Source of the DNA: a virus
IMG/VR virus record: IMGVR_UViG_3300017735_000012
Location: 1 to 52,056 of that record
DNA length: 52,056 bases
Strand: one strand, 5' to 3'
A program made the position numbers and the translations under genes. Positions 1 through 52,056 of the stretch are shown piece after piece. Below the pieces are notes generated by a model, which was not told where the DNA came from, searched no databases, and worked only from the letters and a program-made list of their open reading frames with translations. Position 1 is the stretch's first letter; every line of letters begins with the position of its first letter.

Positions 1-177
1 CTAAGTGAATGCCTTGGTGCAAAGCGAACAATCTCTCGCAATGTAAGAACTCCAGGAAAGACAGAATATAAAGGTACTATGAGATTGGCGTGTAAGAAAC
101 TTACGGTGAAAGTAGACGAAGATGATCGTGTACTAGAATTTGTAAGTGTTAAAAAAAATGAATTAAAACCGTTTTAG
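1..177 (+). CDS. C-terminal end of an unidentified protein (partial)
   Basis: Frame 1 is open from the first base to a TAG at 175-177, giving 58 residues that end in KKNELKPF. The start lies outside the window. The piece is rich in charged residues and has one short beta-like stretch (KLTVKVDEDDRVLEFVSV). I do not recognise the family. The next gene begins 9 nt downstream behind an AGGA ribosome site, so the two are probably co-transcribed. Coding is supported only by the open frame, the composition and the tight spacing. Confidence 0.6.
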   Translation, partial: LSECLGAKRTISRNVRTPGKTEYKGTMRLACKKLTVKVDEDDRVLEFVSVKKNELKPF

Positions 178-186
178 GAAGTTTTT

Positions 187-462
187 ATGGCTGACACAAC
201 AGATCAAAGATTACATAGAATCGAGGAAAAACTCGACAGGTTAGCTGATGCTATGATCGCATTGGCGCGCGCAGAGGAGAAGCTTGCATCAATGGCAAAG
301 AATCAAGAGAATAATCATGAAAGAGTTAATAAACTTTCTGCAAAATTAGATGATATTGAAAAGAAAGTAGATGATAATCATAGAACTGTCTGTCTTATAA
401 ATAAACTAGTATATGCTGCTCTGATTGCAGCTGTCGGAGCGTATGTGGCTCAATTCATATAG
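187..462 (+). CDS. Coiled-coil protein with C-terminal membrane anchor
   Basis: A 91-residue protein with an AGGA ribosome site upstream. Residues 5-66 are heptad-like and highly charged (RLHRIEEKLDRL, KLSAKLDDIEKKV), predicting a long coiled coil. Residues 70-91 form one hydrophobic segment ending in VGAYVAQFI, so it is probably a tail-anchored membrane protein with the coiled coil in the cytoplasm. Small proteins of this shape are common in marine phages, and some sit near lysis genes, but nothing here proves a lysis role. It is followed 9 nt later by the next gene in the same direction. Confidence 0.7.
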   Translation: MADTTDQRLHRIEEKLDRLADAMIALARAEEKLASMAKNQENNHERVNKLSAKLDDIEKKVDDNHRTVCLINKLVYAALIAAVGAYVAQFI

Positions 463-471
463 GAGAAAAAA

Positions 472-1620
472 ATGTTCGGTAAGAACCCATTTAGTGAGTA
501 TAGGGCCACTCAGCAACAGGTCCAAGAAAGAACTGCAGCAGATTGCAAAGGTATGGTTTGCAAAAAGTGTGGTGACAAATTTGGCATGCCAACAGAAGGA
601 ACATGCATGTATGATTCAAAAAATCCAAATGGAAAAAATTGGATGGAATCGACATATGAAGGTACACAATATGTAATTCCAGAAGATATTCCGCAACAAG
701 AACGTACTGCATTCCATGGTGCGGCTGCTGCTGCAGCAAAAGCTGGTAAATCTCATTTCAATTTTGCTGGTAAAAAACATCCAGTAACTATGAAGAAAGA
801 TACAGCAAACGCAATTGCCGACCAGAAGGAAGGCTATTATAAAGATATGGAAATTAAAAAGCAGGATAAAGAAATGGGTGCGAAGCCTGTTCCTACTAAA
901 AAGAAAAAAGAAGCCAAGAATGGTGGAAAAGAAGGTGATGTTGAAATGAATCCAAAAATGGATACAGCTAAAAAAGAAGGTGTTTCGAAGATTCGTGAAT
1001 CTCTCTTGGCTGTGCTATCTGAAAAGGAAGATCGCAAGAAGCATACTCCTAATGAAGATAAAGCTGAAAAGATGAAAGACAATCGTAAGGGCAAGGGTGC
1101 TGAAGATATGATGGCAGATGCTGATGCAGAAATTGCCAAAGGTCCTGATGCACATCTGAATGAGCCAGAGATTGATAAAGAAAACTTTAAGAAGATGACA
1201 TCAAATGTCAAAACTGCGGCCAAGCGCAATAAAGATAATGCGCAAGGTGATACGAAGATTGTTCCTGGCGGAACACAGTTTAAAGATCCTACTGCTATGA
1301 AAGCTGAAACATATGATAGTATGTCTGCATTAAAAAATGCATATGCTTCAATGTATGCTGAAAAAGTCGAAGAAGATATTGACGAAAGCTATACGCATGA
1401 ACTTGATTACGCCGAGGATGGTAAGCATACTGTAAAAAAGTTTATGGCCCATGCTAAGAAAGCTGGTATCAAAGCAAAGATTCACGATCCAAAAGGACCG
1501 GGTGGTGGGCATCCAGTTGTGCATTTAGGTCATAAAGATAACGATCATATGCATAAATTTTTGAAGAAACATTATGATCCCGATATGGAAAAAGGCGATC
1601 TACAACATCATAAGATATAG
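472..1620 (+). CDS. Lys/Glu-rich phage protein with N-terminal Cys cluster
   Basis: This 382-residue protein has a strong ribosome site (TAGGAG) just upstream. Near the N-terminus a Cys cluster (CKGMVCKKCGDKFG, then TCMYD) could bind a metal. The centre, about residues 100-300, is low-complexity and rich in Lys, Glu, Ala and Met, as expected of a disordered scaffold- or virion-associated protein. The last 80 residues are compact and His-rich (HPVVHLGHKDNDHMHKF) and look like a small folded domain. I do not recognise a named family. Position next to other small structural-type genes suggests a virion or assembly role, which is inference. Confidence 0.7.
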   Translation: MFGKNPFSEYRATQQQVQERTAADCKGMVCKKCGDKFGMPTEGTCMYDSKNPNGKNWMESTYEGTQYVIPEDIPQQERTAFHGAAAAAAKAGKSHFNFAGKKHPVTMKKDTANAIADQKEGYYKDMEIKKQDKEMGAKPVPTKKKKEAKNGGKEGDVEMNPKMDTAKKEGVSKIRESLLAVLSEKEDRKKHTPNEDKAEKMKDNRKGKGAEDMMADADAEIAKGPDAHLNEPEIDKENFKKMTSNVKTAAKRNKDNAQGDTKIVPGGTQFKDPTAMKAETYDSMSALKNAYASMYAEKVEEDIDESYTHELDYAEDGKHTVKKFMAHAKKAGIKAKIHDPKGPGGGHPVVHLGHKDNDHMHKFLKKHYDPDMEKGDLQHHKI

Positions 1621-1631
1621 GAGAATATGAT

Positions 1632-2018
1632 ATGGCAATCAAGCCACCAAATTATGCTAAAAATGCAATTCCAACACCGCAAGGATGGAGAGATCCAAGG
1701 ACTAAAGAATTGTTAAAGGCACAAAAGCTTTCACAACCAGCAATTGATGAGTTCTATGGTGTAGGTAAGTATGCATCTGCGGCTGATCGTAGACCACGAG
1801 TTGAACGGGCACAAACTTTGCGTGAAGCTCCTGTTAACGAAGAAGAAGCAATTGTAGAATTGATGGATGCTGAATCTGAAGAGGTTGTAGATTTCAACGA
1901 TCTAAATGATATGACTAAACTTGAACTAGAACTTTTAGCCCGTGAACACGGTGTTGAATTAGATCGAAGAAAAACTAAAGAGGATTTAGTTGAAGAGGTT
2001 AGAACGCTATTAGGTTAG
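1632..2018 (+). CDS. Phage protein with Rho-N/SAP-like C-terminal helix pair
   Basis: The 128-residue protein starts behind a clear TAGGAG ribosome site. Its N-terminus (PPNYAKNAIPTPQGWRDP) is proline-rich and resembles N-terminal tails of T4-like virion proteins. The C-terminal 35 residues (DMTKLELELLAREHGVEL followed by a KTKEDLVEEV helix) match the pattern of the Rho N-terminal-like or SAP-like two-helix module that phages often append to structural proteins. Function is unknown; the module may bind nucleic acid or protein. Confidence 0.7.
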   Translation: MAIKPPNYAKNAIPTPQGWRDPRTKELLKAQKLSQPAIDEFYGVGKYASAADRRPRVERAQTLREAPVNEEEAIVELMDAESEEVVDFNDLNDMTKLELELLAREHGVELDRRKTKEDLVEEVRTLLG

Positions 2019-2025
2019 ATAAATA
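2018..2025 (+). promoter_or_regulatory. Possible T4-type late promoter (one mismatch)
   Basis: The sequence GATAAATA differs by one base from the T4 late box TATAAATA and lies 8 nt before the ATG at 2034. If used, transcription would begin at or almost at the start codon. There is no good ribosome site for that gene, which fits a near-leaderless message but does not prove it. Confidence 0.3.
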
Positions 2026-2033
2026 CCTTTGCT

Positions 2034-2393
2034 ATGATATTATTAAATGATAAAAATCTACCGCTATACGCGGCTAAACACTATTATAATCCGAACTTTT
2101 CAGATATCGAGGAGTTTTATGAAGATTTAAAAAGATTTAAATATATTAAAAGGCTGGTTAATAGATATTTAGAAACGGAGATTTTAGCTGATAGATTAAT
2201 ACTAAATCATATCATAGTTATATTCAACGTTTTTGGTATCGAACCAGCCTTAAATATGTTAAAGGTAAAATTAGATGAAAAGCATTGGCCTATAGTAAAA
2301 CCATTTTTAATTTATTTAAGTTATATCAAAAATGATGAGATAACTGGAATAGAAATGGATGAAGCTGTAGTAGAATTTTTAAGGAAGATATGA
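2034..2393 (+). CDS. Conserved T4-like phage protein of unknown function
   Basis: A 119-residue, helix-rich protein with the pattern LYAAKHYYNPNFSDIEEFYEDL, a central RLVNRYLETEILADRLILNH stretch and a hydrophobic LIYLSYIK segment. From memory this pattern occurs in an uncharacterised family found in cyanophages and other marine T4-like phages; no function is known to me. The start has no obvious Shine-Dalgarno sequence. The stop overlaps or abuts the next start, so the two genes are translationally coupled. Confidence 0.75.
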   Translation: MILLNDKNLPLYAAKHYYNPNFSDIEEFYEDLKRFKYIKRLVNRYLETEILADRLILNHIIVIFNVFGIEPALNMLKVKLDEKHWPIVKPFLIYLSYIKNDEITGIEMDEAVVEFLRKI

Positions 2394-2980
2394 TGGGAAT
2401 TATAAAAAAAGCTGCGGATCTAACGTATACCTTTAGATTTATTAAAATGCTAGTTATGGACTGGAAGGAGTGGGATGCGTATAAACTCGGTATTATTGAT
2501 GAACAAGGCAAAAGAGATAGAAACACCAAACTCGACAGCTCTGAAAAGAAAGATGCTTATACACCTTTTATACGATTATGTGCAAATATTAAGAGATTGG
2601 TTGCAAATATTCCTGGTGGTGGTAGCAAGCTCGGCAGTTTTGCATCTGCTTTATACCTTATTAAAGAACAATATAAACTAACAGATGAAAATATTAATAG
2701 CATAACAAAAAAACTTGGCATTGATAGACTCGAATTTGTCTTAGAAAGTAATGACTGGTTCATGATGGATGATGGATCTTTAGCACCAGGCGTATATCGT
2801 ATACATGAAAATAAATTAGTAAATAAGACATGTGATGATATTGTATGGAAAAAAGATCAAGTACGGGTCAATAATGATTGTCACCCTGTTGGAGAAGTAT
2901 TTGGAATTCCAGTTTATGAGGCAATTCACGTAAAGACTAATCAAAAAATTTATATCACTAGTAACGAGATTTATAGGTAG
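2393..2980 (+). CDS. Conserved T4-like phage protein, possibly virion-associated
   Basis: The protein is about 195 residues and opens MGIIKKAADLTYTFRF. ATG 2393 is chosen over ATG 2390 because AAGGA at 2381-2385 is then 7 nt away. The central part (DAYTPFIRLCANIKRLVAN) and the C-terminal part (VNNDCHPVGEVFGIPVYEA, then TNQKIYIT) match a family I have seen in marine T4-like phages without a known function. It directly precedes the tail-fibre genes with no gap, so a virion role is plausible. Confidence 0.75.
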   Translation: MGIIKKAADLTYTFRFIKMLVMDWKEWDAYKLGIIDEQGKRDRNTKLDSSEKKDAYTPFIRLCANIKRLVANIPGGGSKLGSFASALYLIKEQYKLTDENINSITKKLGIDRLEFVLESNDWFMMDDGSLAPGVYRIHENKLVNKTCDDIVWKKDQVRVNNDCHPVGEVFGIPVYEAIHVKTNQKIYITSNEIYR

Positions 2981-3280
2981 ATGGCTCAATCAAAAGCAAG
3001 ATTAGTTGCAGGAAACTTTACAGTAACTGGCAAACCAGCAGCTCTTGATGCTGAAGTTGTTACTGCTTCCGGCGGGGGCGGAGGCGGAGGAGGAGGAGTA
3101 GATTCTGCTGGTACCTTAACTCTTGTGGGTATTGATGGTATTGTAAGAGAACATAGTCATACAATATCTACAAACTATACACTTGACTCTGCTAAGAACG
3201 GATTGGTTGCTGGTCCAATTTTTATTGATAGTGGTGTAACTGTAACAATTAACGATAGTGCAACATTGGTGATAGCATGA
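2981..3280 (+). CDS. Short glycine-rich fibre-tip-like protein
   Basis: The protein has 99 residues and starts immediately after the previous stop. It opens with MAQSKARLVAGNFTVTG, followed by a run of nine glycines at about residues 31-39. The C-terminal half (NYTLDSAKNGLVAGPIFIDSGVTVTINDS) is the short beta-rich module often found at the ends of marine phage tail fibres. The poly-Gly hinge and beta-rich end suggest an adhesin tip or fibre subunit. Its stop overlaps the next start (ATGA at 3277). Confidence 0.7.
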   Translation: MAQSKARLVAGNFTVTGKPAALDAEVVTASGGGGGGGGGVDSAGTLTLVGIDGIVREHSHTISTNYTLDSAKNGLVAGPIFIDSGVTVTINDSATLVIA

Positions 3281-3654
3281 GTACGCTACATACAAATAAA
3301 GTAGAAACATCATCGGGTGGCCCAGTCACGCTGACACAGCAGTCTGCAGCAAAACATTGGACCAGTTGGAATCAAAGTGGTACATTGACAGTTGCTGGTA
3401 GTTTTAATCAAAGCAGTCTAACTGATGAAGCATCTGCATATACAACAGTTGCCTTTACTAGTAATATGAGCAATGATGATTATGCGTATAGTGGATGTGT
3501 TCAAGGATCTGGCCATGGCCAATGTGTTTTTTGCGAATATTTAGCATCTAATAAATTAACTAGTGCAACTCAAGTTCGAACCATGCATAATACAGATAAC
3601 AGTGCTCAAAACCCTGATGACGTAATGATGCATACAAACGGAGACCTCGCATGA
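3277..3654 (+). CDS. Small tail-fibre module, paralogue 1
   Basis: A 125-residue protein of low charge, rich in Ser, Thr, Asn and Gly. It shares a layout with the proteins at 4082 and 4982: an N-terminal segment of the form (K)(V/I)xxxxxxSSxGxxV, a middle segment with an alternating beta pattern (TLTVAGSFNQSSLTDEASAYTT), and the C-terminal signature GDLA. In other marine phages this module occurs as a domain inside long fibres; here it is a free-standing ORF. Its last codons are also the ribosome site of the next gene. Confidence 0.7.
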   Translation: MSTLHTNKVETSSGGPVTLTQQSAAKHWTSWNQSGTLTVAGSFNQSSLTDEASAYTTVAFTSNMSNDDYAYSGCVQGSGHGQCVFCEYLASNKLTSATQVRTMHNTDNSAQNPDDVMMHTNGDLA

Positions 3655-3655
3655 G
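3640..3655 (+). repeat. Fibre-junction repeat, copy 1
   Basis: GGAGACCTCGCATGA codes the C-terminal GDLA of the upstream ORF, supplies GGAG as the ribosome site and overlaps the next ATG. Near-identical copies lie at 4457 and 5357. Confidence 0.8.
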
Positions 3656-4085
3656 TACTATAAAAAATTTAGGAGGTCACCTCACATATCCAAACTTACC
3701 ATTTATCCAATTGTTTCGAAACACTGACACTACTTATAATGTAGGGGTTACTATTACTGGTTGGCGGGTAAACGCTAGTAGAGGTATTACTGAATCAAGC
3801 GGTGTAATGACTGTTCCAGTTGCAGGACTATATGAGATCCATATTTCGCTTATATCTGGTACTACTGGTGGAATTTTGTTAAACATTGATGGTACTGATA
3901 TAAATCGAATTGGTTACGCCCAAGCAGCAACAGGCGAAACTTGGTCAGCAATTGGTGGTACAGGCTTACATCAGTTAAATGCTAATTCTACAGTTAAATT
4001 TATCTCTCATACCGCTAGCTTACGGCTTTATGGAGATGCTACTAATACCACTGTAGGTGGAGCGTACGTGAGGTTAATAGGATGA
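3651..4085 (+). CDS. C1q-like fibre protein 1
   Basis: This 144-residue protein has the hallmarks of the C1q/TNF-like jelly-roll: SSGVMTVPVAGLYEIHISL near residues 50-68, then repeated beta strands and TGLHQLNANSTVKF before the C-terminal GGAYVRLIG. Such domains trimerise and often serve as receptor-binding or tip domains in phage fibres. It lies between two copies of the GDLA fibre module and shares 4 nt with each neighbour. The likely role is host-surface recognition; the exact ligand is unknown. Confidence 0.75.
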   Translation: MSTIKNLGGHLTYPNLPFIQLFRNTDTTYNVGVTITGWRVNASRGITESSGVMTVPVAGLYEIHISLISGTTGGILLNIDGTDINRIGYAQAATGETWSAIGGTGLHQLNANSTVKFISHTASLRLYGDATNTTVGGAYVRLIG

Positions 4086-4471
4086 CAGGAAAAATTACAG
4101 TAGGAACTATACAAGATACCGACGGAAATACGGTCGCCTCTACTTTTTTGACGAATGGTAGTGCGAAGGCATATCAACATCACGATCAAGATCTTGCGAC
4201 CATGCATAAAAGTTTTAATTTAAGTTCATCGACAGATAATGGTGATGGAGATTTTACTGCTAATTTTACTTCATCTTGGCTAGATGCTAGATACATGTAT
4301 TCATTTGGTGTTGATGATAATGATTATAATGATGCTACAGCTTATACTATAAAAGGTTATATTTGGGCAACAAGTTCACATAGAACTAGAACATTGTTTA
4401 CAAATGACGGAAACAAAAACTTTTTTGATCAAGATATGGCATGTATTATTTGGTTTGGAGACCTCGCATGA
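4082..4471 (+). CDS. Small tail-fibre module, paralogue 2
   Basis: A 129-residue relative of the proteins at 3277 and 4982. Shared features are KITVGTIQDTDGNTV at the start, the motif TFLTNGSAKAYQ, the pattern SSSTDNGDGDFTANFTSSW, and the final GDLA. The NGSAK and DNGxGDY/F-type signatures are familiar from marine phage tail-fibre repeats. It overlaps the C1q-like gene upstream and the next C1q-like gene downstream by 4 nt each, so the set is one translationally coupled cassette. Confidence 0.75.
   Translation: MTGKITVGTIQDTDGNTVASTFLTNGSAKAYQHHDQDLATMHKSFNLSSSTDNGDGDFTANFTSSWLDARYMYSFGVDDNDYNDATAYTIKGYIWATSSHRTRTLFTNDGNKNFFDQDMACIIWFGDLA
4457..4471 (+). repeat. Fibre-junction repeat, copy 2
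   Basis: Same GGAGACCTCGCATGA as at 3640-3654, again coding GDLA-stop and placing a ribosome site in front of the next fibre ORF. Confidence 0.8.
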
Positions 4472-4980
4472 CCGCAGCAAGAATACAAAGTTCAGGTGGT
4501 CAAATTCTTAGACCTAATATGTGTGCATTTTCTGTTAGACTAACTTCTGAGATAACAAGTTTGAATGCTGCATCGGCCGCTGTAGCTGTAGATTATAATT
4601 CTAATGGAATAGAAATTTTTGATAGAGGTGGTGATTATGATTTGGCCAATAATAAATTCATAGTGCCAGTTACTGGTTTGTATCAATTAAATTTTTCACT
4701 TAGAGTACAAAGTATTTCCGCAAATAATTATATTATAGGAGGTATAAGAGTTGTTAATTACAGTGGTAATGGTCAGGGAACATTAGAAGCTGATAATTTG
4801 TATGCACAGAGTTATGCAATTAATGGCGCGCCTCCAACTGACTTTCATCACTCTCAGAACAGTTTTTTAGCTTCACTTACAGCAGGTGTTGAAATAGAAC
4901 ATACGATTAGAAGTGAAAGTGATACAAATATAACTTTGAATGACAGAGGTGTTTCTTTCTCAGGATTTTTGGTAGGTTAA
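4468..4980 (+). CDS. C1q-like fibre protein 2
   Basis: The 170-residue protein starts at the ATG overlapping the previous stop, just after GGAG; an in-frame ATG 27 nt upstream lies inside the previous gene and lacks a ribosome site. Residues around NKFIVPVTGLYQLNFSLRV are the characteristic C1q-like strand pair, followed by further strands and a terminal RGVSFSGFLVG strand. It is a divergent paralogue of the product at 3651 and probably forms a trimeric fibre tip or receptor-binding domain. Confidence 0.75.
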   Translation: MTAARIQSSGGQILRPNMCAFSVRLTSEITSLNAASAAVAVDYNSNGIEIFDRGGDYDLANNKFIVPVTGLYQLNFSLRVQSISANNYIIGGIRVVNYSGNGQGTLEADNLYAQSYAINGAPPTDFHHSQNSFLASLTAGVEIEHTIRSESDTNITLNDRGVSFSGFLVG

Positions 4981-4981
4981 T

Positions 4982-5371
4982 ATGGCATACGGTAAAATAA
5001 TAGCAGATCAGATTCAACACAGTTCAGAAGGCACTGTCGATACACAGTTTGTTGTGAATGGTAGTATTAAATATTGGGTGCATGTAGATGGTACAGGAAC
5101 TGTTGCAATAAGAGGCAGTCTTAATACTAGTACAGTCGCCGATAATGGAAATGGTGATTATATTGGTAATTTTACAAATAGTTTTAACAGTACCGATAAT
5201 ATGTCAGCACCACGAGGATCCTCTTTTAGCAACGCTTCAACAACTGCAATTGCACAAACTTGGAGCTTCGAAGCAGCAACTAGTTCGTTGCGGCATGCTA
5301 CTCTTACTTCTTCTGGTACATATACTGATACAGCTAATAATACACACTCCTGTTTAGGAGACCTCGCATAA
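4982..5371 (+). CDS. Small tail-fibre module, paralogue 3
   Basis: This 129-residue protein is the third copy of the GDLA module. GKIIADQIQHSSEGTVDTQF, the VVNGSIKYWVH segment and VADNGNGDYIGNFTNSFN match the consensus of marine phage fibre repeats most closely of the three. It ends CLGDLA on a TAA that overlaps the next ATG. Having three paralogues, each of about 127 residues, alternating with C1q-like genes points to duplication of a two-gene unit. Confidence 0.75.
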   Translation: MAYGKIIADQIQHSSEGTVDTQFVVNGSIKYWVHVDGTGTVAIRGSLNTSTVADNGNGDYIGNFTNSFNSTDNMSAPRGSSFSNASTTAIAQTWSFEAATSSLRHATLTSSGTYTDTANNTHSCLGDLA

Positions 5372-5373
5372 TG
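5357..5373 (+). repeat. Fibre-junction repeat, copy 3
   Basis: GGAGACCTCGCATAATG is the third copy, with TAATG in place of ATGA. It provides the ribosome site of the 359-residue fibre gene. Confidence 0.8.
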
Positions 5374-6450
5374 ACTAGTAAAACTCGATTGCTTGCAAAC
5401 CTAATTACTAGTACTGGTGATGTGAAAAGCGCAAGCCTAGACAATGTTCCACCCGGACTTACTGTGCATGATTCTATTGGCAATCTTCCTTTATCTGGTG
5501 TTACAGAAGGAAGTATGGCATTTATAAACTCAACTGACCGTTTGTATATCCATAATGGCAGTGGATGGTATTCTGCCACAATTGTTAACAATACTCCGAC
5601 TTGGACTACTGAACCAGCTAATCCTCTTAATATCGTTGATAGTGCAACTCCATTAGTGGTTAGTGCTGTAGCACAAGATTCAGAGGGTTTGCCTATCATA
5701 TATTCAGGTGTTGCTGCCGATTCTGCACAATATCTTGTGACGATTACTCAAGATTCAAGTTCATTTACATTTACACCAAAATCAAGCACCGATGTTTGGT
5801 CTGCGGTGGCTGCAGGCAATCTTCAAGATTCAAATGGTGGATCATTTACATATACATTTAAAGCAAGTGATGGAGTTAATATCTTAAGTAAACAGTCAAC
5901 TGTAAACTATAGTGGATTAACGGCTCCTCAGCTATTGATTGGCTATGGAACAAATGCATTATATGAATATAGTGATATTACATTTACAAAATCTCTTTCT
6001 CTGTTAAATGGTAGTACTAATGGTTCTGGTCTTTTTGATAATAGTTCATCAGGTCAGATGCATGGAGCAAACCATGCTACTGGTTATGTTCAATTTGAAT
6101 TCCCAGTCCCTGTTAAAATTAGCAAATATCAAGTGTTTGAAAGAGCGTCATCTAGCAACTCTACAAATAATGGTATGAGATTTAGGTCATGGAATTTACA
6201 AGGTTCAAACGATAATTCAAATTGGACTACACTGCATTCTGCAACAGAAGGTGTAGAGTTTAGCAGACCTTCTAAACCTGGCACAACTGCTGATATATAT
6301 GCGGCATACACGGATGGTACTGATGTTACATCTCACGGAGCCCAATTTGAATTTACGAATGGTACATACTTCACGTACTATAGATGGAATCTAGCAACAC
6401 CGACAAATGGATATGGTGTTATTGGTGAATTAGCTTTATGGGGAAGATAA
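5371..6450 (+). CDS. Tail fibre with discoidin (F5/8 type C)-like C-terminus
   Basis: The protein has 359 residues. The N-terminal 70 residues (SKTRLLANLI, then GSMAFINSTDRLYIHNGSGW) resemble those of the fibre at 7300. Residues 72-180 form a cadherin/Ig-like beta domain (VVSAVAQDSEG, TYTFKASDG). The C-terminal part from about residue 185 is discoidin-like: YVQFEFPVPVKISKYQVFE, FRSWNLQGSNDNSNWTTLH and YYRWNLATPTNGYGVIGEL are the classic F5/8C strands. Discoidin domains bind glycans or lipid surfaces, so this is a probable host-recognition fibre. Confidence 0.8.
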   Translation: MTSKTRLLANLITSTGDVKSASLDNVPPGLTVHDSIGNLPLSGVTEGSMAFINSTDRLYIHNGSGWYSATIVNNTPTWTTEPANPLNIVDSATPLVVSAVAQDSEGLPIIYSGVAADSAQYLVTITQDSSSFTFTPKSSTDVWSAVAAGNLQDSNGGSFTYTFKASDGVNILSKQSTVNYSGLTAPQLLIGYGTNALYEYSDITFTKSLSLLNGSTNGSGLFDNSSSGQMHGANHATGYVQFEFPVPVKISKYQVFERASSSNSTNNGMRFRSWNLQGSNDNSNWTTLHSATEGVEFSRPSKPGTTADIYAAYTDGTDVTSHGAQFEFTNGTYFTYYRWNLATPTNGYGVIGELALWGR

Positions 6451-6452
6451 AA

Positions 6453-6908
6453 TTGAAAGAACTAAAACTATTTGACAGACTATGTTGGGCAAAAGATAAT
6501 CTTGAGCCATACCAATCAGACTATCGTGTTGTCTTTGAAGATAGCGTTGATGAACCCGCGAAGGTTCTTATACCTGATCCAAATTGGATGGCGTGTGCAA
6601 TGAATGGTGGTATTCTTCCACCAGTATGGGTATATCATGAGCTCGCAAAAGATGAATCAATGGCAGGATTTAAAAAGCACACTCGTGGCTATCTGTTACA
6701 TGATACAGAACCAATGCCTCCTATGAGTGAAGAAGAAGCGATTGAATATTTAATTATGAAAGACATTCCTAACCATATTTGGCGTACATGGAATGAAGGT
6801 AATAAACCAAAGATGGTCATCTGTACAAAAGAGCAACTACCACAAACAAGAGAGTGGCGAAACGCTTGGAAGATAGATCCTGATATAAATAGCAGAGAAG
6901 CTGCTTAG
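6453..6908 (+). CDS. Putative tail-fibre chaperone-like protein A
   Basis: About 151 residues. TTG 6453 is favoured because GGGGA at 6440-6444 is well placed, while ATG 6438 lies inside the upstream fibre gene with no ribosome site; the longer form would have 156 residues. The C-terminal KEQLPQTREWRNAWKID matches the (L/V)PxxRxxRxAW motif seen in small phage proteins encoded beside tail fibres. The next gene carries the same motif. A role in fibre folding or assembly is inferred from position and motif only. Confidence 0.65.
   Translation: MKELKLFDRLCWAKDNLEPYQSDYRVVFEDSVDEPAKVLIPDPNWMACAMNGGILPPVWVYHELAKDESMAGFKKHTRGYLLHDTEPMPPMSEEEAIEYLIMKDIPNHIWRTWNEGNKPKMVICTKEQLPQTREWRNAWKIDPDINSREAA
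6884..6891 (+). promoter_or_regulatory. Possible T4-type late promoter
   Basis: An exact TATAAATA lies 28 nt before the ATG at 6920, inside the end of the preceding gene. Spacing suits a late start with a short leader. It could be chance in AT-rich DNA. Confidence 0.4.
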
Positions 6909-6919
6909 GAGAAAATAAA

Positions 6920-7291
6920 ATGCCAACTACTTATATCGTTGACAAAGATGGTAATCAGGCTGATGCAAGTGCAGTAACAGTGCCAGCTGATCGTCTTTTT
7001 CGTGGTGCTTGGTCTTTATCTGGTGATGTTATCAGTGAAGATCTCGATGCTGCAAAAGTATTATTTAAAGATAAAATCCGTGAGGTTCGTAAACCTCTTT
7101 TAGAATCAGAAGATGTAAAGTATATGCGCGCTATCGAGGACGATGATGATACTGCAAAAGCTGCATCTGCGACAAAGAAAACTGCTCTACGTAATGCACC
7201 TGCCGCAGCTGCAATTACAGATGCTACAACAATTGCTGAGCTTAAAGCTGCATGGGATACTGCAACACTTGGTGATTCACCGTACGTATAG
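6920..7291 (+). CDS. Putative tail-fibre chaperone-like protein B
   Basis: A 123-residue protein with a TAGGAG ribosome site. TVPADRLFRGAWSLSGDV carries the (L/V)PxxRxxRxAW motif; it is followed by a helical part (AKVLFKDKIREVRKPLLE, MRAIEDDDDT, ALRNAP, IAELKAAW) typical of phage proteins found next to tail fibres. This architecture resembles DUF4376/tail-fibre-assembly-like proteins. It sits between two fibre genes, which supports a chaperone or fibre-associated role, but this is not proven. Confidence 0.65.
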   Translation: MPTTYIVDKDGNQADASAVTVPADRLFRGAWSLSGDVISEDLDAAKVLFKDKIREVRKPLLESEDVKYMRAIEDDDDTAKAASATKKTALRNAPAAAAITDATTIAELKAAWDTATLGDSPYV

Positions 7292-7299
7292 GATATTAA

Positions 7300-8451
7300 A
7301 TGAGTAAGTCTCGCACAATTGCAGGAAATTTAGGTGCTTCTTCTGGTGCTTCTGATACCGGTGGAGGAGTTACTATCTATGCAAATTCTGCGGCGCTGCC
7401 AACTTCTGGTAATACTGCTGGTGATTTAGCATTTACTACAGATAAAAAAGCCATGTTTAATTGGGATGGTACAGAATGGGACAGAGTTTATTCTGGCTCA
7501 AATGAAACTATTACGTGGGACTCTGATTTAGCGAGTGCAATCGAACTAAAAGGTCCAACTCGAAGAGATCTTGGTGTTACTGACAGTGCAATAACTACCC
7601 TAACTTTTTCTGCTGCAGAAGATTTTGAAGGATTTCCTATAGAATATTCTTATGAGATGGTACCATCATATCCTTTGCAATTAGATAGCGCATATGGTGA
7701 TGATAGCGGATCAGGCGGTAAAGGCCTAATCGACAGTTCTACACATCCTACTCGACCTCGTATTAGTCTTTTGCCATCAGCTAATGATTCACATGAAGGT
7801 TCATTTATATTTAGAGTAAAAGCAACTGATGGTACTCATGTCATATCTACCTCAACAACAATAACATTAGCATTCACTGTACCTGTAGTATTCTCTGATG
7901 CTGTTAACTCTACTAAGCGTTCAATTACTGGTTTAAGTGAAGGCGGCCAAAGCGTTGATGGATGGACACATGACCATAACTCTCTTACAGCTAGTAGTGG
8001 TAATGTTATAAGTAATGCATTAGCCTTTGGTAAGAAATATATGGAACTTGAAGTTTTAGCTGGTTGTCAGATTGGTGCAATGATTGGCTTTACAACTGAT
8101 CAAACAAATCAAGGTTATAATACAGCGACTAAACAACACTCAAGATATTTTAATAATGGTAACGGATATGGTGTTGCTTATGGCAGTAATCTTGGTGCTA
8201 TGAATGCAGCAGGAACTAGAATTATGTTAGCATGGGATACAACTACTAGAAAGATTTGGTTCGGAAAAAATGGTACATGGATTGGCGACCCAGCAGCAGG
8301 TACAGGCGGAGCTACACTGAATGGTAATGCTGGTGATCCATTCTATCTTAGTACAGGTAATGGTTCGTCTAGTAACGGTCAACAAAATATTACTGTAAGA
8401 AAAAATGGCGAAGAAACCTACACAATCCCCACTGGATTTAGTTCACAATAG
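7300..8451 (+). CDS. Tail fibre with SPRY-like C-terminus
   Basis: The protein has 383 residues. The N-terminal region (SKSRTIAGNLG, GDLAFTTDKKAMFNWDGTEW) parallels that of the fibre at 5371, suggesting a shared attachment module. Residues 75-200 form a cadherin/Ig-like part (FRVKATDGTHV). The C-terminal part, about 210-375, is SPRY/B30.2-like: GKKYMELEVL, AMIGFTTDQ, GYGVAYGSNLG, RIMLAWDTTTRKIWFGKNGTW. SPRY domains bind proteins or glycans. The two fibres thus share a base and carry different receptor-binding ends. Confidence 0.8.
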   Translation: MSKSRTIAGNLGASSGASDTGGGVTIYANSAALPTSGNTAGDLAFTTDKKAMFNWDGTEWDRVYSGSNETITWDSDLASAIELKGPTRRDLGVTDSAITTLTFSAAEDFEGFPIEYSYEMVPSYPLQLDSAYGDDSGSGGKGLIDSSTHPTRPRISLLPSANDSHEGSFIFRVKATDGTHVISTSTTITLAFTVPVVFSDAVNSTKRSITGLSEGGQSVDGWTHDHNSLTASSGNVISNALAFGKKYMELEVLAGCQIGAMIGFTTDQTNQGYNTATKQHSRYFNNGNGYGVAYGSNLGAMNAAGTRIMLAWDTTTRKIWFGKNGTWIGDPAAGTGGATLNGNAGDPFYLSTGNGSSSNGQQNITVRKNGEETYTIPTGFSSQ

Positions 8452-8460
8452 GAAAAGGCA

Positions 8461-8748
8461 ATGGATAAAAAATTTAAGCCACATATGATGTATGACCCAA
8501 AAACTGGAAAAGGTTATAAAGCTGAAAAAGAGGCAGAGCATCTTAAAATGAAAAAAATGGGATATACTCACGATAAACCAAAAGTCGATGAAGATATGAC
8601 TACAACTGCTGATATTCCTAATCCTGCTGATACTGCTATGGGTCCAAAGTTTAAAACAAATAGAGTACACGACCGTCGTAAGAAAAAGGGTCAACCCCTT
8701 TTACTCAAAAGATTTCGTGACTATTACAAAGAAAAAGGAATATTATAA
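8461..8748 (+). CDS. Small Lys-rich conserved phage protein
   Basis: A 95-residue basic protein (KFKPHMMYDPKTGKGYKAEK, RVHDRRKKKGQPLLLKRF) with an AGGA-type ribosome site 5 nt or so upstream. It has no membrane segment and few hydrophobic residues apart from the C-terminal helix. Small basic proteins of this look recur in marine T4-like phages, but I know no function. Its TAA overlaps the next ATG by one base. Confidence 0.65.
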   Translation: MDKKFKPHMMYDPKTGKGYKAEKEAEHLKMKKMGYTHDKPKVDEDMTTTADIPNPADTAMGPKFKTNRVHDRRKKKGQPLLLKRFRDYYKEKGIL

Positions 8749-9206
8749 TGCTTTCGTTATTAGGATCATTAATTGGTTTTGCCTCATCTGCAGTACCTGC
8801 GATTACAGATTCGTTTAAAGACAAAGCGGATAAGAAGCATGAAATTGAAAAAATGAAGACAATGGCCGAGCTAAGAGCTCAAGGCTACGACCATGAAATT
8901 AAGGTCTACGAACAGATGGGTGCAGACAAAGAGCACGATCGTCTGATTCAACATGATATAAGTATTAACAAAGGAACAGGGTTTATATCTGGATTGCAGA
9001 GATCTGTACGACCAGTAATTACCTATGCGTTCTTTGGACTATTCGCTACTATTGAAATTACGCTTTTAATGGAAGCACTTGAAAAAGGAACCGAATTTTC
9101 TGAAGCAATTCAGTTATTATGGGATGAAGATACAAAGGCAATCTTTGCAGCTATCATTTCATTTTGGTTTGGTTCCAGAGCAATTGATAAAGCAAGGAAA
9201 AAATAA
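8748..9206 (+). CDS. Holin-like membrane protein (GTA/3TM type)
   Basis: The 152-residue protein has a hydrophobic N-terminus (LSLLGSLIGFASSAVPAI), a charged coiled middle (KADKKHEIEKMKTMAELRAQ) and two C-terminal hydrophobic segments (RPVITYAFFGLFATIEITLL; IFAAIISFWFGSRAIDKARKK). The RPVITY...FWFGSRAIDK pattern matches the 3-TM holin family known from gene-transfer agents and phages. Its role would be to permeabilise the inner membrane at lysis. The start overlaps the preceding gene and its stop overlaps the next, so it is part of one operon. Confidence 0.75.
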   Translation: MLSLLGSLIGFASSAVPAITDSFKDKADKKHEIEKMKTMAELRAQGYDHEIKVYEQMGADKEHDRLIQHDISINKGTGFISGLQRSVRPVITYAFFGLFATIEITLLMEALEKGTEFSEAIQLLWDEDTKAIFAAIISFWFGSRAIDKARKK

Positions 9207-9424
9207 TGAAAAATATGAGAGACCTATTAATTACCAGCGCGCTGACTCATGCAAAGGGTCATGTAGATAAACATATCGCAAACGTAGAAGTATATCTTGC
9301 CAATCCAGCAGGCATTGGAGAACACTCGGATATTATTGAAGCAATCGAAATTGAATTAACTGAAATTGCAAAATATGATGATCAAATTGAAATGATTGAA
9401 AAATATTTTCTTCCCGAAGTGTGA
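9206..9424 (+). CDS. Small acidic conserved phage protein
   Basis: The 72-residue protein starts on the TAATG overlap with the holin-like gene. It is helical and acidic (LITSALTHAKGHVDKHIANVEV, IIEAIEIELTEIAKYDDQIE) with no membrane segment. I recognise the HAKGHVDKHIANVEVYL pattern as recurring in marine phages next to structural or lysis genes, but no function is known to me. It is the last gene before the nrdJ promoter. Confidence 0.65.
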   Translation: MKNMRDLLITSALTHAKGHVDKHIANVEVYLANPAGIGEHSDIIEAIEIELTEIAKYDDQIEMIEKYFLPEV

Positions 9425-9432
9425 TTTAGCTG

Positions 9433-9461
9433 TTTACAAAACAGTGAAAATGATATATAAT
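9433..9461 (+). promoter_or_regulatory. Sigma70-type promoter of nrdJ
   Basis: TTTACA (9433-9438), 17 bp, TATAAT (9456-9461). A short inverted repeat, CTGTTT-ACA-AAACAG (9430-9444), overlaps the -35 box and could be an operator. The start codon of nrdJ is 38 nt beyond the -10 box. No room for a cobalamin riboswitch. Confidence 0.75.
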
Positions 9462-9499
9462 ACTACATCTATTAAACAATAAAAGAAGAGGTACTAGGT

Positions 9500-11716
9500 A
9501 TGCAAACGCAGTTTGTAGACACAAGAGAGTTTTTGTCCGAAACCAAATTTTATGATGGTTACTCTCGATTTCAAGAAGGTACGGGCACATACGAAAGTTG
9601 GGATGAGGCAGTCGATCGGGTTGTCTCTATGCACACAGAAAATTATAAATCCCAAGGAAACAAACTGCAACCATTTATTGATGAAGCCAAACAAGCATAT
9701 AAAGAACAACGTGTTCTTGGTGCACAGCGCGCTCTACAATTTGGTGGCGATCAATTAATGAAACACCAAATGCGGATGTATAATTGTACTTCTTCATACG
9801 CTGATCGACCTGCATTCTTTGGTGAATATTTTTATATTTTACTATGTGGTGCTGGCGCAGGTTTTTCTGTACAACAACACCACGTTGGAAAGTTGCCGCA
9901 AATTCAACAGCGGACAAAACAAGCTAAAGGCTATATCGTAGAAGACTCAATCGAAGGTTGGGCATCTGCTCTTGATGTATTGCTATCTTCCTATTTTGTG
10001 GGAGGTGGCAAATATCCTGAGTTCGAAAGTCGCCGTGTCTTCTTTGACTTATCAAATATTCGGCCAAAAGGTGCTAAAATCTCAGGTGGATTTAAAGCTC
10101 CTGGACCAGAAGGATTGCGCAAGTCTCTTGATAAAATCGAATACATGCTGCAAGGCATGGTCATGGATACAAAAGATCCATTGAATATTAAACCTATTAC
10201 TGTATACGATATTTGTATGCATGCTGCAGATGCTGTCCTTTCAGGAGGTGTACGGCGCTCGGCTACTATTTGTCTATTTTCTCCAGAAGATGATGAGATG
10301 ATGACTGCTAAAACAGGAAACTGGTTTGTCGATAATCCACAGCGTGGTAGATCAAACAACAGCGCAGTTATTGTCCGTGATGAAGCAACACCCGAAATGT
10401 TTGCAAAAATCATGGATTCTGTCAAATCTTTTGGTGAACCAGGTTTCTATTTTACCACTTCGAAAGAGCATACTACAAATCCATGTGTAGAGATTGGTAT
10501 GTTCCCTCAACTCGATGGAGAATCTGGCTGGCAAGGCTGTAACTTGACAGAGATTAATGGTGGTATGTGCCATACCGAGGAAGACTTTTATAAGGCATGC
10601 CGTGCAGCGTCTATCCTCGGTACCCTACAAGCAGGGTACACTGACTTTAACTTTTTAAGTCCTGTATCAAAGAAGATTTTTGATCGCGAAGCACTTCTCG
10701 GTGTATCAATTACTGGATGGATGAATAATCCAAAAGTATTGTTTGATGAAAAAGTTCTAGAAAAAGGAGCAAAGATTGTTAAGAAAATTAACAAAGAAGT
10801 CGCAGAAATCATTGGCATTAATGCTGCTGCTCGCACTACTTGTGTTAAACCATCTGGTAACGCTTCAGTATTACTCCAAACAGCAAGTGGAATTCATGCC
10901 GAACATTCTAGCCTTTACATCCGAAATGTTCAAATGAATAAAGAGTCTGAAATTACTCAGGCTATTATTAAAACAAATCCTTATATGGTTGAAGAATCTG
11001 TATGGTCTGCAAACGGAACTGATGTTGTGGTGTCGTTTCCGATTGTTCCAAAGAAAGGATCATATCTTAAAGATGAACTTCATGGAGTAAAACATCTTGA
11101 GCTTGTAAAGAAAGCACACAAACACTGGGTTACTGCGGGTACAAATGAAGATCTTTGTGCAGATAAAGGTATTCTTCATAACGTATCGAATACAATTATT
11201 GTAGATAACTGGGATGAAGTAGAACAGTATGTTTTTGATAACCGTTATTCATTCTCTGGTATTTCTTTTCTTTCTCCAACTGGAGATAAAGACTATAATC
11301 AGGCGCCAAACACTGCGGTTATTACAGAAAAAGAAATGGTAAAGGATTATGGTACTGCAGCTATCTTTGCTTCAGGTTTGGTTGTCGATGCAATCAAAGT
11401 ATTCCCAAATCTATGGGATGCATGCTCAACTGCTCAAGGTTTTGGTCTTGATATTAGTCTGGAATCTGCAGAGAATTCAGCAAGGCAAGATTGGATCCGT
11501 CGCTATGAAAACTTTGCCAACAATTATTTTAAGCGTGATCTTAAAAAAGCAGAGCATTGTTTAAAGGATGCGTACTTATTGCATAAGTGGAATAAAATCC
11601 AACAGAACTTGCAACCTGTAGATTGGATGAAAGATCTAACAGAACAAAAATTTACAGACGTTGATACTATCGGGGCGGCTGCATGCGCAGGCGGGGCTTG
11701 TGAAATCGATTTCTAG
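9500..11716 (+). CDS. nrdJ: B12-dependent (class II) ribonucleoside-triphosphate reductase
   Basis: This 738-residue protein has the length and motifs of monomeric adenosylcobalamin-dependent reductases (the Lactobacillus leichmannii type). It reduces ribonucleotides to deoxyribonucleotides for phage DNA synthesis. Visible residues: Cys96 (MYNCTSS), the thiyl-radical Cys329 with Glu331 in NPCVEI, Cys347 (GCNLTEING), and the C-terminal shuttle pair Cys729 and Cys734 (CAGGAC). The SGGVRRSATI segment is also typical. It has its own promoter and is followed by a 17-nt overlap with a DUF1289 gene. Use of B12 implies a host that imports or makes cobalamin. No inteins or gaps seen. Confidence 0.95.
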   Translation: MQTQFVDTREFLSETKFYDGYSRFQEGTGTYESWDEAVDRVVSMHTENYKSQGNKLQPFIDEAKQAYKEQRVLGAQRALQFGGDQLMKHQMRMYNCTSSYADRPAFFGEYFYILLCGAGAGFSVQQHHVGKLPQIQQRTKQAKGYIVEDSIEGWASALDVLLSSYFVGGGKYPEFESRRVFFDLSNIRPKGAKISGGFKAPGPEGLRKSLDKIEYMLQGMVMDTKDPLNIKPITVYDICMHAADAVLSGGVRRSATICLFSPEDDEMMTAKTGNWFVDNPQRGRSNNSAVIVRDEATPEMFAKIMDSVKSFGEPGFYFTTSKEHTTNPCVEIGMFPQLDGESGWQGCNLTEINGGMCHTEEDFYKACRAASILGTLQAGYTDFNFLSPVSKKIFDREALLGVSITGWMNNPKVLFDEKVLEKGAKIVKKINKEVAEIIGINAAARTTCVKPSGNASVLLQTASGIHAEHSSLYIRNVQMNKESEITQAIIKTNPYMVEESVWSANGTDVVVSFPIVPKKGSYLKDELHGVKHLELVKKAHKHWVTAGTNEDLCADKGILHNVSNTIIVDNWDEVEQYVFDNRYSFSGISFLSPTGDKDYNQAPNTAVITEKEMVKDYGTAAIFASGLVVDAIKVFPNLWDACSTAQGFGLDISLESAENSARQDWIRRYENFANNYFKRDLKKAEHCLKDAYLLHKWNKIQQNLQPVDWMKDLTEQKFTDVDTIGAAACAGGACEIDF

Positions 11717-11909
11717 AATTCCATCACCTTGTGTAAAGGTATGCCAAATAGAAGACGACCATTGCGAAGGCTGTGGTCGTTCTTCTAATGAAATTAGAGA
11801 GTGGTTTTACTGTGATGATCAACGTAAACAGGAGATATTAGAGCAAAGTGGAAAACGAATACCGGATAGAATGCGAGGAGTGCGAATCGACAACGATTGT
11901 ACTGGTTAA
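11700..11909 (+). CDS. DUF1289 small cysteine protein
   Basis: A 69-residue protein. GTG 11700 is preferred over an upstream TTG or ATG-like start inside nrdJ because the domain begins right there (SRIPSPCVKVC) and a G-rich stretch precedes it. Cys11, Cys15, Cys22 and Cys25 (PCVKVCQIEDDHCEGCGR) followed by EIREW fit the DUF1289 family of predicted metal or Fe-S proteins. It overlaps nrdJ by 17 nt and is probably co-expressed with it. Whether it assists the reductase, for example in redox or metal handling, is unknown. Confidence 0.75.
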   Translation: MKSISRIPSPCVKVCQIEDDHCEGCGRSSNEIREWFYCDDQRKQEILEQSGKRIPDRMRGVRIDNDCTG

Positions 11910-11988
11910 TAACGGTGAGCATCCAGAATATTGCTCAATTTGTGGAAGTAAAGCTAATATAGAAGACATATCTGAAAATAATATATAA
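11848..11988 (+). CDS. 46-residue zinc-ribbon protein
   Basis: This frame opens at GTG 11848, inside the end of the DUF1289 gene, and runs to TAA 11986-11988. The product, VENEYRIECEECESTT... ending SENNI, has two CxxC pairs (CEEC and CSIC) spaced 17 residues apart, the shape of a small zinc ribbon. GGAG at 11831-11834 and AGAG at 11840-11843 are possible ribosome sites. It fills the otherwise empty gap before the GIY-YIG gene. Such mini zinc ribbons are common in T4-like phages and may bind RNA polymerase or nucleic acid. Confidence 0.65.
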   Translation: MENEYRIECEECESTTIVLVNNGEHPEYCSICGSKANIEDISENNI

Positions 11989-11992
11989 TAGT

Positions 11993-12421
11993 ATGTGGTA
12001 CTATAATGAATCAGAATACAATGAAACCCCAGATGACTACCAAGGATTTGTGTATGTTATCACAGAATTGGGTACAAACAAAAAATATATCGGTAAAAAG
12101 AACTTTTGGAGGCCTAAGGTACTACCAAAAAATTCTAAGAGAAACCGAAGAGTTAAAACCAGAATCCCAAGTGACTGGCAACAATATTATGGATCTAATA
12201 AAGAACTTCAATTACTCGTTGAACAACGAGGGCAAGATAGTTACAAAAGAGAAATCCTAAAGCTATGTAGAACAAAGGGTGAGATGTCTTATTTTGAGGC
12301 TAAATTCCAATTTGACAATGATGTTCTTATTAGCGACGAATATTATAATGAGTTTATAGGATGCAAGATACATTCGAGACATTTACCAAAAGACTTAAGG
12401 ATTTCTACGGAGACAGACTAG
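11993..12421 (+). CDS. SegE-like GIY-YIG endonuclease
   Basis: A 142-residue protein. GFVYVITELGTNKKYIGKK is the GIY-YIG core (YVI and YIG strands); the downstream WQQYYGSNKELQ, YKREILKLC and SYFEAKFQ segments match the SegE-type phage family, with the Glu of SYFEAKFQ as the likely catalytic acid. These enzymes nick or cut DNA and often act as free-standing homing endonucleases. It lies just after nrdJ, a frequent target region for such genes. The C-terminal 40 residues lack a known DNA-binding domain. Confidence 0.8.
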   Translation: MWYYNESEYNETPDDYQGFVYVITELGTNKKYIGKKNFWRPKVLPKNSKRNRRVKTRIPSDWQQYYGSNKELQLLVEQRGQDSYKREILKLCRTKGEMSYFEAKFQFDNDVLISDEYYNEFIGCKIHSRHLPKDLRISTETD

Positions 12422-12492
12422 TAGATCCAGAAATGTATCCCGAAGTTTTTTCATATCAAGTAAAAATATATATGTACATTTACGGAAAATAG
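12361..12492 (+). CDS. 43-residue conserved small protein
   Basis: The frame starts at ATG 12361 inside the end of the GIY-YIG gene and ends at TAG 12490-12492, overlapping the -35 region of the next promoter. The product (MQDTFETFTKRLKDFYGDRL then VDPEMYPEVFSYQVKIY) has a regular protein-like composition. The YGDxLxDPExYPxVFxYxVK pattern is one I have seen in small proteins of marine T4-like phages. AGG lies next to the ATG, so the ribosome site is weak. Function unknown. Confidence 0.6.
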   Translation: MQDTFETFTKRLKDFYGDRLVDPEMYPEVFSYQVKIYMYIYGK

Positions 12493-12501
12493 TGGTATAA
12501 T
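12473..12501 (+). promoter_or_regulatory. Sigma70-type promoter of the RNase H operon
   Basis: TGTACA (12473-12478), 17 bp, TATAAT (12496-12501) preceded by TGG (extended -10). The rnh ATG is 29 nt further on. Confidence 0.75.
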
Positions 12502-12530
12502 AGACCTACAATAAACATAGGAACTATATT

Positions 12531-13385
12531 ATGATTTTAGTAGACTTTAGTGCCATTGCCGTGGCCAATATCGCTGTACAAAAACTTAACGATGAAGATA
12601 TGATTCGTCATATGATTCTTAATACGTTACGCATGTATAGATCAAAATACAAAGACAAGTATGGTGAACTCGTCCTCGCTTGTGACGGACCAAATAATTG
12701 GCGTAAAACATTTTATCCTGAGTACAAAGCAAATCGCCGTAAAGGTAGAGAAGAATCTACGTTTGATTGGGCAGCTGCATTTACTATTATGAATAATGTG
12801 CGCGAAGAAATCAAAGACAACTTTCCTTACAAAGTATTGCATATTGATGGCTGCGAAGCAGACGACATCATTGCTACTGTAGTAGAATATACAAACGAAG
12901 AGTTCGGTGCGTATGAAGATGTTATGATTATTTCAGGCGATAAAGACTTTGTACAGCTTCAGAAATACAAGAATGTATCACAGTTTTCACCAGTGCAAAA
13001 GAAAAGTTTAGCAGAGAAAAATCCACGTGCATTCTTGGTTGAACATATTATGCGTGGTGATGCATCTGATGGTGTACCTAATGTGCTATCAGGTGATGAC
13101 GTGTTTATTACTGGCTCACGTCAAACTCCACTGTCTAAGAAAAAGCTAGATGCTATTATCGAAGATCTAAATGAAGGTGAACTATTGTATGCTGCATCTT
13201 GGTATCGCAATTATCAGCGTAATGAAACGTTGATTGATCTATCAAAAACACCATCAGATCTAAAAAATAATATCATTCAAGAATTTACTTCTCAAGATCA
13301 GTGGAAAAATAAAGGCCATGTGTTACCGTATCTTATAAATAAAAGATGTAATCAACTAATTGAATCCGTACAGGAGTTTATTTAA
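12531..13385 (+). CDS. rnh: RNase H / 5'-3' exonuclease (T4 Rnh family)
   Basis: A 284-residue FEN-like nuclease (T4 RNase H is 305). It removes RNA primers and flap DNA during lagging-strand synthesis. Acidic metal-binding motifs are visible in order: MILVDFSAIA, LACDGPNNWRKTFYPEYKANRR, IDGCEADDIIAT, ISGDKDFVQLQ and RGDASDGVPNV. All catalytic aspartates expected of the family seem present. It has its own promoter and overlaps the next gene by one base (TAATG). A start with AGGA at 12519-12522 fits well. Confidence 0.95.
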   Translation: MILVDFSAIAVANIAVQKLNDEDMIRHMILNTLRMYRSKYKDKYGELVLACDGPNNWRKTFYPEYKANRRKGREESTFDWAAAFTIMNNVREEIKDNFPYKVLHIDGCEADDIIATVVEYTNEEFGAYEDVMIISGDKDFVQLQKYKNVSQFSPVQKKSLAEKNPRAFLVEHIMRGDASDGVPNVLSGDDVFITGSRQTPLSKKKLDAIIEDLNEGELLYAASWYRNYQRNETLIDLSKTPSDLKNNIIQEFTSQDQWKNKGHVLPYLINKRCNQLIESVQEFI

Positions 13386-13804
13386 TGGTGAAGTTTATTC
13401 ACGAAGTCCTTGAAGAAGCGAATAAAGCAAGAAGTAAGGCAGATAAGATTAAGATTTTAAAAGAAAACGAATCGTGGGCATTAAAAGACGTACTCAGAGG
13501 TACTATCGACCCAGTTGTTCAATGGTGGCTACCTAAAGGTGAAGTTCCTTATACAGCATCGCCAGAAGCTACTCCTCCTTCAAATCTTACAAGACAGAAT
13601 ACAAAGTTTACATACTTTGTTAAAGGTAGTAAAGAAGCAGAAAAGCTACCACAATTCAAACGTGAAAGAGTTTTCTTAGGCATGCTTGAATCAATTCATC
13701 CTAAAGATGCTGAATTATTAGTCAAAATGATTAATAAAGAAACACCTAAAGGTATCACAAAGAACGTTGTTATGGAGGCATTTCCTGGTCTCATTCGCGG
13801 ATAG
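13385..13804 (+). CDS. DUF6433-like conserved phage protein
   Basis: The protein has 139 residues. The pattern ANKARSKADKIKILKEN, ALKDVLRGTIDPVVQWWLP, FVKGSKEAEKLPQFKRER and HPKDAELLVKMINKETPKG is characteristic of a family of T4-like phage proteins of unknown function (DUF6433 by my recollection). It is translationally coupled to RNase H, which hints at a role in replication, although I know of no experimental data. An exact TATAAATA within rnh (13334-13341) may or may not drive it. Confidence 0.75.
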   Translation: MVKFIHEVLEEANKARSKADKIKILKENESWALKDVLRGTIDPVVQWWLPKGEVPYTASPEATPPSNLTRQNTKFTYFVKGSKEAEKLPQFKRERVFLGMLESIHPKDAELLVKMINKETPKGITKNVVMEAFPGLIRG

Positions 13805-13830
13805 TTTTAACCCTAACAAGCAAGGTGAAC

Positions 13831-14055
13831 ATGTATCCACAACTCAAACCCTTAAAACAAAAGAAACTGCATCAGCAAATTAAAAAACAAGAGGTAAAAG
13901 AAAAAAGAATAAGATTATATCTTATTAACGAAAATTGGCTGAAAATACGAAAACAAAAAGACAGGCGTAGGAGACGAGTAATGGAAAGATTATGGCGAAT
14001 AAAACAATTAGCATTAATGAAAACTGGTAATTTACCTCTACCAAGTTTATCTTAA
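13831..14055 (+). CDS. Small very basic protein
   Basis: The protein is 74 residues long if ATG 13831 is used (AAGGTG just upstream); a GTG two codons earlier is in frame. It is extremely rich in Lys and Arg (KPLKQKKLHQQIKKQEVKEK, RKQKDRRRRRVMERLWRIK), suggesting nucleic-acid binding or electrostatic attachment to a host protein. I do not recognise a family. It ends 28 nt before the -35 box of the next promoter. Confidence 0.55.
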   Translation: MYPQLKPLKQKKLHQQIKKQEVKEKRIRLYLINENWLKIRKQKDRRRRRVMERLWRIKQLALMKTGNLPLPSLS

Positions 14056-14082
14056 AATCCCACTTAAAACAAAATAAACCGG

Positions 14083-14110
14083 TGTACATCCTCTGCCCAT
14101 ATGGTATAAT
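14083..14110 (+). promoter_or_regulatory. Sigma70-type promoter of the QueC-like operon
   Basis: TGTACA (14083-14088), 16 bp, TATAAT (14105-14110) with TGG directly upstream. Leader of about 25 nt contains GAGG before TTG 14142. Same promoter family as at 12473, 17282 and 27528. Confidence 0.75.
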
Positions 14111-14141
14111 AGATATTATCAGTTGAGCAGAGGTAGTACCC

Positions 14142-14660
14142 TTGAATAAAATAGGTATAGCATTATCTGGTGGTGTAGAATCCACCATTTTAGCAGCATT
14201 ATTTTCTATGCATTATAATGATGTTACATGCTATACACAATACGATCATATAGTGAATAAAGATCGAATTAAATCTATAACACAATATCTTAATTTAAAA
14301 GATTCTATTTTCATATCTGAAGATATGTATAGATCAGCTCCTACGTATTTAGGTCATATTGTAAATGCAAGAAGAGATGTTGATGTTATATATTTCGGTG
14401 ATACACTCGTAATGGAAGAAGACTCTACAATAAAAAGACTGACTAAAGATGAATTAGTAACCGTAGAAAAAAATACTATATGTAGATTTCCTTTCTATAG
14501 TTTTAGTAAACCAGAAGTTATGTATATAGGAAAAACTTTAATTCCAGAATTTGATGTACTTTTTAATATGACACGATCTTGTTCTGAAGGTAGAGAAGGC
14601 GAATGCGGATGGTGCTTTCACTGTAAAGAAAGAAGTTGGGCTTTAGAAGAAATATCATGA
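14142..14660 (+). CDS. Short QueC-like PP-loop ATP pyrophosphatase 1
   Basis: A 172-residue protein starting at TTG 14142, which has GAGG at good distance. IGIALSGGVESTIL is the PP-loop that binds ATP, with Glu replacing the usual Asp of SGGxDS. The C-terminal TRSCSEGREGECGWCFHCKERSWAL reproduces the QueC zinc site (C-x7-C-x2-C-x2-C followed by R/K and AL). QueC makes preQ0 (7-cyano-7-deazaguanine) from a carboxylate; it is normally about 220-240 residues, so this copy is short. No other queuosine-pathway gene is in the window. It overlaps the next gene by 4 nt. Confidence 0.75.
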   Translation: MNKIGIALSGGVESTILAALFSMHYNDVTCYTQYDHIVNKDRIKSITQYLNLKDSIFISEDMYRSAPTYLGHIVNARRDVDVIYFGDTLVMEEDSTIKRLTKDELVTVEKNTICRFPFYSFSKPEVMYIGKTLIPEFDVLFNMTRSCSEGREGECGWCFHCKERSWALEEIS

Positions 14661-15172
14661 TTGGTTTGGCATTTTCAGGAGGTATTGATTCTACGTGTTT
14701 AGCCTATGAACTAATGTTGCAGCATGATGATCTATACTTTATTACTGCAGATTGGAAAGACACGAAGCTTTATGCGTTTCGAGTAATTGAAGCACTAGAA
14801 AAAAATATGAATAAAAAAATCGAACATATATTAATACCTGATAATAATGATGGTACATATATGATAGAATATGCAAAGGTGATTAGACAAAAGAAACTCG
14901 ATAGTCTATATTTTGGTACAACCAAATATCCTGACCATATGAAAATAAAACGAGTGCAATCGCATGGTATGATAAAGATGCCATATGAATATATGACTAA
15001 AGATGAAGTGTTACGTAGGATGCAGCACTATAAAATAATGCATCTATTGAAATATACAAACTCTTGTGAATTAAATGATATTTCTAAAGAAGAGTGTATG
15101 AAATGCGATCAGTGTAAAGAAAAACATTGGGCTTTGAAAAGGATTGGTTATGAAATATACAGCGATAGTTGA
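14657..15172 (+). CDS. Short QueC-like PP-loop ATP pyrophosphatase 2
   Basis: A 171-residue protein starting at the ATGA overlap with the first copy; an upstream in-frame start lies inside that gene. IGLAFSGGIDSTCL is a canonical PP-loop with Asp. The C-terminal zinc site is again present (C-x9-C-x2-C-x2-C in SCELNDISKEECMKCDQCK), ending KHWALKRI. The two proteins are divergent paralogues and may work as a heterodimer, with one variant (SGGVES) and one canonical active site. The substrate is unknown; possibilities are deazaguanine synthesis for DNA modification or another acyl-adenylation reaction. Confidence 0.75.
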   Translation: MIGLAFSGGIDSTCLAYELMLQHDDLYFITADWKDTKLYAFRVIEALEKNMNKKIEHILIPDNNDGTYMIEYAKVIRQKKLDSLYFGTTKYPDHMKIKRVQSHGMIKMPYEYMTKDEVLRRMQHYKIMHLLKYTNSCELNDISKEECMKCDQCKEKHWALKRIGYEIYSDS

Positions 15173-15611
15173 TCAAAGCTTTCTCAATAAATTAGAAGAG
15201 AAAGTAAAGAAAGACACACGACCTGATTCTGAAGCTCGGAGCCAGTTTGGTTTTGAGGTAGTAGAATATTCTTTAGGTAAAATTCCTGGATCTGGTCATA
15301 CTTGGTACGAAGGATTTGATCATGATACTGAACATGAATTCTTTGGTAATTGTGACTTTAAATACCATAACAAATATGGCAAATTAACCATATCTAACAC
15401 TGTAAAAAAGTGGATAGAAGAAGGTTTAATTAACACATTCATTACATGGAAATATATATCTAGGAGCCCATATAAACATTTAGAATTGGGTGAGAAGATT
15501 AAGTTTGAATTACTTATGTACATTGATGCAAAAACAGTGTATAATAATCTTATTAAAACGTCAAAAACTGATAAAAATGGAGATCCAATTTATGAATATC
15601 TTTGTTCTTGA
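15150..15611 (+). CDS. Unknown protein of the QueC-like operon
   Basis: About 153 residues from ATG 15150, which has AAGGA 7-11 nt upstream; a TTG two codons earlier is less likely. It overlaps the second QueC-like gene by 23 nt. The protein is soluble, aromatic-rich and mixed alpha/beta (FGFEVVEYSLGKIPGSGHTW, FFGNCDFKYHNKYGKLTISN, KHLELGEKIKFELLMYIDA). I do not recognise a family. Acidic residues followed by DFKYHNKYGKL could be a nuclease-like core, but the motif is too weak to call. Confidence 0.65.
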   Translation: MKYTAIVDQSFLNKLEEKVKKDTRPDSEARSQFGFEVVEYSLGKIPGSGHTWYEGFDHDTEHEFFGNCDFKYHNKYGKLTISNTVKKWIEEGLINTFITWKYISRSPYKHLELGEKIKFELLMYIDAKTVYNNLIKTSKTDKNGDPIYEYLCS

Positions 15612-16158
15612 TGAAGATCCAGTTGTTGCAGCACAAATGCAATGCGATAAACATGTGCCAAAGATGGTGGTCGAGTCTGCACAAATGTTATCAACTGCAC
15701 ATCGTATGCTTGATGGTACTATACAAATTGCACCATCAAAATCAGGTAAACGTATGGTAAAACACTATCGTTTGTTTGAAGATCCTGAGATGGATCAAGT
15801 ATTATACAAAGCTGTACACTACAAACATCCGTGCACTGTTTGGTCTATGGAATCTTCTGAAAATTACATGTGGCATTGGACACACTTCGAAGCATTGTGC
15901 GAGGAGTTTACACACAGATTTGGTAAGATACATAAGTCAAGTTTACTTAAATCTCCTCTATGGTCATTGCCTAGTAATATTATACAAGGTCCATTGACAC
16001 CGTTTAAACTTGCAATGCAATCAAATCCTGAATGTATGTTTAAAGATCCAGTAAAATCATATCGTGCATTCTATCATACTAAACAAGATCGATTCAAAAT
16101 GGCATGGGAAAAAACTCGATCCAAGCCGGATTGGTTCAAACATAAGGAGGCATGTTAA
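15592..16158 (+). CDS. Conserved phage protein, MNIF...DEDP family
   Basis: The protein has 188 residues from ATG 15592; a longer in-frame extension lies inside the preceding gene and is not protein-like. The N-terminus MNIFVLDEDPVVAAQMQCDK followed by HVPKMVVESAQMLSTAHR is a well-conserved signature that I have seen in many T4-like phages, always uncharacterised. Conserved His, Cys, Asp and Glu in this block suggest a metal or catalytic site. A later WSMESSENYMWHWTHFEAL stretch is aromatic-rich. It overlaps the previous gene by 20 nt. Confidence 0.75.
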   Translation: MNIFVLDEDPVVAAQMQCDKHVPKMVVESAQMLSTAHRMLDGTIQIAPSKSGKRMVKHYRLFEDPEMDQVLYKAVHYKHPCTVWSMESSENYMWHWTHFEALCEEFTHRFGKIHKSSLLKSPLWSLPSNIIQGPLTPFKLAMQSNPECMFKDPVKSYRAFYHTKQDRFKMAWEKTRSKPDWFKHKEAC

Positions 16159-16346
16159 TGGCCCAAGATAATATTGATAAACTTGATTTTCTATATAAAG
16201 AAATTGAATATGCAAAATCTCAGTTACAACCGCAAGATACAGGACATATAAGTACTGCTATAGGTTGGTTAGAAACTCGATTAAGAGAAACACAAGAAGA
16301 AATTAGAGCCAAATCATTTAAAAATCCTGTTGGAAGATTTAAGTAA
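16158..16346 (+). CDS. Small helical phage protein
   Basis: A 62-residue protein (MAQDNIDKLDFLYKEIEYAK, TAIGWLETRLRETQEEIRAK). ATG 16158 is chosen because the strong site AAGGAGG ends 7 nt before it; ATG 16152 would be only one base from that site. It is almost wholly alpha-helical and may be a coiled-coil adaptor. Both ends overlap neighbours by one base (TAATG), so it is firmly inside the operon. Confidence 0.65.
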   Translation: MAQDNIDKLDFLYKEIEYAKSQLQPQDTGHISTAIGWLETRLRETQEEIRAKSFKNPVGRFK

Positions 16347-16582
16347 TGCCACAATATACCGTAAAAGATCTTAAGACAAATTCTCAGTGGGATGTAACAT
16401 GCTCGTATGAAGAATTGCAAGAGATGTTAGATAACACACCAGATCTAGTAAAAGTATTATCTGCTCCAAACTTCAGTTATGGAGGTACAAAAGATAATGT
16501 TACTAAAGCTGGAAGTGAATGGAGAGATCTTTTAGGTACAATTAAAAAAGGTTCAGGCAAAGGAAATACTATTAAAGTATAG
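16346..16582 (+). CDS. FmdB-like small phage protein without zinc cysteines
   Basis: A 78-residue protein. MPQYTVKDLKTNSQWDV, SYEELQEMLDNTPDLVKVLS and APNFSYGG follow the order of the FmdB-type putative regulatory proteins widespread in T4-like phages (short beta hairpin, a helix with LDxxP, then a glycine-rich tail). The zinc-ribbon cysteines usual in cellular FmdB proteins are not present, apart from one Cys. Function unknown. It is the next-to-last gene of the operon. Confidence 0.65.
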   Translation: MPQYTVKDLKTNSQWDVTCSYEELQEMLDNTPDLVKVLSAPNFSYGGTKDNVTKAGSEWRDLLGTIKKGSGKGNTIKV

Positions 16583-16590
16583 GGAATAAA

Positions 16591-17268
16591 ATGAGTCGAG
16601 TATTTGAGCATGAGTATTTAGATCTTGGTTATGATGATTTAGTTACAGAAAATAAAGATGGAAAAAGACTATATAATACACCAGATGGTAATCAATATCC
16701 GAGTGTAACAAGCGTGTTGAGTATTATCAATGAAGATAAGATTGCTGCATGGCGTAAAAGGGTAGGGGAAGAAGAAGCTAATCGTGTTGGCCATCGCGCA
16801 TCAAGCCGTGGCACATCTGTTCACTCTATTTTAGAAAGATATTTGTTAAATGAAGATACATCAGAATTTCTCCCTCATGTTAAGCAAAGCCTTCAAAATC
16901 TCAGGCCAATTCTTGATAAATCTATCGGGAAAATCTTTGGCCTCGAGAGTGCTCTTTTTAGTCGCCATCTTGGGTTGGCTGGTCGTGTTGATTGCGTAGC
17001 TGAATTTGATGGTGTACCCTCAATTATCGACTTTAAGACCTCTCGGTACCCTAAGAAAAAGGAAATGGTTCCTAACTATTTCGCACAGGCTAGTGCTTAT
17101 GCGATTATGTTCGAAGAGCGGACCGGCCTCCCAATCACTAACACCGTTATTCTTATGGACGTGGACGACAATGCCCCTATTGTCTTCAAAGAACATCGCG
17201 ACAACTACACAGACCTTTTATTTAAGACGATAGAAGAGTTTAAGCGGCGTAAATTATTTTCATCTTAA
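16591..17268 (+). CDS. PD-(D/E)XK exonuclease (RecB/MGME1-like)
   Basis: The 225-residue protein has the single-domain RecB-like nuclease layout. Residues 73-83 (RGTSVHSILER) supply the leading His helix; LAGRVDCVAEFDG holds Asp134; IIDFKTSRYPKKK gives the D-x-K pair Asp147 and Lys149; QASAYAIMFEERTG is the following conserved helix. It probably digests DNA ends in phage replication, recombination or host-DNA breakdown. GGGA at 16583 lies close to the start. The second half of the gene is visibly richer in G and C than the first, which may reflect recombination. Confidence 0.85.
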   Translation: MSRVFEHEYLDLGYDDLVTENKDGKRLYNTPDGNQYPSVTSVLSIINEDKIAAWRKRVGEEEANRVGHRASSRGTSVHSILERYLLNEDTSEFLPHVKQSLQNLRPILDKSIGKIFGLESALFSRHLGLAGRVDCVAEFDGVPSIIDFKTSRYPKKKEMVPNYFAQASAYAIMFEERTGLPITNTVILMDVDDNAPIVFKEHRDNYTDLLFKTIEEFKRRKLFSS

Positions 17269-17310
17269 TGCGTTTTTAGCATGTACAATCTCCCTTTTTT
17301 ATGGTATAAT
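17268..17310 (+). promoter_or_regulatory. Sigma70-type promoter with ATGC-N7-GCAT element
   Basis: ATGC (17268) and GCAT form an inverted repeat 7 nt apart, merging into TGTACA (17282-17287), then 17 bp and TATAAT (17305-17310) with TGG upstream. Drives the nucleotidase and glycan operon. Confidence 0.8.
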
Positions 17311-17343
17311 AGATCCATAATAAGAAAAGAGGAGAAAATTATT

Positions 17344-17523
17344 ATGAAAAAGTTTACACAAGTTTTGACAATGTTTCAACTAAAAGCATTTCAGCATGAA
17401 TACGGTGCACTATTAGATGTAGTGCAACCAGGTCCAGATATTCTTGATAGAATTAGCTATCTTGAACAAATCTTTGATTACGTAGATATGGGTGAAATTC
17501 TCATTAATATGAGGAGTAAATAA
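17344..17523 (+). CDS. 59-residue hypothetical protein, first gene after promoter
   Basis: Starts at ATG 17344 after GAGGAG; an in-frame ATG in the -35 box of the promoter cannot be on the transcript. The product (MKKFTQVLTMFQLKAFQHEY, VQPGPDILDRISYLEQIFDY) is helical and soluble. Family unknown. Its position right behind a strong promoter is typical of early phage genes acting on host functions, which is inference. It ends 1 nt before the next start. Confidence 0.65.
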   Translation: MKKFTQVLTMFQLKAFQHEYGALLDVVQPGPDILDRISYLEQIFDYVDMGEILINMRSK

Positions 17524-17524
17524 T

Positions 17525-18067
17525 ATGATTATATATCTTGATATGGACGGTGTAATTGCTGACTTCTTTAATGGTATTGAAACATACTATGAAGTAAATC
17601 ATTGGAAATCTATTAAACATCGCGATGGGATTTTTGTAGAACTCCGCGATACAGATTTCTTCTATCAGCTAAAAACATTTAAAGCTGACTCACACAAGAT
17701 TGTGAGAAAAGTACAAGAACTTGCATCTATCAACAAAATTGATTGGGGTATCTGTTCTTCGCCTTTACGTGGTGATACTAACAACTCTTCATATTGGAAA
17801 AGACGTTGGTTAGAAAAACAAAGTATGGTACCACCAAAAATCGAAAATATGATTTTTACAAGTAATAAGCATAAGTATGCTATTGATGGTCTAACTCGTA
17901 CACCTAATATTCTTATCGATGATAAGCCTGAAAATATTAGACGATGGAAAGAAGCTGGCGGTATTGGTATTCGCTTCCAGTGTAATGAAGACGATATTGA
18001 AGAATACTTATTTGTAGAACTAGAAAGGGCTATTGCCGAATGCAATTCATCGAACTACTTAGACTAA
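17525..18067 (+). CDS. 5'(3')-deoxyribonucleotidase (HAD family)
   Basis: A 180-residue protein. IIYLDMDGVIADF carries the HAD nucleophile Asp6 and acid/base Asp8. ICSSPLRGDTNNSSYWKRRW provides the Ser of motif II, and NILIDDKPENIRRWKEAGG the acidic motif IV. The family (NT5C-like) dephosphorylates deoxynucleoside 5'- or 3'-monophosphates and is common in T4-like phages, where it may adjust dNTP pools or recycle host nucleotides. All catalytic residues appear intact. GAGGAG precedes the start. Confidence 0.85.
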   Translation: MIIYLDMDGVIADFFNGIETYYEVNHWKSIKHRDGIFVELRDTDFFYQLKTFKADSHKIVRKVQELASINKIDWGICSSPLRGDTNNSSYWKRRWLEKQSMVPPKIENMIFTSNKHKYAIDGLTRTPNILIDDKPENIRRWKEAGGIGIRFQCNEDDIEEYLFVELERAIAECNSSNYLD

Positions 18068-18264
18068 GATCAGACTTTGAAGAGATTACTGGAGGCTTTA
18101 ATATGCCTGATGGTTCTGATATAAATACCCTCAAATGGTTTGTTGAAAATGGACATAGGTCCAATTCACTTCGTGATGGATATAGAAAGGCGTATGAAAT
18201 CGCCGAGGCTATTGTTACGGAGTACGAAAATGACCAACACGAAAACGATCGAGGGTTTGGATGA
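18040..18264 (+). CDS. Small hypothetical phage protein
   Basis: The 74-residue protein overlaps the nucleotidase gene by 28 nt and the EF-hand gene by 35 nt. It is mixed-charge and helical (FIELLRLRSDFEEITGGFNM, KAYEIAEAIVTEYENDQHEN). I do not recognise a family. The ribosome site is weak, so translation may depend on coupling to the gene upstream. Confidence 0.55.
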   Translation: MQFIELLRLRSDFEEITGGFNMPDGSDINTLKWFVENGHRSNSLRDGYRKAYEIAEAIVTEYENDQHENDRGFG

Positions 18265-18571
18265 TGCTGATACTAATGGCGATGGCCATATATCAGCCGA
18301 AGAATTGGAGATGCATCTAGAATTTAAGCGTAGAGAGCTTGAAGATGCAGATGCACAACGTGATGCTATGAGAAAAATGACTTGGTTTGCATTATTTGGA
18401 ATGCTACTTTATCCAGCAATTATTCTTATTACAACAATACTTGGACAAGATAAAGCTGCTCAACTAATTAGCGATATTGCACCTACCTATTTTGTGTCGA
18501 TATCTGTATTAGTTGCTGCATTCTTTGGTGCAGATGCAGTAAAGGGTAAAAAACCAACACCTAAAAAATGA
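18230..18571 (+). CDS. Single EF-hand membrane protein
   Basis: About 113 residues from ATG 18230, which has GGAG 8-11 nt upstream. Residues 14-25 (DTNGDGHISAEE) form a canonical EF-hand loop with D1, N3, D5, G6, I8 and E12, expected to bind Ca2+. A charged helix follows (EMHLEFKRRELEDADAQRDA), then two membrane segments (WFALFGMLLYPAIILITTIL and YFVSISVLVAAFFGADAV) and a basic tail. It is thus a membrane protein with a calcium-sensing end, possibly a holin-like or membrane-signalling protein. The function is not known. Confidence 0.7.
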   Translation: MTNTKTIEGLDDADTNGDGHISAEELEMHLEFKRRELEDADAQRDAMRKMTWFALFGMLLYPAIILITTILGQDKAAQLISDIAPTYFVSISVLVAAFFGADAVKGKKPTPKK

Positions 18572-18768
18572 TGGTTAAATGGATGCTAGTAATGGTCACT
18601 ATAGTAAATGGTGAACCAGTTGCAGAGAATATAGATATATTCGAAGGCTTGAATAACTGTTACTTTGCAAAAACTGAACAAGAATTTAAGTATGATTTTA
18701 GGACTATGAAGCGAGATTGGGTCTGTGTAAGAATTGAAGGGCACTGGGACTATCTACTTCGTTATTAG
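18568..18768 (+). CDS. Small hypothetical protein with hydrophobic N-terminus
   Basis: A 66-residue protein on the ATGA overlap with the EF-hand gene. Its N-terminus (MMVKWMLVMVTIVNG) is moderately hydrophobic, and the rest is soluble with two cysteines (NNCYFAKTE, DWVCVRIEG). It may be a weak signal peptide followed by a small disulphide-stabilised domain, but this is uncertain. No family recognised. Confidence 0.55.
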   Translation: MMVKWMLVMVTIVNGEPVAENIDIFEGLNNCYFAKTEQEFKYDFRTMKRDWVCVRIEGHWDYLLRY

Positions 18769-18776
18769 AGGTTATT

Positions 18777-19574
18777 ATGAAAAGAATGATTTATCAAGTT
18801 TATCTCGGTGCTCGAAATAAACTATATGACCATTGCACATCATCTGTTGCTGAATACTGTAAGATGCATAATATTGACCATGTTGTGCAGCGCGAACCAA
18901 TCTTACGTATTAAACCAGATCTGTTTGCCACTAATAGACATCCTTCTGCTTGGGAAAAGTACGGAGGATTTTTACCTATATTCGAAAAAGAAAATGCCTT
19001 TTCATATTGGCCTAAATATGACCAAATAGCTATTATTGATGCTGATATTTGGATTAGGCCTGAATCTCCTAACATCTTTGATGAACTGCCAGAGGGTTTT
19101 GATTTTGGTGGTGTACCTGAACGTGATATGCCTATCACTAATGCGTATCGTGCTAGAATTAAAAATTATTCTGAAGAACAATATAAAGGTATTAAAGTTG
19201 ATTGGAAGTGGGATAAAAAAAGTGGTGCAGAATTCATTAATATGGGTCTAATGATTATGAATAAAAGCATTACTAAATATATTCGTGGTCAAACTCCTCA
19301 TCAATTTTTGCGTAGGCCAGAATTTAAGGGGTTTGTTGATGGTGTAGGTCCATGGAAGTGGAGCACAGATCAAACTCTTTTAAATACATGGATTAAAGAA
19401 GAACGTATGGTTGTAAAGAATTTAAATTGGAAATGGAATTGCTTATTTAACCCTAACTTTGGTGGTGTCAAACAAGAGTTTGTAAAAGATTCATATTTTG
19501 TGCATTTTTTCCAGTCTGGTAGGTTAGGCGAATTCTCTAAGAATATGGATAAGTTAGTAGAAACTGTATCATGA
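18777..19574 (+). CDS. Glycosyltransferase-like protein 1 (GT-A fold)
   Basis: A 265-residue protein with the metal-binding motif IIDADIWIRP (DAD, residues 88-90) typical of nucleotide-sugar glycosyltransferases of the GT8-like kind. Further segments (GAEFINMGLMIMNKS, WSTDQTLLNTW, NLNWKWNCLFNP, SYFVHFF) match the acceptor side of the family. GAGG lies in front of the start. The next gene is a tandem paralogue. It opens a ten-gene glycan block, probably modifying host surface sugars, phage virion proteins or DNA; the target is unknown. Confidence 0.8.
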   Translation: MKRMIYQVYLGARNKLYDHCTSSVAEYCKMHNIDHVVQREPILRIKPDLFATNRHPSAWEKYGGFLPIFEKENAFSYWPKYDQIAIIDADIWIRPESPNIFDELPEGFDFGGVPERDMPITNAYRARIKNYSEEQYKGIKVDWKWDKKSGAEFINMGLMIMNKSITKYIRGQTPHQFLRRPEFKGFVDGVGPWKWSTDQTLLNTWIKEERMVVKNLNWKWNCLFNPNFGGVKQEFVKDSYFVHFFQSGRLGEFSKNMDKLVETVS

Positions 19575-20356
19575 CAAAATTAATATATCAAGTTTATCTT
19601 GGAGAAAGATCTCGGTTATATGACCACTGTACTAATTCAGTGAAAGAATATGCTAAGCGTATTGGTGCAGACTACGTAGTTCAAAAAACTCCTAAACTTA
19701 GAATCACACCAAATCCTTTCTTAAATCAAAGAGAAGGTAAAACTGGTGGATGGAAAAAACATGGCTATATGCCAATCTTTGAAAAAGAAAATGTTTTTAA
19801 TTATTTCTATAAGTACAATCAATGTTGTGTGATTGATGCAGACATTTATGTAAGACCAGACGCACCTGATATTTTTGAAGAATCAGATGGTTCTGTTGTA
19901 AGTAGTGTATATGAATGCGATTTACCTATTAACGATGCATATGCAAATAAGATTAACTCGTACTCTCGTATGATTCAGGCGTTTAAACTTGAATGGGAAT
20001 TTAAACAGAGGACAGGATATTCTTTTTTTAATTCAGGCGTAATGCTATACAATGCACGTAAGATGGCATCTGAACTTGAAGGTATGGATCCAAAACAATT
20101 CTTAAGTCAGCCAATGCTAGAGGATTTTATAAATGGTATTGGTCCATTAAAATGGCAATCAGATCAAATTACACTTAATTACTGGTTCGCTAAAAATAAA
20201 GTTAATGTACAACGGTTAAATTGGAAATGGAACGCACTTTATTCTGCTATAAGTAATGATGATATGATGAATGCACATTTTGTGCATTTCTTCTTGAAAG
20301 ATAAGTTACCTAATAAAGGCGAAAATATTGAGGAATTAATGAAACATGTTTCTTAG
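19571..20356 (+). CDS. Glycosyltransferase-like protein 2, tandem paralogue
   Basis: The 261-residue product aligns along its length with the protein at 18777: LIYQVYLGERSRLYDHCTNS against MIYQVYLGARNKLYDHCTSS, CVIDADIYVRP (DAD, residues 89-91), FFNSGVMLYNARK, WQSDQITLNYWF and RLNWKWNALYS. This is a clear tandem duplication with divergence, so donor or acceptor may differ. It shares 4 nt with the first copy and 11 nt with the sulfotransferase that follows. Confidence 0.8.
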   Translation: MTKLIYQVYLGERSRLYDHCTNSVKEYAKRIGADYVVQKTPKLRITPNPFLNQREGKTGGWKKHGYMPIFEKENVFNYFYKYNQCCVIDADIYVRPDAPDIFEESDGSVVSSVYECDLPINDAYANKINSYSRMIQAFKLEWEFKQRTGYSFFNSGVMLYNARKMASELEGMDPKQFLSQPMLEDFINGIGPLKWQSDQITLNYWFAKNKVNVQRLNWKWNALYSAISNDDMMNAHFVHFFLKDKLPNKGENIEELMKHVS

Positions 20357-21035
20357 CAAAATTTTTATTCACATACCAAAAAATGCAGGTATGACTATTC
20401 GACACTCTGATGTTCTACGTAAAGCTATCGTACCGGCGGGCCCGGCGGTGCACAAGAGTAAAAAATATACAACAGCTGTTTTAAAACATATGGACAGTAT
20501 TGGCGATCATCACGGTTTTGAACATTCACGTTGGAGAGATTGCAATCGAGGAATGATTGAAGCACATGGATCATTTGCTGTTATACGCAATCCATGGGAT
20601 AGAGTAGTATCACGATATTTCTTTGCTAAGAAAGTAATTGAGGTTGAAAAGAAAGAACCAGCTGGTAAACATCCGCTTGATTCATTCGAACATTTTCTAG
20701 AAGATAGACATAAATGGGGTGGAATGGAATATATGTGGCATAGAGCTGTACGCGGGTGGTATCCTCAGTTTGATTATGTGATTGATGATAAAGAAAAAAT
20801 TAGGTGTGACATCTTACGATTTGAAAACTTAAACGACGATTTATGTTCATATTTTGGAATTAAAGAAATGACTCGAGCTCGTAATGTAACAGGCTTGAAT
20901 AAAGGTTCATACAAAGATATATACACACCGCAAACTATTCAAATTATTGCAGATTGGTATAAGAAAGATATTGATGCATTTGGATTTGATTTCGACACAG
21001 GTGCAACAAAAAACTATTGGAGACTAACACAGTGA
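20346..21035 (+). CDS. Sulfotransferase (PAPS-dependent)
   Basis: The 229-residue protein has both PAPS-binding signatures: FIHIPKNAGMTI (residues 7-18, 5'-phosphosulfate loop) and FAVIRNPWDRVVSRYF (about 77-92, 3'-phosphate site). It belongs to the carbohydrate sulfotransferase-like family that adds sulfate from PAPS to sugars. In this glycan block it most likely sulfates a sugar chain. A very GC-rich patch at 20431-20450 stands out from the AT-rich surroundings. Confidence 0.85.
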   Translation: MFLSKIFIHIPKNAGMTIRHSDVLRKAIVPAGPAVHKSKKYTTAVLKHMDSIGDHHGFEHSRWRDCNRGMIEAHGSFAVIRNPWDRVVSRYFFAKKVIEVEKKEPAGKHPLDSFEHFLEDRHKWGGMEYMWHRAVRGWYPQFDYVIDDKEKIRCDILRFENLNDDLCSYFGIKEMTRARNVTGLNKGSYKDIYTPQTIQIIADWYKKDIDAFGFDFDTGATKNYWRLTQ

Positions 21036-21673
21036 TTAAACCAGATCTTACATATTGTAAAGACATCCATGAATATTATAGTGAAATTTGTCGATTGCAG
21101 GCAGGTGCACATAGTAAAGAATACTTAGAACACCATAAAGCATTAACTAAATGTGCAAGCGAAGAAGGATCAGATGTAGTAAAGGAAATCGGCGTTTGTC
21201 AAGGTGGTACCCTTGCAGCATTGCTATTTACTAAACCTAAAAAATTAATTGGTATCGATGTACAACCACATTTTTTTACACCGCATCAAAAGCATTTTGA
21301 AAAGTATGCAGAAGAAAATAATGTAGAGTTTGAATATCGAGAACAATCAAGTCATGATCCGAAAGGAGTAGAACCATGTGATGTACTACATATCGATTCA
21401 TTACATAAAGCTCCGCACCTTGCTAAAGAACTAGAGATGCATGCACCGCATGTACGCAAATATATTGTTTTTCATGACACAGCAGAATATAAAAATACTC
21501 ATGGATTATTTCCAGTAATCGCTAAATACATTACACAAATTGAACAAAAATGGCAAGTGGTAGATCACTACATTCATAGAGTTGGATATACTGTTATTAA
21601 ACGAGTTGATCGTAAAGAAGCAGTATGGAATGATAAAAAAAAAGATCTAATTAATCTGAGCGCTTATCAATGA
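21032..21673 (+). CDS. SAM-dependent methyltransferase-like protein
   Basis: About 213 residues from GTG 21032, on a GTGA overlap with the sulfotransferase and with GGAG 9 nt upstream; TTG 21017 is an alternative. VVKEIGVCQGGTLAALLF is the glycine-rich SAM loop and KKLIGIDVQP the acidic strand 2. EPCDVLHIDSLHKAPHLAKE and KYIVFHDTAEY resemble the cephalosporin-hydroxylase/methyltransferase-24 group found in polysaccharide clusters, which methylate sugars. Confidence 0.75.
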   Translation: MIKPDLTYCKDIHEYYSEICRLQAGAHSKEYLEHHKALTKCASEEGSDVVKEIGVCQGGTLAALLFTKPKKLIGIDVQPHFFTPHQKHFEKYAEENNVEFEYREQSSHDPKGVEPCDVLHIDSLHKAPHLAKELEMHAPHVRKYIVFHDTAEYKNTHGLFPVIAKYITQIEQKWQVVDHYIHRVGYTVIKRVDRKEAVWNDKKKDLINLSAYQ

Positions 21674-22227
21674 AAATTTGGAAATATGAATCATATGATG
21701 ATTACGTAAAAGCTCAAACAAAGGCTAACGTAAAGAAAATCAAAAAAGTATGGGTTCAAAAATCTACTATTAGTAAGATATACAATAAAATTCCTATGGC
21801 TGCTAACATACTTTGTCATGGCACACGTAATGCTGCAGAACAAAAGTATTTTTCTGATATGTATCCAATGGCTAATGTTATAGGAACAGAGATTTCTTAT
21901 ACTGCATCAGATTTTCCAATGACAGTGCAACATGATTTCCATGAGGTTGTTAATGATTGGATCGGAGAATTTGATATCGTGTATTCAAATTCTTTTGATC
22001 ATAGTTACGATCCAGAAAAATGTATGTTAACATGGGCTAATCAACTAACTAATATTGGAACTTTATGTATAGAATTACAATGTGGTGAAAATAATAGATC
22101 AAAAGCTACTGACCCATTAGAATTATCTTATAATGATTTAATTGAATTGGCATCTCAAAGCGGATTATGGTTATCACATAAATTAAAACTAGAAAATAAT
22201 GATATGTTGTGTATGTTTAGAAAATGA
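21670..22227 (+). CDS. Methyltransferase-fold protein 2
   Basis: A 185-residue protein on a 4-nt overlap. AANILCHGTRNAAEQKYF takes the place of the SAM loop, NVIGTEISYTA is an acidic strand 2, and EFDIVYSNSFDHSYDPEKC with NIGTLCIELQCG follow the order of a class I methyltransferase. The glycine motif is degenerate, so activity is uncertain. Related proteins sit in sugar-modification clusters of phages and bacteria. Confidence 0.65.
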   Translation: MKIWKYESYDDYVKAQTKANVKKIKKVWVQKSTISKIYNKIPMAANILCHGTRNAAEQKYFSDMYPMANVIGTEISYTASDFPMTVQHDFHEVVNDWIGEFDIVYSNSFDHSYDPEKCMLTWANQLTNIGTLCIELQCGENNRSKATDPLELSYNDLIELASQSGLWLSHKLKLENNDMLCMFRK

Positions 22228-22910
22228 AATCATATATTATAAAAATTAAAGGTCATGCCAAGTCAGAAGAACAGGCAGAAAAATGCATTAACTCTACAAT
22301 GTTATATGGGTTTGACTGTCAATTTTTTAATGGTACAACTCCTAAAACATTAGCTGATGCCGAAAAGATACATAACTTTGATATAATGAAACCGAGTAGA
22401 GCTTTTAATTTTAGAGGAGAAAACTTAAAAAAATATCTTACTAAAAAATCTTGTTTTATGAATCACGTTATCTTATGGAATACGTGTCTAGAAATAAATG
22501 AACCTATTGTGGTACTAGAGCATGATGCATTAGCTATACGGAAATGGGATGATGCTACCTTCAAAGAAGTTTTAATTCTTAACATCAACTCAGCAAAAAA
22601 GCACAATCGAAACGTCGGTTCACGTATGGGTAAATACGAATATAAACAAGAAGGTCATACTGAAATACATGAATTAAATTATCCGTTTAGGTATAAGATG
22701 AAAAATATTTGGACTGGTGGATGCCTGATGCCTGGAACTGCGGCATATGCTATTACTCCATCGGGTGCCACTAGACTTTTAGATTCTCTCTATAAAAACG
22801 GTTGGGAACAAAGCGATTTCTTTATCAATAGTAAAAACGTACATATAGAATACGCATCACCAGAATATTTTGGATTTAATGGAAAGAATCTAAATACAAG
22901 TAAAGGTTAA
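22224..22910 (+). CDS. GT25-like glycosyltransferase 1
   Basis: The 228-residue protein has IVVLEHDALA (EHD, residues 99-101), the usual acidic motif of the GT25 (lipooligosaccharide galactosyltransferase) family. The start (MKSYIIKIKGHAKSEEQAEK) and the ending (GTAAYAITPSGATRLLDSL) fit the fold: the AYxIxPxGAxxLL motif is shared with the next two proteins. One of three tandem paralogues; overlaps the preceding gene by 4 nt. Confidence 0.8.
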   Translation: MKSYIIKIKGHAKSEEQAEKCINSTMLYGFDCQFFNGTTPKTLADAEKIHNFDIMKPSRAFNFRGENLKKYLTKKSCFMNHVILWNTCLEINEPIVVLEHDALAIRKWDDATFKEVLILNINSAKKHNRNVGSRMGKYEYKQEGHTEIHELNYPFRYKMKNIWTGGCLMPGTAAYAITPSGATRLLDSLYKNGWEQSDFFINSKNVHIEYASPEYFGFNGKNLNTSKG

Positions 22911-22912
22911 TT

Positions 22913-23608
22913 ATGAAAGCGCATATTATAACAATATTGGGACATACACTTTCTGAAGTAGGTGCAGAAAATTGTATTAAGTCTTCAGAAGAATTAAATA
23001 ATCCATTTGAAATTAAAAGTTTTGAAGCTTGTACACCAATCGATGTCGGTGATGTAATGAATGAATATGGCCTTCATTGGAATTTTCCCTGGGAAGGTCA
23101 AGTTCGAGATATAAAATCTGGATTAACTCTCAATGCATATAGAACTCAAGATCATTTAGCCCGCATGGCATGTGCGTTGAGTCATTATGTGTTATGGCAA
23201 AAATGCCAGAATGAAAATAAACCGCTACTAATTCTTGAACACGATGCTATCTTTAGGTATCGTCTTGATCCTACGTTTATCTTGAAGTCTAAATATAATG
23301 TTGTCGGACTGAATGATCCTATTGGCGCCACTCGAAAGGCTAATCTGTTTAAAACAAAGGTTGAAAATTCTGAAAAAGATATTGTTCCTGTACCTCATGT
23401 TGATTCGTTTGAAATCCCACAAGGTTTAGCTGGAAACAGCGCATATATAATTAAACCAGCTGGAGCTACAGCGTTAATTGCAGCTGTTGAAGAATATGGA
23501 TTATGGCCAAATGACGCTATTATGTGTAGGCAATTAATTAAAAAATTGGGTGTAACTCGTAAGTTTTACACATTAGTTCAAGGTTTACCATCAACTACTA
23601 CGGAATAA
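22913..23608 (+). CDS. GT25-like glycosyltransferase 2
   Basis: A 231-residue paralogue: MKAHIITILGHTLSEVGAEN, LLILEHDAIF (EHD, residues 109-111) and GNSAYIIKPAGATALIAAV. A block between the two motifs (MACALSHYVLWQKCQNENKP) matches the other copies. The donor is probably a nucleotide sugar and the acceptor a glycan. It starts 2 nt after the previous stop. Confidence 0.8.
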   Translation: MKAHIITILGHTLSEVGAENCIKSSEELNNPFEIKSFEACTPIDVGDVMNEYGLHWNFPWEGQVRDIKSGLTLNAYRTQDHLARMACALSHYVLWQKCQNENKPLLILEHDAIFRYRLDPTFILKSKYNVVGLNDPIGATRKANLFKTKVENSEKDIVPVPHVDSFEIPQGLAGNSAYIIKPAGATALIAAVEEYGLWPNDAIMCRQLIKKLGVTRKFYTLVQGLPSTTTE

Positions 23609-23610
23609 AA

Positions 23611-24264
23611 ATGAAAGCTTTTGTAATTACTATACCATCACACGAATTGTCTGTAATGTCAGCAAAAAAGTGTATTCGAAGTGCGGCTAAATTTGGTTTA
23701 ACTGTAGAGACGTGGAATGCTATTACACCAAAAGATCGACCAGCAGAGATCTTAGAATCAAAAGGTATTCCAACTCGGCCGTTTGATGAGATTTATTCTC
23801 GTACTCAAAATTGTATGGCAGCGTTTTGTTCTCATATGAGTTTATGGGAACACAGTATTGAAATTGATGAACCAGTCGTTATCTTTGAACACGATGCTGT
23901 AATGACTGGATCTTTACCAGAAGATCTTGAGTTTGATAAAGTAATTACATTTTCAAAGCCGTCATATGGCAATTTCAATACTCCAGTAGATATAGGTGTT
24001 GTTCCACTTATTCAAAAACCATATTTTGGTGGAGCGCATGGTTACATTGTAAAACCAGAAGGAGCAATTGAATTGATTGAAGTCGCTAAAGAAAATCCTC
24101 TTTCTACAGACGTCTTTCTTAATACAAATAATTTTCCATGGTTAGAAGAGTATTATCCATGGGTTTGTATTGCAGCTGATAACTTTACTACAATTCAACA
24201 AGAAGCAGGCTGTAAGGCTAAACATCGTTATGGAGAAACTTATGCAATCGAAAATATTAGATAA
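23611..24264 (+). CDS. GT25-like glycosyltransferase 3
   Basis: A 217-residue paralogue: MKAFVITIPSHELSVMSAKK, VVIFEHDAVM (EHD, residues 93-95) and GGAHGYIVKPEGAIELIEVA. Three divergent copies in a row suggest stepwise addition of different sugars, or diversification under host-receptor or immunity pressure. The downstream gene starts inside its 3' end. Confidence 0.8.
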   Translation: MKAFVITIPSHELSVMSAKKCIRSAAKFGLTVETWNAITPKDRPAEILESKGIPTRPFDEIYSRTQNCMAAFCSHMSLWEHSIEIDEPVVIFEHDAVMTGSLPEDLEFDKVITFSKPSYGNFNTPVDIGVVPLIQKPYFGGAHGYIVKPEGAIELIEVAKENPLSTDVFLNTNNFPWLEEYYPWVCIAADNFTTIQQEAGCKAKHRYGETYAIENIR

Positions 24265-24904
24265 GACATTTTTAACTGGTTGTGATCAAAAAACTGAGTG
24301 GCAGCTGCCGTTTTTCCTTGATAAGTTTTTAGAGTTTAAGCATAAAACTAAACTTATTGTTTGCGACTTTGGTATGTCAGAAGAAATGCGTAATAAAGTT
24401 GTTATGCATAAAGCAGTTGAAGCTGTAATGAATATGGTACTAGATGGACCAGAAACTGGATGGTTTCTAAAACCTAAATCTATGCTGCATTGCCCATCAA
24501 ACGCTACTATCTGGCTTGATACCGATTGTGAGATTAGATCAAATATTGATGACTTATTTACTAAACTCGTACCAAATAAGTTAAATATGGTAGAAGATAG
24601 ACCATGGACAAAACGCCGTGGTGAAGTATGGTATAATTCAGGTGTTGTTGGATTTATTGGTAAACCACCAATCTTGCACTTGTGGGTAGAAAGCACAGAA
24701 AAGAATCAAACAATCGGTGATCAAGAAGTATTGCATGATATGTTAAACCCTATTACGCAATTGACTTTTATTAATCCTTTGCCAAATTCATATAATGTGC
24801 TACGTCTGCAAACTGAACACGATAATTATGACGGTAAAATTAAAGTTATGCACTGGACAGGTGCGAAAGGTAATGAGTCTATTAGGAGTATGATGGATGA
24901 GTAG
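24242..24904 (+). CDS. Glycosyltransferase-like protein with DTD motif
   Basis: About 220 residues from ATG 24242, with GGAG 7 nt upstream; longer in-frame starts lie deeper in the previous gene. ATIWLDTDCEIRS (DTD, residues 93-95) is a metal-binding motif, and WYNSGVVGFIGKPP, DQEVLHDML and KIKVMHWTGAKG resemble GT8-like enzymes. It is a different branch from the two at 18777 and 19571. It overlaps the next gene by 8 nt. Confidence 0.75.
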   Translation: MQSKILDKTFLTGCDQKTEWQLPFFLDKFLEFKHKTKLIVCDFGMSEEMRNKVVMHKAVEAVMNMVLDGPETGWFLKPKSMLHCPSNATIWLDTDCEIRSNIDDLFTKLVPNKLNMVEDRPWTKRRGEVWYNSGVVGFIGKPPILHLWVESTEKNQTIGDQEVLHDMLNPITQLTFINPLPNSYNVLRLQTEHDNYDGKIKVMHWTGAKGNESIRSMMDE

Positions 24905-25502
24905 AGTTGTACACGTAATTGGAAACGGTGATAGTGCAGCATTTTATCAGAAAGAGCCTCGTAAAGGTTTAAAGCTTACTTGCAATATTCCTCCTTTTGA
25001 GGTAAAAGCATATGCTACATGTATAGTAGATTTTAAGATGATGAAAGCTATTGATAAGGGTGAAGTAACTCTCGGTGGTGAATGGATTGTTGGAGCAAGG
25101 CCAAAAGAATATTGTGCAAGAAATCCTAAATTTCATATGAAAATTGCACATCATATTAAAGAATTCTATACTAAGATTCCTAAATATGCTCCTAACTATA
25201 CTGATTTTAATTGTGGTATGATGGCAGTTTATTATGCTGCAGAAAAATTAAAGGCGACTGAAATCAATATGTGGGGGTTTGATACTATCTTTGACTTCAA
25301 TATGAGAAGCTATACTGATCTTGTAATTGAATCAGATAGAGGAAATATGAATAACAACCGGTTAATTAATAATTGGCGCCCAGTATGGATGAATATGTTT
25401 AAAGATAAAAACTTCAAAGAAATTAAATTTAATCTACATCATAAACATTCAGCTATCAAGTTTAAAATTCCTAGTAACGTAGAAATTATTACACACACCT
25501 AA
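24897..25502 (+). CDS. Putative GT42/DUF115-like sugar enzyme
   Basis: A 201-residue protein. RVVHVIGNGDSAAFYQKE gives a nucleotide-binding GNGxSA loop, LTCNIPPFEVKAYATCIVD a conserved CN strand, and INMWGFDTIFD a GxD-type motif. This order is reminiscent of CST-type sialyltransferases (GT42) and DUF115 proteins, though the match is by eye and weak. It is the last gene of the glycan block. GGAG precedes the start. Confidence 0.6.
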   Translation: MSRVVHVIGNGDSAAFYQKEPRKGLKLTCNIPPFEVKAYATCIVDFKMMKAIDKGEVTLGGEWIVGARPKEYCARNPKFHMKIAHHIKEFYTKIPKYAPNYTDFNCGMMAVYYAAEKLKATEINMWGFDTIFDFNMRSYTDLVIESDRGNMNNNRLINNWRPVWMNMFKDKNFKEIKFNLHHKHSAIKFKIPSNVEIITHT

Positions 25503-25505
25503 GCA

Positions 25506-25534
25506 TTTACTTTTTGATATAAATATGGTATAAT
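25506..25534 (+). promoter_or_regulatory. Sigma70-type promoter with overlapping late box
   Basis: TTTACT (25506-25511), 17 bp, TATAAT (25529-25534) with TGG upstream. An exact TATAAATA also lies at 25518-25525. The -10 box ends 6 nt before ATG 25541, so the message would begin at or next to the start codon. Confidence 0.7.
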
Positions 25535-25540
25535 GGTACC

Positions 25541-25963
25541 ATGAATATAATAGAGATAGATGGTGGAACAGTAGTAGAACGTAAAGTGGCTGAAAAAGCC
25601 ATTGATTTTGCTATTAAAAAATTAATGCCGCGGATTCGGACACTTGATATTAGTCTTCAAATTATGAAGATTGAAGATAAGGTTGACGGTTATTGTCTTT
25701 GTATTGATAACAGAACATTTGAAATAGAGATACAAAGCGGCATACATTATGAAGATTTTGTAACAGCCATATTCCATGAAATGGTACACGTTAAACAACA
25801 TTTGCGTAAAGAGCTTGTAGATAAAGGTTTTATAAAAATATGGAAAGGCGAAGATTGGATTAGCATGTTTACAACTGTTGATGAATATATGAAGTTACCA
25901 TGGGAAGAAGAAGCGTATAGACTACAAGAGGAATTATTCGAGGAGTATAATAATGTGGATTGA
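25541..25963 (+). CDS. Zinc metallopeptidase-like protein
   Basis: A 140-residue protein. AIFHEMVHVKQH (His79, Glu80, His83) is an HExxH zinc-protease motif, and PWEEEAYRLQEELF about 40 residues later offers the third ligand, as in SprT-like and related minimal metallopeptidases. The rest is a small mixed fold. No ribosome site is visible before ATG 25541 and the -10 box lies 6 nt away, which suggests leaderless translation. The substrate is unknown. It overlaps the first desaturase gene by 11 nt. Confidence 0.75.
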   Translation: MNIIEIDGGTVVERKVAEKAIDFAIKKLMPRIRTLDISLQIMKIEDKVDGYCLCIDNRTFEIEIQSGIHYEDFVTAIFHEMVHVKQHLRKELVDKGFIKIWKGEDWISMFTTVDEYMKLPWEEEAYRLQEELFEEYNNVD

Positions 25964-26732
25964 ATGGGATAGAGTAGATAAATCACGACTCATAGTTCCT
26001 ATATGGACACATACTATGTTGGTATATTTTCTATATACCTTTCAGTGGTGGTATTTAGTTCCATTTGTAATCATCAATTATGCAATGAATACTACGTTGT
26101 CTATATTTCTGCATAAAACACTCGCTCATAGACATTGGTCGTATAATTCTAAAATTTTAGATCATATCTTTGCCTTTATAACATCGATAAATTTTTTTGG
26201 TGGTCCAATACAATGGGCTATTATGCATAGATTACATCATAAATACACAGACGAATTTGAAGATCCGCATGCACCACAAATCGTAGGACACATAATTTCT
26301 CATTTACATTTGTGGAAAGTACCACCGATTGATATTAAGAAAAAAATTAAAGTAAGAGATTTGTTTAGAGACTATAAGCATCTCATAGTTTATTTTAAGT
26401 ATCCTAATCTATCATCGTTTTTAGCTTGGGTTATAGTGGGTATTCTATTTGGTATAGAAGGTATGGCAATTGTAGGAGCAGCATCATGTTGGCAACTGCA
26501 TACATTGGGTATTGTTGACAATTGGGTACATAGAAAGGGAAATGGTATAATTATCAATCCAGCTCGTTGGTTTACGGCTGTAATTATGGGTTCACCAGAG
26601 GCTATAGAACATAAAGAACATCATGAAAAGCCATGGGTTTATACTCATATCGATGGTTGGTTTGATTACCATGCAAGAATAATGGAAATTCTAGCTAAAT
26701 ACAGATTGGTAAAAATCAATGTTGTTAAATAA
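25953..26732 (+). CDS. Fatty-acid desaturase 1 (acyl-CoA/lipid delta-9 type)
   Basis: A 259-residue membrane protein. The three histidine boxes of membrane di-iron desaturases are present: HKTLAHRHW (His54, 59 and 61), HRLHHKYTD (His92, 95 and 96) and EHKEHHEKP near residue 220. Hydrophobic segments flank them (TMLVYFLYTFQWWYLVPFVI and others). It would introduce a double bond into fatty acyl chains using O2 and electrons from the host. GAGGAG lies 8 nt before the start. A tandem paralogue follows. Confidence 0.9.
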   Translation: MWIEWDRVDKSRLIVPIWTHTMLVYFLYTFQWWYLVPFVIINYAMNTTLSIFLHKTLAHRHWSYNSKILDHIFAFITSINFFGGPIQWAIMHRLHHKYTDEFEDPHAPQIVGHIISHLHLWKVPPIDIKKKIKVRDLFRDYKHLIVYFKYPNLSSFLAWVIVGILFGIEGMAIVGAASCWQLHTLGIVDNWVHRKGNGIIINPARWFTAVIMGSPEAIEHKEHHEKPWVYTHIDGWFDYHARIMEILAKYRLVKINVVK

Positions 26733-27507
26733 AATATCTTGGGTACGTTTAATCTATAATATATTATTACAAGCTTTAGGCTTATATGCTATCTATTATA
26801 CGTTTATCACTGGTCAATATTACTTATTTGTAGCTGCGTTGTTGATTATGTTTTTAACTCAGTTTACAATCTATGCACATTATCATATGGTAGTAACGCA
26901 TGGATCATGGAAGTTTAATTACAAATGGATTGATCATATATTTTTTGTAATAGGTATAGTACAAGGAATGGGATCTCCAATACCGTGGGCCGTAGTCCAT
27001 AGACTTCATCATAAATATGTTGATACTGACGATGATCCGCATTCTCCGACAAATTTAGGTTTGTTTATAACTCAGTTTCATGGTTGGAAAACACCAGATA
27101 TTATAAATGCTAGAGTTCCAAAAAAAGATTTAATTAAAAACTTTTCGCATCTAAAAATATATAATAGTAAAACAGCTATTAGCTTAGTTAATATTTTAGG
27201 ATGGTTATCGATATATGGATTATTTGGTTTTAACGGTATTATGGCTACTGCTTTAGGTTTAGCCTTAACTAGTAATAATTTAGGTTTAACAAACGGATGG
27301 ATACATCGATTAGGTGATAAGTACGTTGATAAACCAAATCTATTTTGGTGGTCATTATTTTTAGGTTCACCTGAGGCATACTTTCATAGAGAACACCATG
27401 ATAAACCTTTTAAATATTCGCACACTAAATCAATATTTGAATGGCATGCTAGATTGGTTGAGCTCTTCCAATACATTGGCTTAGCAACTATTAACGAAAA
27501 AAAATGA
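26719..27507 (+). CDS. Fatty-acid desaturase 2, tandem paralogue
   Basis: A 262-residue membrane protein with the same three boxes: HYHMVVTHGSW, HRLHHKYVDTDDDPHSP and FHREHHDKP. It overlaps the first desaturase by 14 nt with only a weak ribosome site. Divergence from copy 1 is strong outside the boxes, so regiospecificity or substrate may differ. Related acyl-lipid desaturases have been described in cyanophages, where they are thought to adjust membrane fluidity. Together the pair implies lipid remodelling during infection. Confidence 0.9.
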   Translation: MLLNKISWVRLIYNILLQALGLYAIYYTFITGQYYLFVAALLIMFLTQFTIYAHYHMVVTHGSWKFNYKWIDHIFFVIGIVQGMGSPIPWAVVHRLHHKYVDTDDDPHSPTNLGLFITQFHGWKTPDIINARVPKKDLIKNFSHLKIYNSKTAISLVNILGWLSIYGLFGFNGIMATALGLALTSNNLGLTNGWIHRLGDKYVDKPNLFWWSLFLGSPEAYFHREHHDKPFKYSHTKSIFEWHARLVELFQYIGLATINEKK

Positions 27508-27513
27508 AATAAA

Positions 27514-27556
27514 ATGCGTTTTAGGCATGTACAAACTAGTAAAAACAGGGTATAAT
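27514..27556 (+). promoter_or_regulatory. Sigma70-type promoter with ATGC-N7-GCAT element
   Basis: ATGC-GTTTTAG-GCAT (27514-27528) merges into TGTACA (27528-27533), then 17 bp and TATAAT (27551-27556). The first 23 bp are identical to those at 32507-32529. Confidence 0.85.
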
Positions 27557-27589
27557 GGTCCTATAATAAAGAAGGAAGAGGAGCCTTTA

Positions 27590-27940
27590 ATGTTTACTAA
27601 ATCACAAATCGAATTGCAAGCCCACATCGAAGCTAAAAACGCTGAAGGTCAGAAGTGGATGGATGAAAATCCTGGATCTTTTTATGGCATGACTGTCACT
27701 GATCCTGCACACTGGGCAGAGCAGGGTATTACTACTGTCGAGCAGTACGAGTATCAGATGGAATACTATGGTCTGTTTGACTATATTGCTAACGAGACAT
27801 CAAAGTCAAATGCTCGTTACTTACTAAGCATGTGCACTACTATCGAGGACTTAGATGCTGTGTATTCAGATTTCGGTGCTCAGATGGATATTGATCCAGC
27901 GTGGGAGGTAGAAAAAGCTTGGTGTGAGGATGCAGCATAA
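27590..27940 (+). CDS. Early-type hypothetical protein (116 residues)
   Basis: ATG 27590 follows GAAGAGGAG; the in-frame ATG at 27527 lies in the -35 box and cannot be transcribed. The protein (MFTKSQIELQAHIEAKNAEG, EQYEYQMEYYGLFDYIANET, AQMDIDPAWEVEKAWCEDAA) is acidic and helical, with no recognised family. First gene after a strong promoter, hence perhaps an early host-interaction protein. It overlaps the next gene by one base. Confidence 0.65.
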   Translation: MFTKSQIELQAHIEAKNAEGQKWMDENPGSFYGMTVTDPAHWAEQGITTVEQYEYQMEYYGLFDYIANETSKSNARYLLSMCTTIEDLDAVYSDFGAQMDIDPAWEVEKAWCEDAA

Positions 27941-28173
27941 TGGAAAAAACTACAGAAATTTTAGGTTCTTATTTTACAACACATCCGTACGACGAGTATA
28001 ATGGTGATGGTGTAAGTTTAACAGATAAGTTTGCAATATTAAGAGAAGAGTATACCAAATCTGGTAAAAAGATTATTAATATGAAAACTTATTATAATAG
28101 TGGATTTAATCATACGACTCAACAAGATGAAGCAGAACCAGAATTTGGTGTTGAGATTGAGTGGATATGGTAG
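27940..28173 (+). CDS. Early-type hypothetical protein (77 residues)
   Basis: The 77-residue acidic protein (GSYFTTHPYDEYNGDGVSL, LREEYTKSGKKIINMKTYYN, EPEFGVEIEWIW) starts on a TAATG overlap with the preceding gene. It has no membrane segment or known motif. Its stop codon is followed at once by a long hairpin (28177-28228) that opens the non-coding region. Confidence 0.6.
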   Translation: MEKTTEILGSYFTTHPYDEYNGDGVSLTDKFAILREEYTKSGKKIINMKTYYNSGFNHTTQQDEAEPEFGVEIEWIW

Positions 28174-28473
28174 AGTTTAGCAAAGTCGCTCCTGTCTCGC
28201 TCCTCTCTCAGTGAAGCGATTTTGCTAATCCTATAGTCGAGCGGTATAACGCGGTCAAGCCTGTAAACGACTTTAAATTTAAGACGCAGGTGGGAAATTA
28301 TAGAGCGCCCTCATTAGAAAGACTCACCTATAAAGATGGGTTGGTCGCCAAATAGACCCGATAGTCCTTACTGTTAGGGACGATAACAAAGGAGAACCGC
28401 ATCCAGCAATTATAAGTTGGCTCTGCTCAATAAGGGAGAGGTAAAGAACTGCCTCTCCCACATAAGGATTTTT
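28174..28473 (+). ncRNA. Structured non-coding region, candidate RNA
   Basis: About 300 nt without a plausible reading frame in any phase. It contains several stems: a 14-bp stem (28177-28190 with 28215-28228, one G-U), AGTCG/CGACT (28235-28239, 28268-28272), AGGTGGG/CTCACCT (28288-28294, 28323-28329), TTGG-TCG-CCAA, GTCCTTA/TAGGGAC (28364-28370, 28375-28381), and GGGAGAGG/CCTCTCCC (28434-28441, 28452-28459). Local GC content is higher than around it. No internal promoter is evident, so it would be part of the 27528 transcript. I cannot assign it to a known RNA class; features weakly recalling a group I intron are discussed in the findings. Confidence 0.45.
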
Positions 28474-28617
28474 ATGCTTAGATGGTATGATCATGTTATG
28501 ATTTCAATGTTTGCTTGGGTTATATCTCAAGGATTAATTTATAATCTTTTTTGGGCTGTATTAGGTTATGCCGTATTTGTAAATTACATGGGACAAAGGA
28601 GAGATGGAAATGTCTGA
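28474..28617 (+). CDS. Small membrane protein (47 residues)
   Basis: ATG 28474 follows AAGGA at a good distance; the longer frame from TTG 28417 would run through the hairpin and lacks a site. The product (MLRWYDHVMISMFAWVISQG, LIYNLFWAVLGYAVFVNYMG) has one or two membrane-spanning segments and a basic C-terminus (QRRDGNV). No function known. It overlaps the next gene by 8 nt. Confidence 0.6.
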   Translation: MLRWYDHVMISMFAWVISQGLIYNLFWAVLGYAVFVNYMGQRRDGNV

Positions 28618-28873
28618 TGATTTCTTTGATTTCGGTTTTACTGCTGTTGATGAAACAGAACTGCAGGCTGTACAAGATGCACAAAAGGCAAAGGGAGATG
28701 TTGAAGTAAAGGCTAACACTAATCAAGAAAAACTTGATAAGTTATATAATGCTATTACTCCGTTGCTCAATAATCTGAAGAAAAATCCTGAAAAGGATTA
28801 TATTTTATGGCCAAATCGTGTAGAGAAAGTAGATCAGTTCGAAGATATGCTTCGCAAAATCTACCAGTCTTAA
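28610..28873 (+). CDS. Conserved T4-like phage protein, DFGFTAVDE type
   Basis: An 87-residue protein from ATG 28610 with AGGAGAG 8 nt upstream (ATG 28604 is too close). The N-terminus MSDDFFDFGFTAVDETEL is a signature I recognise from small conserved proteins of T4-like marine phages. The rest (NQEKLDKLYNAITPLLNNLK, YILWPNRVEKVDQFEDMLRK) is helical. Its DFGF tail resembles interaction peptides, but no partner is known. Confidence 0.7.
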   Translation: MSDDFFDFGFTAVDETELQAVQDAQKAKGDVEVKANTNQEKLDKLYNAITPLLNNLKKNPEKDYILWPNRVEKVDQFEDMLRKIYQS

Positions 28874-28899
28874 AATTTATTTTAAAAAAAATGATAAGC

Positions 28900-28934
28900 C
28901 TTTGTTTTTATTCGAAAACAAAGTGCGTTTTTTT
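28900..28934 (+). terminator. Intrinsic terminator
   Basis: CTTTGTTTT (28900-28908) pairs perfectly with AAAACAAAG (28915-28923) around a 6-nt loop; TGCG and seven T follow. It separates the 28610 gene from the promoter at 28936. An A-run on the upstream side could let it work in both directions. Confidence 0.75.
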
Positions 28935-28935
28935 A

Positions 28936-28964
28936 TGTACAAATCTAAAAAAACAGGGTATAAT
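28936..28964 (+). promoter_or_regulatory. Sigma70-type promoter of the envelope/FabF operon
   Basis: TGTACA (28936-28941), 17 bp, TATAAT (28959-28964). The leader AGATCTATAAAATGAA...AGCTGAGGAGC is nearly the same as that at 32550-32580. Confidence 0.8.
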
Positions 28965-28999
28965 AGATCTATAAAATGAAGAAAGCTGAGGAGCAAAAA

Positions 29000-29272
29000 A
29001 TGTTTTTAAAGAATCTTACAAAGTTAGAACAGAACCTTTGGAAGTCTCACGTTGAATTTATGGGCGTTGATAACGATATGGCTGAAATGTATGCTGAAGA
29101 TCGCAATGATGTCATTGAAGCTAAGTATCGTTTCAACAAAGGTCATATGGGTTCACTACGTCATTTCATCGATCGTATGGATACACATCCACGCGAAGGT
29201 GTAGTAATGGCTTTTGCCGCTGATCTTGGTGAAGATTGGGTTTATGATAATCTTGGTTATGAGGTGCGATAA
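29000..29272 (+). CDS. Early-type hypothetical protein (90 residues)
   Basis: ATG 29000 follows GAGGAG; an in-frame ATG 24 nt earlier is before that site. The protein (MFLKNLTKLEQNLWKSHVEF, AEMYAEDRNDVIEAKYRFNK, REGVVMAFAADLGEDWVYDN) is helical and acidic. Not recognised. First gene of an operon running to 31977. Confidence 0.65.
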   Translation: MFLKNLTKLEQNLWKSHVEFMGVDNDMAEMYAEDRNDVIEAKYRFNKGHMGSLRHFIDRMDTHPREGVVMAFAADLGEDWVYDNLGYEVR

Positions 29273-29388
29273 TGGAAGGTTTTGAGTTTGAAGGTATTTG
29301 GATCGAAAATCCTTATTTGTCAGAGTGTGGTCGTTTCGAAGTAGACCCAAAAGAATATTATGGAATTGATGTAGAGGAGTCAGAATAA
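29272..29388 (+). CDS. 38-residue acidic protein
   Basis: The frame starts on a TAATG overlap at 29272 and ends on another at 29388, exactly filling the gap between its neighbours. The product (MEGFEFEGIWIENPYLSECG then RFEVDPKEYYGIDVEESE) is acidic with a regular composition. The exact fit at both ends is the best evidence that it is translated. Function unknown. Confidence 0.65.
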   Translation: MEGFEFEGIWIENPYLSECGRFEVDPKEYYGIDVEESE

Positions 29389-29594
29389 TGGGTATGTCAA
29401 GTTATGTTATGGATGTTGAAGAGCAGTTCATTGATAAGTGTGCTGATATTGCTATTGATTCTGAATCATTCGAAGAGTATGCTAAGAGAACAATTAAAGC
29501 TTTTAGCATGGTGCCACATTTAAGTGGCCAAGAAATTTCTGATATTATCGAAGATGTTTGGTATGAAATGACTGTACAATTGGGAGGAAACTAA
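29388..29594 (+). CDS. Small acidic hypothetical protein (68 residues)
   Basis: A 68-residue protein behind GAGGAG. It is helical and acidic (SSYVMDVEEQFIDKCADIAI, EYAKRTIKAFSMVPHLSGQE, IEDVWYEMTVQLGGN), with one cysteine and no membrane segment. Not recognised. ATG 29394 is an alternative start. Confidence 0.6.
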   Translation: MGMSSYVMDVEEQFIDKCADIAIDSESFEEYAKRTIKAFSMVPHLSGQEISDIIEDVWYEMTVQLGGN

Positions 29595-29595
29595 T

Positions 29596-29841
29596 ATGGC
29601 TATTGTTATCACTAAAGAGTCGACTTATGAAGAGCGTATGGATGTCATTCGTGCTGCATCTAAAAGATTGGCTGCATTGAAAAAGCGTGAAGCTTATTAT
29701 ACTCGCCAAGAAGTTGAACCTAAAAAAGGTCAAGATCTTGACGAAAACTACAACCACTGGCAAGATGCGCCACAATATGCGGAGAAATATTATGGCGATA
29801 AGATGCGCGATACTGTTGCTATGGATAACGATTGGAACTAG
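29596..29841 (+). CDS. Small charged hypothetical protein (81 residues)
   Basis: An 81-residue protein with GGAGG upstream. The first half is basic and helical (YEERMDVIRAASKRLAALKK), the second half acidic and aromatic (YNHWQDAPQYAEKYYGDKMR). Function unknown. The next gene begins inside its last 50 nt. Confidence 0.6.
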   Translation: MAIVITKESTYEERMDVIRAASKRLAALKKREAYYTRQEVEPKKGQDLDENYNHWQDAPQYAEKYYGDKMRDTVAMDNDWN

Positions 29842-30070
29842 TGCTTACGCACAAGATTGTTTCTATTCGCAACAAACAACATATTCAGATGGATCGGTTA
29901 TCAATGATATTAAAAAATATGATTGTAAATCACCTCCAAAGGTTGTTGTTATCGAGAAAGAAATGCCATCAAAGGATCGTGGTGTAGGTGAATTCTTATT
30001 TGGTGCTGAAGAAAACAATCAAAGTATCAGTAAGTTGTTTGAAGTGGTACTAAGTTTAGGAGTTTTGTAA
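29792..30070 (+). CDS. Exported small protein with signal peptide
   Basis: A 92-residue protein from ATG 29792 with GGAG 7 nt upstream. MAIRCAILLLWITIGTSAYA is a typical signal peptide, with AYA-Q as a signal peptidase I site. The mature part has Cys pairs (QDCFYSQQ, KKYDCKSPP) that could form a disulphide, and ends GVGEFLFGAEENNQSISK... . It is therefore probably periplasmic. It stands in front of a membrane peptide and a lipoprotein, so the three may act at the envelope. Confidence 0.7.
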   Translation: MAIRCAILLLWITIGTSAYAQDCFYSQQTTYSDGSVINDIKKYDCKSPPKVVVIEKEMPSKDRGVGEFLFGAEENNQSISKLFEVVLSLGVL

Positions 30071-30195
30071 TGTTTAATATTGGCTTAGGAATTGTTATAG
30101 GTATAGGTATGACGGTATTTTTTCCAGATATGCAGAACCTATTTGTAGATTCTGGTTTAAGAGATATTATTGTTGAAAGATTGAATGGAGTATAA
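30070..30195 (+). CDS. 41-residue membrane peptide
   Basis: The frame begins on a TAATG overlap at 30070 and ends at 30195, one base before the lipoprotein start. MFNIGLGIVIGIGMTVFFP is a glycine-rich membrane segment, followed by a short polar tail (DMQNLFVDSGLRDIIVERLN). Its GGAG in the last codons is the ribosome site of the next gene. Not otherwise recognised. Confidence 0.6.
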   Translation: MFNIGLGIVIGIGMTVFFPDMQNLFVDSGLRDIIVERLNGV

Positions 30196-30196
30196 A

Positions 30197-30820
30197 ATGA
30201 GAAGTGTTTTGTTAATGGCAGGTGTGTTAGGTCTATCTGCATGTAGTGATAAATTGCCACCAAATTTGGCAATGTCTGAAAAAGAATTTGAATATCGTAC
30301 TGAACAAGTCGAAAAACAAATTGATGATATGCCTAAGTGGTATACAAATATCCCAAAAGAAGATGATGCTGTATACGCAGTTGGTACTGCAGTCACACCA
30401 GATCTGCAGCTTTCAGTAGATATCGCAGTACTATCAGCTAAGACTACACTCGCTGATCGTGTTGATAGTCGTATTCGATCTCAGCTAAAAACATTTAAGT
30501 CTAAGTTGGGTTCTACTGACTTTGATTCAAACGTTGCTGTTGAGTTTGAACAAGTTACACGTAATCTTATTGCAGACGCTGATGTAGCTGGATATACAGT
30601 CAAAGAAAATGTGATTGTCCAGAATGGTACGCAATATCGATCATACGTTTTGCTTGAGTATAAAAACGAAGTAGCTAATCGAGTGATTCAAACTCGACTT
30701 GCCAAGAATAATGTACTGTTGTCTAAGCTTAAGTCTACGCAAGCATGGAAAGAACTTGACATAAACGTTGAAGCTCAACAACAAGCAGAAGTAAATACGT
30801 TAAAGGCATTAGCTGAATGA
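30197..30820 (+). CDS. LPP20-like lipoprotein
   Basis: About 207 residues from ATG 30197. MRSVLLMAGVLGLSAC is a lipoprotein signal with the lipidated Cys16. The mature region begins with a linker and has PKWYTNIPKEDDAVYAVGTA, DIAVLSAKTTLADRVDSRIR and TVKENVIVQNGTQYRSYVLL, the order of the LPP20 family of outer-membrane lipoproteins. A phage copy could alter host surface or block superinfection; neither is shown. It overlaps the FabF-like gene by 4 nt. Confidence 0.8.
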   Translation: MRSVLLMAGVLGLSACSDKLPPNLAMSEKEFEYRTEQVEKQIDDMPKWYTNIPKEDDAVYAVGTAVTPDLQLSVDIAVLSAKTTLADRVDSRIRSQLKTFKSKLGSTDFDSNVAVEFEQVTRNLIADADVAGYTVKENVIVQNGTQYRSYVLLEYKNEVANRVIQTRLAKNNVLLSKLKSTQAWKELDINVEAQQQAEVNTLKALAE

Positions 30821-31977
30821 TAAAAAGAGTTGCTGTAACTGGCATTGGAATGATCGATGCATGTGGTAATAATACTACCATGTGCTTCGATAATGTATTA
30901 AATGAAAAAGATTTTGCAAAACCGATTGCAGATTTTTATACATTACCTGAGCATTTTTCAGACAAAGCAAAAGCAGATGCATGTCGATCTCCGATTGGAT
31001 TAGCACCAAACGAAGATTGGATAACTATATCTGACGCACATAGAACTAAGTATATGCCGCGTTATATGCATTATGGCATTCATGCTGTAGAACAAGCATT
31101 AGAGATGTCAGGAGTTAAAATCACTCCGAATGTTGGTGTCTTTATATCTAACGTTACTCATAATGAGAACGAATACGTCGACACAATGCTTGGTAGAATA
31201 TCGCCACTAAAGGCAGTTAATATCCCTCATGATGCACTATGTGGTTATATCTCTCAACATTATGGATATACTGGTCAAAACATGAGCTTCCAAGCTGCAT
31301 GTGCAACTGGTCTTGCAACTATTGATTATGGCATGAAAGTCATAGATCAATATGACTACGTAATTGTTGGTGGTGCAGATGCTGGTATTAACGAAATCGA
31401 TATTGCGTTATTTTCTTTCTTACGTGCATTAGGTACAGAATCAAAACCATTTGATGAAAACAGAGATGGCTTTATTATGGGTGAAGGTTCGGGTGTATTA
31501 ATTTTAGAGTCAGAAGAAAAGGCACGTAAAAGAGGGGCAAATGTAATAGCATGGTTGCATGAAGCTGGACATGCGTCAGATGCGTGGGATAGAACAGCGC
31601 CATCTGGTGAAGGTGCTAAGACCGCAATGTTTGATGCGATTTACGCAGGAGGTTTTCCTGATGTTGTAAATGCGCATGGCACTAGCACTCCAGCTGGAGA
31701 TGAAGTAGAATATAAAAGCATACGTGAAGTTACATCTGCAGACATCTACTCAGTTAAGGGTAAGATTGGCCATACGTTTGCTGCAGCTGGTGTTTTAGAA
31801 ACAATTTATTCTATCTTATCAATGCAAAATGGAGTAATCCCACCCTGTCACAACACGCGTGTACCTGCATTCGATGTTGTGACGAAGCCTACGAGGGGTG
31901 AGTTTAAGAAGACATTAAACAATTCTTTTGGCTTTGGTGGTAAATGTATCTCACAAATAATCACAATTGGTAAATAA
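30817..31977 (+). CDS. Beta-ketoacyl-ACP synthase (FabF/KAS II-like)
   Basis: A 386-residue thiolase-fold protein slightly shorter than FabF (about 412). It condenses malonyl-ACP with acyl-ACP in fatty-acid elongation. Catalytic residues: Cys162 in SFQAACATGL, His287 in VNAHGTSTPAGD, and Lys314/316 with His319 in SVKGKIGHTFAAAG; NSFGFGG near the end is also typical. All needed residues are present, so it should be active. It sits in an operon with envelope proteins and, together with the two desaturases, forms a lipid-modifying set. Confidence 0.9.
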   Translation: MIKRVAVTGIGMIDACGNNTTMCFDNVLNEKDFAKPIADFYTLPEHFSDKAKADACRSPIGLAPNEDWITISDAHRTKYMPRYMHYGIHAVEQALEMSGVKITPNVGVFISNVTHNENEYVDTMLGRISPLKAVNIPHDALCGYISQHYGYTGQNMSFQAACATGLATIDYGMKVIDQYDYVIVGGADAGINEIDIALFSFLRALGTESKPFDENRDGFIMGEGSGVLILESEEKARKRGANVIAWLHEAGHASDAWDRTAPSGEGAKTAMFDAIYAGGFPDVVNAHGTSTPAGDEVEYKSIREVTSADIYSVKGKIGHTFAAAGVLETIYSILSMQNGVIPPCHNTRVPAFDVVTKPTRGEFKKTLNNSFGFGGKCISQIITIGK

Positions 31978-31981
31978 AACA

Positions 31982-32010
31982 TGTACAAATGCAAAAAACT
32001 ATGGTAGAAT
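31982..32010 (+). promoter_or_regulatory. Sigma70-type promoter
   Basis: TGTACA (31982-31987), 17 bp, TAGAAT (32005-32010) preceded by TGG. Precedes the 55-residue coiled-coil gene. Confidence 0.75.
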
Positions 32011-32033
32011 AGATCCAGAATAAAGGAGTGATT

Positions 32034-32201
32034 ATGGAACTTTCTGATAAAGAACGCATTACTCTTCTTGAACAAAACGTTGCAGAATTACAAGAATGTT
32101 TGTATACTGCATATAAAAGGATAGGAGATCTAAATGAGCGGAATGCATATGATTCGGGGGATGTCAAGCCTCAACAGAAAACAGTCAAAGAAGAATCGTA
32201 A
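32034..32201 (+). CDS. 55-residue coiled-coil protein
   Basis: ATG 32034 follows AAAGGAG at 7 nt spacing and the frame ends at TAA 32199-32201. The product (MELSDKERITLLEQNVAELQ, ECLYTAYKRIGDLNERNAYD) is a strongly heptad-like coiled coil with a polar tail. Small proteins of this LLExxVxELQ type are common in T4-like cyanophages. It overlaps the next gene by 68 nt in another frame, which is unusual but both have ribosome sites. Confidence 0.65.
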   Translation: MELSDKERITLLEQNVAELQECLYTAYKRIGDLNERNAYDSGDVKPQQKTVKEES

Positions 32202-32496
32202 ACCTGGCTGGGAAAAAGCCAAAGCAGAACATGATAAGTGGTTGATGGCACGAGGTGTCCATCCTACTCAACTCAAACAGAAAGAGAAAGTCAATGTCAC
32301 GTCACTTCCGAGCTATTCAACAGAATGTACGTCAGTCTCAACGTCGGACATCATCGTTCCGATCGCAGGAAAACGAGCAGCAAACGAATACTCAGGAGAC
32401 TACATTGTCGGACTTGCCACTCTCCACAAGTCAAACACAGTCCCAGTTGGCAAAGGTGATTCCCCTGAAGAATACGCCAAAATGAGACGAAATTAA
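32134..32496 (+). CDS. Conserved phage protein, MHKSN-type
   Basis: A 120-residue basic protein with GGAG 8 nt upstream; ATG 32161 is an alternative. KKNRKPGWEKAKAEHDKWLM, LPSYSTECTSVSTSDIIVPI and YSGDYIVGLATLHKSNTVPV follow a pattern I know from many phages, where the last part usually reads GxATMHKSNxVPV and ends MRRN. The function is unknown. The N-terminal basic stretch suggests nucleic-acid binding. Confidence 0.75.
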   Translation: MSGMHMIRGMSSLNRKQSKKNRKPGWEKAKAEHDKWLMARGVHPTQLKQKEKVNVTSLPSYSTECTSVSTSDIIVPIAGKRAANEYSGDYIVGLATLHKSNTVPVGKGDSPEEYAKMRRN

Positions 32497-32506
32497 TTTT
32501 AATTAA

Positions 32507-32549
32507 ATGCGTTTTAGGCATGTACAAACGGCTAAAACTGTGGTAGAAT
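32507..32549 (+). promoter_or_regulatory. Sigma70-type promoter with ATGC-N7-GCAT element
   Basis: ATGC-GTTTTAG-GCAT (32507-32521), TGTACA (32521-32526), 17 bp, TAGAAT (32544-32549) with TGG upstream. Nearly the same unit as at 27514. Confidence 0.85.
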
Positions 32550-32584
32550 AGATCTATAAAATGAAACTTAGCTGAGGAGCTACA

Positions 32585-32779
32585 ATGTCTATTACAAAAT
32601 CACATGCTTACAAATATGGTGAATTAAAAGTTGCGGCTGAGGCTGCAGCTAATGCCATGTTAAACTTTAAACATCTTAATGATCGTCTTCTTACCGAATT
32701 TGAAATTCAATTTCTCGAGAGTCGTGCACAATCTGTGCTTAATCTAATTAAAGAACAAGACGAGCGAGGTGCAGCATAA
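32585..32779 (+). CDS. Early-type small helical protein (64 residues)
   Basis: The 64-residue protein starts behind GAGGAG. It is helical and alanine-rich (GELKVAAEAAANAMLNFKHL, EFEIQFLESRAQSVLNLIKE). Not recognised. Its stop overlaps the next start by one base. Confidence 0.65.
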   Translation: MSITKSHAYKYGELKVAAEAAANAMLNFKHLNDRLLTEFEIQFLESRAQSVLNLIKEQDERGAA

Positions 32780-33912
32780 TGGCTATGCGTAAAAAACAAA
32801 AGAAGTTACCTCGTCGTAATCGGACAGGACTAGCAGCTGCTCCCCTTGAAAAGGGTTTTGAGGCGGTGCAGTCCTACTTTCAAACAGAAGTATCGAATGC
32901 AGATATTTCAAAGGTACTCAAAACCTTTATTCGAGATAAGTTTAAGAATTCAATCAATAAAGATTATGTTCTTGCTTGTCCTGAATATAAGTTTACAGCT
33001 GTGCCATATCAAGCAGCAACAGCTTTTTGGTTGACACATACTACGAGAAAGGACGATGATTATCGTTCTAGAAGTTATTCAGATGCTTTGTCAAAATATC
33101 TATCTCAACTCATTGCAATGGGCAAAGATCTTTATTTTGAGAAGCAAGCTAAACTAAAAGATTCTGCTGCTGTAAGATCTATCTCTCCTATGGAAAGACT
33201 ACAGCGTAAGATTAGTAATACTATTATGCAAGATCTTCTTGATCTTGAAGATAAATGGATCGAAGGTGAAGATGCTACCTTAGATCTATATCAAGAGTTT
33301 AAGCGTCATGGTCTACCATCTTCTGCTACTAAAGCTGTTCGCAATGTAGTAGATGGTTGGTTACAAGATTATAATGACGCTTATACGAAGGCATGTCCAG
33401 ATGCAGTTGAGGGTTATTCACATTTAAGTCGCGTGCAATTACGCAAACGCGTACAAGCCTGTGAATCAATGCTTGCTGATCTAGATCGTCTTCAGTCTGC
33501 TGCTAAAGCAACACGCAAATCACGCGTAAAACAACCAAAGGCAGCAGACAAGCAAGTTACAAAACTGCAGTATAAGAAAGAGGATAATGACTACAAGATC
33601 GTATCTGTAGCTCCTCTCTCGATGATCGGTGGTCATCGCCTCTTTACCTTCAATGTGAAAACACGGGTAATTACTGAGTTTGTAACTTCATCCGCAAAGG
33701 GCTTCGAAGTCAGTGGTACTACTTTGAAAAACATTGATACATCATTGAGTAGGTCTACTCGACTTCGAAAGCCCGATGCATTTCTTCCTGTTGTCTTAAA
33801 AAAGACTCCTAACCAAATTGATAAGGAATGGAAGACACTCACAACTAAAGCGACTGTACCAAACGGTCGAATTAACAAAGACACAGTCTTACTAAGGGTT
33901 ATTGATAAATGA
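32779..33912 (+). CDS. Conserved T4-like marine phage protein (377 residues)
   Basis: A 377-residue protein with a basic N-terminus (MRKKQKKLPRRNRTG), a long helical centre (PMERLQRKISNTIMQDLLDL, VQLRKRVQACESMLADLDRL) and a compact C-terminal domain (KLQYKKEDNDYKIVSVAPLS, GHRLFTFNVKTRVITEF, LKNIDTSLSRSTRLRKPDAF). I recall similar large hypothetical proteins in marine T4-like phages without function. Location directly before gp33 and gp32 suggests a replication or transcription role; this is inference. Confidence 0.75.
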   Translation: MAMRKKQKKLPRRNRTGLAAAPLEKGFEAVQSYFQTEVSNADISKVLKTFIRDKFKNSINKDYVLACPEYKFTAVPYQAATAFWLTHTTRKDDDYRSRSYSDALSKYLSQLIAMGKDLYFEKQAKLKDSAAVRSISPMERLQRKISNTIMQDLLDLEDKWIEGEDATLDLYQEFKRHGLPSSATKAVRNVVDGWLQDYNDAYTKACPDAVEGYSHLSRVQLRKRVQACESMLADLDRLQSAAKATRKSRVKQPKAADKQVTKLQYKKEDNDYKIVSVAPLSMIGGHRLFTFNVKTRVITEFVTSSAKGFEVSGTTLKNIDTSLSRSTRLRKPDAFLPVVLKKTPNQIDKEWKTLTTKATVPNGRINKDTVLLRVIDK

Positions 33913-34151
33913 CAGTTGAAACACAATTTCTAAATAAATCACGGTTCTCTAAACTCATTGAATCTACAGTCTCTGAATTAAAGATTAGTTATATGGAAGC
34001 TATCTTATATTTGTGTGACAAGAATGAAATTGAACCAGAAGATATGAAGAAGTTTGTATCTCCTATTATTAAAGATAAACTAGAGGCCGAAGCAATGGCT
34101 CTTAACTTCTTGCCAAAAACCAATAGTATAGACTCATCTCTTTTTGAATGA
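33909..34151 (+). CDS. gp33: gp33, late-transcription co-activator
   Basis: An 80-residue protein. LKISYMEAILYLCDKNEIEP, EDMKKFVSPIIKDKLEAEAM and LNFLPK are the family pattern of gp33, which in T4 links RNA polymerase and the sliding clamp to late promoters. As in T4, gp33 precedes gp32, although the helicase loader gp59 found between them in T4 is absent. It overlaps the gene upstream by 4 nt. The TATAAATA boxes before virion genes in this window are its expected targets. Confidence 0.85.
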   Translation: MTVETQFLNKSRFSKLIESTVSELKISYMEAILYLCDKNEIEPEDMKKFVSPIIKDKLEAEAMALNFLPKTNSIDSSLFE

Positions 34152-34167
34152 GATGATTATATATAGA

Positions 34168-34196
34168 TTTACATTACAGCAATACTGTGGTATAAT
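34168..34196 (+). promoter_or_regulatory. Sigma70-type promoter of gp32
   Basis: TTTACA (34168-34173), 17 bp, TATAAT (34191-34196) with GTGG upstream. The gp32 start is 33 nt further on, behind AAGGA. Confidence 0.8.
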
Positions 34197-34217
34197 ACAG
34201 CAATATTTCAGCAATAC
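34177..34217 (+). repeat. Three CAGCAATA repeats in the gp32 promoter and leader
   Basis: CAGCAATAC at 34177-34185, CAGCAATA at 34198-34205 and CAGCAATAC at 34209-34217. The first is in the promoter spacer, the other two in the leader just before the ribosome site. They may form an operator or gp32-binding stretch. Confidence 0.6.
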
Positions 34218-34229
34218 AAGGAAACAAAA

Positions 34230-35132
34230 ATGTCATTTGAAAATATGAAACGCAATCGCGATCAAATCTCTAAACTCGTTCAAGCTGCCGAATCAGTCGG
34301 CGGTGGTGAAAAGAAAAACTATGATGATGATCGAGTTTGGAAACCAACTGTAGATAAAGCGGGAAATGGATATGCAGTCTTACGATTCCTTCCAGCAAAA
34401 GAAGGTGAAGATCTACCATGGGTACGATACTGGGACCATGGCTTCAAAGGTCCTACAGGTCAATGGTATATCGAAAACAGCCTTACTTCTATTGGTCAAC
34501 CTGACCCTGTTGGCGAACTCAACTCAAGACTGTGGAATTCTGGGGTTGAAGCCGATAAAGAAAAAGCACGATCACAAAAGCGACGTCTGCATTATGTAGT
34601 AAACGCTCTTGTTGTGCAAGATCCATCTGCACCGCATAACGAAGGTCGTGTAGTTCTATATAAATTTGGTAAGAAAATCTTTGATAAGATTATGGATGTT
34701 ATGCAACCTCAATTTGCAGACGAACAGCCAGTAAATCCTTTTGATTTCTGGGAAGGTGCTGACTTTAAATTGAAGATTCGTCAAGTTGAAGGTTATCGTA
34801 ACTATGACAAATCAGAATTTGCAAGTCCTTCTGCTATGTCTGATGATGAAGCACGTCTTGAAGGTGTGTATAATCAACTGCATTCTCTTTCAGAGTTTAC
34901 TGAACCAAAAAATTACAAATCATATGATGAGCTAAAAGCTAAGCTATCACGTGTTCTTGGAGAAGATGCAGGATTTGGTTCACCTTTGATGGCAGAAGAG
35001 CGCATGATGAATACACCTGTTATGCAACCTGAAATCCCAGTCGCAGAACCAGTTACAGCAGAACAAGTAACTAATACTGATGATATGGATGATACGATGT
35101 GTTACTTTGCTAAATTAGCAAACGACGACTAA
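34230..35132 (+). CDS. gp32: gp32, single-stranded DNA-binding protein
   Basis: A 300-residue protein (T4 gp32 has 301). The basic N-terminus (MSFENMKRNRDQISKLVQA) is the cooperativity domain; the OB core is visible in GYAVLRFLPAKEGEDLPWVR, LHYVVNALVVQDPSAPHNEG and FKLKIRQVEGYRNYD; the C-terminus is acidic (TNTDDMDDTMCYFAKLANDD). The Cys residues that bind zinc in T4 gp32 are missing: the matching stretch reads WYIENSLTSIGQPDPVGELN. It coats and protects ssDNA during replication and recombination. The stop overlaps that of the convergent tape-measure-like gene. Confidence 0.9.
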   Translation: MSFENMKRNRDQISKLVQAAESVGGGEKKNYDDDRVWKPTVDKAGNGYAVLRFLPAKEGEDLPWVRYWDHGFKGPTGQWYIENSLTSIGQPDPVGELNSRLWNSGVEADKEKARSQKRRLHYVVNALVVQDPSAPHNEGRVVLYKFGKKIFDKIMDVMQPQFADEQPVNPFDFWEGADFKLKIRQVEGYRNYDKSEFASPSAMSDDEARLEGVYNQLHSLSEFTEPKNYKSYDELKAKLSRVLGEDAGFGSPLMAEERMMNTPVMQPEIPVAEPVTAEQVTNTDDMDDTMCYFAKLANDD

Positions 35133-36754
35133 GGGCTTAAAAACATATTGTCTGTTGTATCAACAGACGGTCCAAAGCTTGTAACTAAACCTTGACTTGT
35201 TGACGCATCGACACTTGTATTTGTCGGTGCGTTGACTATTTGGGTTCCAGCAGCTTGAGCTCCCATTGCATGGTATGCCGCGGCATCAGACATTGCTGCA
35301 CCAGATTGAGGAGTCGCACGACTTACTGTAGATCGACTAGACGGAGTAGATGATACAAAATCTGGTACACCTGGTGAAGATGTTCCTAAACTTTGTGCTG
35401 GTGCTGCAGTACCTTCTCCGTTTAAAGCATCATTTACTATCTCAGGAAACGCATCAACATTTTGGCCAAGTAAGTATTGTGCTAAGCCTTTAGCAATCAT
35501 ATCACCAAAGAAGTAACCTCCCATACCACCGAGTGCACCTAATAGTGGAGACATTACAACTGCAGCAGGACCTGTCAATCCACCAAGTGCCAAACCAGCT
35601 ATACCACCTAAAGTACTACCACCTAAACCACCTAATATACCAGACATACCAGCAACTTTATCGGTTACAGAACCAGGACTTGTTAGAAGCTGGAAGAGAT
35701 CTAATGCTGCAAATGCTTGTGCTATACCAGGAACACGCAATAGGTTTTTTAATTTAGGAAACTTTTTGCCTATTTCAGTAACATCTGATGCCTTTACCAT
35801 TTTACCTTTATCATTATGAAATCTACCAGTTTTTTTATTAAATGTTACTTTACTTCCATCTTTTAGTTTTCCTTGAGAGCTTGCTGGACCTTTCGGATCT
35901 TTAGTAAGAGCATTTACATCTGTTTTATTTTTACCTAGCATAGCCATTATGCCCGCTTTTGCCGCTGTAAATGGCAACATAAGACCACGCAATGCTAAGG
36001 AGATTGCTTTACCAGGAGCGAATAATGTAAATAATCCTGCCATTGCAATAGCTACACTATCAATCTCTGCGAGAAACCCGTCAAAGTCACCTTGCAATAA
36101 TGCATCGATACCATCAAGTGCACTACCTACAGTAGTTGTAATACTTGTTAATATATCTCCTATACTTGGTAATTGTATATCAAACATTTTAAAGAATTTA
36201 GTAGATAGAACGCCAAAGCTATCTCCAATTTTATTCATCTTTTCTATATTATCATCAGTAAGTACAGCACCAAGAACTGCACCAATAGCAGCAAACTTTG
36301 CGCCAAATATTAATCCGAGACCACCAATTGATAATGATCTCTCGACTACATCTCGCATATCTTTGCTTACACCGTCTACATTTTCAAATACAAAATCAGC
36401 GATTTCATCGGCTAACATAGTAATAATTAAACCTGGAATACCGCGCTTTAATAATGCACTACCAATACCAGCTAATGAGCCCATCATACCAGCGCCCGTA
36501 AGTCCACCTAAAAACGGTAAAGCAAATCCTTTTGACTCTCCACCTCGAGCTGTTGATACGTTATCTTTTCTTTGTGCTTCTTGTGCTTGGTTGCGACCTT
36601 CAATATCAGCTTCAAGAGATTCTGATTCTGCTTCTCTCAACTCTTGAAAGAATTTGTCAAAGCGACGATCAAGTCGTTTTAACACCCGAGTTTGCGCCTC
36701 GTTGCCAGCTTGTTGATCTTCTAAAGATTTATTAATATCAGCTAAAGTTGCCAT
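35129..36754 (-). CDS. Tape-measure/baseplate hub protein (gp29-like position)
   Basis: A 541-residue protein. The N-terminus is helical (ADINKSLEDQQAGNEAQTRV), then come hydrophobic glycine-rich blocks (FLGGLTGAGMMGSLAGIGSA, GLGLIFGAKFAAIGAVLGAV, LGGLGGSTLGGIAGLALGGL) and a Ser/Thr/Pro-rich end. Such a profile is usual for phage tail tape-measure proteins, and the position after gp26 and gp51-like genes matches T4 gp29. It would set tail length and be ejected with DNA. The start has GAGG 9 nt upstream. I infer the gp29 role from shape and order, not from a sequence match. Confidence 0.65.
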   Translation of the reverse strand: MATLADINKSLEDQQAGNEAQTRVLKRLDRRFDKFFQELREAESESLEADIEGRNQAQEAQRKDNVSTARGGESKGFALPFLGGLTGAGMMGSLAGIGSALLKRGIPGLIITMLADEIADFVFENVDGVSKDMRDVVERSLSIGGLGLIFGAKFAAIGAVLGAVLTDDNIEKMNKIGDSFGVLSTKFFKMFDIQLPSIGDILTSITTTVGSALDGIDALLQGDFDGFLAEIDSVAIAMAGLFTLFAPGKAISLALRGLMLPFTAAKAGIMAMLGKNKTDVNALTKDPKGPASSQGKLKDGSKVTFNKKTGRFHNDKGKMVKASDVTEIGKKFPKLKNLLRVPGIAQAFAALDLFQLLTSPGSVTDKVAGMSGILGGLGGSTLGGIAGLALGGLTGPAAVVMSPLLGALGGMGGYFFGDMIAKGLAQYLLGQNVDAFPEIVNDALNGEGTAAPAQSLGTSSPGVPDFVSSTPSSRSTVSRATPQSGAAMSDAAAYHAMGAQAAGTQIVNAPTNTSVDASTSQGLVTSFGPSVDTTDNMFLSP

Positions 36755-36755
36755 A

Positions 36756-36941
36756 TTATCCTCGTTGTTGCTGAGCTTGTAATTCTTTTTCTTTCAATTC
36801 GTCGAGTAGCATAGTAATATAAATTTCCCTCTCCCACGGAATCATAGTGTCAAGATCATATAACGAATAATGGAAATTCTGCAATAACTGGTAGTTTACT
36901 CTATAAAAGTTCTCAAGACTATCGTGTGAGAGGTTTATTAA
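36756..36941 (-). CDS. gp51-like hub assembly protein, made by -1 frameshift?
   Basis: A 61-codon minus-strand frame from TTA 36941-36939 to TAA 36758-36756. It reads LINLSHDSLENFYRVNYQLL, QNFHYSLYDLDTMIPWEREI, YITMLLDELKEKELQAQQQ, a pattern known to me from small gp51-type baseplate hub assembly proteins of marine T4-like phages (YYRxNFxLxxxxxYS...MIPWERxIY). There is no ATG, GTG or TTG before the conserved part. The frame is -1 relative to gp26 and begins right after the eight-T run at its end, so it is most simply a frameshift extension of gp26. Unusual non-ATG initiation is the alternative. Confidence 0.65.
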   Translation of the reverse strand, partial: LINLSHDSLENFYRVNYQLLQNFHYSLYDLDTMIPWEREIYITMLLDELKEKELQAQQQRG

Positions 36942-37651
36942 AAAAAATCATCAAGTCCTTTCAATGTACGTTTGTTAACTGCTTCACATGATTTACATTT
37001 GAATTCTATATCTTGAGTTACTGTTGGCATAGCCTCAACCCAAGTTGTAATAGCTTCAAACTGCGAAGTAGTTAATGAATCTAAAAACCTTTGTACTTCT
37101 TCAATCGGTTCATCGCTAATTTTAATAGCTTCTTCTTCAGTATAAACTGTATCAATGCATGCAATAATAAGATCCATCAATACGTCTGTCCTTGATTTAT
37201 CATCATCAAAGAATGTGCCACGATTCATAAAGAAAGAATACGTAGGATGCCTCAGTTTTATTGAGATCTCATCAGTGATTTTAACAGTGTTCTTATCTTC
37301 AGTTTGTAGAACCTCGATTTTATCAAGATTTACTGTTACTTCATTTGATTCTTCGCATTCTTGGCAAGCAATCATAATTTTTGCTGCTTCACCAACAGAC
37401 TTAGATCTAATTTTAGTAAAAATATAATCTACGTCATACGTTGTTAACTTATTTAATTCATAATCACCTATTACACATGTGTCAATAGTATTCATAATAG
37501 AATTTACAATTTCTTTTTTATTCTGTGATTCGTATGCTAACATCAATACTTTTTGTTCTTTAACTAAGAATGGTCTGTATTTAACTTGATTGTTTGTTGA
37601 TGGAATAACTAAATCATATTGTGGATTGTCATTCAAACGTGGTAGTGCCAT
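36938..37651 (-). CDS. gp26: gp26-like baseplate hub protein/chaperone
   Basis: A 237-residue protein of the T4 baseplate family (T4 gp26 is 208). It opens MALPRLNDNPQYDLVIPSTN, has VKYRPFLVKEQKVLMLAYES, the Cys pair IACQECEESNEV and the second pair FKCKSCEAVNKRT, which may bind zinc, and ends KGLDDFF on TAA. T4 gp26 is needed for hub assembly but is not a clear virion part, as expected of a chaperone. The last coding bases hold a slippery T run (36941-36947). GGAG precedes the start. Confidence 0.85.
   Translation of the reverse strand: MALPRLNDNPQYDLVIPSTNNQVKYRPFLVKEQKVLMLAYESQNKKEIVNSIMNTIDTCVIGDYELNKLTTYDVDYIFTKIRSKSVGEAAKIMIACQECEESNEVTVNLDKIEVLQTEDKNTVKITDEISIKLRHPTYSFFMNRGTFFDDDKSRTDVLMDLIIACIDTVYTEEEAIKISDEPIEEVQRFLDSLTTSQFEAITTWVEAMPTVTQDIEFKCKSCEAVNKRTLKGLDDFF
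36941..36947 (-). other. Slippery heptamer T TTT TTT at the gp26 stop
   Basis: In the gp26 frame the end reads GAT TTT TTT TAA. A -1 slip on T TTT TTT puts the ribosome in the gp51-like frame (TTA ATA AAC...). The heptamer has the X XXY YYZ form and lies immediately before the stop codon. Confidence 0.65.
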
Positions 37652-37660
37652 TTATTTCTC

Positions 37661-38329
37661 CTATAAACCCAAAGATCCCAACCCGGCTGAAGCTGAAATC
37701 CATCCTTGGCCACTTGATGTATTTTGCCAATTAGTATAAGCTATCGTAACTGATACTTGTACTAATCCATCAAGTTCATTATTTAATTCGATTGTTGATA
37801 CATTAATTGGAAATGCATCAATAAGTTCTACTGAATATACACTTCCTCCGCCTAATCCTAGATTTACTCGAATAGGTCCAAGATTTGCACCTGCACCTAT
37901 TAACGGTTTTCTTAGTTGATGTATCTTAATGCTACGTGCATAATCTTTTTTGTAGTTTGCTTCACCAGGTGTTTCACTAATTGTTATAGCACGCCATTCA
38001 TCAAAATACTTTACAATTCCATAATCATTTAAACAATAAAAGGTAAGAGTTACATCATCAACCGCATAGCCATATGCTACTCTTTGGTTTTCAGCGCCTA
38101 TAGCTCTGTCGTGTGTTAATACTCTTTTACCTGGTAACTCTGCTGAAGCACAGATAATATTCATATCTGCTCCACCTAATAGATTTGATAGTTGTGTAAG
38201 TACACCAACTAGACCACCAAGTTGTGGTTTACCACCAAGATTTGATGGTAGCTGGACCAAAAACTGATTACTGCGGGCAAAGCCCATTTTTAATGAAGCT
38301 GCTGACTTTAGCTGGTCGATTGATGTCAT
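37661..38329 (-). CDS. gp54-like tail-tube/baseplate protein
   Basis: A 222-residue protein. FARSNQFLVQLPS, NIICASAELPGKRVLTHDRA, VAYGYAVDDVTLTFYCLNDY and VSVTIAYTNWQNTSSGQG follow the layout of T4 tube-type proteins (gp19 fold). The N-terminal helix (SIDQLKSAASLKMG) and position between baseplate genes favour gp54, the tube initiator, over gp19 itself. It forms the first ring of the tail tube on the baseplate. AGGAG lies upstream, and the start overlaps the stop of the preceding gene (ATGA). Confidence 0.6.
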   Translation of the reverse strand: MTSIDQLKSAASLKMGFARSNQFLVQLPSNLGGKPQLGGLVGVLTQLSNLLGGADMNIICASAELPGKRVLTHDRAIGAENQRVAYGYAVDDVTLTFYCLNDYGIVKYFDEWRAITISETPGEANYKKDYARSIKIHQLRKPLIGAGANLGPIRVNLGLGGGSVYSVELIDAFPINVSTIELNNELDGLVQVSVTIAYTNWQNTSSGQGWISASAGLGSLGL

Positions 38330-38910
38330 ACCATACTCCTACTATTTTTATATACTTGAGCTTGATTAGATTTTTGCCAATCAGCTGTAGGTAAGAATGT
38401 AGCAATCTCCCATTCAGGTGCATGTACTCTTGCAAATCGACTTTTAACATGCGCAGTAAGATAGTGTTTATAGCAAGGTTTAAAATATCGCATCTTACTT
38501 GAAGCATTTAATAATTTATAATTTAATTGAAATTTCGTAGTTTCATCATATGATTTATTATTAGTAATTTCAAGTAATGTATCTAAAAATTTTGCACGTA
38601 AAACTGGAGGCAGATAATGTAAGTTCAAACCAAAAAATCCTCCAGGTGCAGGACCAACTACAATAGCTAGAGGAAACTTATCATAGAATGGTAAAGTGTC
38701 TTTATGTTTTGGATCATAAAAGAACATATTCATTGATCCAACTAGCTGACGATTACTAAGTTTAGTCTGATCGTCTTTCATAAGATCAAGTCTATTAACA
38801 CGGCCTAGGCTTTGTGCTTTCTTACGAAACCAATCGCGTGCCTCTTGACTGCGTGGATTAATACCTGCACGAAATGCTTCGTACCCAATCGTTTGAAATA
38901 GATTACTCAT
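38326..38910 (-). CDS. Head-completion protein, gp2-like (DNA end protector?)
   Basis: A 194-residue protein starting MSNLFQTIGYEAFRAGINPR. The block MFFYDPKHKDTLPFYDKFPL with GGFFGLNLHYLPPVLRAKFL is one I recall from proteins annotated as gp2 in cyanophages. In T4, gp2 is adjacent to gp4 and protects DNA ends in filled heads. The late box TATAAATA stands only 5 nt before the ATG. The gp2 name rests on memory and gene order, so it is tentative. Confidence 0.55.
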   Translation of the reverse strand: MSNLFQTIGYEAFRAGINPRSQEARDWFRKKAQSLGRVNRLDLMKDDQTKLSNRQLVGSMNMFFYDPKHKDTLPFYDKFPLAIVVGPAPGGFFGLNLHYLPPVLRAKFLDTLLEITNNKSYDETTKFQLNYKLLNASSKMRYFKPCYKHYLTAHVKSRFARVHAPEWEIATFLPTADWQKSNQAQVYKNSRSMV

Positions 38911-38915
38911 GAGTC

Positions 38916-38923
38916 TATTTATA
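38916..38923 (-). promoter_or_regulatory. T4-type late promoter box before the gp2-like gene
   Basis: Exact TATAAATA on the minus strand, in the 13-nt gap between genes, 5 nt before the ATG at 38910. In T4 the start point lies about 6 nt after the box, so the message would be leaderless. Confidence 0.5.
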
Positions 38924-39421
38924 TCACTTTTTCTTCTTTTTACGATAAGGAACTAGAGGTTTAAGCGGTTTCAATTTACCAGGTTGGGCTTTAGGCATAA
39001 TACCATTTTCACGTAATGTGTGTTCTGTCCAGATTTGGAATTCCCAACCTCTATCTTTTGCATATTTATTTGCAGCTTCCCACTTATTCATGTTTTTGAC
39101 ATATGTTAGTGATTCTGAAATATATTTTTTAGTGCGTTTAGTGCCTGTAGGTGGAGAAGTTTCTTTATTAGGCTTTATCTCTACAAGCACAGTTTTGCCA
39201 TTCTGAAATGTAATTTTCAGATCTACAAAATATCTATGGTATCTCTTATCGACGTCGTAGTAATATGGTACTACAGTCTCTTCGGATGACCATGATTTTA
39301 CTTCAGGTGTTTTATCGCACCACATAAAGGCATATTTTTCCCACATAGATCGATAAACGACCTTATAAGGATTGCCTTTATACTTTTTAATGTTAGGTCG
39401 GTATCTTCCAGAATATGCCAT
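38924..39421 (-). CDS. gp4: gp4 head completion protein (TnsA-like nuclease fold)
   Basis: About 165 residues from ATG 39421; a longer frame to 39454 adds 11 unlikely residues. MAYSGRYRPNIKKYKGNPYK and VVYRSMWEKYAFMWCD are the gp4/gp50 signature, followed by YHRYFVDLKITFQNGKTVLVE with Asp and IEIKPNKE, a PD-(D/E)XK/TnsA-like core. A lysine tail ends it. In T4, gp4 finishes the head after packaging and before tail joining. A minus-strand late box lies at 39457-39464. Confidence 0.85.
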   Translation of the reverse strand: MAYSGRYRPNIKKYKGNPYKVVYRSMWEKYAFMWCDKTPEVKSWSSEETVVPYYYDVDKRYHRYFVDLKITFQNGKTVLVEIKPNKETSPPTGTKRTKKYISESLTYVKNMNKWEAANKYAKDRGWEFQIWTEHTLRENGIMPKAQPGKLKPLKPLVPYRKKKKK

Positions 39422-39428
39422 TTTTTGA

Positions 39429-39436
39429 TATAAATA
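39429..39436 (+). promoter_or_regulatory. T4-type late promoter box of the plus-strand baseplate operon
   Basis: Exact TATAAATA, 39 nt before ATG 39475; the gp48-like gene has AGGATAGGA in front of its start. Lies between divergent genes and overlaps the leader of gp4. Confidence 0.6.
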
Positions 39437-39456
39437 GGTTGTAAGGTGTTCCATGA

Positions 39457-39464
39457 TATTTATA
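39457..39464 (-). promoter_or_regulatory. T4-type late promoter box of the gp4 operon
   Basis: Exact TATAAATA on the minus strand, 36 nt before ATG 39421. With the box at 39429 it makes a face-to-face pair whose transcripts overlap at their 5' ends. Confidence 0.6.
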
Positions 39465-39474
39465 AGGATAGGAC

Positions 39475-40716
39475 ATGGCAGAAACTCAATATAAAATGGT
39501 GAAGGCTAAAAACGGAAATTGGAAATCTAAGGATTATAGCCAACCAATTCCTAACGATGATGCTGCCAAATCTGCAGCTGGTACAACTACATCAGTTAAA
39601 GTTGCTGACCCATCTAGTTTGTTTAATCAATTAGGTGCAGGCGGAGGCAATGCTAAAGGAGCAATGGGGCCACCATTAATATTAAGATACCCATTAGAAA
39701 ATCAAGACTACTATAAAGCAGCAATTAAATTTGCGCTATATAGTGTCAATCCATATGATATCGATGCACAAGCCGCTAAAAATATTATCGATACACCGTT
39801 TATGGTCAAAGTAGGTGGAGGTAAGAAGGTAACAGAAAATGCCGCAACTGAAGCTAAAACTGCCGAGGCAGATGCTCCAGCTACAGAAAATTATGGAGCT
39901 ATGTCACCTGAAGATATGGCTTCTGATGTTAAGGGTAAAGAACAACAAGAGGCATCATTCACCGGAACTAACATTGATTTAAGTCTTGATCCAACACCTT
40001 TAAATAAAAATATCATATTGTATTTCCCTCCAGGCGTACAACTCAATGATGCTGTTGTCTATGATACTAATACAAATTTAGGACCCGGTGGTGCAACTGC
40101 ACTTGCAGCCATACGCAATGGACAATCATTGGCTGGTTCTGTTGGTACTGGAGTTATGGAAGGTGTAGCAAACTTATTTAGTTTGTTGAAAGGCGACATT
40201 CTGAATCAAGAAGCTGCACAAGTTGCAGCTACTCGAGCATTTAATAAAATGCCTTCAGGCGGTGTACAAAATATGACCCGCATTGCTTTGCAAAAAATGA
40301 TTAATCCTAATACACGAACTATGTTTCAGGGTGTACCAATTCGTGAGTTTGCATTTACATTCCGCATGGTTGCAACTTCTGCATCAGAAGCACGAGAGAT
40401 AGAAAAAATTGTAAAAGAATTTAGAACAGAACTATATCCAGAAGCAGTGCAAGCTGGAGGATTACCAGTTGGTTTTAAATTTCCTAATTTGTTTAAAATT
40501 AATTTTATGTATAACGGAACTACCAATAAATCAATGCCGCAACCTCTTTTATGCTATTTAAGATCTGTCCAAACTTCGTATAATCCAGGTAATATGGTTT
40601 TTCATGCTGATGGTCAACCAACAGAGATTGATCTGTCATTGAGCTTCGCAGAATTCAGAGCACTTACAAAACAAGATATTTTAAAAGGATCATCTGCTTC
40701 AGGAGGACCACATTAA
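39475..40716 (+). CDS. gp48: gp48, tail-tube cap/baseplate protein
   Basis: A 413-residue protein. ILRYPLENQDYYKAAIKFAL and NIILYFPPGVQLNDAVVYD are found in the N-terminal half; the C-terminal half has NPNTRTMFQGVPIREFAFTF, RMVATSASEAREIEKIVKEF, RTELYPEAV and LLCYLRSVQTSYNPGNMVFH, the clear signature of T4 gp48. It caps the baseplate hub and starts the tail tube with gp54. Residues 100-160 form an Ala/Glu-rich insertion. First gene of the plus-strand late operon. Confidence 0.85.
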   Translation: MAETQYKMVKAKNGNWKSKDYSQPIPNDDAAKSAAGTTTSVKVADPSSLFNQLGAGGGNAKGAMGPPLILRYPLENQDYYKAAIKFALYSVNPYDIDAQAAKNIIDTPFMVKVGGGKKVTENAATEAKTAEADAPATENYGAMSPEDMASDVKGKEQQEASFTGTNIDLSLDPTPLNKNIILYFPPGVQLNDAVVYDTNTNLGPGGATALAAIRNGQSLAGSVGTGVMEGVANLFSLLKGDILNQEAAQVAATRAFNKMPSGGVQNMTRIALQKMINPNTRTMFQGVPIREFAFTFRMVATSASEAREIEKIVKEFRTELYPEAVQAGGLPVGFKFPNLFKINFMYNGTTNKSMPQPLLCYLRSVQTSYNPGNMVFHADGQPTEIDLSLSFAEFRALTKQDILKGSSASGGPH

Positions 40717-41471
40717 TGGATTATTTTAAGTATTTTCCATATACTCGATATGTGTTTGGTAATGAAGCCGAAGAAATTGGTACAGGTAAAGTTGTCACTG
40801 AGGTAGTACAAGACATATCACGCTATGTCGATGTAATTGATGAAGTAAAAAGAAGTAAAGCATTTTCTACTCAGTACTATATTCAAGAGAATGAACGACC
40901 TGATAATGTTTCTCAGTTACTTTACGGTAATCCATCATATCATTGGACATTTTGGTTAATGAATGACCATATTAGAGAGCAAGGTTGGCCACTTACATAT
41001 AGGCAAATGCAAAAGCAATTAGAAAGAGATTTTCCAGGTTATGTTGCAATCACTACAACAGATCTTACAGGTCACTATGTTCCAGGTGAGATAGTAACAG
41101 GATCTACATCTGGTGCACGAGCTGAAGTAGTGCGCAGAAGACTTGATTTCGGAGCTATACACCTAAAAATGATTGGCGATCGAAAATTTAATAGCTATGA
41201 ACGTATAGTCTCAAAATCTCTAAGTGCATTACAAACTCAAGCTGTTAATGCCGATATAATGCTTGAGTATAAATCACCGCATCATTATGTTGATGCTTCA
41301 GGTGACAGGGTTGATATTGATCCTGCGTTTGGACCTGGTGCTTTAGTGACTGAAGTTACTATTGAAGATTATTATCATGTACAAAATGATAAACTTAAAG
41401 AGATAAACGTTATTAAACCTGATAGCATTGTTGAAGTAGCTAGTCTTTATAGGGAAGCAATTAGTAGTTAA
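40716..41471 (+). CDS. gp53: gp53 baseplate wedge protein
   Basis: A 251-residue protein. MDYFKYFPYTRYVFGNEAEE at the start and FSTQYYIQENERPDNVSQLL with YGNPSYHWTFWLMNDHIREQ match the T4 gp53 family (YxIxxxxRPExxAxxxYGNPxxxW). The middle (GHYVPGEIVTGSTSGARAEV) is a beta-rich module common in marine phage structural proteins. gp53 joins wedges to the hub. TAATG overlap with gp48. Confidence 0.85.
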   Translation: MDYFKYFPYTRYVFGNEAEEIGTGKVVTEVVQDISRYVDVIDEVKRSKAFSTQYYIQENERPDNVSQLLYGNPSYHWTFWLMNDHIREQGWPLTYRQMQKQLERDFPGYVAITTTDLTGHYVPGEIVTGSTSGARAEVVRRRLDFGAIHLKMIGDRKFNSYERIVSKSLSALQTQAVNADIMLEYKSPHHYVDASGDRVDIDPAFGPGALVTEVTIEDYYHVQNDKLKEINVIKPDSIVEVASLYREAISS

Positions 41472-42823
41472 TGTCAAATCAATCTTTTCAAAATGATGTA
41501 GCTTCATCTGATGTTATTTTTGAAGCATTAAGTATTTTTTCTTCAAGAATGATAGAGGCTGTTGACGTGCGGGATTTTAGTCCAGGTTTGCAAATATTCG
41601 AGCATCTTGATAAACCGTACTTAACTGGCACATTAGTTATAGCAGATACTAGTCGAATATACGATAGAATGGATTTTCAAGGTGCAGAATATCTTGAAGT
41701 AAAACTAAAAAGAAGTCCATCTTCACCAACTTATGTAAAAATATTTAACATAACTGAAGTAACAAATACACGAAAAACTAATGACCAATCAGAAATTATT
41801 ACACTGCAAATTGTAGAAGATCTAGCTTATAAGGCAAAGTTACACAATGTCAATAAACATTATTACGGCAAACCTTCGAAGATTGTAGAATCTATTGCTA
41901 AAGAGTATCTCTATAAAAGTTTGATTACTTCAGAGGAAGTAGATTATCAGGGAGATATGAATGTTATTATTCCTAATTTGAATCCTATCGAGACTATGGT
42001 ATGGTTAAAGGAGCGTATGACAAATATAGAAGGATTTCCATATTTTTTGTATTCTACTATAGGAAAACGGGAATTATTTTTTATAAATTTAGCAGATATG
42101 CTTTCTGCGCCTGCTATTAACAAAAAGACTCCGTTTGTATATTCGCAAGCGCCGACTACAGTAGAAGATAAAAACAAATTTTTTAATATACAAGATTACA
42201 AACATCATAAATCAGAAAACATGCTAAACCTTATATCAAAGGGTCTAGTCGGTGGTGTGTATAATTTTTATAATACTATGGATGCAAAATATGAAGAAGT
42301 TAACTTTGACATAATTAAAGAACTGAATGAGGCTGTATCAACTAAAAACTCAAATCAAAAAACAATGAATGTTGCAGATGACTTTGAAATTGATGGTGAT
42401 AAGTTAAATAATTATAGGTCAAGATACATATACAGATTAAGTTCATCAGGCGCATATAGTATTCTAGAAGGATCTTCTAAAAGCTATGACGAAGAATATA
42501 ATATTGGAGATCATAAGAAAAAAGTTATTAAAGCAGCTTTAAAACAATTGTTAGCTAGAAGCGCTATAGAAATACGAGTATCAGGTAAAGAATTTTTAGC
42601 TGCAGATGGAAGTATGCCTGAACATTATACAATAGGTAATTCAATAAGAATACAATTTATGGGAAATGGACCAAATCAAGAAAAACCATTTCTCGATCCA
42701 AAAAAATCAGGTGATTATATTATCTTTGCAGCAAATCATAGTATGTCTGCTGAAAGGTATGATATAACTTTCTTATGTGTTAAGATAGCAAATATTAATA
42801 ACGCTGAAATTATAGGTGAATAA
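41471..42823 (+). CDS. gp27: gp27-like baseplate hub protein
   Basis: The 450-residue protein shows gp27-type blocks: SRMIEAVDVRDFSPGLQIFE and YLTGTLVIADTSRIYDRMDF near the start, then GAEYLEVKLKR, IITLQIVEDLAYKAKLHNVN, PIETMVWLKERMTNIEGFPY and YEEVNFDIIKELNEAV. gp27 forms the trimeric torus that holds gp5 under the tail tube. Its place in front of the gp5-like gene matches this role. Starts on a TAATG overlap with gp53. Confidence 0.75.
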   Translation: MSNQSFQNDVASSDVIFEALSIFSSRMIEAVDVRDFSPGLQIFEHLDKPYLTGTLVIADTSRIYDRMDFQGAEYLEVKLKRSPSSPTYVKIFNITEVTNTRKTNDQSEIITLQIVEDLAYKAKLHNVNKHYYGKPSKIVESIAKEYLYKSLITSEEVDYQGDMNVIIPNLNPIETMVWLKERMTNIEGFPYFLYSTIGKRELFFINLADMLSAPAINKKTPFVYSQAPTTVEDKNKFFNIQDYKHHKSENMLNLISKGLVGGVYNFYNTMDAKYEEVNFDIIKELNEAVSTKNSNQKTMNVADDFEIDGDKLNNYRSRYIYRLSSSGAYSILEGSSKSYDEEYNIGDHKKKVIKAALKQLLARSAIEIRVSGKEFLAADGSMPEHYTIGNSIRIQFMGNGPNQEKPFLDPKKSGDYIIFAANHSMSAERYDITFLCVKIANINNAEIIGE

Positions 42824-43701
42824 TGATACCAAATAGTAATATTGATTATTACGGAGATCAAACTCGATGGTTTATTGGTACAGCTATTGACATTAATGAT
42901 CCATTAGAAATGGGTAGAGTTAAAGTGCGAGTTTATGGTATTCATAGCGCTGACACTGGAGACATACCGCTTGGTGCATTACCATGGGCTCAAGTAGTAA
43001 CACCTATTACTGAAGGTGGTAGTAGTGGTATAGGTGCAAATACTGGCATAAAACCAATGGCTCAAGTATACGGCATATTTTTAGATGGTAAAAATTCGCA
43101 GTTACCATTAATTTTAGGATCTATACCTAAATTTGAACCTGTACATATTAATCAGACAGAATCAAACTTTACTAGAGACGAGATTCCTAGTCGGCCCGAT
43201 GGAAGTCCAGCAACTCGCAATGTAATAGCAGCTTCTACTCTCGATGATGAAAAATTAATTGGTAGTGATAATAAAGAAAAGTGTTTTAATTTCTTTATAT
43301 CAGACGAAGTACCCGAAAGATTTTTATCACATCAAGCTGCAGGTATTGTGGGTAATTTAATTGTAGAGAGTGGTAACACAGTAGATCCACTTGCTAAAAA
43401 TAAAGGTGAAGGATCATTTGGTATTGCACAGTGGAATCCAGCAACCGAAAGATTAACAAATCTATATTCATTTGCACGAAGAAATAATTTACCACCTGAA
43501 AGTCTATATGTGCAACTTCAGTATATAATACATGAATTATATAAACATTCATATTTTGGTTTGGCCAAATTGCGGGCTGCAGAAGATGTAAAAACAGCGT
43601 CAAATGTATTTGAGCAATATTACGAAAGACCAGCTAAAGGCAGTTCTTTACGAAGAGTTGCTGCATCAAGAGAACTATTAGCTAAGATGGATACAGTATG
43701 A
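42823..43701 (+). CDS. gp5: gp5-like hub protein with OB fold and lysozyme
   Basis: A 292-residue protein. Residues 13-100 form the gp5/VgrG OB fold (RWFIGTAIDINDPLEMGRVK, PWAQVVTPITEGG, GIFLDGKNSQLPLILGSIP). From about 155 onward is a tail lysozyme (Phage_lysozyme2 type): QAAGIVGNLIVESGN with probable catalytic Glu182, and GEGSFGIAQWNPATERL. It cuts host peptidoglycan as the tail enters. The beta-helix needle present in T4 gp5 is missing here and is encoded two genes later. Confidence 0.85.
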   Translation: MIPNSNIDYYGDQTRWFIGTAIDINDPLEMGRVKVRVYGIHSADTGDIPLGALPWAQVVTPITEGGSSGIGANTGIKPMAQVYGIFLDGKNSQLPLILGSIPKFEPVHINQTESNFTRDEIPSRPDGSPATRNVIAASTLDDEKLIGSDNKEKCFNFFISDEVPERFLSHQAAGIVGNLIVESGNTVDPLAKNKGEGSFGIAQWNPATERLTNLYSFARRNNLPPESLYVQLQYIIHELYKHSYFGLAKLRAAEDVKTASNVFEQYYERPAKGSSLRRVAASRELLAKMDTV

Positions 43702-45515
43702 CAGTTAATAAAGAAGAAATGAAGGCACAAGCTGCACAGGCTATTAATGCATTACAATCTACAGGTTTACTTCCTGCTCAAGATGCATTAATTTTAAGTG
43801 CAATGGCTACAACAACTATTGAAATCGCGGCTGATCTTGAAGAGAAAGGCGGATTTAAAAAACTTGGTGCACAAGGTGTAACAGGAGAAACTGTTACTGA
43901 TGGGCCAATGGTTGCCAGACTTACAAATAATGGTCCAGCAAATATTGAAAAAGTAAATACGAAAGTGCAAAGTCAGTCAGAAATTACTGGTAAATCTGGA
44001 GGCAACGGGCAACTTACAGTTGCTATTAGTCAAGCTACACCACAAGCACAAAAGAAAGTATTAGAAGACGTTGTTAAAGCACCAAAAGATGTTATCGATC
44101 AAGTAAATAAAGAAACTTCAACAGCTCCAGATGTCGTAAATGAAGAAATCAAAAAAGATCCAAAAGCTGAACTAAGTAAGTTTATTAAGGCTGCTAAAAA
44201 AGCCGAAAACATTGCATTAGATAATCCTATTGGTTCTCAGAATGATGAGCTCGGTTCTATTGGTGCCAAGTTTGGTAACTTAATGGGAACTCTTGCATCT
44301 CTTACTCAAGGCACAGGTTCATTTAAAGAAGTTGGAGAAGCAATTGCAGATGTAGGTTCTGAAGCTACAGATCCGACCACTGGTGAAAAATTCTTTACTC
44401 AAAATGTTGTTGAGGATAATGGTAATACTAACATTGCAAGATCAGTAACTAAAGGTTCGTCAATCGGAGATCTTGTTTCGTCATTCGAATCAATGAATCT
44501 CAATCTACTTGCTAAGGGATTTGCTGGAAGACATACGAATACACGATCATATAAATTCGAGCCAATCACAACTCAAGAAGAGTTTGAATTAGAAATTACT
44601 AATAGTACTCGAGAACTGCAAAATATGGTTATTGGTTGGTTAGGAAATGCTGCTGATGTTTCATTTACTGTAAAAGAATTACATCTTAAATTAGCTAACA
44701 GTATACCAACAGATGTTGAAGCTATACAATCAGGTATTCAACACCACTATATACTTATGCCTGATGGACAGCTAATTCGTGGTCGTCCAATTGGATACGA
44801 AATGGGCAACTTTCATGATGAAGCAATTCGAGTTGGTGCATGCAATATCCAAATTATGGCAGGATCTACAGAAAGCAAATCAAATCCAAAATGGAAAAGT
44901 TATTATAGTGCTAACAGTATAACTCCTGAACAGTGGGAATCAATTGATATGTTAATACAAAGTTGGTTTAGAACTAAACCAGGTGGAGAAGTACTTACTA
45001 TACAAGATATTCAAGCCGGTAAACTCGAGCCAGGATTTAGTGGTATTGAGTACGTAAAGAAATTTAATAAAGAAAGTATATACCAAGATTTTACTGCATT
45101 TTCTAATGTGCCACAAAAAAGAACAGATGGTACAACACTTGATGTAAAAACTACTACAGCAGAAGTTGCAGAGTCTCCTGCACCAGCCAACGTTCAAGGA
45201 GTACCTGATCCAACTGTTCCTACATCATTATCTGATTTAAAAAAGAAAGTTATACCAGAAAAAGTAGATCCAGCTGCGGATCAAGCAAAATTTGATAAAG
45301 CGGTTGCTGATATGAAAAATGGTAAAGCAGATCTTGATTCTAAGATAGGAGAAGCAGCAAAGATAGGTACAGGTTTATTTGGTGATTTTGCAGATAATAT
45401 TAAAAGCTCGAATAATATATTTGAAGCTGCAGCTAAGACTGCAAGCGGCACAAGACAAAAACTTTTAGATAATGGTTACACATATGACCCTAAAACAAAA
45501 GGTTGGAATAAATGA
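43698..45515 (+). CDS. Hub-associated protein with amidase (PGRP)-like domain
   Basis: A 605-residue protein. Residues 1-300 are helical and low in complexity. About 305-445 resemble an N-acetylmuramoyl-L-alanine amidase: FTVKELHLKLANSIPTD, GIQHHYILMPDGQLIRGRPI, GACNIQIMAGSTESKSNP and NSITPEQWESIDMLIQSW (the HHYI...DGxxxRGRP pattern is typical). The C-terminal 160 residues are again linker-like. It lies between the lysozyme and needle genes and shares 4 nt with each. If active, it gives the tail a second peptidoglycan-cutting activity. Confidence 0.6.
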   Translation: MTVNKEEMKAQAAQAINALQSTGLLPAQDALILSAMATTTIEIAADLEEKGGFKKLGAQGVTGETVTDGPMVARLTNNGPANIEKVNTKVQSQSEITGKSGGNGQLTVAISQATPQAQKKVLEDVVKAPKDVIDQVNKETSTAPDVVNEEIKKDPKAELSKFIKAAKKAENIALDNPIGSQNDELGSIGAKFGNLMGTLASLTQGTGSFKEVGEAIADVGSEATDPTTGEKFFTQNVVEDNGNTNIARSVTKGSSIGDLVSSFESMNLNLLAKGFAGRHTNTRSYKFEPITTQEEFELEITNSTRELQNMVIGWLGNAADVSFTVKELHLKLANSIPTDVEAIQSGIQHHYILMPDGQLIRGRPIGYEMGNFHDEAIRVGACNIQIMAGSTESKSNPKWKSYYSANSITPEQWESIDMLIQSWFRTKPGGEVLTIQDIQAGKLEPGFSGIEYVKKFNKESIYQDFTAFSNVPQKRTDGTTLDVKTTTAEVAESPAPANVQGVPDPTVPTSLSDLKKKVIPEKVDPAADQAKFDKAVADMKNGKADLDSKIGEAAKIGTGLFGDFADNIKSSNNIFEAAAKTASGTRQKLLDNGYTYDPKTKGWNK

Positions 45516-47026
45516 GTTACGAAATAGATTTAGATGAAAATTCTGGCACAATAGAGAATGATGGCTTTAAAGATCCTAAAAAAGTCTTTCCTCGTAAAGC
45601 GTATATGGGCCAAGCTACTACTAACTTTGCAGCCCGTGGCATAAAGAGAAATAACCTTTATATTGGTGGTGGTCATGTTGCATTAGATTTGGGATTACGT
45701 GAAGGTCCAATATCTCAGTATCCTCTTAATCAGGTAAGAGAATCTATTAGTGGACATGTGACAGAAATTGATGATACTCCAGGCAATGAGCGCATGTTAT
45801 TTAAGCATAAGACTGGTGCAGGTGTAGAGTTTCGCGCAGATGGCACAGTAATTGTCTCATCAGTTAATAATACAATTCGAGTTTCTGGCGGAGATGAGAA
45901 AGTAATTATTGAAGGTAATGGAGAACTTTTCTATAATGGTAACTTAAAATTAAATGTAGCCGGTGATTTTGATTTAAGTGTTGGTGGTAATTATAATATT
46001 ACTACAGGCGGAGACAAAGTTGATAATATTAAAGGCGGTGTACGTCAGACAATTACTAAAAACCTTGAGTCAACTATCATTAAAAATAAAACAGAATACG
46101 TAGCTGGTAGTATGTCAGAAACTATACTCAAAGATAAAAATTCTATTACAAAGGGTGCATCTTCTGAATTTGTAGAAGGTGATAAAGAAATCTTTGTAGG
46201 ATATAAAGATCCAGATGATGGTACTGGCGATTTGGTTGGAGATTTTATTATTACGACAGCTAACACATTTACAACAACATCTGATAATATCAATGTGTTA
46301 GCGAGAGATTTAACTGCAGTTGGAGATGAAGGTATTATTGGTGGCACTAATATCATTATGCATAACTATAACATGTATACTGGTCATTCAGTTGATATTG
46401 GTGATACAATGACTGTACCTACGATTTATAATGATACACAGGTTACTAGTGGTCATATGAATATTCCTGTTGTATATGGTGATTTGCAAGGTACTGCAAC
46501 TCAGGCGATGGTATCCAATGAAGCAGGACTTCATCCATCTAGTGGTGCTCATGCCGGCGCGGGATATGGTTACACAGCTGCAACTAACACTACAGCAGAT
46601 ATTCCTGTAGATGCGACAACTCGAGTACTTGACGGAACAAACTCAACCACAGCTGTAACACGAGTTGATCACGATGGCGCTGACGAGTATTTGCATAAAG
46701 GTAATTTAGGTATTCGAAATGTGCGTATTGATATTAGTGATGATTTGAAAGATGCAATTGATAAAACAACTCCATATGGTGACTTATCATCTCGTAAATT
46801 AAGTACACCTGAGATTAGAGCTAAATTAAGAGATGCAGCAAATATGAAAAATACAGACTTCACAAGCGCGCAAAGTAACGAAGGAAAGTTATCTGCATCA
46901 TATGCAGTTCAAACACCAGATCCCTTTGAAGTTGGTAGAGCTATGAATGAAAAAGATACCAAAGTACGTGGTGTCAATGGCTTTCCAAACTCTAAGGGTG
47001 TTGGAACAAAGACGGTGACAAAGTAA
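45512..47026 (+). CDS. Central needle (gp5 C-terminal beta-helix-like)
   Basis: The 504-residue protein has the gp5/VgrG spike pattern: HVALDLGLREGPISQYPLN, HKTGAGVEFRADGTVIVSSV, then VSGGDEKVIIEGNGELFYNG, NLKLNVAGDFDLSVGGNYN and ITTGGDKVDNIKGGVRQTI. The short alternating strands with Gly/Asp turns form the triple-stranded beta-helix. Later parts (HVSVD.. type repeats and an Ala/Thr-rich tail) probably form the tip and attachment. It should pierce the outer membrane on tail contraction. Separate from OB-lysozyme, unlike in T4. Confidence 0.75.
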   Translation: MSYEIDLDENSGTIENDGFKDPKKVFPRKAYMGQATTNFAARGIKRNNLYIGGGHVALDLGLREGPISQYPLNQVRESISGHVTEIDDTPGNERMLFKHKTGAGVEFRADGTVIVSSVNNTIRVSGGDEKVIIEGNGELFYNGNLKLNVAGDFDLSVGGNYNITTGGDKVDNIKGGVRQTITKNLESTIIKNKTEYVAGSMSETILKDKNSITKGASSEFVEGDKEIFVGYKDPDDGTGDLVGDFIITTANTFTTTSDNINVLARDLTAVGDEGIIGGTNIIMHNYNMYTGHSVDIGDTMTVPTIYNDTQVTSGHMNIPVVYGDLQGTATQAMVSNEAGLHPSSGAHAGAGYGYTAATNTTADIPVDATTRVLDGTNSTTAVTRVDHDGADEYLHKGNLGIRNVRIDISDDLKDAIDKTTPYGDLSSRKLSTPEIRAKLRDAANMKNTDFTSAQSNEGKLSASYAVQTPDPFEVGRAMNEKDTKVRGVNGFPNSKGVGTKTVTK

Positions 47027-47619
47027 TGGCAACTTTTAATATTGATCCAGCATATAATCCAGAACGAGCAGGTAAAATAACTCCATACACAAAGCTTGGA
47101 CCAGGAATTACAATGGCTAAATTTTTAGGTGGCTATGGTTCTGCAGGAAATATGAATCATTTAACTAATGATACTGATAGATTAGAATTAGCCAAAAATT
47201 ATTCTATACATGCAAGTCTTATGCGTAAGATACAAACAAATCAACATACTTTTAATAATCATAGAATGGTTGTAGTAGAAGGTTTATATAAACCTGCTGA
47301 TAATGAAGAAATGACTATTGACGATATTAATTTTTTAAAATCAAAAGGAAGAGCAGTCGTATATGAACTACGTGGTTTAGATGGTCTTATATCAAAAGAG
47401 AAAACATTTGATGCAGCAGTTTATCTCAAATCAAACTCTGAGTTTGAAAAACTTATTTTAGGTTATGATAAATTCAATACCGATGGAAGTATGACTACAC
47501 AATTGACTATTATAACACCTGTTATTATACCATCATGGGAAGTAACTTATAAAAATGCATTAGAAACAAGATACAATCATAGCGTTTTAACTACTGGCGA
47601 GCTGCAAGAATTATTATAA
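47026..47619 (+). CDS. Conserved baseplate-region protein of unknown function
   Basis: A 197-residue protein starting on a TAATG overlap. It has PAYNPERAGKITPYTKLGPG at the start, a central helix-turn region (LELAKNYSIHASLMRKIQTN), and beta-rich ends (MVVVEGLYKPADNEEMTIDD, TQLTIITPVIIPSWEVTYKN). I do not recognise a named T4 gene. Placement between the needle and gp25 suggests a baseplate part. Confidence 0.7.
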   Translation: MATFNIDPAYNPERAGKITPYTKLGPGITMAKFLGGYGSAGNMNHLTNDTDRLELAKNYSIHASLMRKIQTNQHTFNNHRMVVVEGLYKPADNEEMTIDDINFLKSKGRAVVYELRGLDGLISKEKTFDAAVYLKSNSEFEKLILGYDKFNTDGSMTTQLTIITPVIIPSWEVTYKNALETRYNHSVLTTGELQELL

Positions 47620-47622
47620 ATA
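47615..47622 (+). promoter_or_regulatory. T4-type late promoter box before gp25
   Basis: Exact TATAAATA at the stop codon of the preceding gene, 22 nt before ATG 47645; AGGA lies 7 nt before that ATG. Confidence 0.6.
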
Positions 47623-47644
47623 GGTCTATTAGTTAGGAAATAAG

Positions 47645-48088
47645 ATGGCCAACAGAGCGTATTCAATAGAAGATGGTAATACAACTAGAAGAACTATAAA
47701 TCAGGCGATTGGTAGATCTTATAGTGATATCGATCTGACATTTCAGAATAAGCCATCTGGCGACATATATAAAAAATTAGAAGTTGCTGCAGTTAAACAG
47801 GCTGTAAAAAATATTCTTATGACTTCAAATTCAGAAAGACCATTTCAACCAGCATTCGGTGCTAATTTAGGTGCAGCATTATTTGAATTAGATACAGATT
47901 ATGATCCTGAATTAATGGCAGAATTAATTGCAAGTTCTGTTAAAAGGTACGAACCAAGGGCGAGGGTTCTTAATATTGATTTTACCACATTTCCAGATAG
48001 AAACGAATTACGCGCAACAATAAAATTCGAAGTACAAAACGTCGGCGAAGTTGTATCTCTCGACGTAGATTTAGCGAGGCTTAGATAA
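47645..48088 (+). CDS. gp25: gp25 baseplate wedge protein
   Basis: A 147-residue protein with the gp25-like lysozyme-fold family pattern: SDIDLTFQNKPSGDIYKKLE, VAAVKQAVKNILMTSNSERP, FQPAFGANLGAALFELDTDY and RYEPRARVLNIDFTTFPDRN. It is a core wedge protein that contacts the sheath, conserved in all contractile injection machines. Its stop is immediately followed by gp6. Confidence 0.9.
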   Translation: MANRAYSIEDGNTTRRTINQAIGRSYSDIDLTFQNKPSGDIYKKLEVAAVKQAVKNILMTSNSERPFQPAFGANLGAALFELDTDYDPELMAELIASSVKRYEPRARVLNIDFTTFPDRNELRATIKFEVQNVGEVVSLDVDLARLR

Positions 48089-49930
48089 ATGGCTACTACA
48101 ATTAAATCATCAGATTTAGATTTTGAAAATATTAAAGGAAGATTAAAAACCTATTTTCAAGCTAAACCCGAATATGCTGATTATGATTTTAATGCGGCTG
48201 GTCTAAATAATATCTTAGATGTTCTAGCCTACAATACTCATGTAAATGGACTTACAGCCAACTTTGCATTGAATGAAGCTTTTCTTAACACAGCTCAACT
48301 ACGAAGTTCAGTTGTATCTCATGCTGAGGCTTTAGGTTATGATGTTCGATCTAAGGTTGCATCGCGGGCTTTACTTACTATAACATTTAACCTAACTGGT
48401 GTTACGAATAGGCCAACTACAGTTTTAGTTCCTCGCGGATTAACATTTAGTACACAAATTGATAGTATCTCATATACGTTTAGAACATTAGAAACGTATA
48501 CGGCTAGAGATGATGGCACTGGAAATTATACTCTTGAAACTTCTGCTGGATCAACTGATATTCCAGTGTTTGAAGGTAAAGAAATGACAAAAACATTTCT
48601 TGTAGGAGAAAAAGAAGAACGTCAGATCTATGTTATACCTGACGAAAACATGGATAAATCTACAGCAATTATTGAGGTATACGACACTGCAAGTTCGTCA
48701 AACTTTACTAGCTATTCACCAGTAAAAGATGCAGTTCGCATTACACCTGATTCTGAATTATTTACTATTCGTGAATCACCTAACGGATACTTCGAAGTAA
48801 ACTTTGGTGATGGTATTTCTTTTGGTAAATCACCAGAACCTGGTAATAAAATTGTCATCACATATCTTTCATCTGGTGGACCAACTGGTAATGATGGCGC
48901 AGTATTTACACCTACTAGCACTGTTAATGTATTAGGAGTTGTATATCCTACATCTTGCGTAACAGTTTCAGTATCAACTGGTGGTGCTGAAAAGCAATCG
49001 ATCGAATCAATTAAAAACTTAGCACCATTTGCATATGCTACGCAACAACGTCTAGTTACATCTCTCGATTACAAAGCTACAATACAAAGTAATTATACAG
49101 ATATTCAAGATGTAACTGTATGGAGTGGAGATCAAAACGTACCAATTGATTATGGCGCAGCCTACGTTTCTATTAAATATAGCAGTGGAACACCGCAAAG
49201 TACAAAGACACAAATAGAAAATAGTATTGTAAATAACTTTACAGACAATCTATCAGTGATGTCTATTACCACTAAGTTTGTTGAACCTATTGAAGTATTT
49301 TTAGAATTAAATACTGTATTTAACTTTGACCCTGCGTTAACTGGAAGAACTTTAGCTTCAGTAGAACAAGATATATACAATTTTCAAACTAGTTATTTTG
49401 CAAATAATCTAGGAACGTTTGATGCTGTTTTTCGCAGATCAAACATGCTCACAGAAATCGATGCATTTAGTGCTGCAATCTTATCATCACGATCTGATGT
49501 GCGAGCGCAACTAAGATTTGTTCCTACAATAGGTCAAGTTACATCTCATCAACTTAAATTCCCAATGCGAATCGCAGATCCCGATGATGTTGAAGCACAA
49601 ATAATTAGTGACACATTCCAATTTAGAGGAGTAGTTGCTCAGCTACGTAATAAATTAAGCGATACAAAGTTGCAAATATATGATCTTTCTGGTAATGTAC
49701 TTGCAGATAACGTTGGCCAATATAACGCTGCGACAGGCGTAGTATCTGTTATTGGATTTAATCCACAAAAGCTTTTATTTGGATATAACTATATTAAAGT
49801 ATCTGTTTATCCAGAGAATCAAAGCTTTGTAAAACCGTTACGTAACTATGTTCTTGGCCTTGATCCTAATAATTCTTCTGCATCTGCAATTATTGATAGA
49901 CAAACAACGACACTTGAAGTTGATAACTAA
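48089..49930 (+). CDS. gp6: gp6 baseplate wedge protein
   Basis: A 613-residue protein (T4 gp6 is 660). Typical blocks: FENIKGRLKTYFQAKPEYAD, YDFNAAGLNNILDVLAYNTH, NEAFLNTAQLRSSVVSHAEA and GYDVRSKVASRALLTITFNL, then the Baseplate_J-like core (YFEVNFGDGISFGKSPEPG, VVYPTSCVTVSVSTGGAEKQ, SLDYKATIQSNYTDIQDVTV). gp6 dimers form the inner baseplate ring with gp25 and gp53. Starts one base after gp25. Confidence 0.9.
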   Translation: MATTIKSSDLDFENIKGRLKTYFQAKPEYADYDFNAAGLNNILDVLAYNTHVNGLTANFALNEAFLNTAQLRSSVVSHAEALGYDVRSKVASRALLTITFNLTGVTNRPTTVLVPRGLTFSTQIDSISYTFRTLETYTARDDGTGNYTLETSAGSTDIPVFEGKEMTKTFLVGEKEERQIYVIPDENMDKSTAIIEVYDTASSSNFTSYSPVKDAVRITPDSELFTIRESPNGYFEVNFGDGISFGKSPEPGNKIVITYLSSGGPTGNDGAVFTPTSTVNVLGVVYPTSCVTVSVSTGGAEKQSIESIKNLAPFAYATQQRLVTSLDYKATIQSNYTDIQDVTVWSGDQNVPIDYGAAYVSIKYSSGTPQSTKTQIENSIVNNFTDNLSVMSITTKFVEPIEVFLELNTVFNFDPALTGRTLASVEQDIYNFQTSYFANNLGTFDAVFRRSNMLTEIDAFSAAILSSRSDVRAQLRFVPTIGQVTSHQLKFPMRIADPDDVEAQIISDTFQFRGVVAQLRNKLSDTKLQIYDLSGNVLADNVGQYNAATGVVSVIGFNPQKLLFGYNYIKVSVYPENQSFVKPLRNYVLGLDPNNSSASAIIDRQTTTLEVDN

Positions 49931-51015
49931 TGGCATCTAACGAATCCCAAAAACATTACGATAGGATTGCTATCAATTTTAGACGTGGTCTTATAGATGA
50001 AGTATTACCTGAATATTTCCTCGAAGACTATCCTAATTTAGTTACATTTCTAGAAGGTTACTACGAGTTTTTAGATTCAGACACTAACTTTGATGGGATT
50101 ATACACGAACTTAATACAATTAAAGATGTTGAAGATGCAAGCTTAGCTCGTCTTGATCAAATGTTTGATACCCTTGCCCTTGGAATATCAGCTGGTCGAT
50201 TTAAGTTTCCGCGCGAAGCTATACGAAACTTTGGTAATTTTTTTAGAGTTAAGGGATCTCAATATTCTGGTGAAGGTTTCTTTAGAGCTTTCTTTGATGC
50301 TGAAGTCGAAATTAAATTTCCTAAAGATGAATTATTTAATGTAGGCGAATCTTTTATTGGTACTGAATACAATAAAAGAATTCAAGACGGTGGCGTATAT
50401 CAAATATTTTCTATTCTTATCAAAGGTCCTTTATCATTTAAAGACTGGGAACAATTATGGAGAAAGTATGTTCATCCTACTGGGTTCCATCTTGCAAATG
50501 AGGTATCTATTGAAGGCATAGATACTATTAAAATGGTGACTGATGAATCTATACCAGATCCATTTAAAAATATTTTCTTTGTTATTGATAGCGCTGCAGC
50601 AATTCAAATTCATAGTCCACCTCAAGCTCAGGGCGAAGTATCTCATCTTAATAACACTAGTTATGGACCTAAAGCTCTTATTCAAAATAAGTTTCTTATT
50701 AATGATCCGCAGTTTAGAACAAATCCATATCGACTTATTAATATGTTTGCAGATTCTGATGCTGCAGTTGCAGTCGGTAGTAAACTATATCCAACAATTC
50801 AAGATGTTATGGGTGTTTATAAGAATCTTAAAGAATGGTCGGATTGGGGTGTAACTTATGACAACCTTGATTCTGCGAGTGTGGCTATTACGTTTGATAA
50901 TAGTTTTGAAACATATGATATGAGAAAGTTCGATACATATAGAAGAATATATATCGAAGAAGATTACGTAGCGCGCGGCTACCACGTAGATAATAAACTA
51001 CCGTCAAATGTCTAA
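49930..51015 (+). CDS. Baseplate wedge-associated structural protein
   Basis: A 361-residue protein on a TAATG overlap with gp6. NFRRGLIDEVLPEYFLEDYP, NLVTFLEGYYEFLDSDTNFD and GNFFRVKGSQYSGEGFFRAF are seen in marine T4-like structural proteins coded right after gp6, where T4 has gp7. The C-terminal part is beta-rich (ASVAITFDNSFETYDMRKFD). It is likely a gp7 equivalent or the N-terminal part of one; the assignment is by position. Confidence 0.65.
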   Translation: MASNESQKHYDRIAINFRRGLIDEVLPEYFLEDYPNLVTFLEGYYEFLDSDTNFDGIIHELNTIKDVEDASLARLDQMFDTLALGISAGRFKFPREAIRNFGNFFRVKGSQYSGEGFFRAFFDAEVEIKFPKDELFNVGESFIGTEYNKRIQDGGVYQIFSILIKGPLSFKDWEQLWRKYVHPTGFHLANEVSIEGIDTIKMVTDESIPDPFKNIFFVIDSAAAIQIHSPPQAQGEVSHLNNTSYGPKALIQNKFLINDPQFRTNPYRLINMFADSDAAVAVGSKLYPTIQDVMGVYKNLKEWSDWGVTYDNLDSASVAITFDNSFETYDMRKFDTYRRIYIEEDYVARGYHVDNKLPSNV

Positions 51016-51032
51016 TTAATTAGATCAACTTA

Positions 51033-51040
51033 TATAAATA
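51033..51040 (+). promoter_or_regulatory. T4-type late promoter box
   Basis: Exact TATAAATA in the 50-nt gap, 25 nt before ATG 51066; AGGA lies 6 nt before that start. Confidence 0.6.
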
Positions 51041-51065
51041 AGAATAATCGATTTGTAGGAAAAAA

Positions 51066-52056
51066 ATGGCACAACAAATAGTAAATACAGGTACAGTTGG
51101 TAACGATGGTCTCGGTGACGATCTTCGAACTGGTGCTACTAAAATCAATGCTAACTTTACTGAAATCTATTCTAATATTACTGCTTTATCACTGCAGCTA
51201 AATTTAGCAAGTGTTAATAGTAACGGTATTGGTTTTGGTGGCGATGGCATTCTTTTTGATGGAGCTACTAAAGATTCATTTACGACTGTCACTCGCCTTG
51301 TTCCTGCAGATCCTACACAAATTAATGTTGTTACCATACCAGATAGCACAGGTACATTATCTTTAATTAGCGATATTAAAAATGTGGCAGATAGAGACTA
51401 TGTCTTAGGAATTCGTGGTTTAGGAACTGCGCTATTAGATTCTAATACTGCTATTCAAACAATGTTCGCCCGAGGATTTCTTGATTCTGCCCGTATGGTA
51501 AGAATTTCACTAGACTCTGCAGACGTAACAGCTTATATCGATAGTGATTATGTCCAACAACGACAAACCGGTGGATTAGATTCTGATCGTGCTTTAAATC
51601 TGTTTTTAACTCCTATACAAATTGATTCTAATTTTGATTCAAGTTTTGCGCGAGACATTGCTCCTCGAGATGTAAGACTGGATGCACTTGATGCAGCTAT
51701 TGATGCGATAACTGGCTTTACGACTGACAATGTTCTTGAAGATTCTGCGCAATCTAATGGCGGTGCAGGTCCAACTAACTTATACTTTACGACCGCTCGA
51801 GCAAATTCAGCTATCGATACTAGAGTTGATATAGGCTTTATCAATAATTTAAATGTAGATGCTGAAACACTTGGTGGTCAAACTTTAGCCAATATTCAAG
51901 CAGATTATCAAGATGCTACCGAAGTACAAACCTTAATAGACAATAACTTTGATGCCGTTGGCAGAGATTTTGTACCTGCCACTGACGAAACATACGATCT
52001 TGGTACAGCTACTAAAAAATGGAAAGACTTGCATCTAAGCGGCACTACTATCTTCC
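51066..52056 (+). CDS. Fibre/baseplate-like structural protein (partial, runs off end)
   Basis: The frame is open from ATG 51066 to the window edge, 330 residues so far. MAQQIVNTGTVGNDGLGDDL followed by RTGATKINANFTEIYSN is a widespread N-terminal motif of marine T4-like fibre or gp10-like baseplate proteins. Repeats rich in LDS, YIDSDYV and FDSSFARD follow, then TNLYFTTARANSAIDTRV and the fibre motif TYDLGTATKKWKDLHLSGT at the edge. The last motif usually begins a long series of similar repeats, so the full protein is likely large. A shared role in host attachment is probable. Confidence 0.8.
   Translation, partial: MAQQIVNTGTVGNDGLGDDLRTGATKINANFTEIYSNITALSLQLNLASVNSNGIGFGGDGILFDGATKDSFTTVTRLVPADPTQINVVTIPDSTGTLSLISDIKNVADRDYVLGIRGLGTALLDSNTAIQTMFARGFLDSARMVRISLDSADVTAYIDSDYVQQRQTGGLDSDRALNLFLTPIQIDSNFDSSFARDIAPRDVRLDALDAAIDAITGFTTDNVLEDSAQSNGGAGPTNLYFTTARANSAIDTRVDIGFINNLNVDAETLGGQTLANIQADYQDATEVQTLIDNNFDAVGRDFVPATDETYDLGTATKKWKDLHLSGTTIF

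Follow-up and report, generated by a model that had tools for sequence, protein, structure and literature searches.

A conserved slippery T run argues for probable -1 ribosomal frameshifting that joins gp26 and gp51 into a putative long tail assembly chaperone

The window, which is the whole stretch of 52,056 nucleotides analysed here and comes from a marine T4-like phage, encodes on its minus strand a gp26 protein of 237 aa (36938-37651), the putative short tail assembly chaperone and the product of normal decoding. It matches PF12322 (T4_baseplate, E 4.7e-55) and phrog_150 (E 5.9e-57). The 3' end of the gene reads GGA CTT GAT GAT TTT TTT TAA, and its last seven coding bases constitute an in-frame X_XXY_YYZ heptamer, T_TTT_TTT (36941-36947, minus strand), which belongs to a row of eight T's and is directly followed by the TAA of gp26 (36940-36938). 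The gp51 tail is encoded in the -1 frame (36756-36941, minus strand) and comprises 61 aa after the Phe-Phe pair plus the stop codon. It matches phrog_634, annotated as 'baseplate hub assembly catalyst' (gp51), with an E-value of 6.6e-21, and also the final 46 columns of phrog_150 (E 7e-7), a model that is longer than gp26. Two TGA codons (36953-36948) close the -1 frame just ahead of the heptamer, so that its open part starts at the heptamer and runs to the TAA at 36758-36756. The earliest ATG, GTG or TTG in this frame is a TTG at 36884, which lies within the conserved gp51 domain. The original prediction had described the GAT TTT TTT TAA ending, a gp51-like sequence starting at the T run in the -1 frame and the lack of a start codon before its conserved part, and all three were confirmed. 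A -1 shift on the heptamer is predicted to produce a gp26-gp51 fusion of 298 aa, ...KGLDDFF-LINLSHDSLENFYRVNYQ...

A tail tube family protein is encoded upstream of gp26 (37661-38329, minus strand; phrog_45 tail tube, E 9.9e-27), and a 541-aa protein directly after gp51 (35129-36754, minus strand) probably represents the tape measure, on which the chaperones would likely act. The order of tail tube, gp26, gp51 and long gene is found in the window and in annotated relatives, and in HTVC008M the gene in the corresponding neighbourhood is annotated as a putative tail tape measure. The classical layout of tail tube, chaperone and tape measure is plausible for the window, with the tape measure assigned by position and weak similarity only (phrog_794, E 0.054); the earlier claim that the next gene resembles a tape measure is plausible, but its sequence match is weak. 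The neighbour of gp26 in KVP40 is annotated as a duplicated gp19, and the window gene at 37661-38329 might encode a second protein of the tail tube. In several relatives, an additional gene of about 110-140 aa separates the gp51 tail from the putative tape measure gene (L353:3340-3672, L005:4411-4740 and L355:3331-3750).

Runs of seven T's are not rare in the DNA of the window (25 on the minus strand, overlapping ones counted), so the T run taken alone is little proof. Relatives were collected by five IMG/VR scans with frameshift-type gp26 proteins or profiles, together with annotated phages. The counted loci (n=331) are those with both domains on one strand, and the slip site played no part in the search queries, which were gp26 protein patterns. 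When the junctions were compared, a check of the kind proposed by the original prediction, the gp51 domain was found in the -1 frame at 331 of 331 loci, and T_TTT_TTN ending at most a few codons away from the stop of gp26 at 330 of them, the lone exception being Vibrio phage YC of the Ackermannviridae. The heptamer is retained in 111 of 112 representatives when relatives above 70% identity are dropped, and in 38 of 39 when the limit is set at 50%. At all 330 slippery loci the -1 frame reads through the slip site without a stop, with a median open length of 65 codons versus 7 in the +1 frame. Junctions of the isolates Atu_ph07, HTVC008M, IC12 and phiN3, read by eye, are in agreement.

The codon usage around the Phe pair was found to be highly constrained. 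The preceding codon (Asp, Ser, Asn and others) invariably ends in T and the first Phe codon is invariably TTT, for which codon usage of the same genes gives a probability near 1e-39, an overstated value that treats related representatives as independent. At other Phe-Phe pairs in these genes, the slippery form is present in 8 of 96. The fixed position of the heptamer and the -1 relation across hundreds of relatives are, judged from these sequences, far beyond chance. We regard them as strong comparative evidence for programmed -1 ribosomal frameshifting, which supports the original prediction that a probable -1 shift joins gp26 and the gp51-like frame.

A Shine-Dalgarno-like element, AAAGGA (36956-36961, minus strand), lies 8 nt before the heptamer in the window and is a candidate frameshift stimulator on the basis of its enrichment and synonymous bias. 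Such an element is found about 8-11 nt 5' of the heptamer in 93% of 111 representatives versus 7-46% at control positions, and much of this enrichment is accounted for by conserved Lys/Glu/Arg-Gly residues. A bias is also displayed among synonymous codons at the element, where Glu is encoded by GAG in 71% versus 25% elsewhere and Gly by GGA or GGG in 66% versus 36% elsewhere. Every -1 frame ATG lies too far from the element for initiation there, and the element resembles the upstream stimulators of bacterial -1 frameshifts, e.g. that of dnaX. Downstream of the heptamer, no consensus pseudoknot or hairpin was found by alifold in either junction class (energy 0.0). Folding of single downstream sequences slightly exceeds that of controls (mean z -1.3 versus -0.5), a difference that we do not count as evidence.

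The conservation and start codon data bear on other explanations of the junction. Separate gp51 genes are annotated in public records, as would be expected if gp51 were a separate small protein whose translation follows termination of gp26, by reinitiation or translational coupling. TAATG or TGATG is present at the junction in KVP40, Yut3 and XG4, many cyanophages have an ATG few bases past the stop, and stop/start overlaps of this type yield a -1 relation by themselves. However, ATG, GTG and TTG are all absent before the domain in the window, and before or just inside it in 72 of the 112 representatives; ordinary start codons are likewise lacking in 30 of the 39 representatives that remain below 50% identity. 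The original prediction had named relatives with their own gp51 ATG and ribosome site as evidence against frameshifting; an ATG does follow the gp26 stop in some relatives, but a ribosome-binding match accompanies just 1 of the 26 existing -1 frame ATGs, versus 94 of 111 for gp26's own start. Since most representatives are startless and the ATGs almost never have such a match, reinitiation cannot account for the junctions in general, although some lineages may use it. Moreover, T_TTT_TTN is not required for reinitiation and yet is retained at junctions that do have an ATG, and reinitiation leaves the synonymous bias upstream without a reason. Separate translation of gp51 is quite unlikely as the explanation. 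For the window itself, separate initiation was rejected, with no -1 frame start before the domain and the sole Shine-Dalgarno-like element too far from later starts.

The long form could also arise by transcriptional slippage, as the window has eight T's in a row and a run of this length is long enough for polymerase slippage. Nevertheless, about half of the representatives possess T_TTT_TTC, with a run of only six T's, which is too short for efficient transcriptional slippage, and the conservation in codon phase (X_XXY_YYZ) together with the upstream element fits the ribosome. We give transcriptional slippage only a very slight chance. Homopolymers are error prone, and the frame break might be a sequencing error within one continuous gp26-gp51 gene, a concern already raised with the original prediction. 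The identical break was found in a contig of 99% identity, in relatives of 66% identity and in isolate genomes, and the heptamers end in C, A or G besides T. The same junction in the near-identical contig and in many distant relatives argues against error, which we reject given the conservation of the break in independent genomes.

The long form of the chaperone is organized differently in the T4-type phages. T4 gp51 (249 aa) also belongs to PF12322 (E 3.9e-52), and its similarity to phrog_150 extends from end to end. In the alignment, the N-terminal ~203 residues of T4-type gp51 lie on gp26 up to the position of the Phe pair and are followed by the gp51 tail, which supports the original suggestion that T4-like gp26 and gp51 may be the same chaperone pair. 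T4 thus shares with the window a gp26 family domain and a gp51 tail the same as that of the fusion, but its long form is a gene of its own on the other strand and the slip site is absent. A long gene plus a short gp26 without T_TTT_TTN was found in T4, RB49, Acinetobacter phage Melin, Klebsiella phages KP15 and KP185, Providencia phage PSTRCR_127 and Cronobacter phage VP8; the slip site is missing in these seven phages, that is, wherever the long gene is separate. In Klebsiella phage KP15 the long gp51 and the short gp26 are arranged in tandem on one strand (L350:2001-3295), whereas they are divergent in T4.

In the phylogenetic tree, T4-type gp26 and gp51 are placed apart from all frameshift-type sequences (98/97), and within the T4-type they form separate branches except for an unsure KP15 gp26. 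The branching supports one duplication within the T4-type clade, as read from a tree that is unrooted, has long branches and gives no direction of change. The logic of lambda G/GT would be realized by frameshift in the window phage and by gene duplication in T4. A different junction was found in the Ackermannviridae (Vibrio K361, L017; Vibrio YC, L018; Kuttervirus, L019 and L356), where the -1 relation is kept with no X_XXY_YYZ heptamer. These all share T_TTC, then a codon starting with A, then TAA (as in ATT TTC ATT TAA), and two of them have TAATG.

The fold model of gp26 is confident (pLDDT 91.8) and matches gp26-family models of other phages. Among solved structures, the highest Foldseek probabilities were obtained for the HK97 gp13 chaperone 2ob9 (0.60; TM on target 0.51) and for 3fgx (0.41; TM 0.38), also described as a chaperone, both with E above 1. 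The structure search with the T4-type gp51 model gave no meaningful solved match, and nothing was found in a profile search of PDB sequences. Because the matches to chaperone folds do not reach a significant E-value, the putative chaperone role is argued less from fold than from gene order, architecture and the literature.

Taken together, gp26 and the gp51 tail very probably constitute, from comparison of their sequences, a chaperone pair of the lambda G/GT kind with a minority fusion made by -1 frameshift. We infer the occurrence and rate of slippage, the contribution of the upstream element and the function as chaperones. Most ribosomes would end at the gp26 TAA and yield the short chaperone of 237 aa. 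When TTT TTT occupies their P and A sites, a minority would slip back one base on T_TTT_TTT and continue to the 298-aa fusion. Base pairing between 16S rRNA and the AAAGGA located 8 nt upstream probably assists, and the adjoining stop codon might cause an additional pause. If lambda G/GT is a guide, the tape measure protein would be coated by the gp26 part, and subunits of the tail tube or hub would be recruited by the gp51 tail. The locus is like lambda gpG/gpGT (Levin 1993; Xu 2004) in having two frames between tail tube and, here, the probable tape measure, the second in -1, with a slippery heptamer close to where the first ends and, as predicted here, a minority fusion. It differs from lambda in protein family and heptamer, and the frameshift has been measured in lambda, while here it is predicted from sequence.

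The original prediction was not aware of a description for the gp26/gp51 family. Vladimirov, Gautam and Davidson (Virology 2022, 566:9-15) nevertheless report an identification of T4-like tail assembly chaperones, and citing works credit that paper with the short/long gene pair and poly-T slip sites. In these works, some T4-like phages are stated to have one short and one fused long chaperone gene (PMC10885494), and poly-T slip signals to be known in T4-like chaperone genes (PMC12846349). The chaperones of Vladimirov 2022, as so credited, belong to the same gene family as the window locus and have short and long forms and poly-T signals in common with it, though the title stresses a mechanism other than frameshifting. 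For chaperone genes of Vandenendeviridae and Andersonviridae (phage Adele), PMC12846349 further proposes a -1 frameshift at a poly-T motif that is conserved ahead of the tape measure gene. This is similar, but the motif is GTTTTT and the phage families are others. Since citing papers credit Vladimirov 2022, we treat the principle as published and the window locus as a new member. What may extend beyond that paper is the breadth of the arrangement, the exception found in the Ackermannviridae and the synonymous evidence for the upstream element. No description of the cyanophage case was found in the open literature. Sullivan et al. 2010 (PMC3037559) note that the gp51 of cyanophages and of marine vibriophage is without the first ~200 residues of T4 gp51; a frameshift would account for this short gp51.

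The findings bear on annotation as well as on chaperone biology. The long form is misannotated in public records, with the gp51 part called a separate gene in cyanophages, KVP40 and pelagiphage HTVC008M, and the gp51 tail is without annotation in Aeromonas phage P19 (L021:3238-3411) and Cronobacter phage LPCS28 (L022:3205-3381). The roles of gp26 and gp51, formerly catalogued as hub chaperones with an ill-defined function, can now be tested in terms of a chaperone pair for the tape measure, and the window locus belongs to related phages that make the same two products by frameshift or by two genes. We see roughly even chances that, outside the T4-type clade, the T_TTT_TTN frameshift with an internal Shine-Dalgarno stimulator is the standard route to the long chaperone, that the T4-type clade has one duplication and fusion in its place and no slip site, and that the Ackermannviridae use a third route. 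If this is true, these phages would be a natural experiment on the gain and loss of programmed frameshifting.
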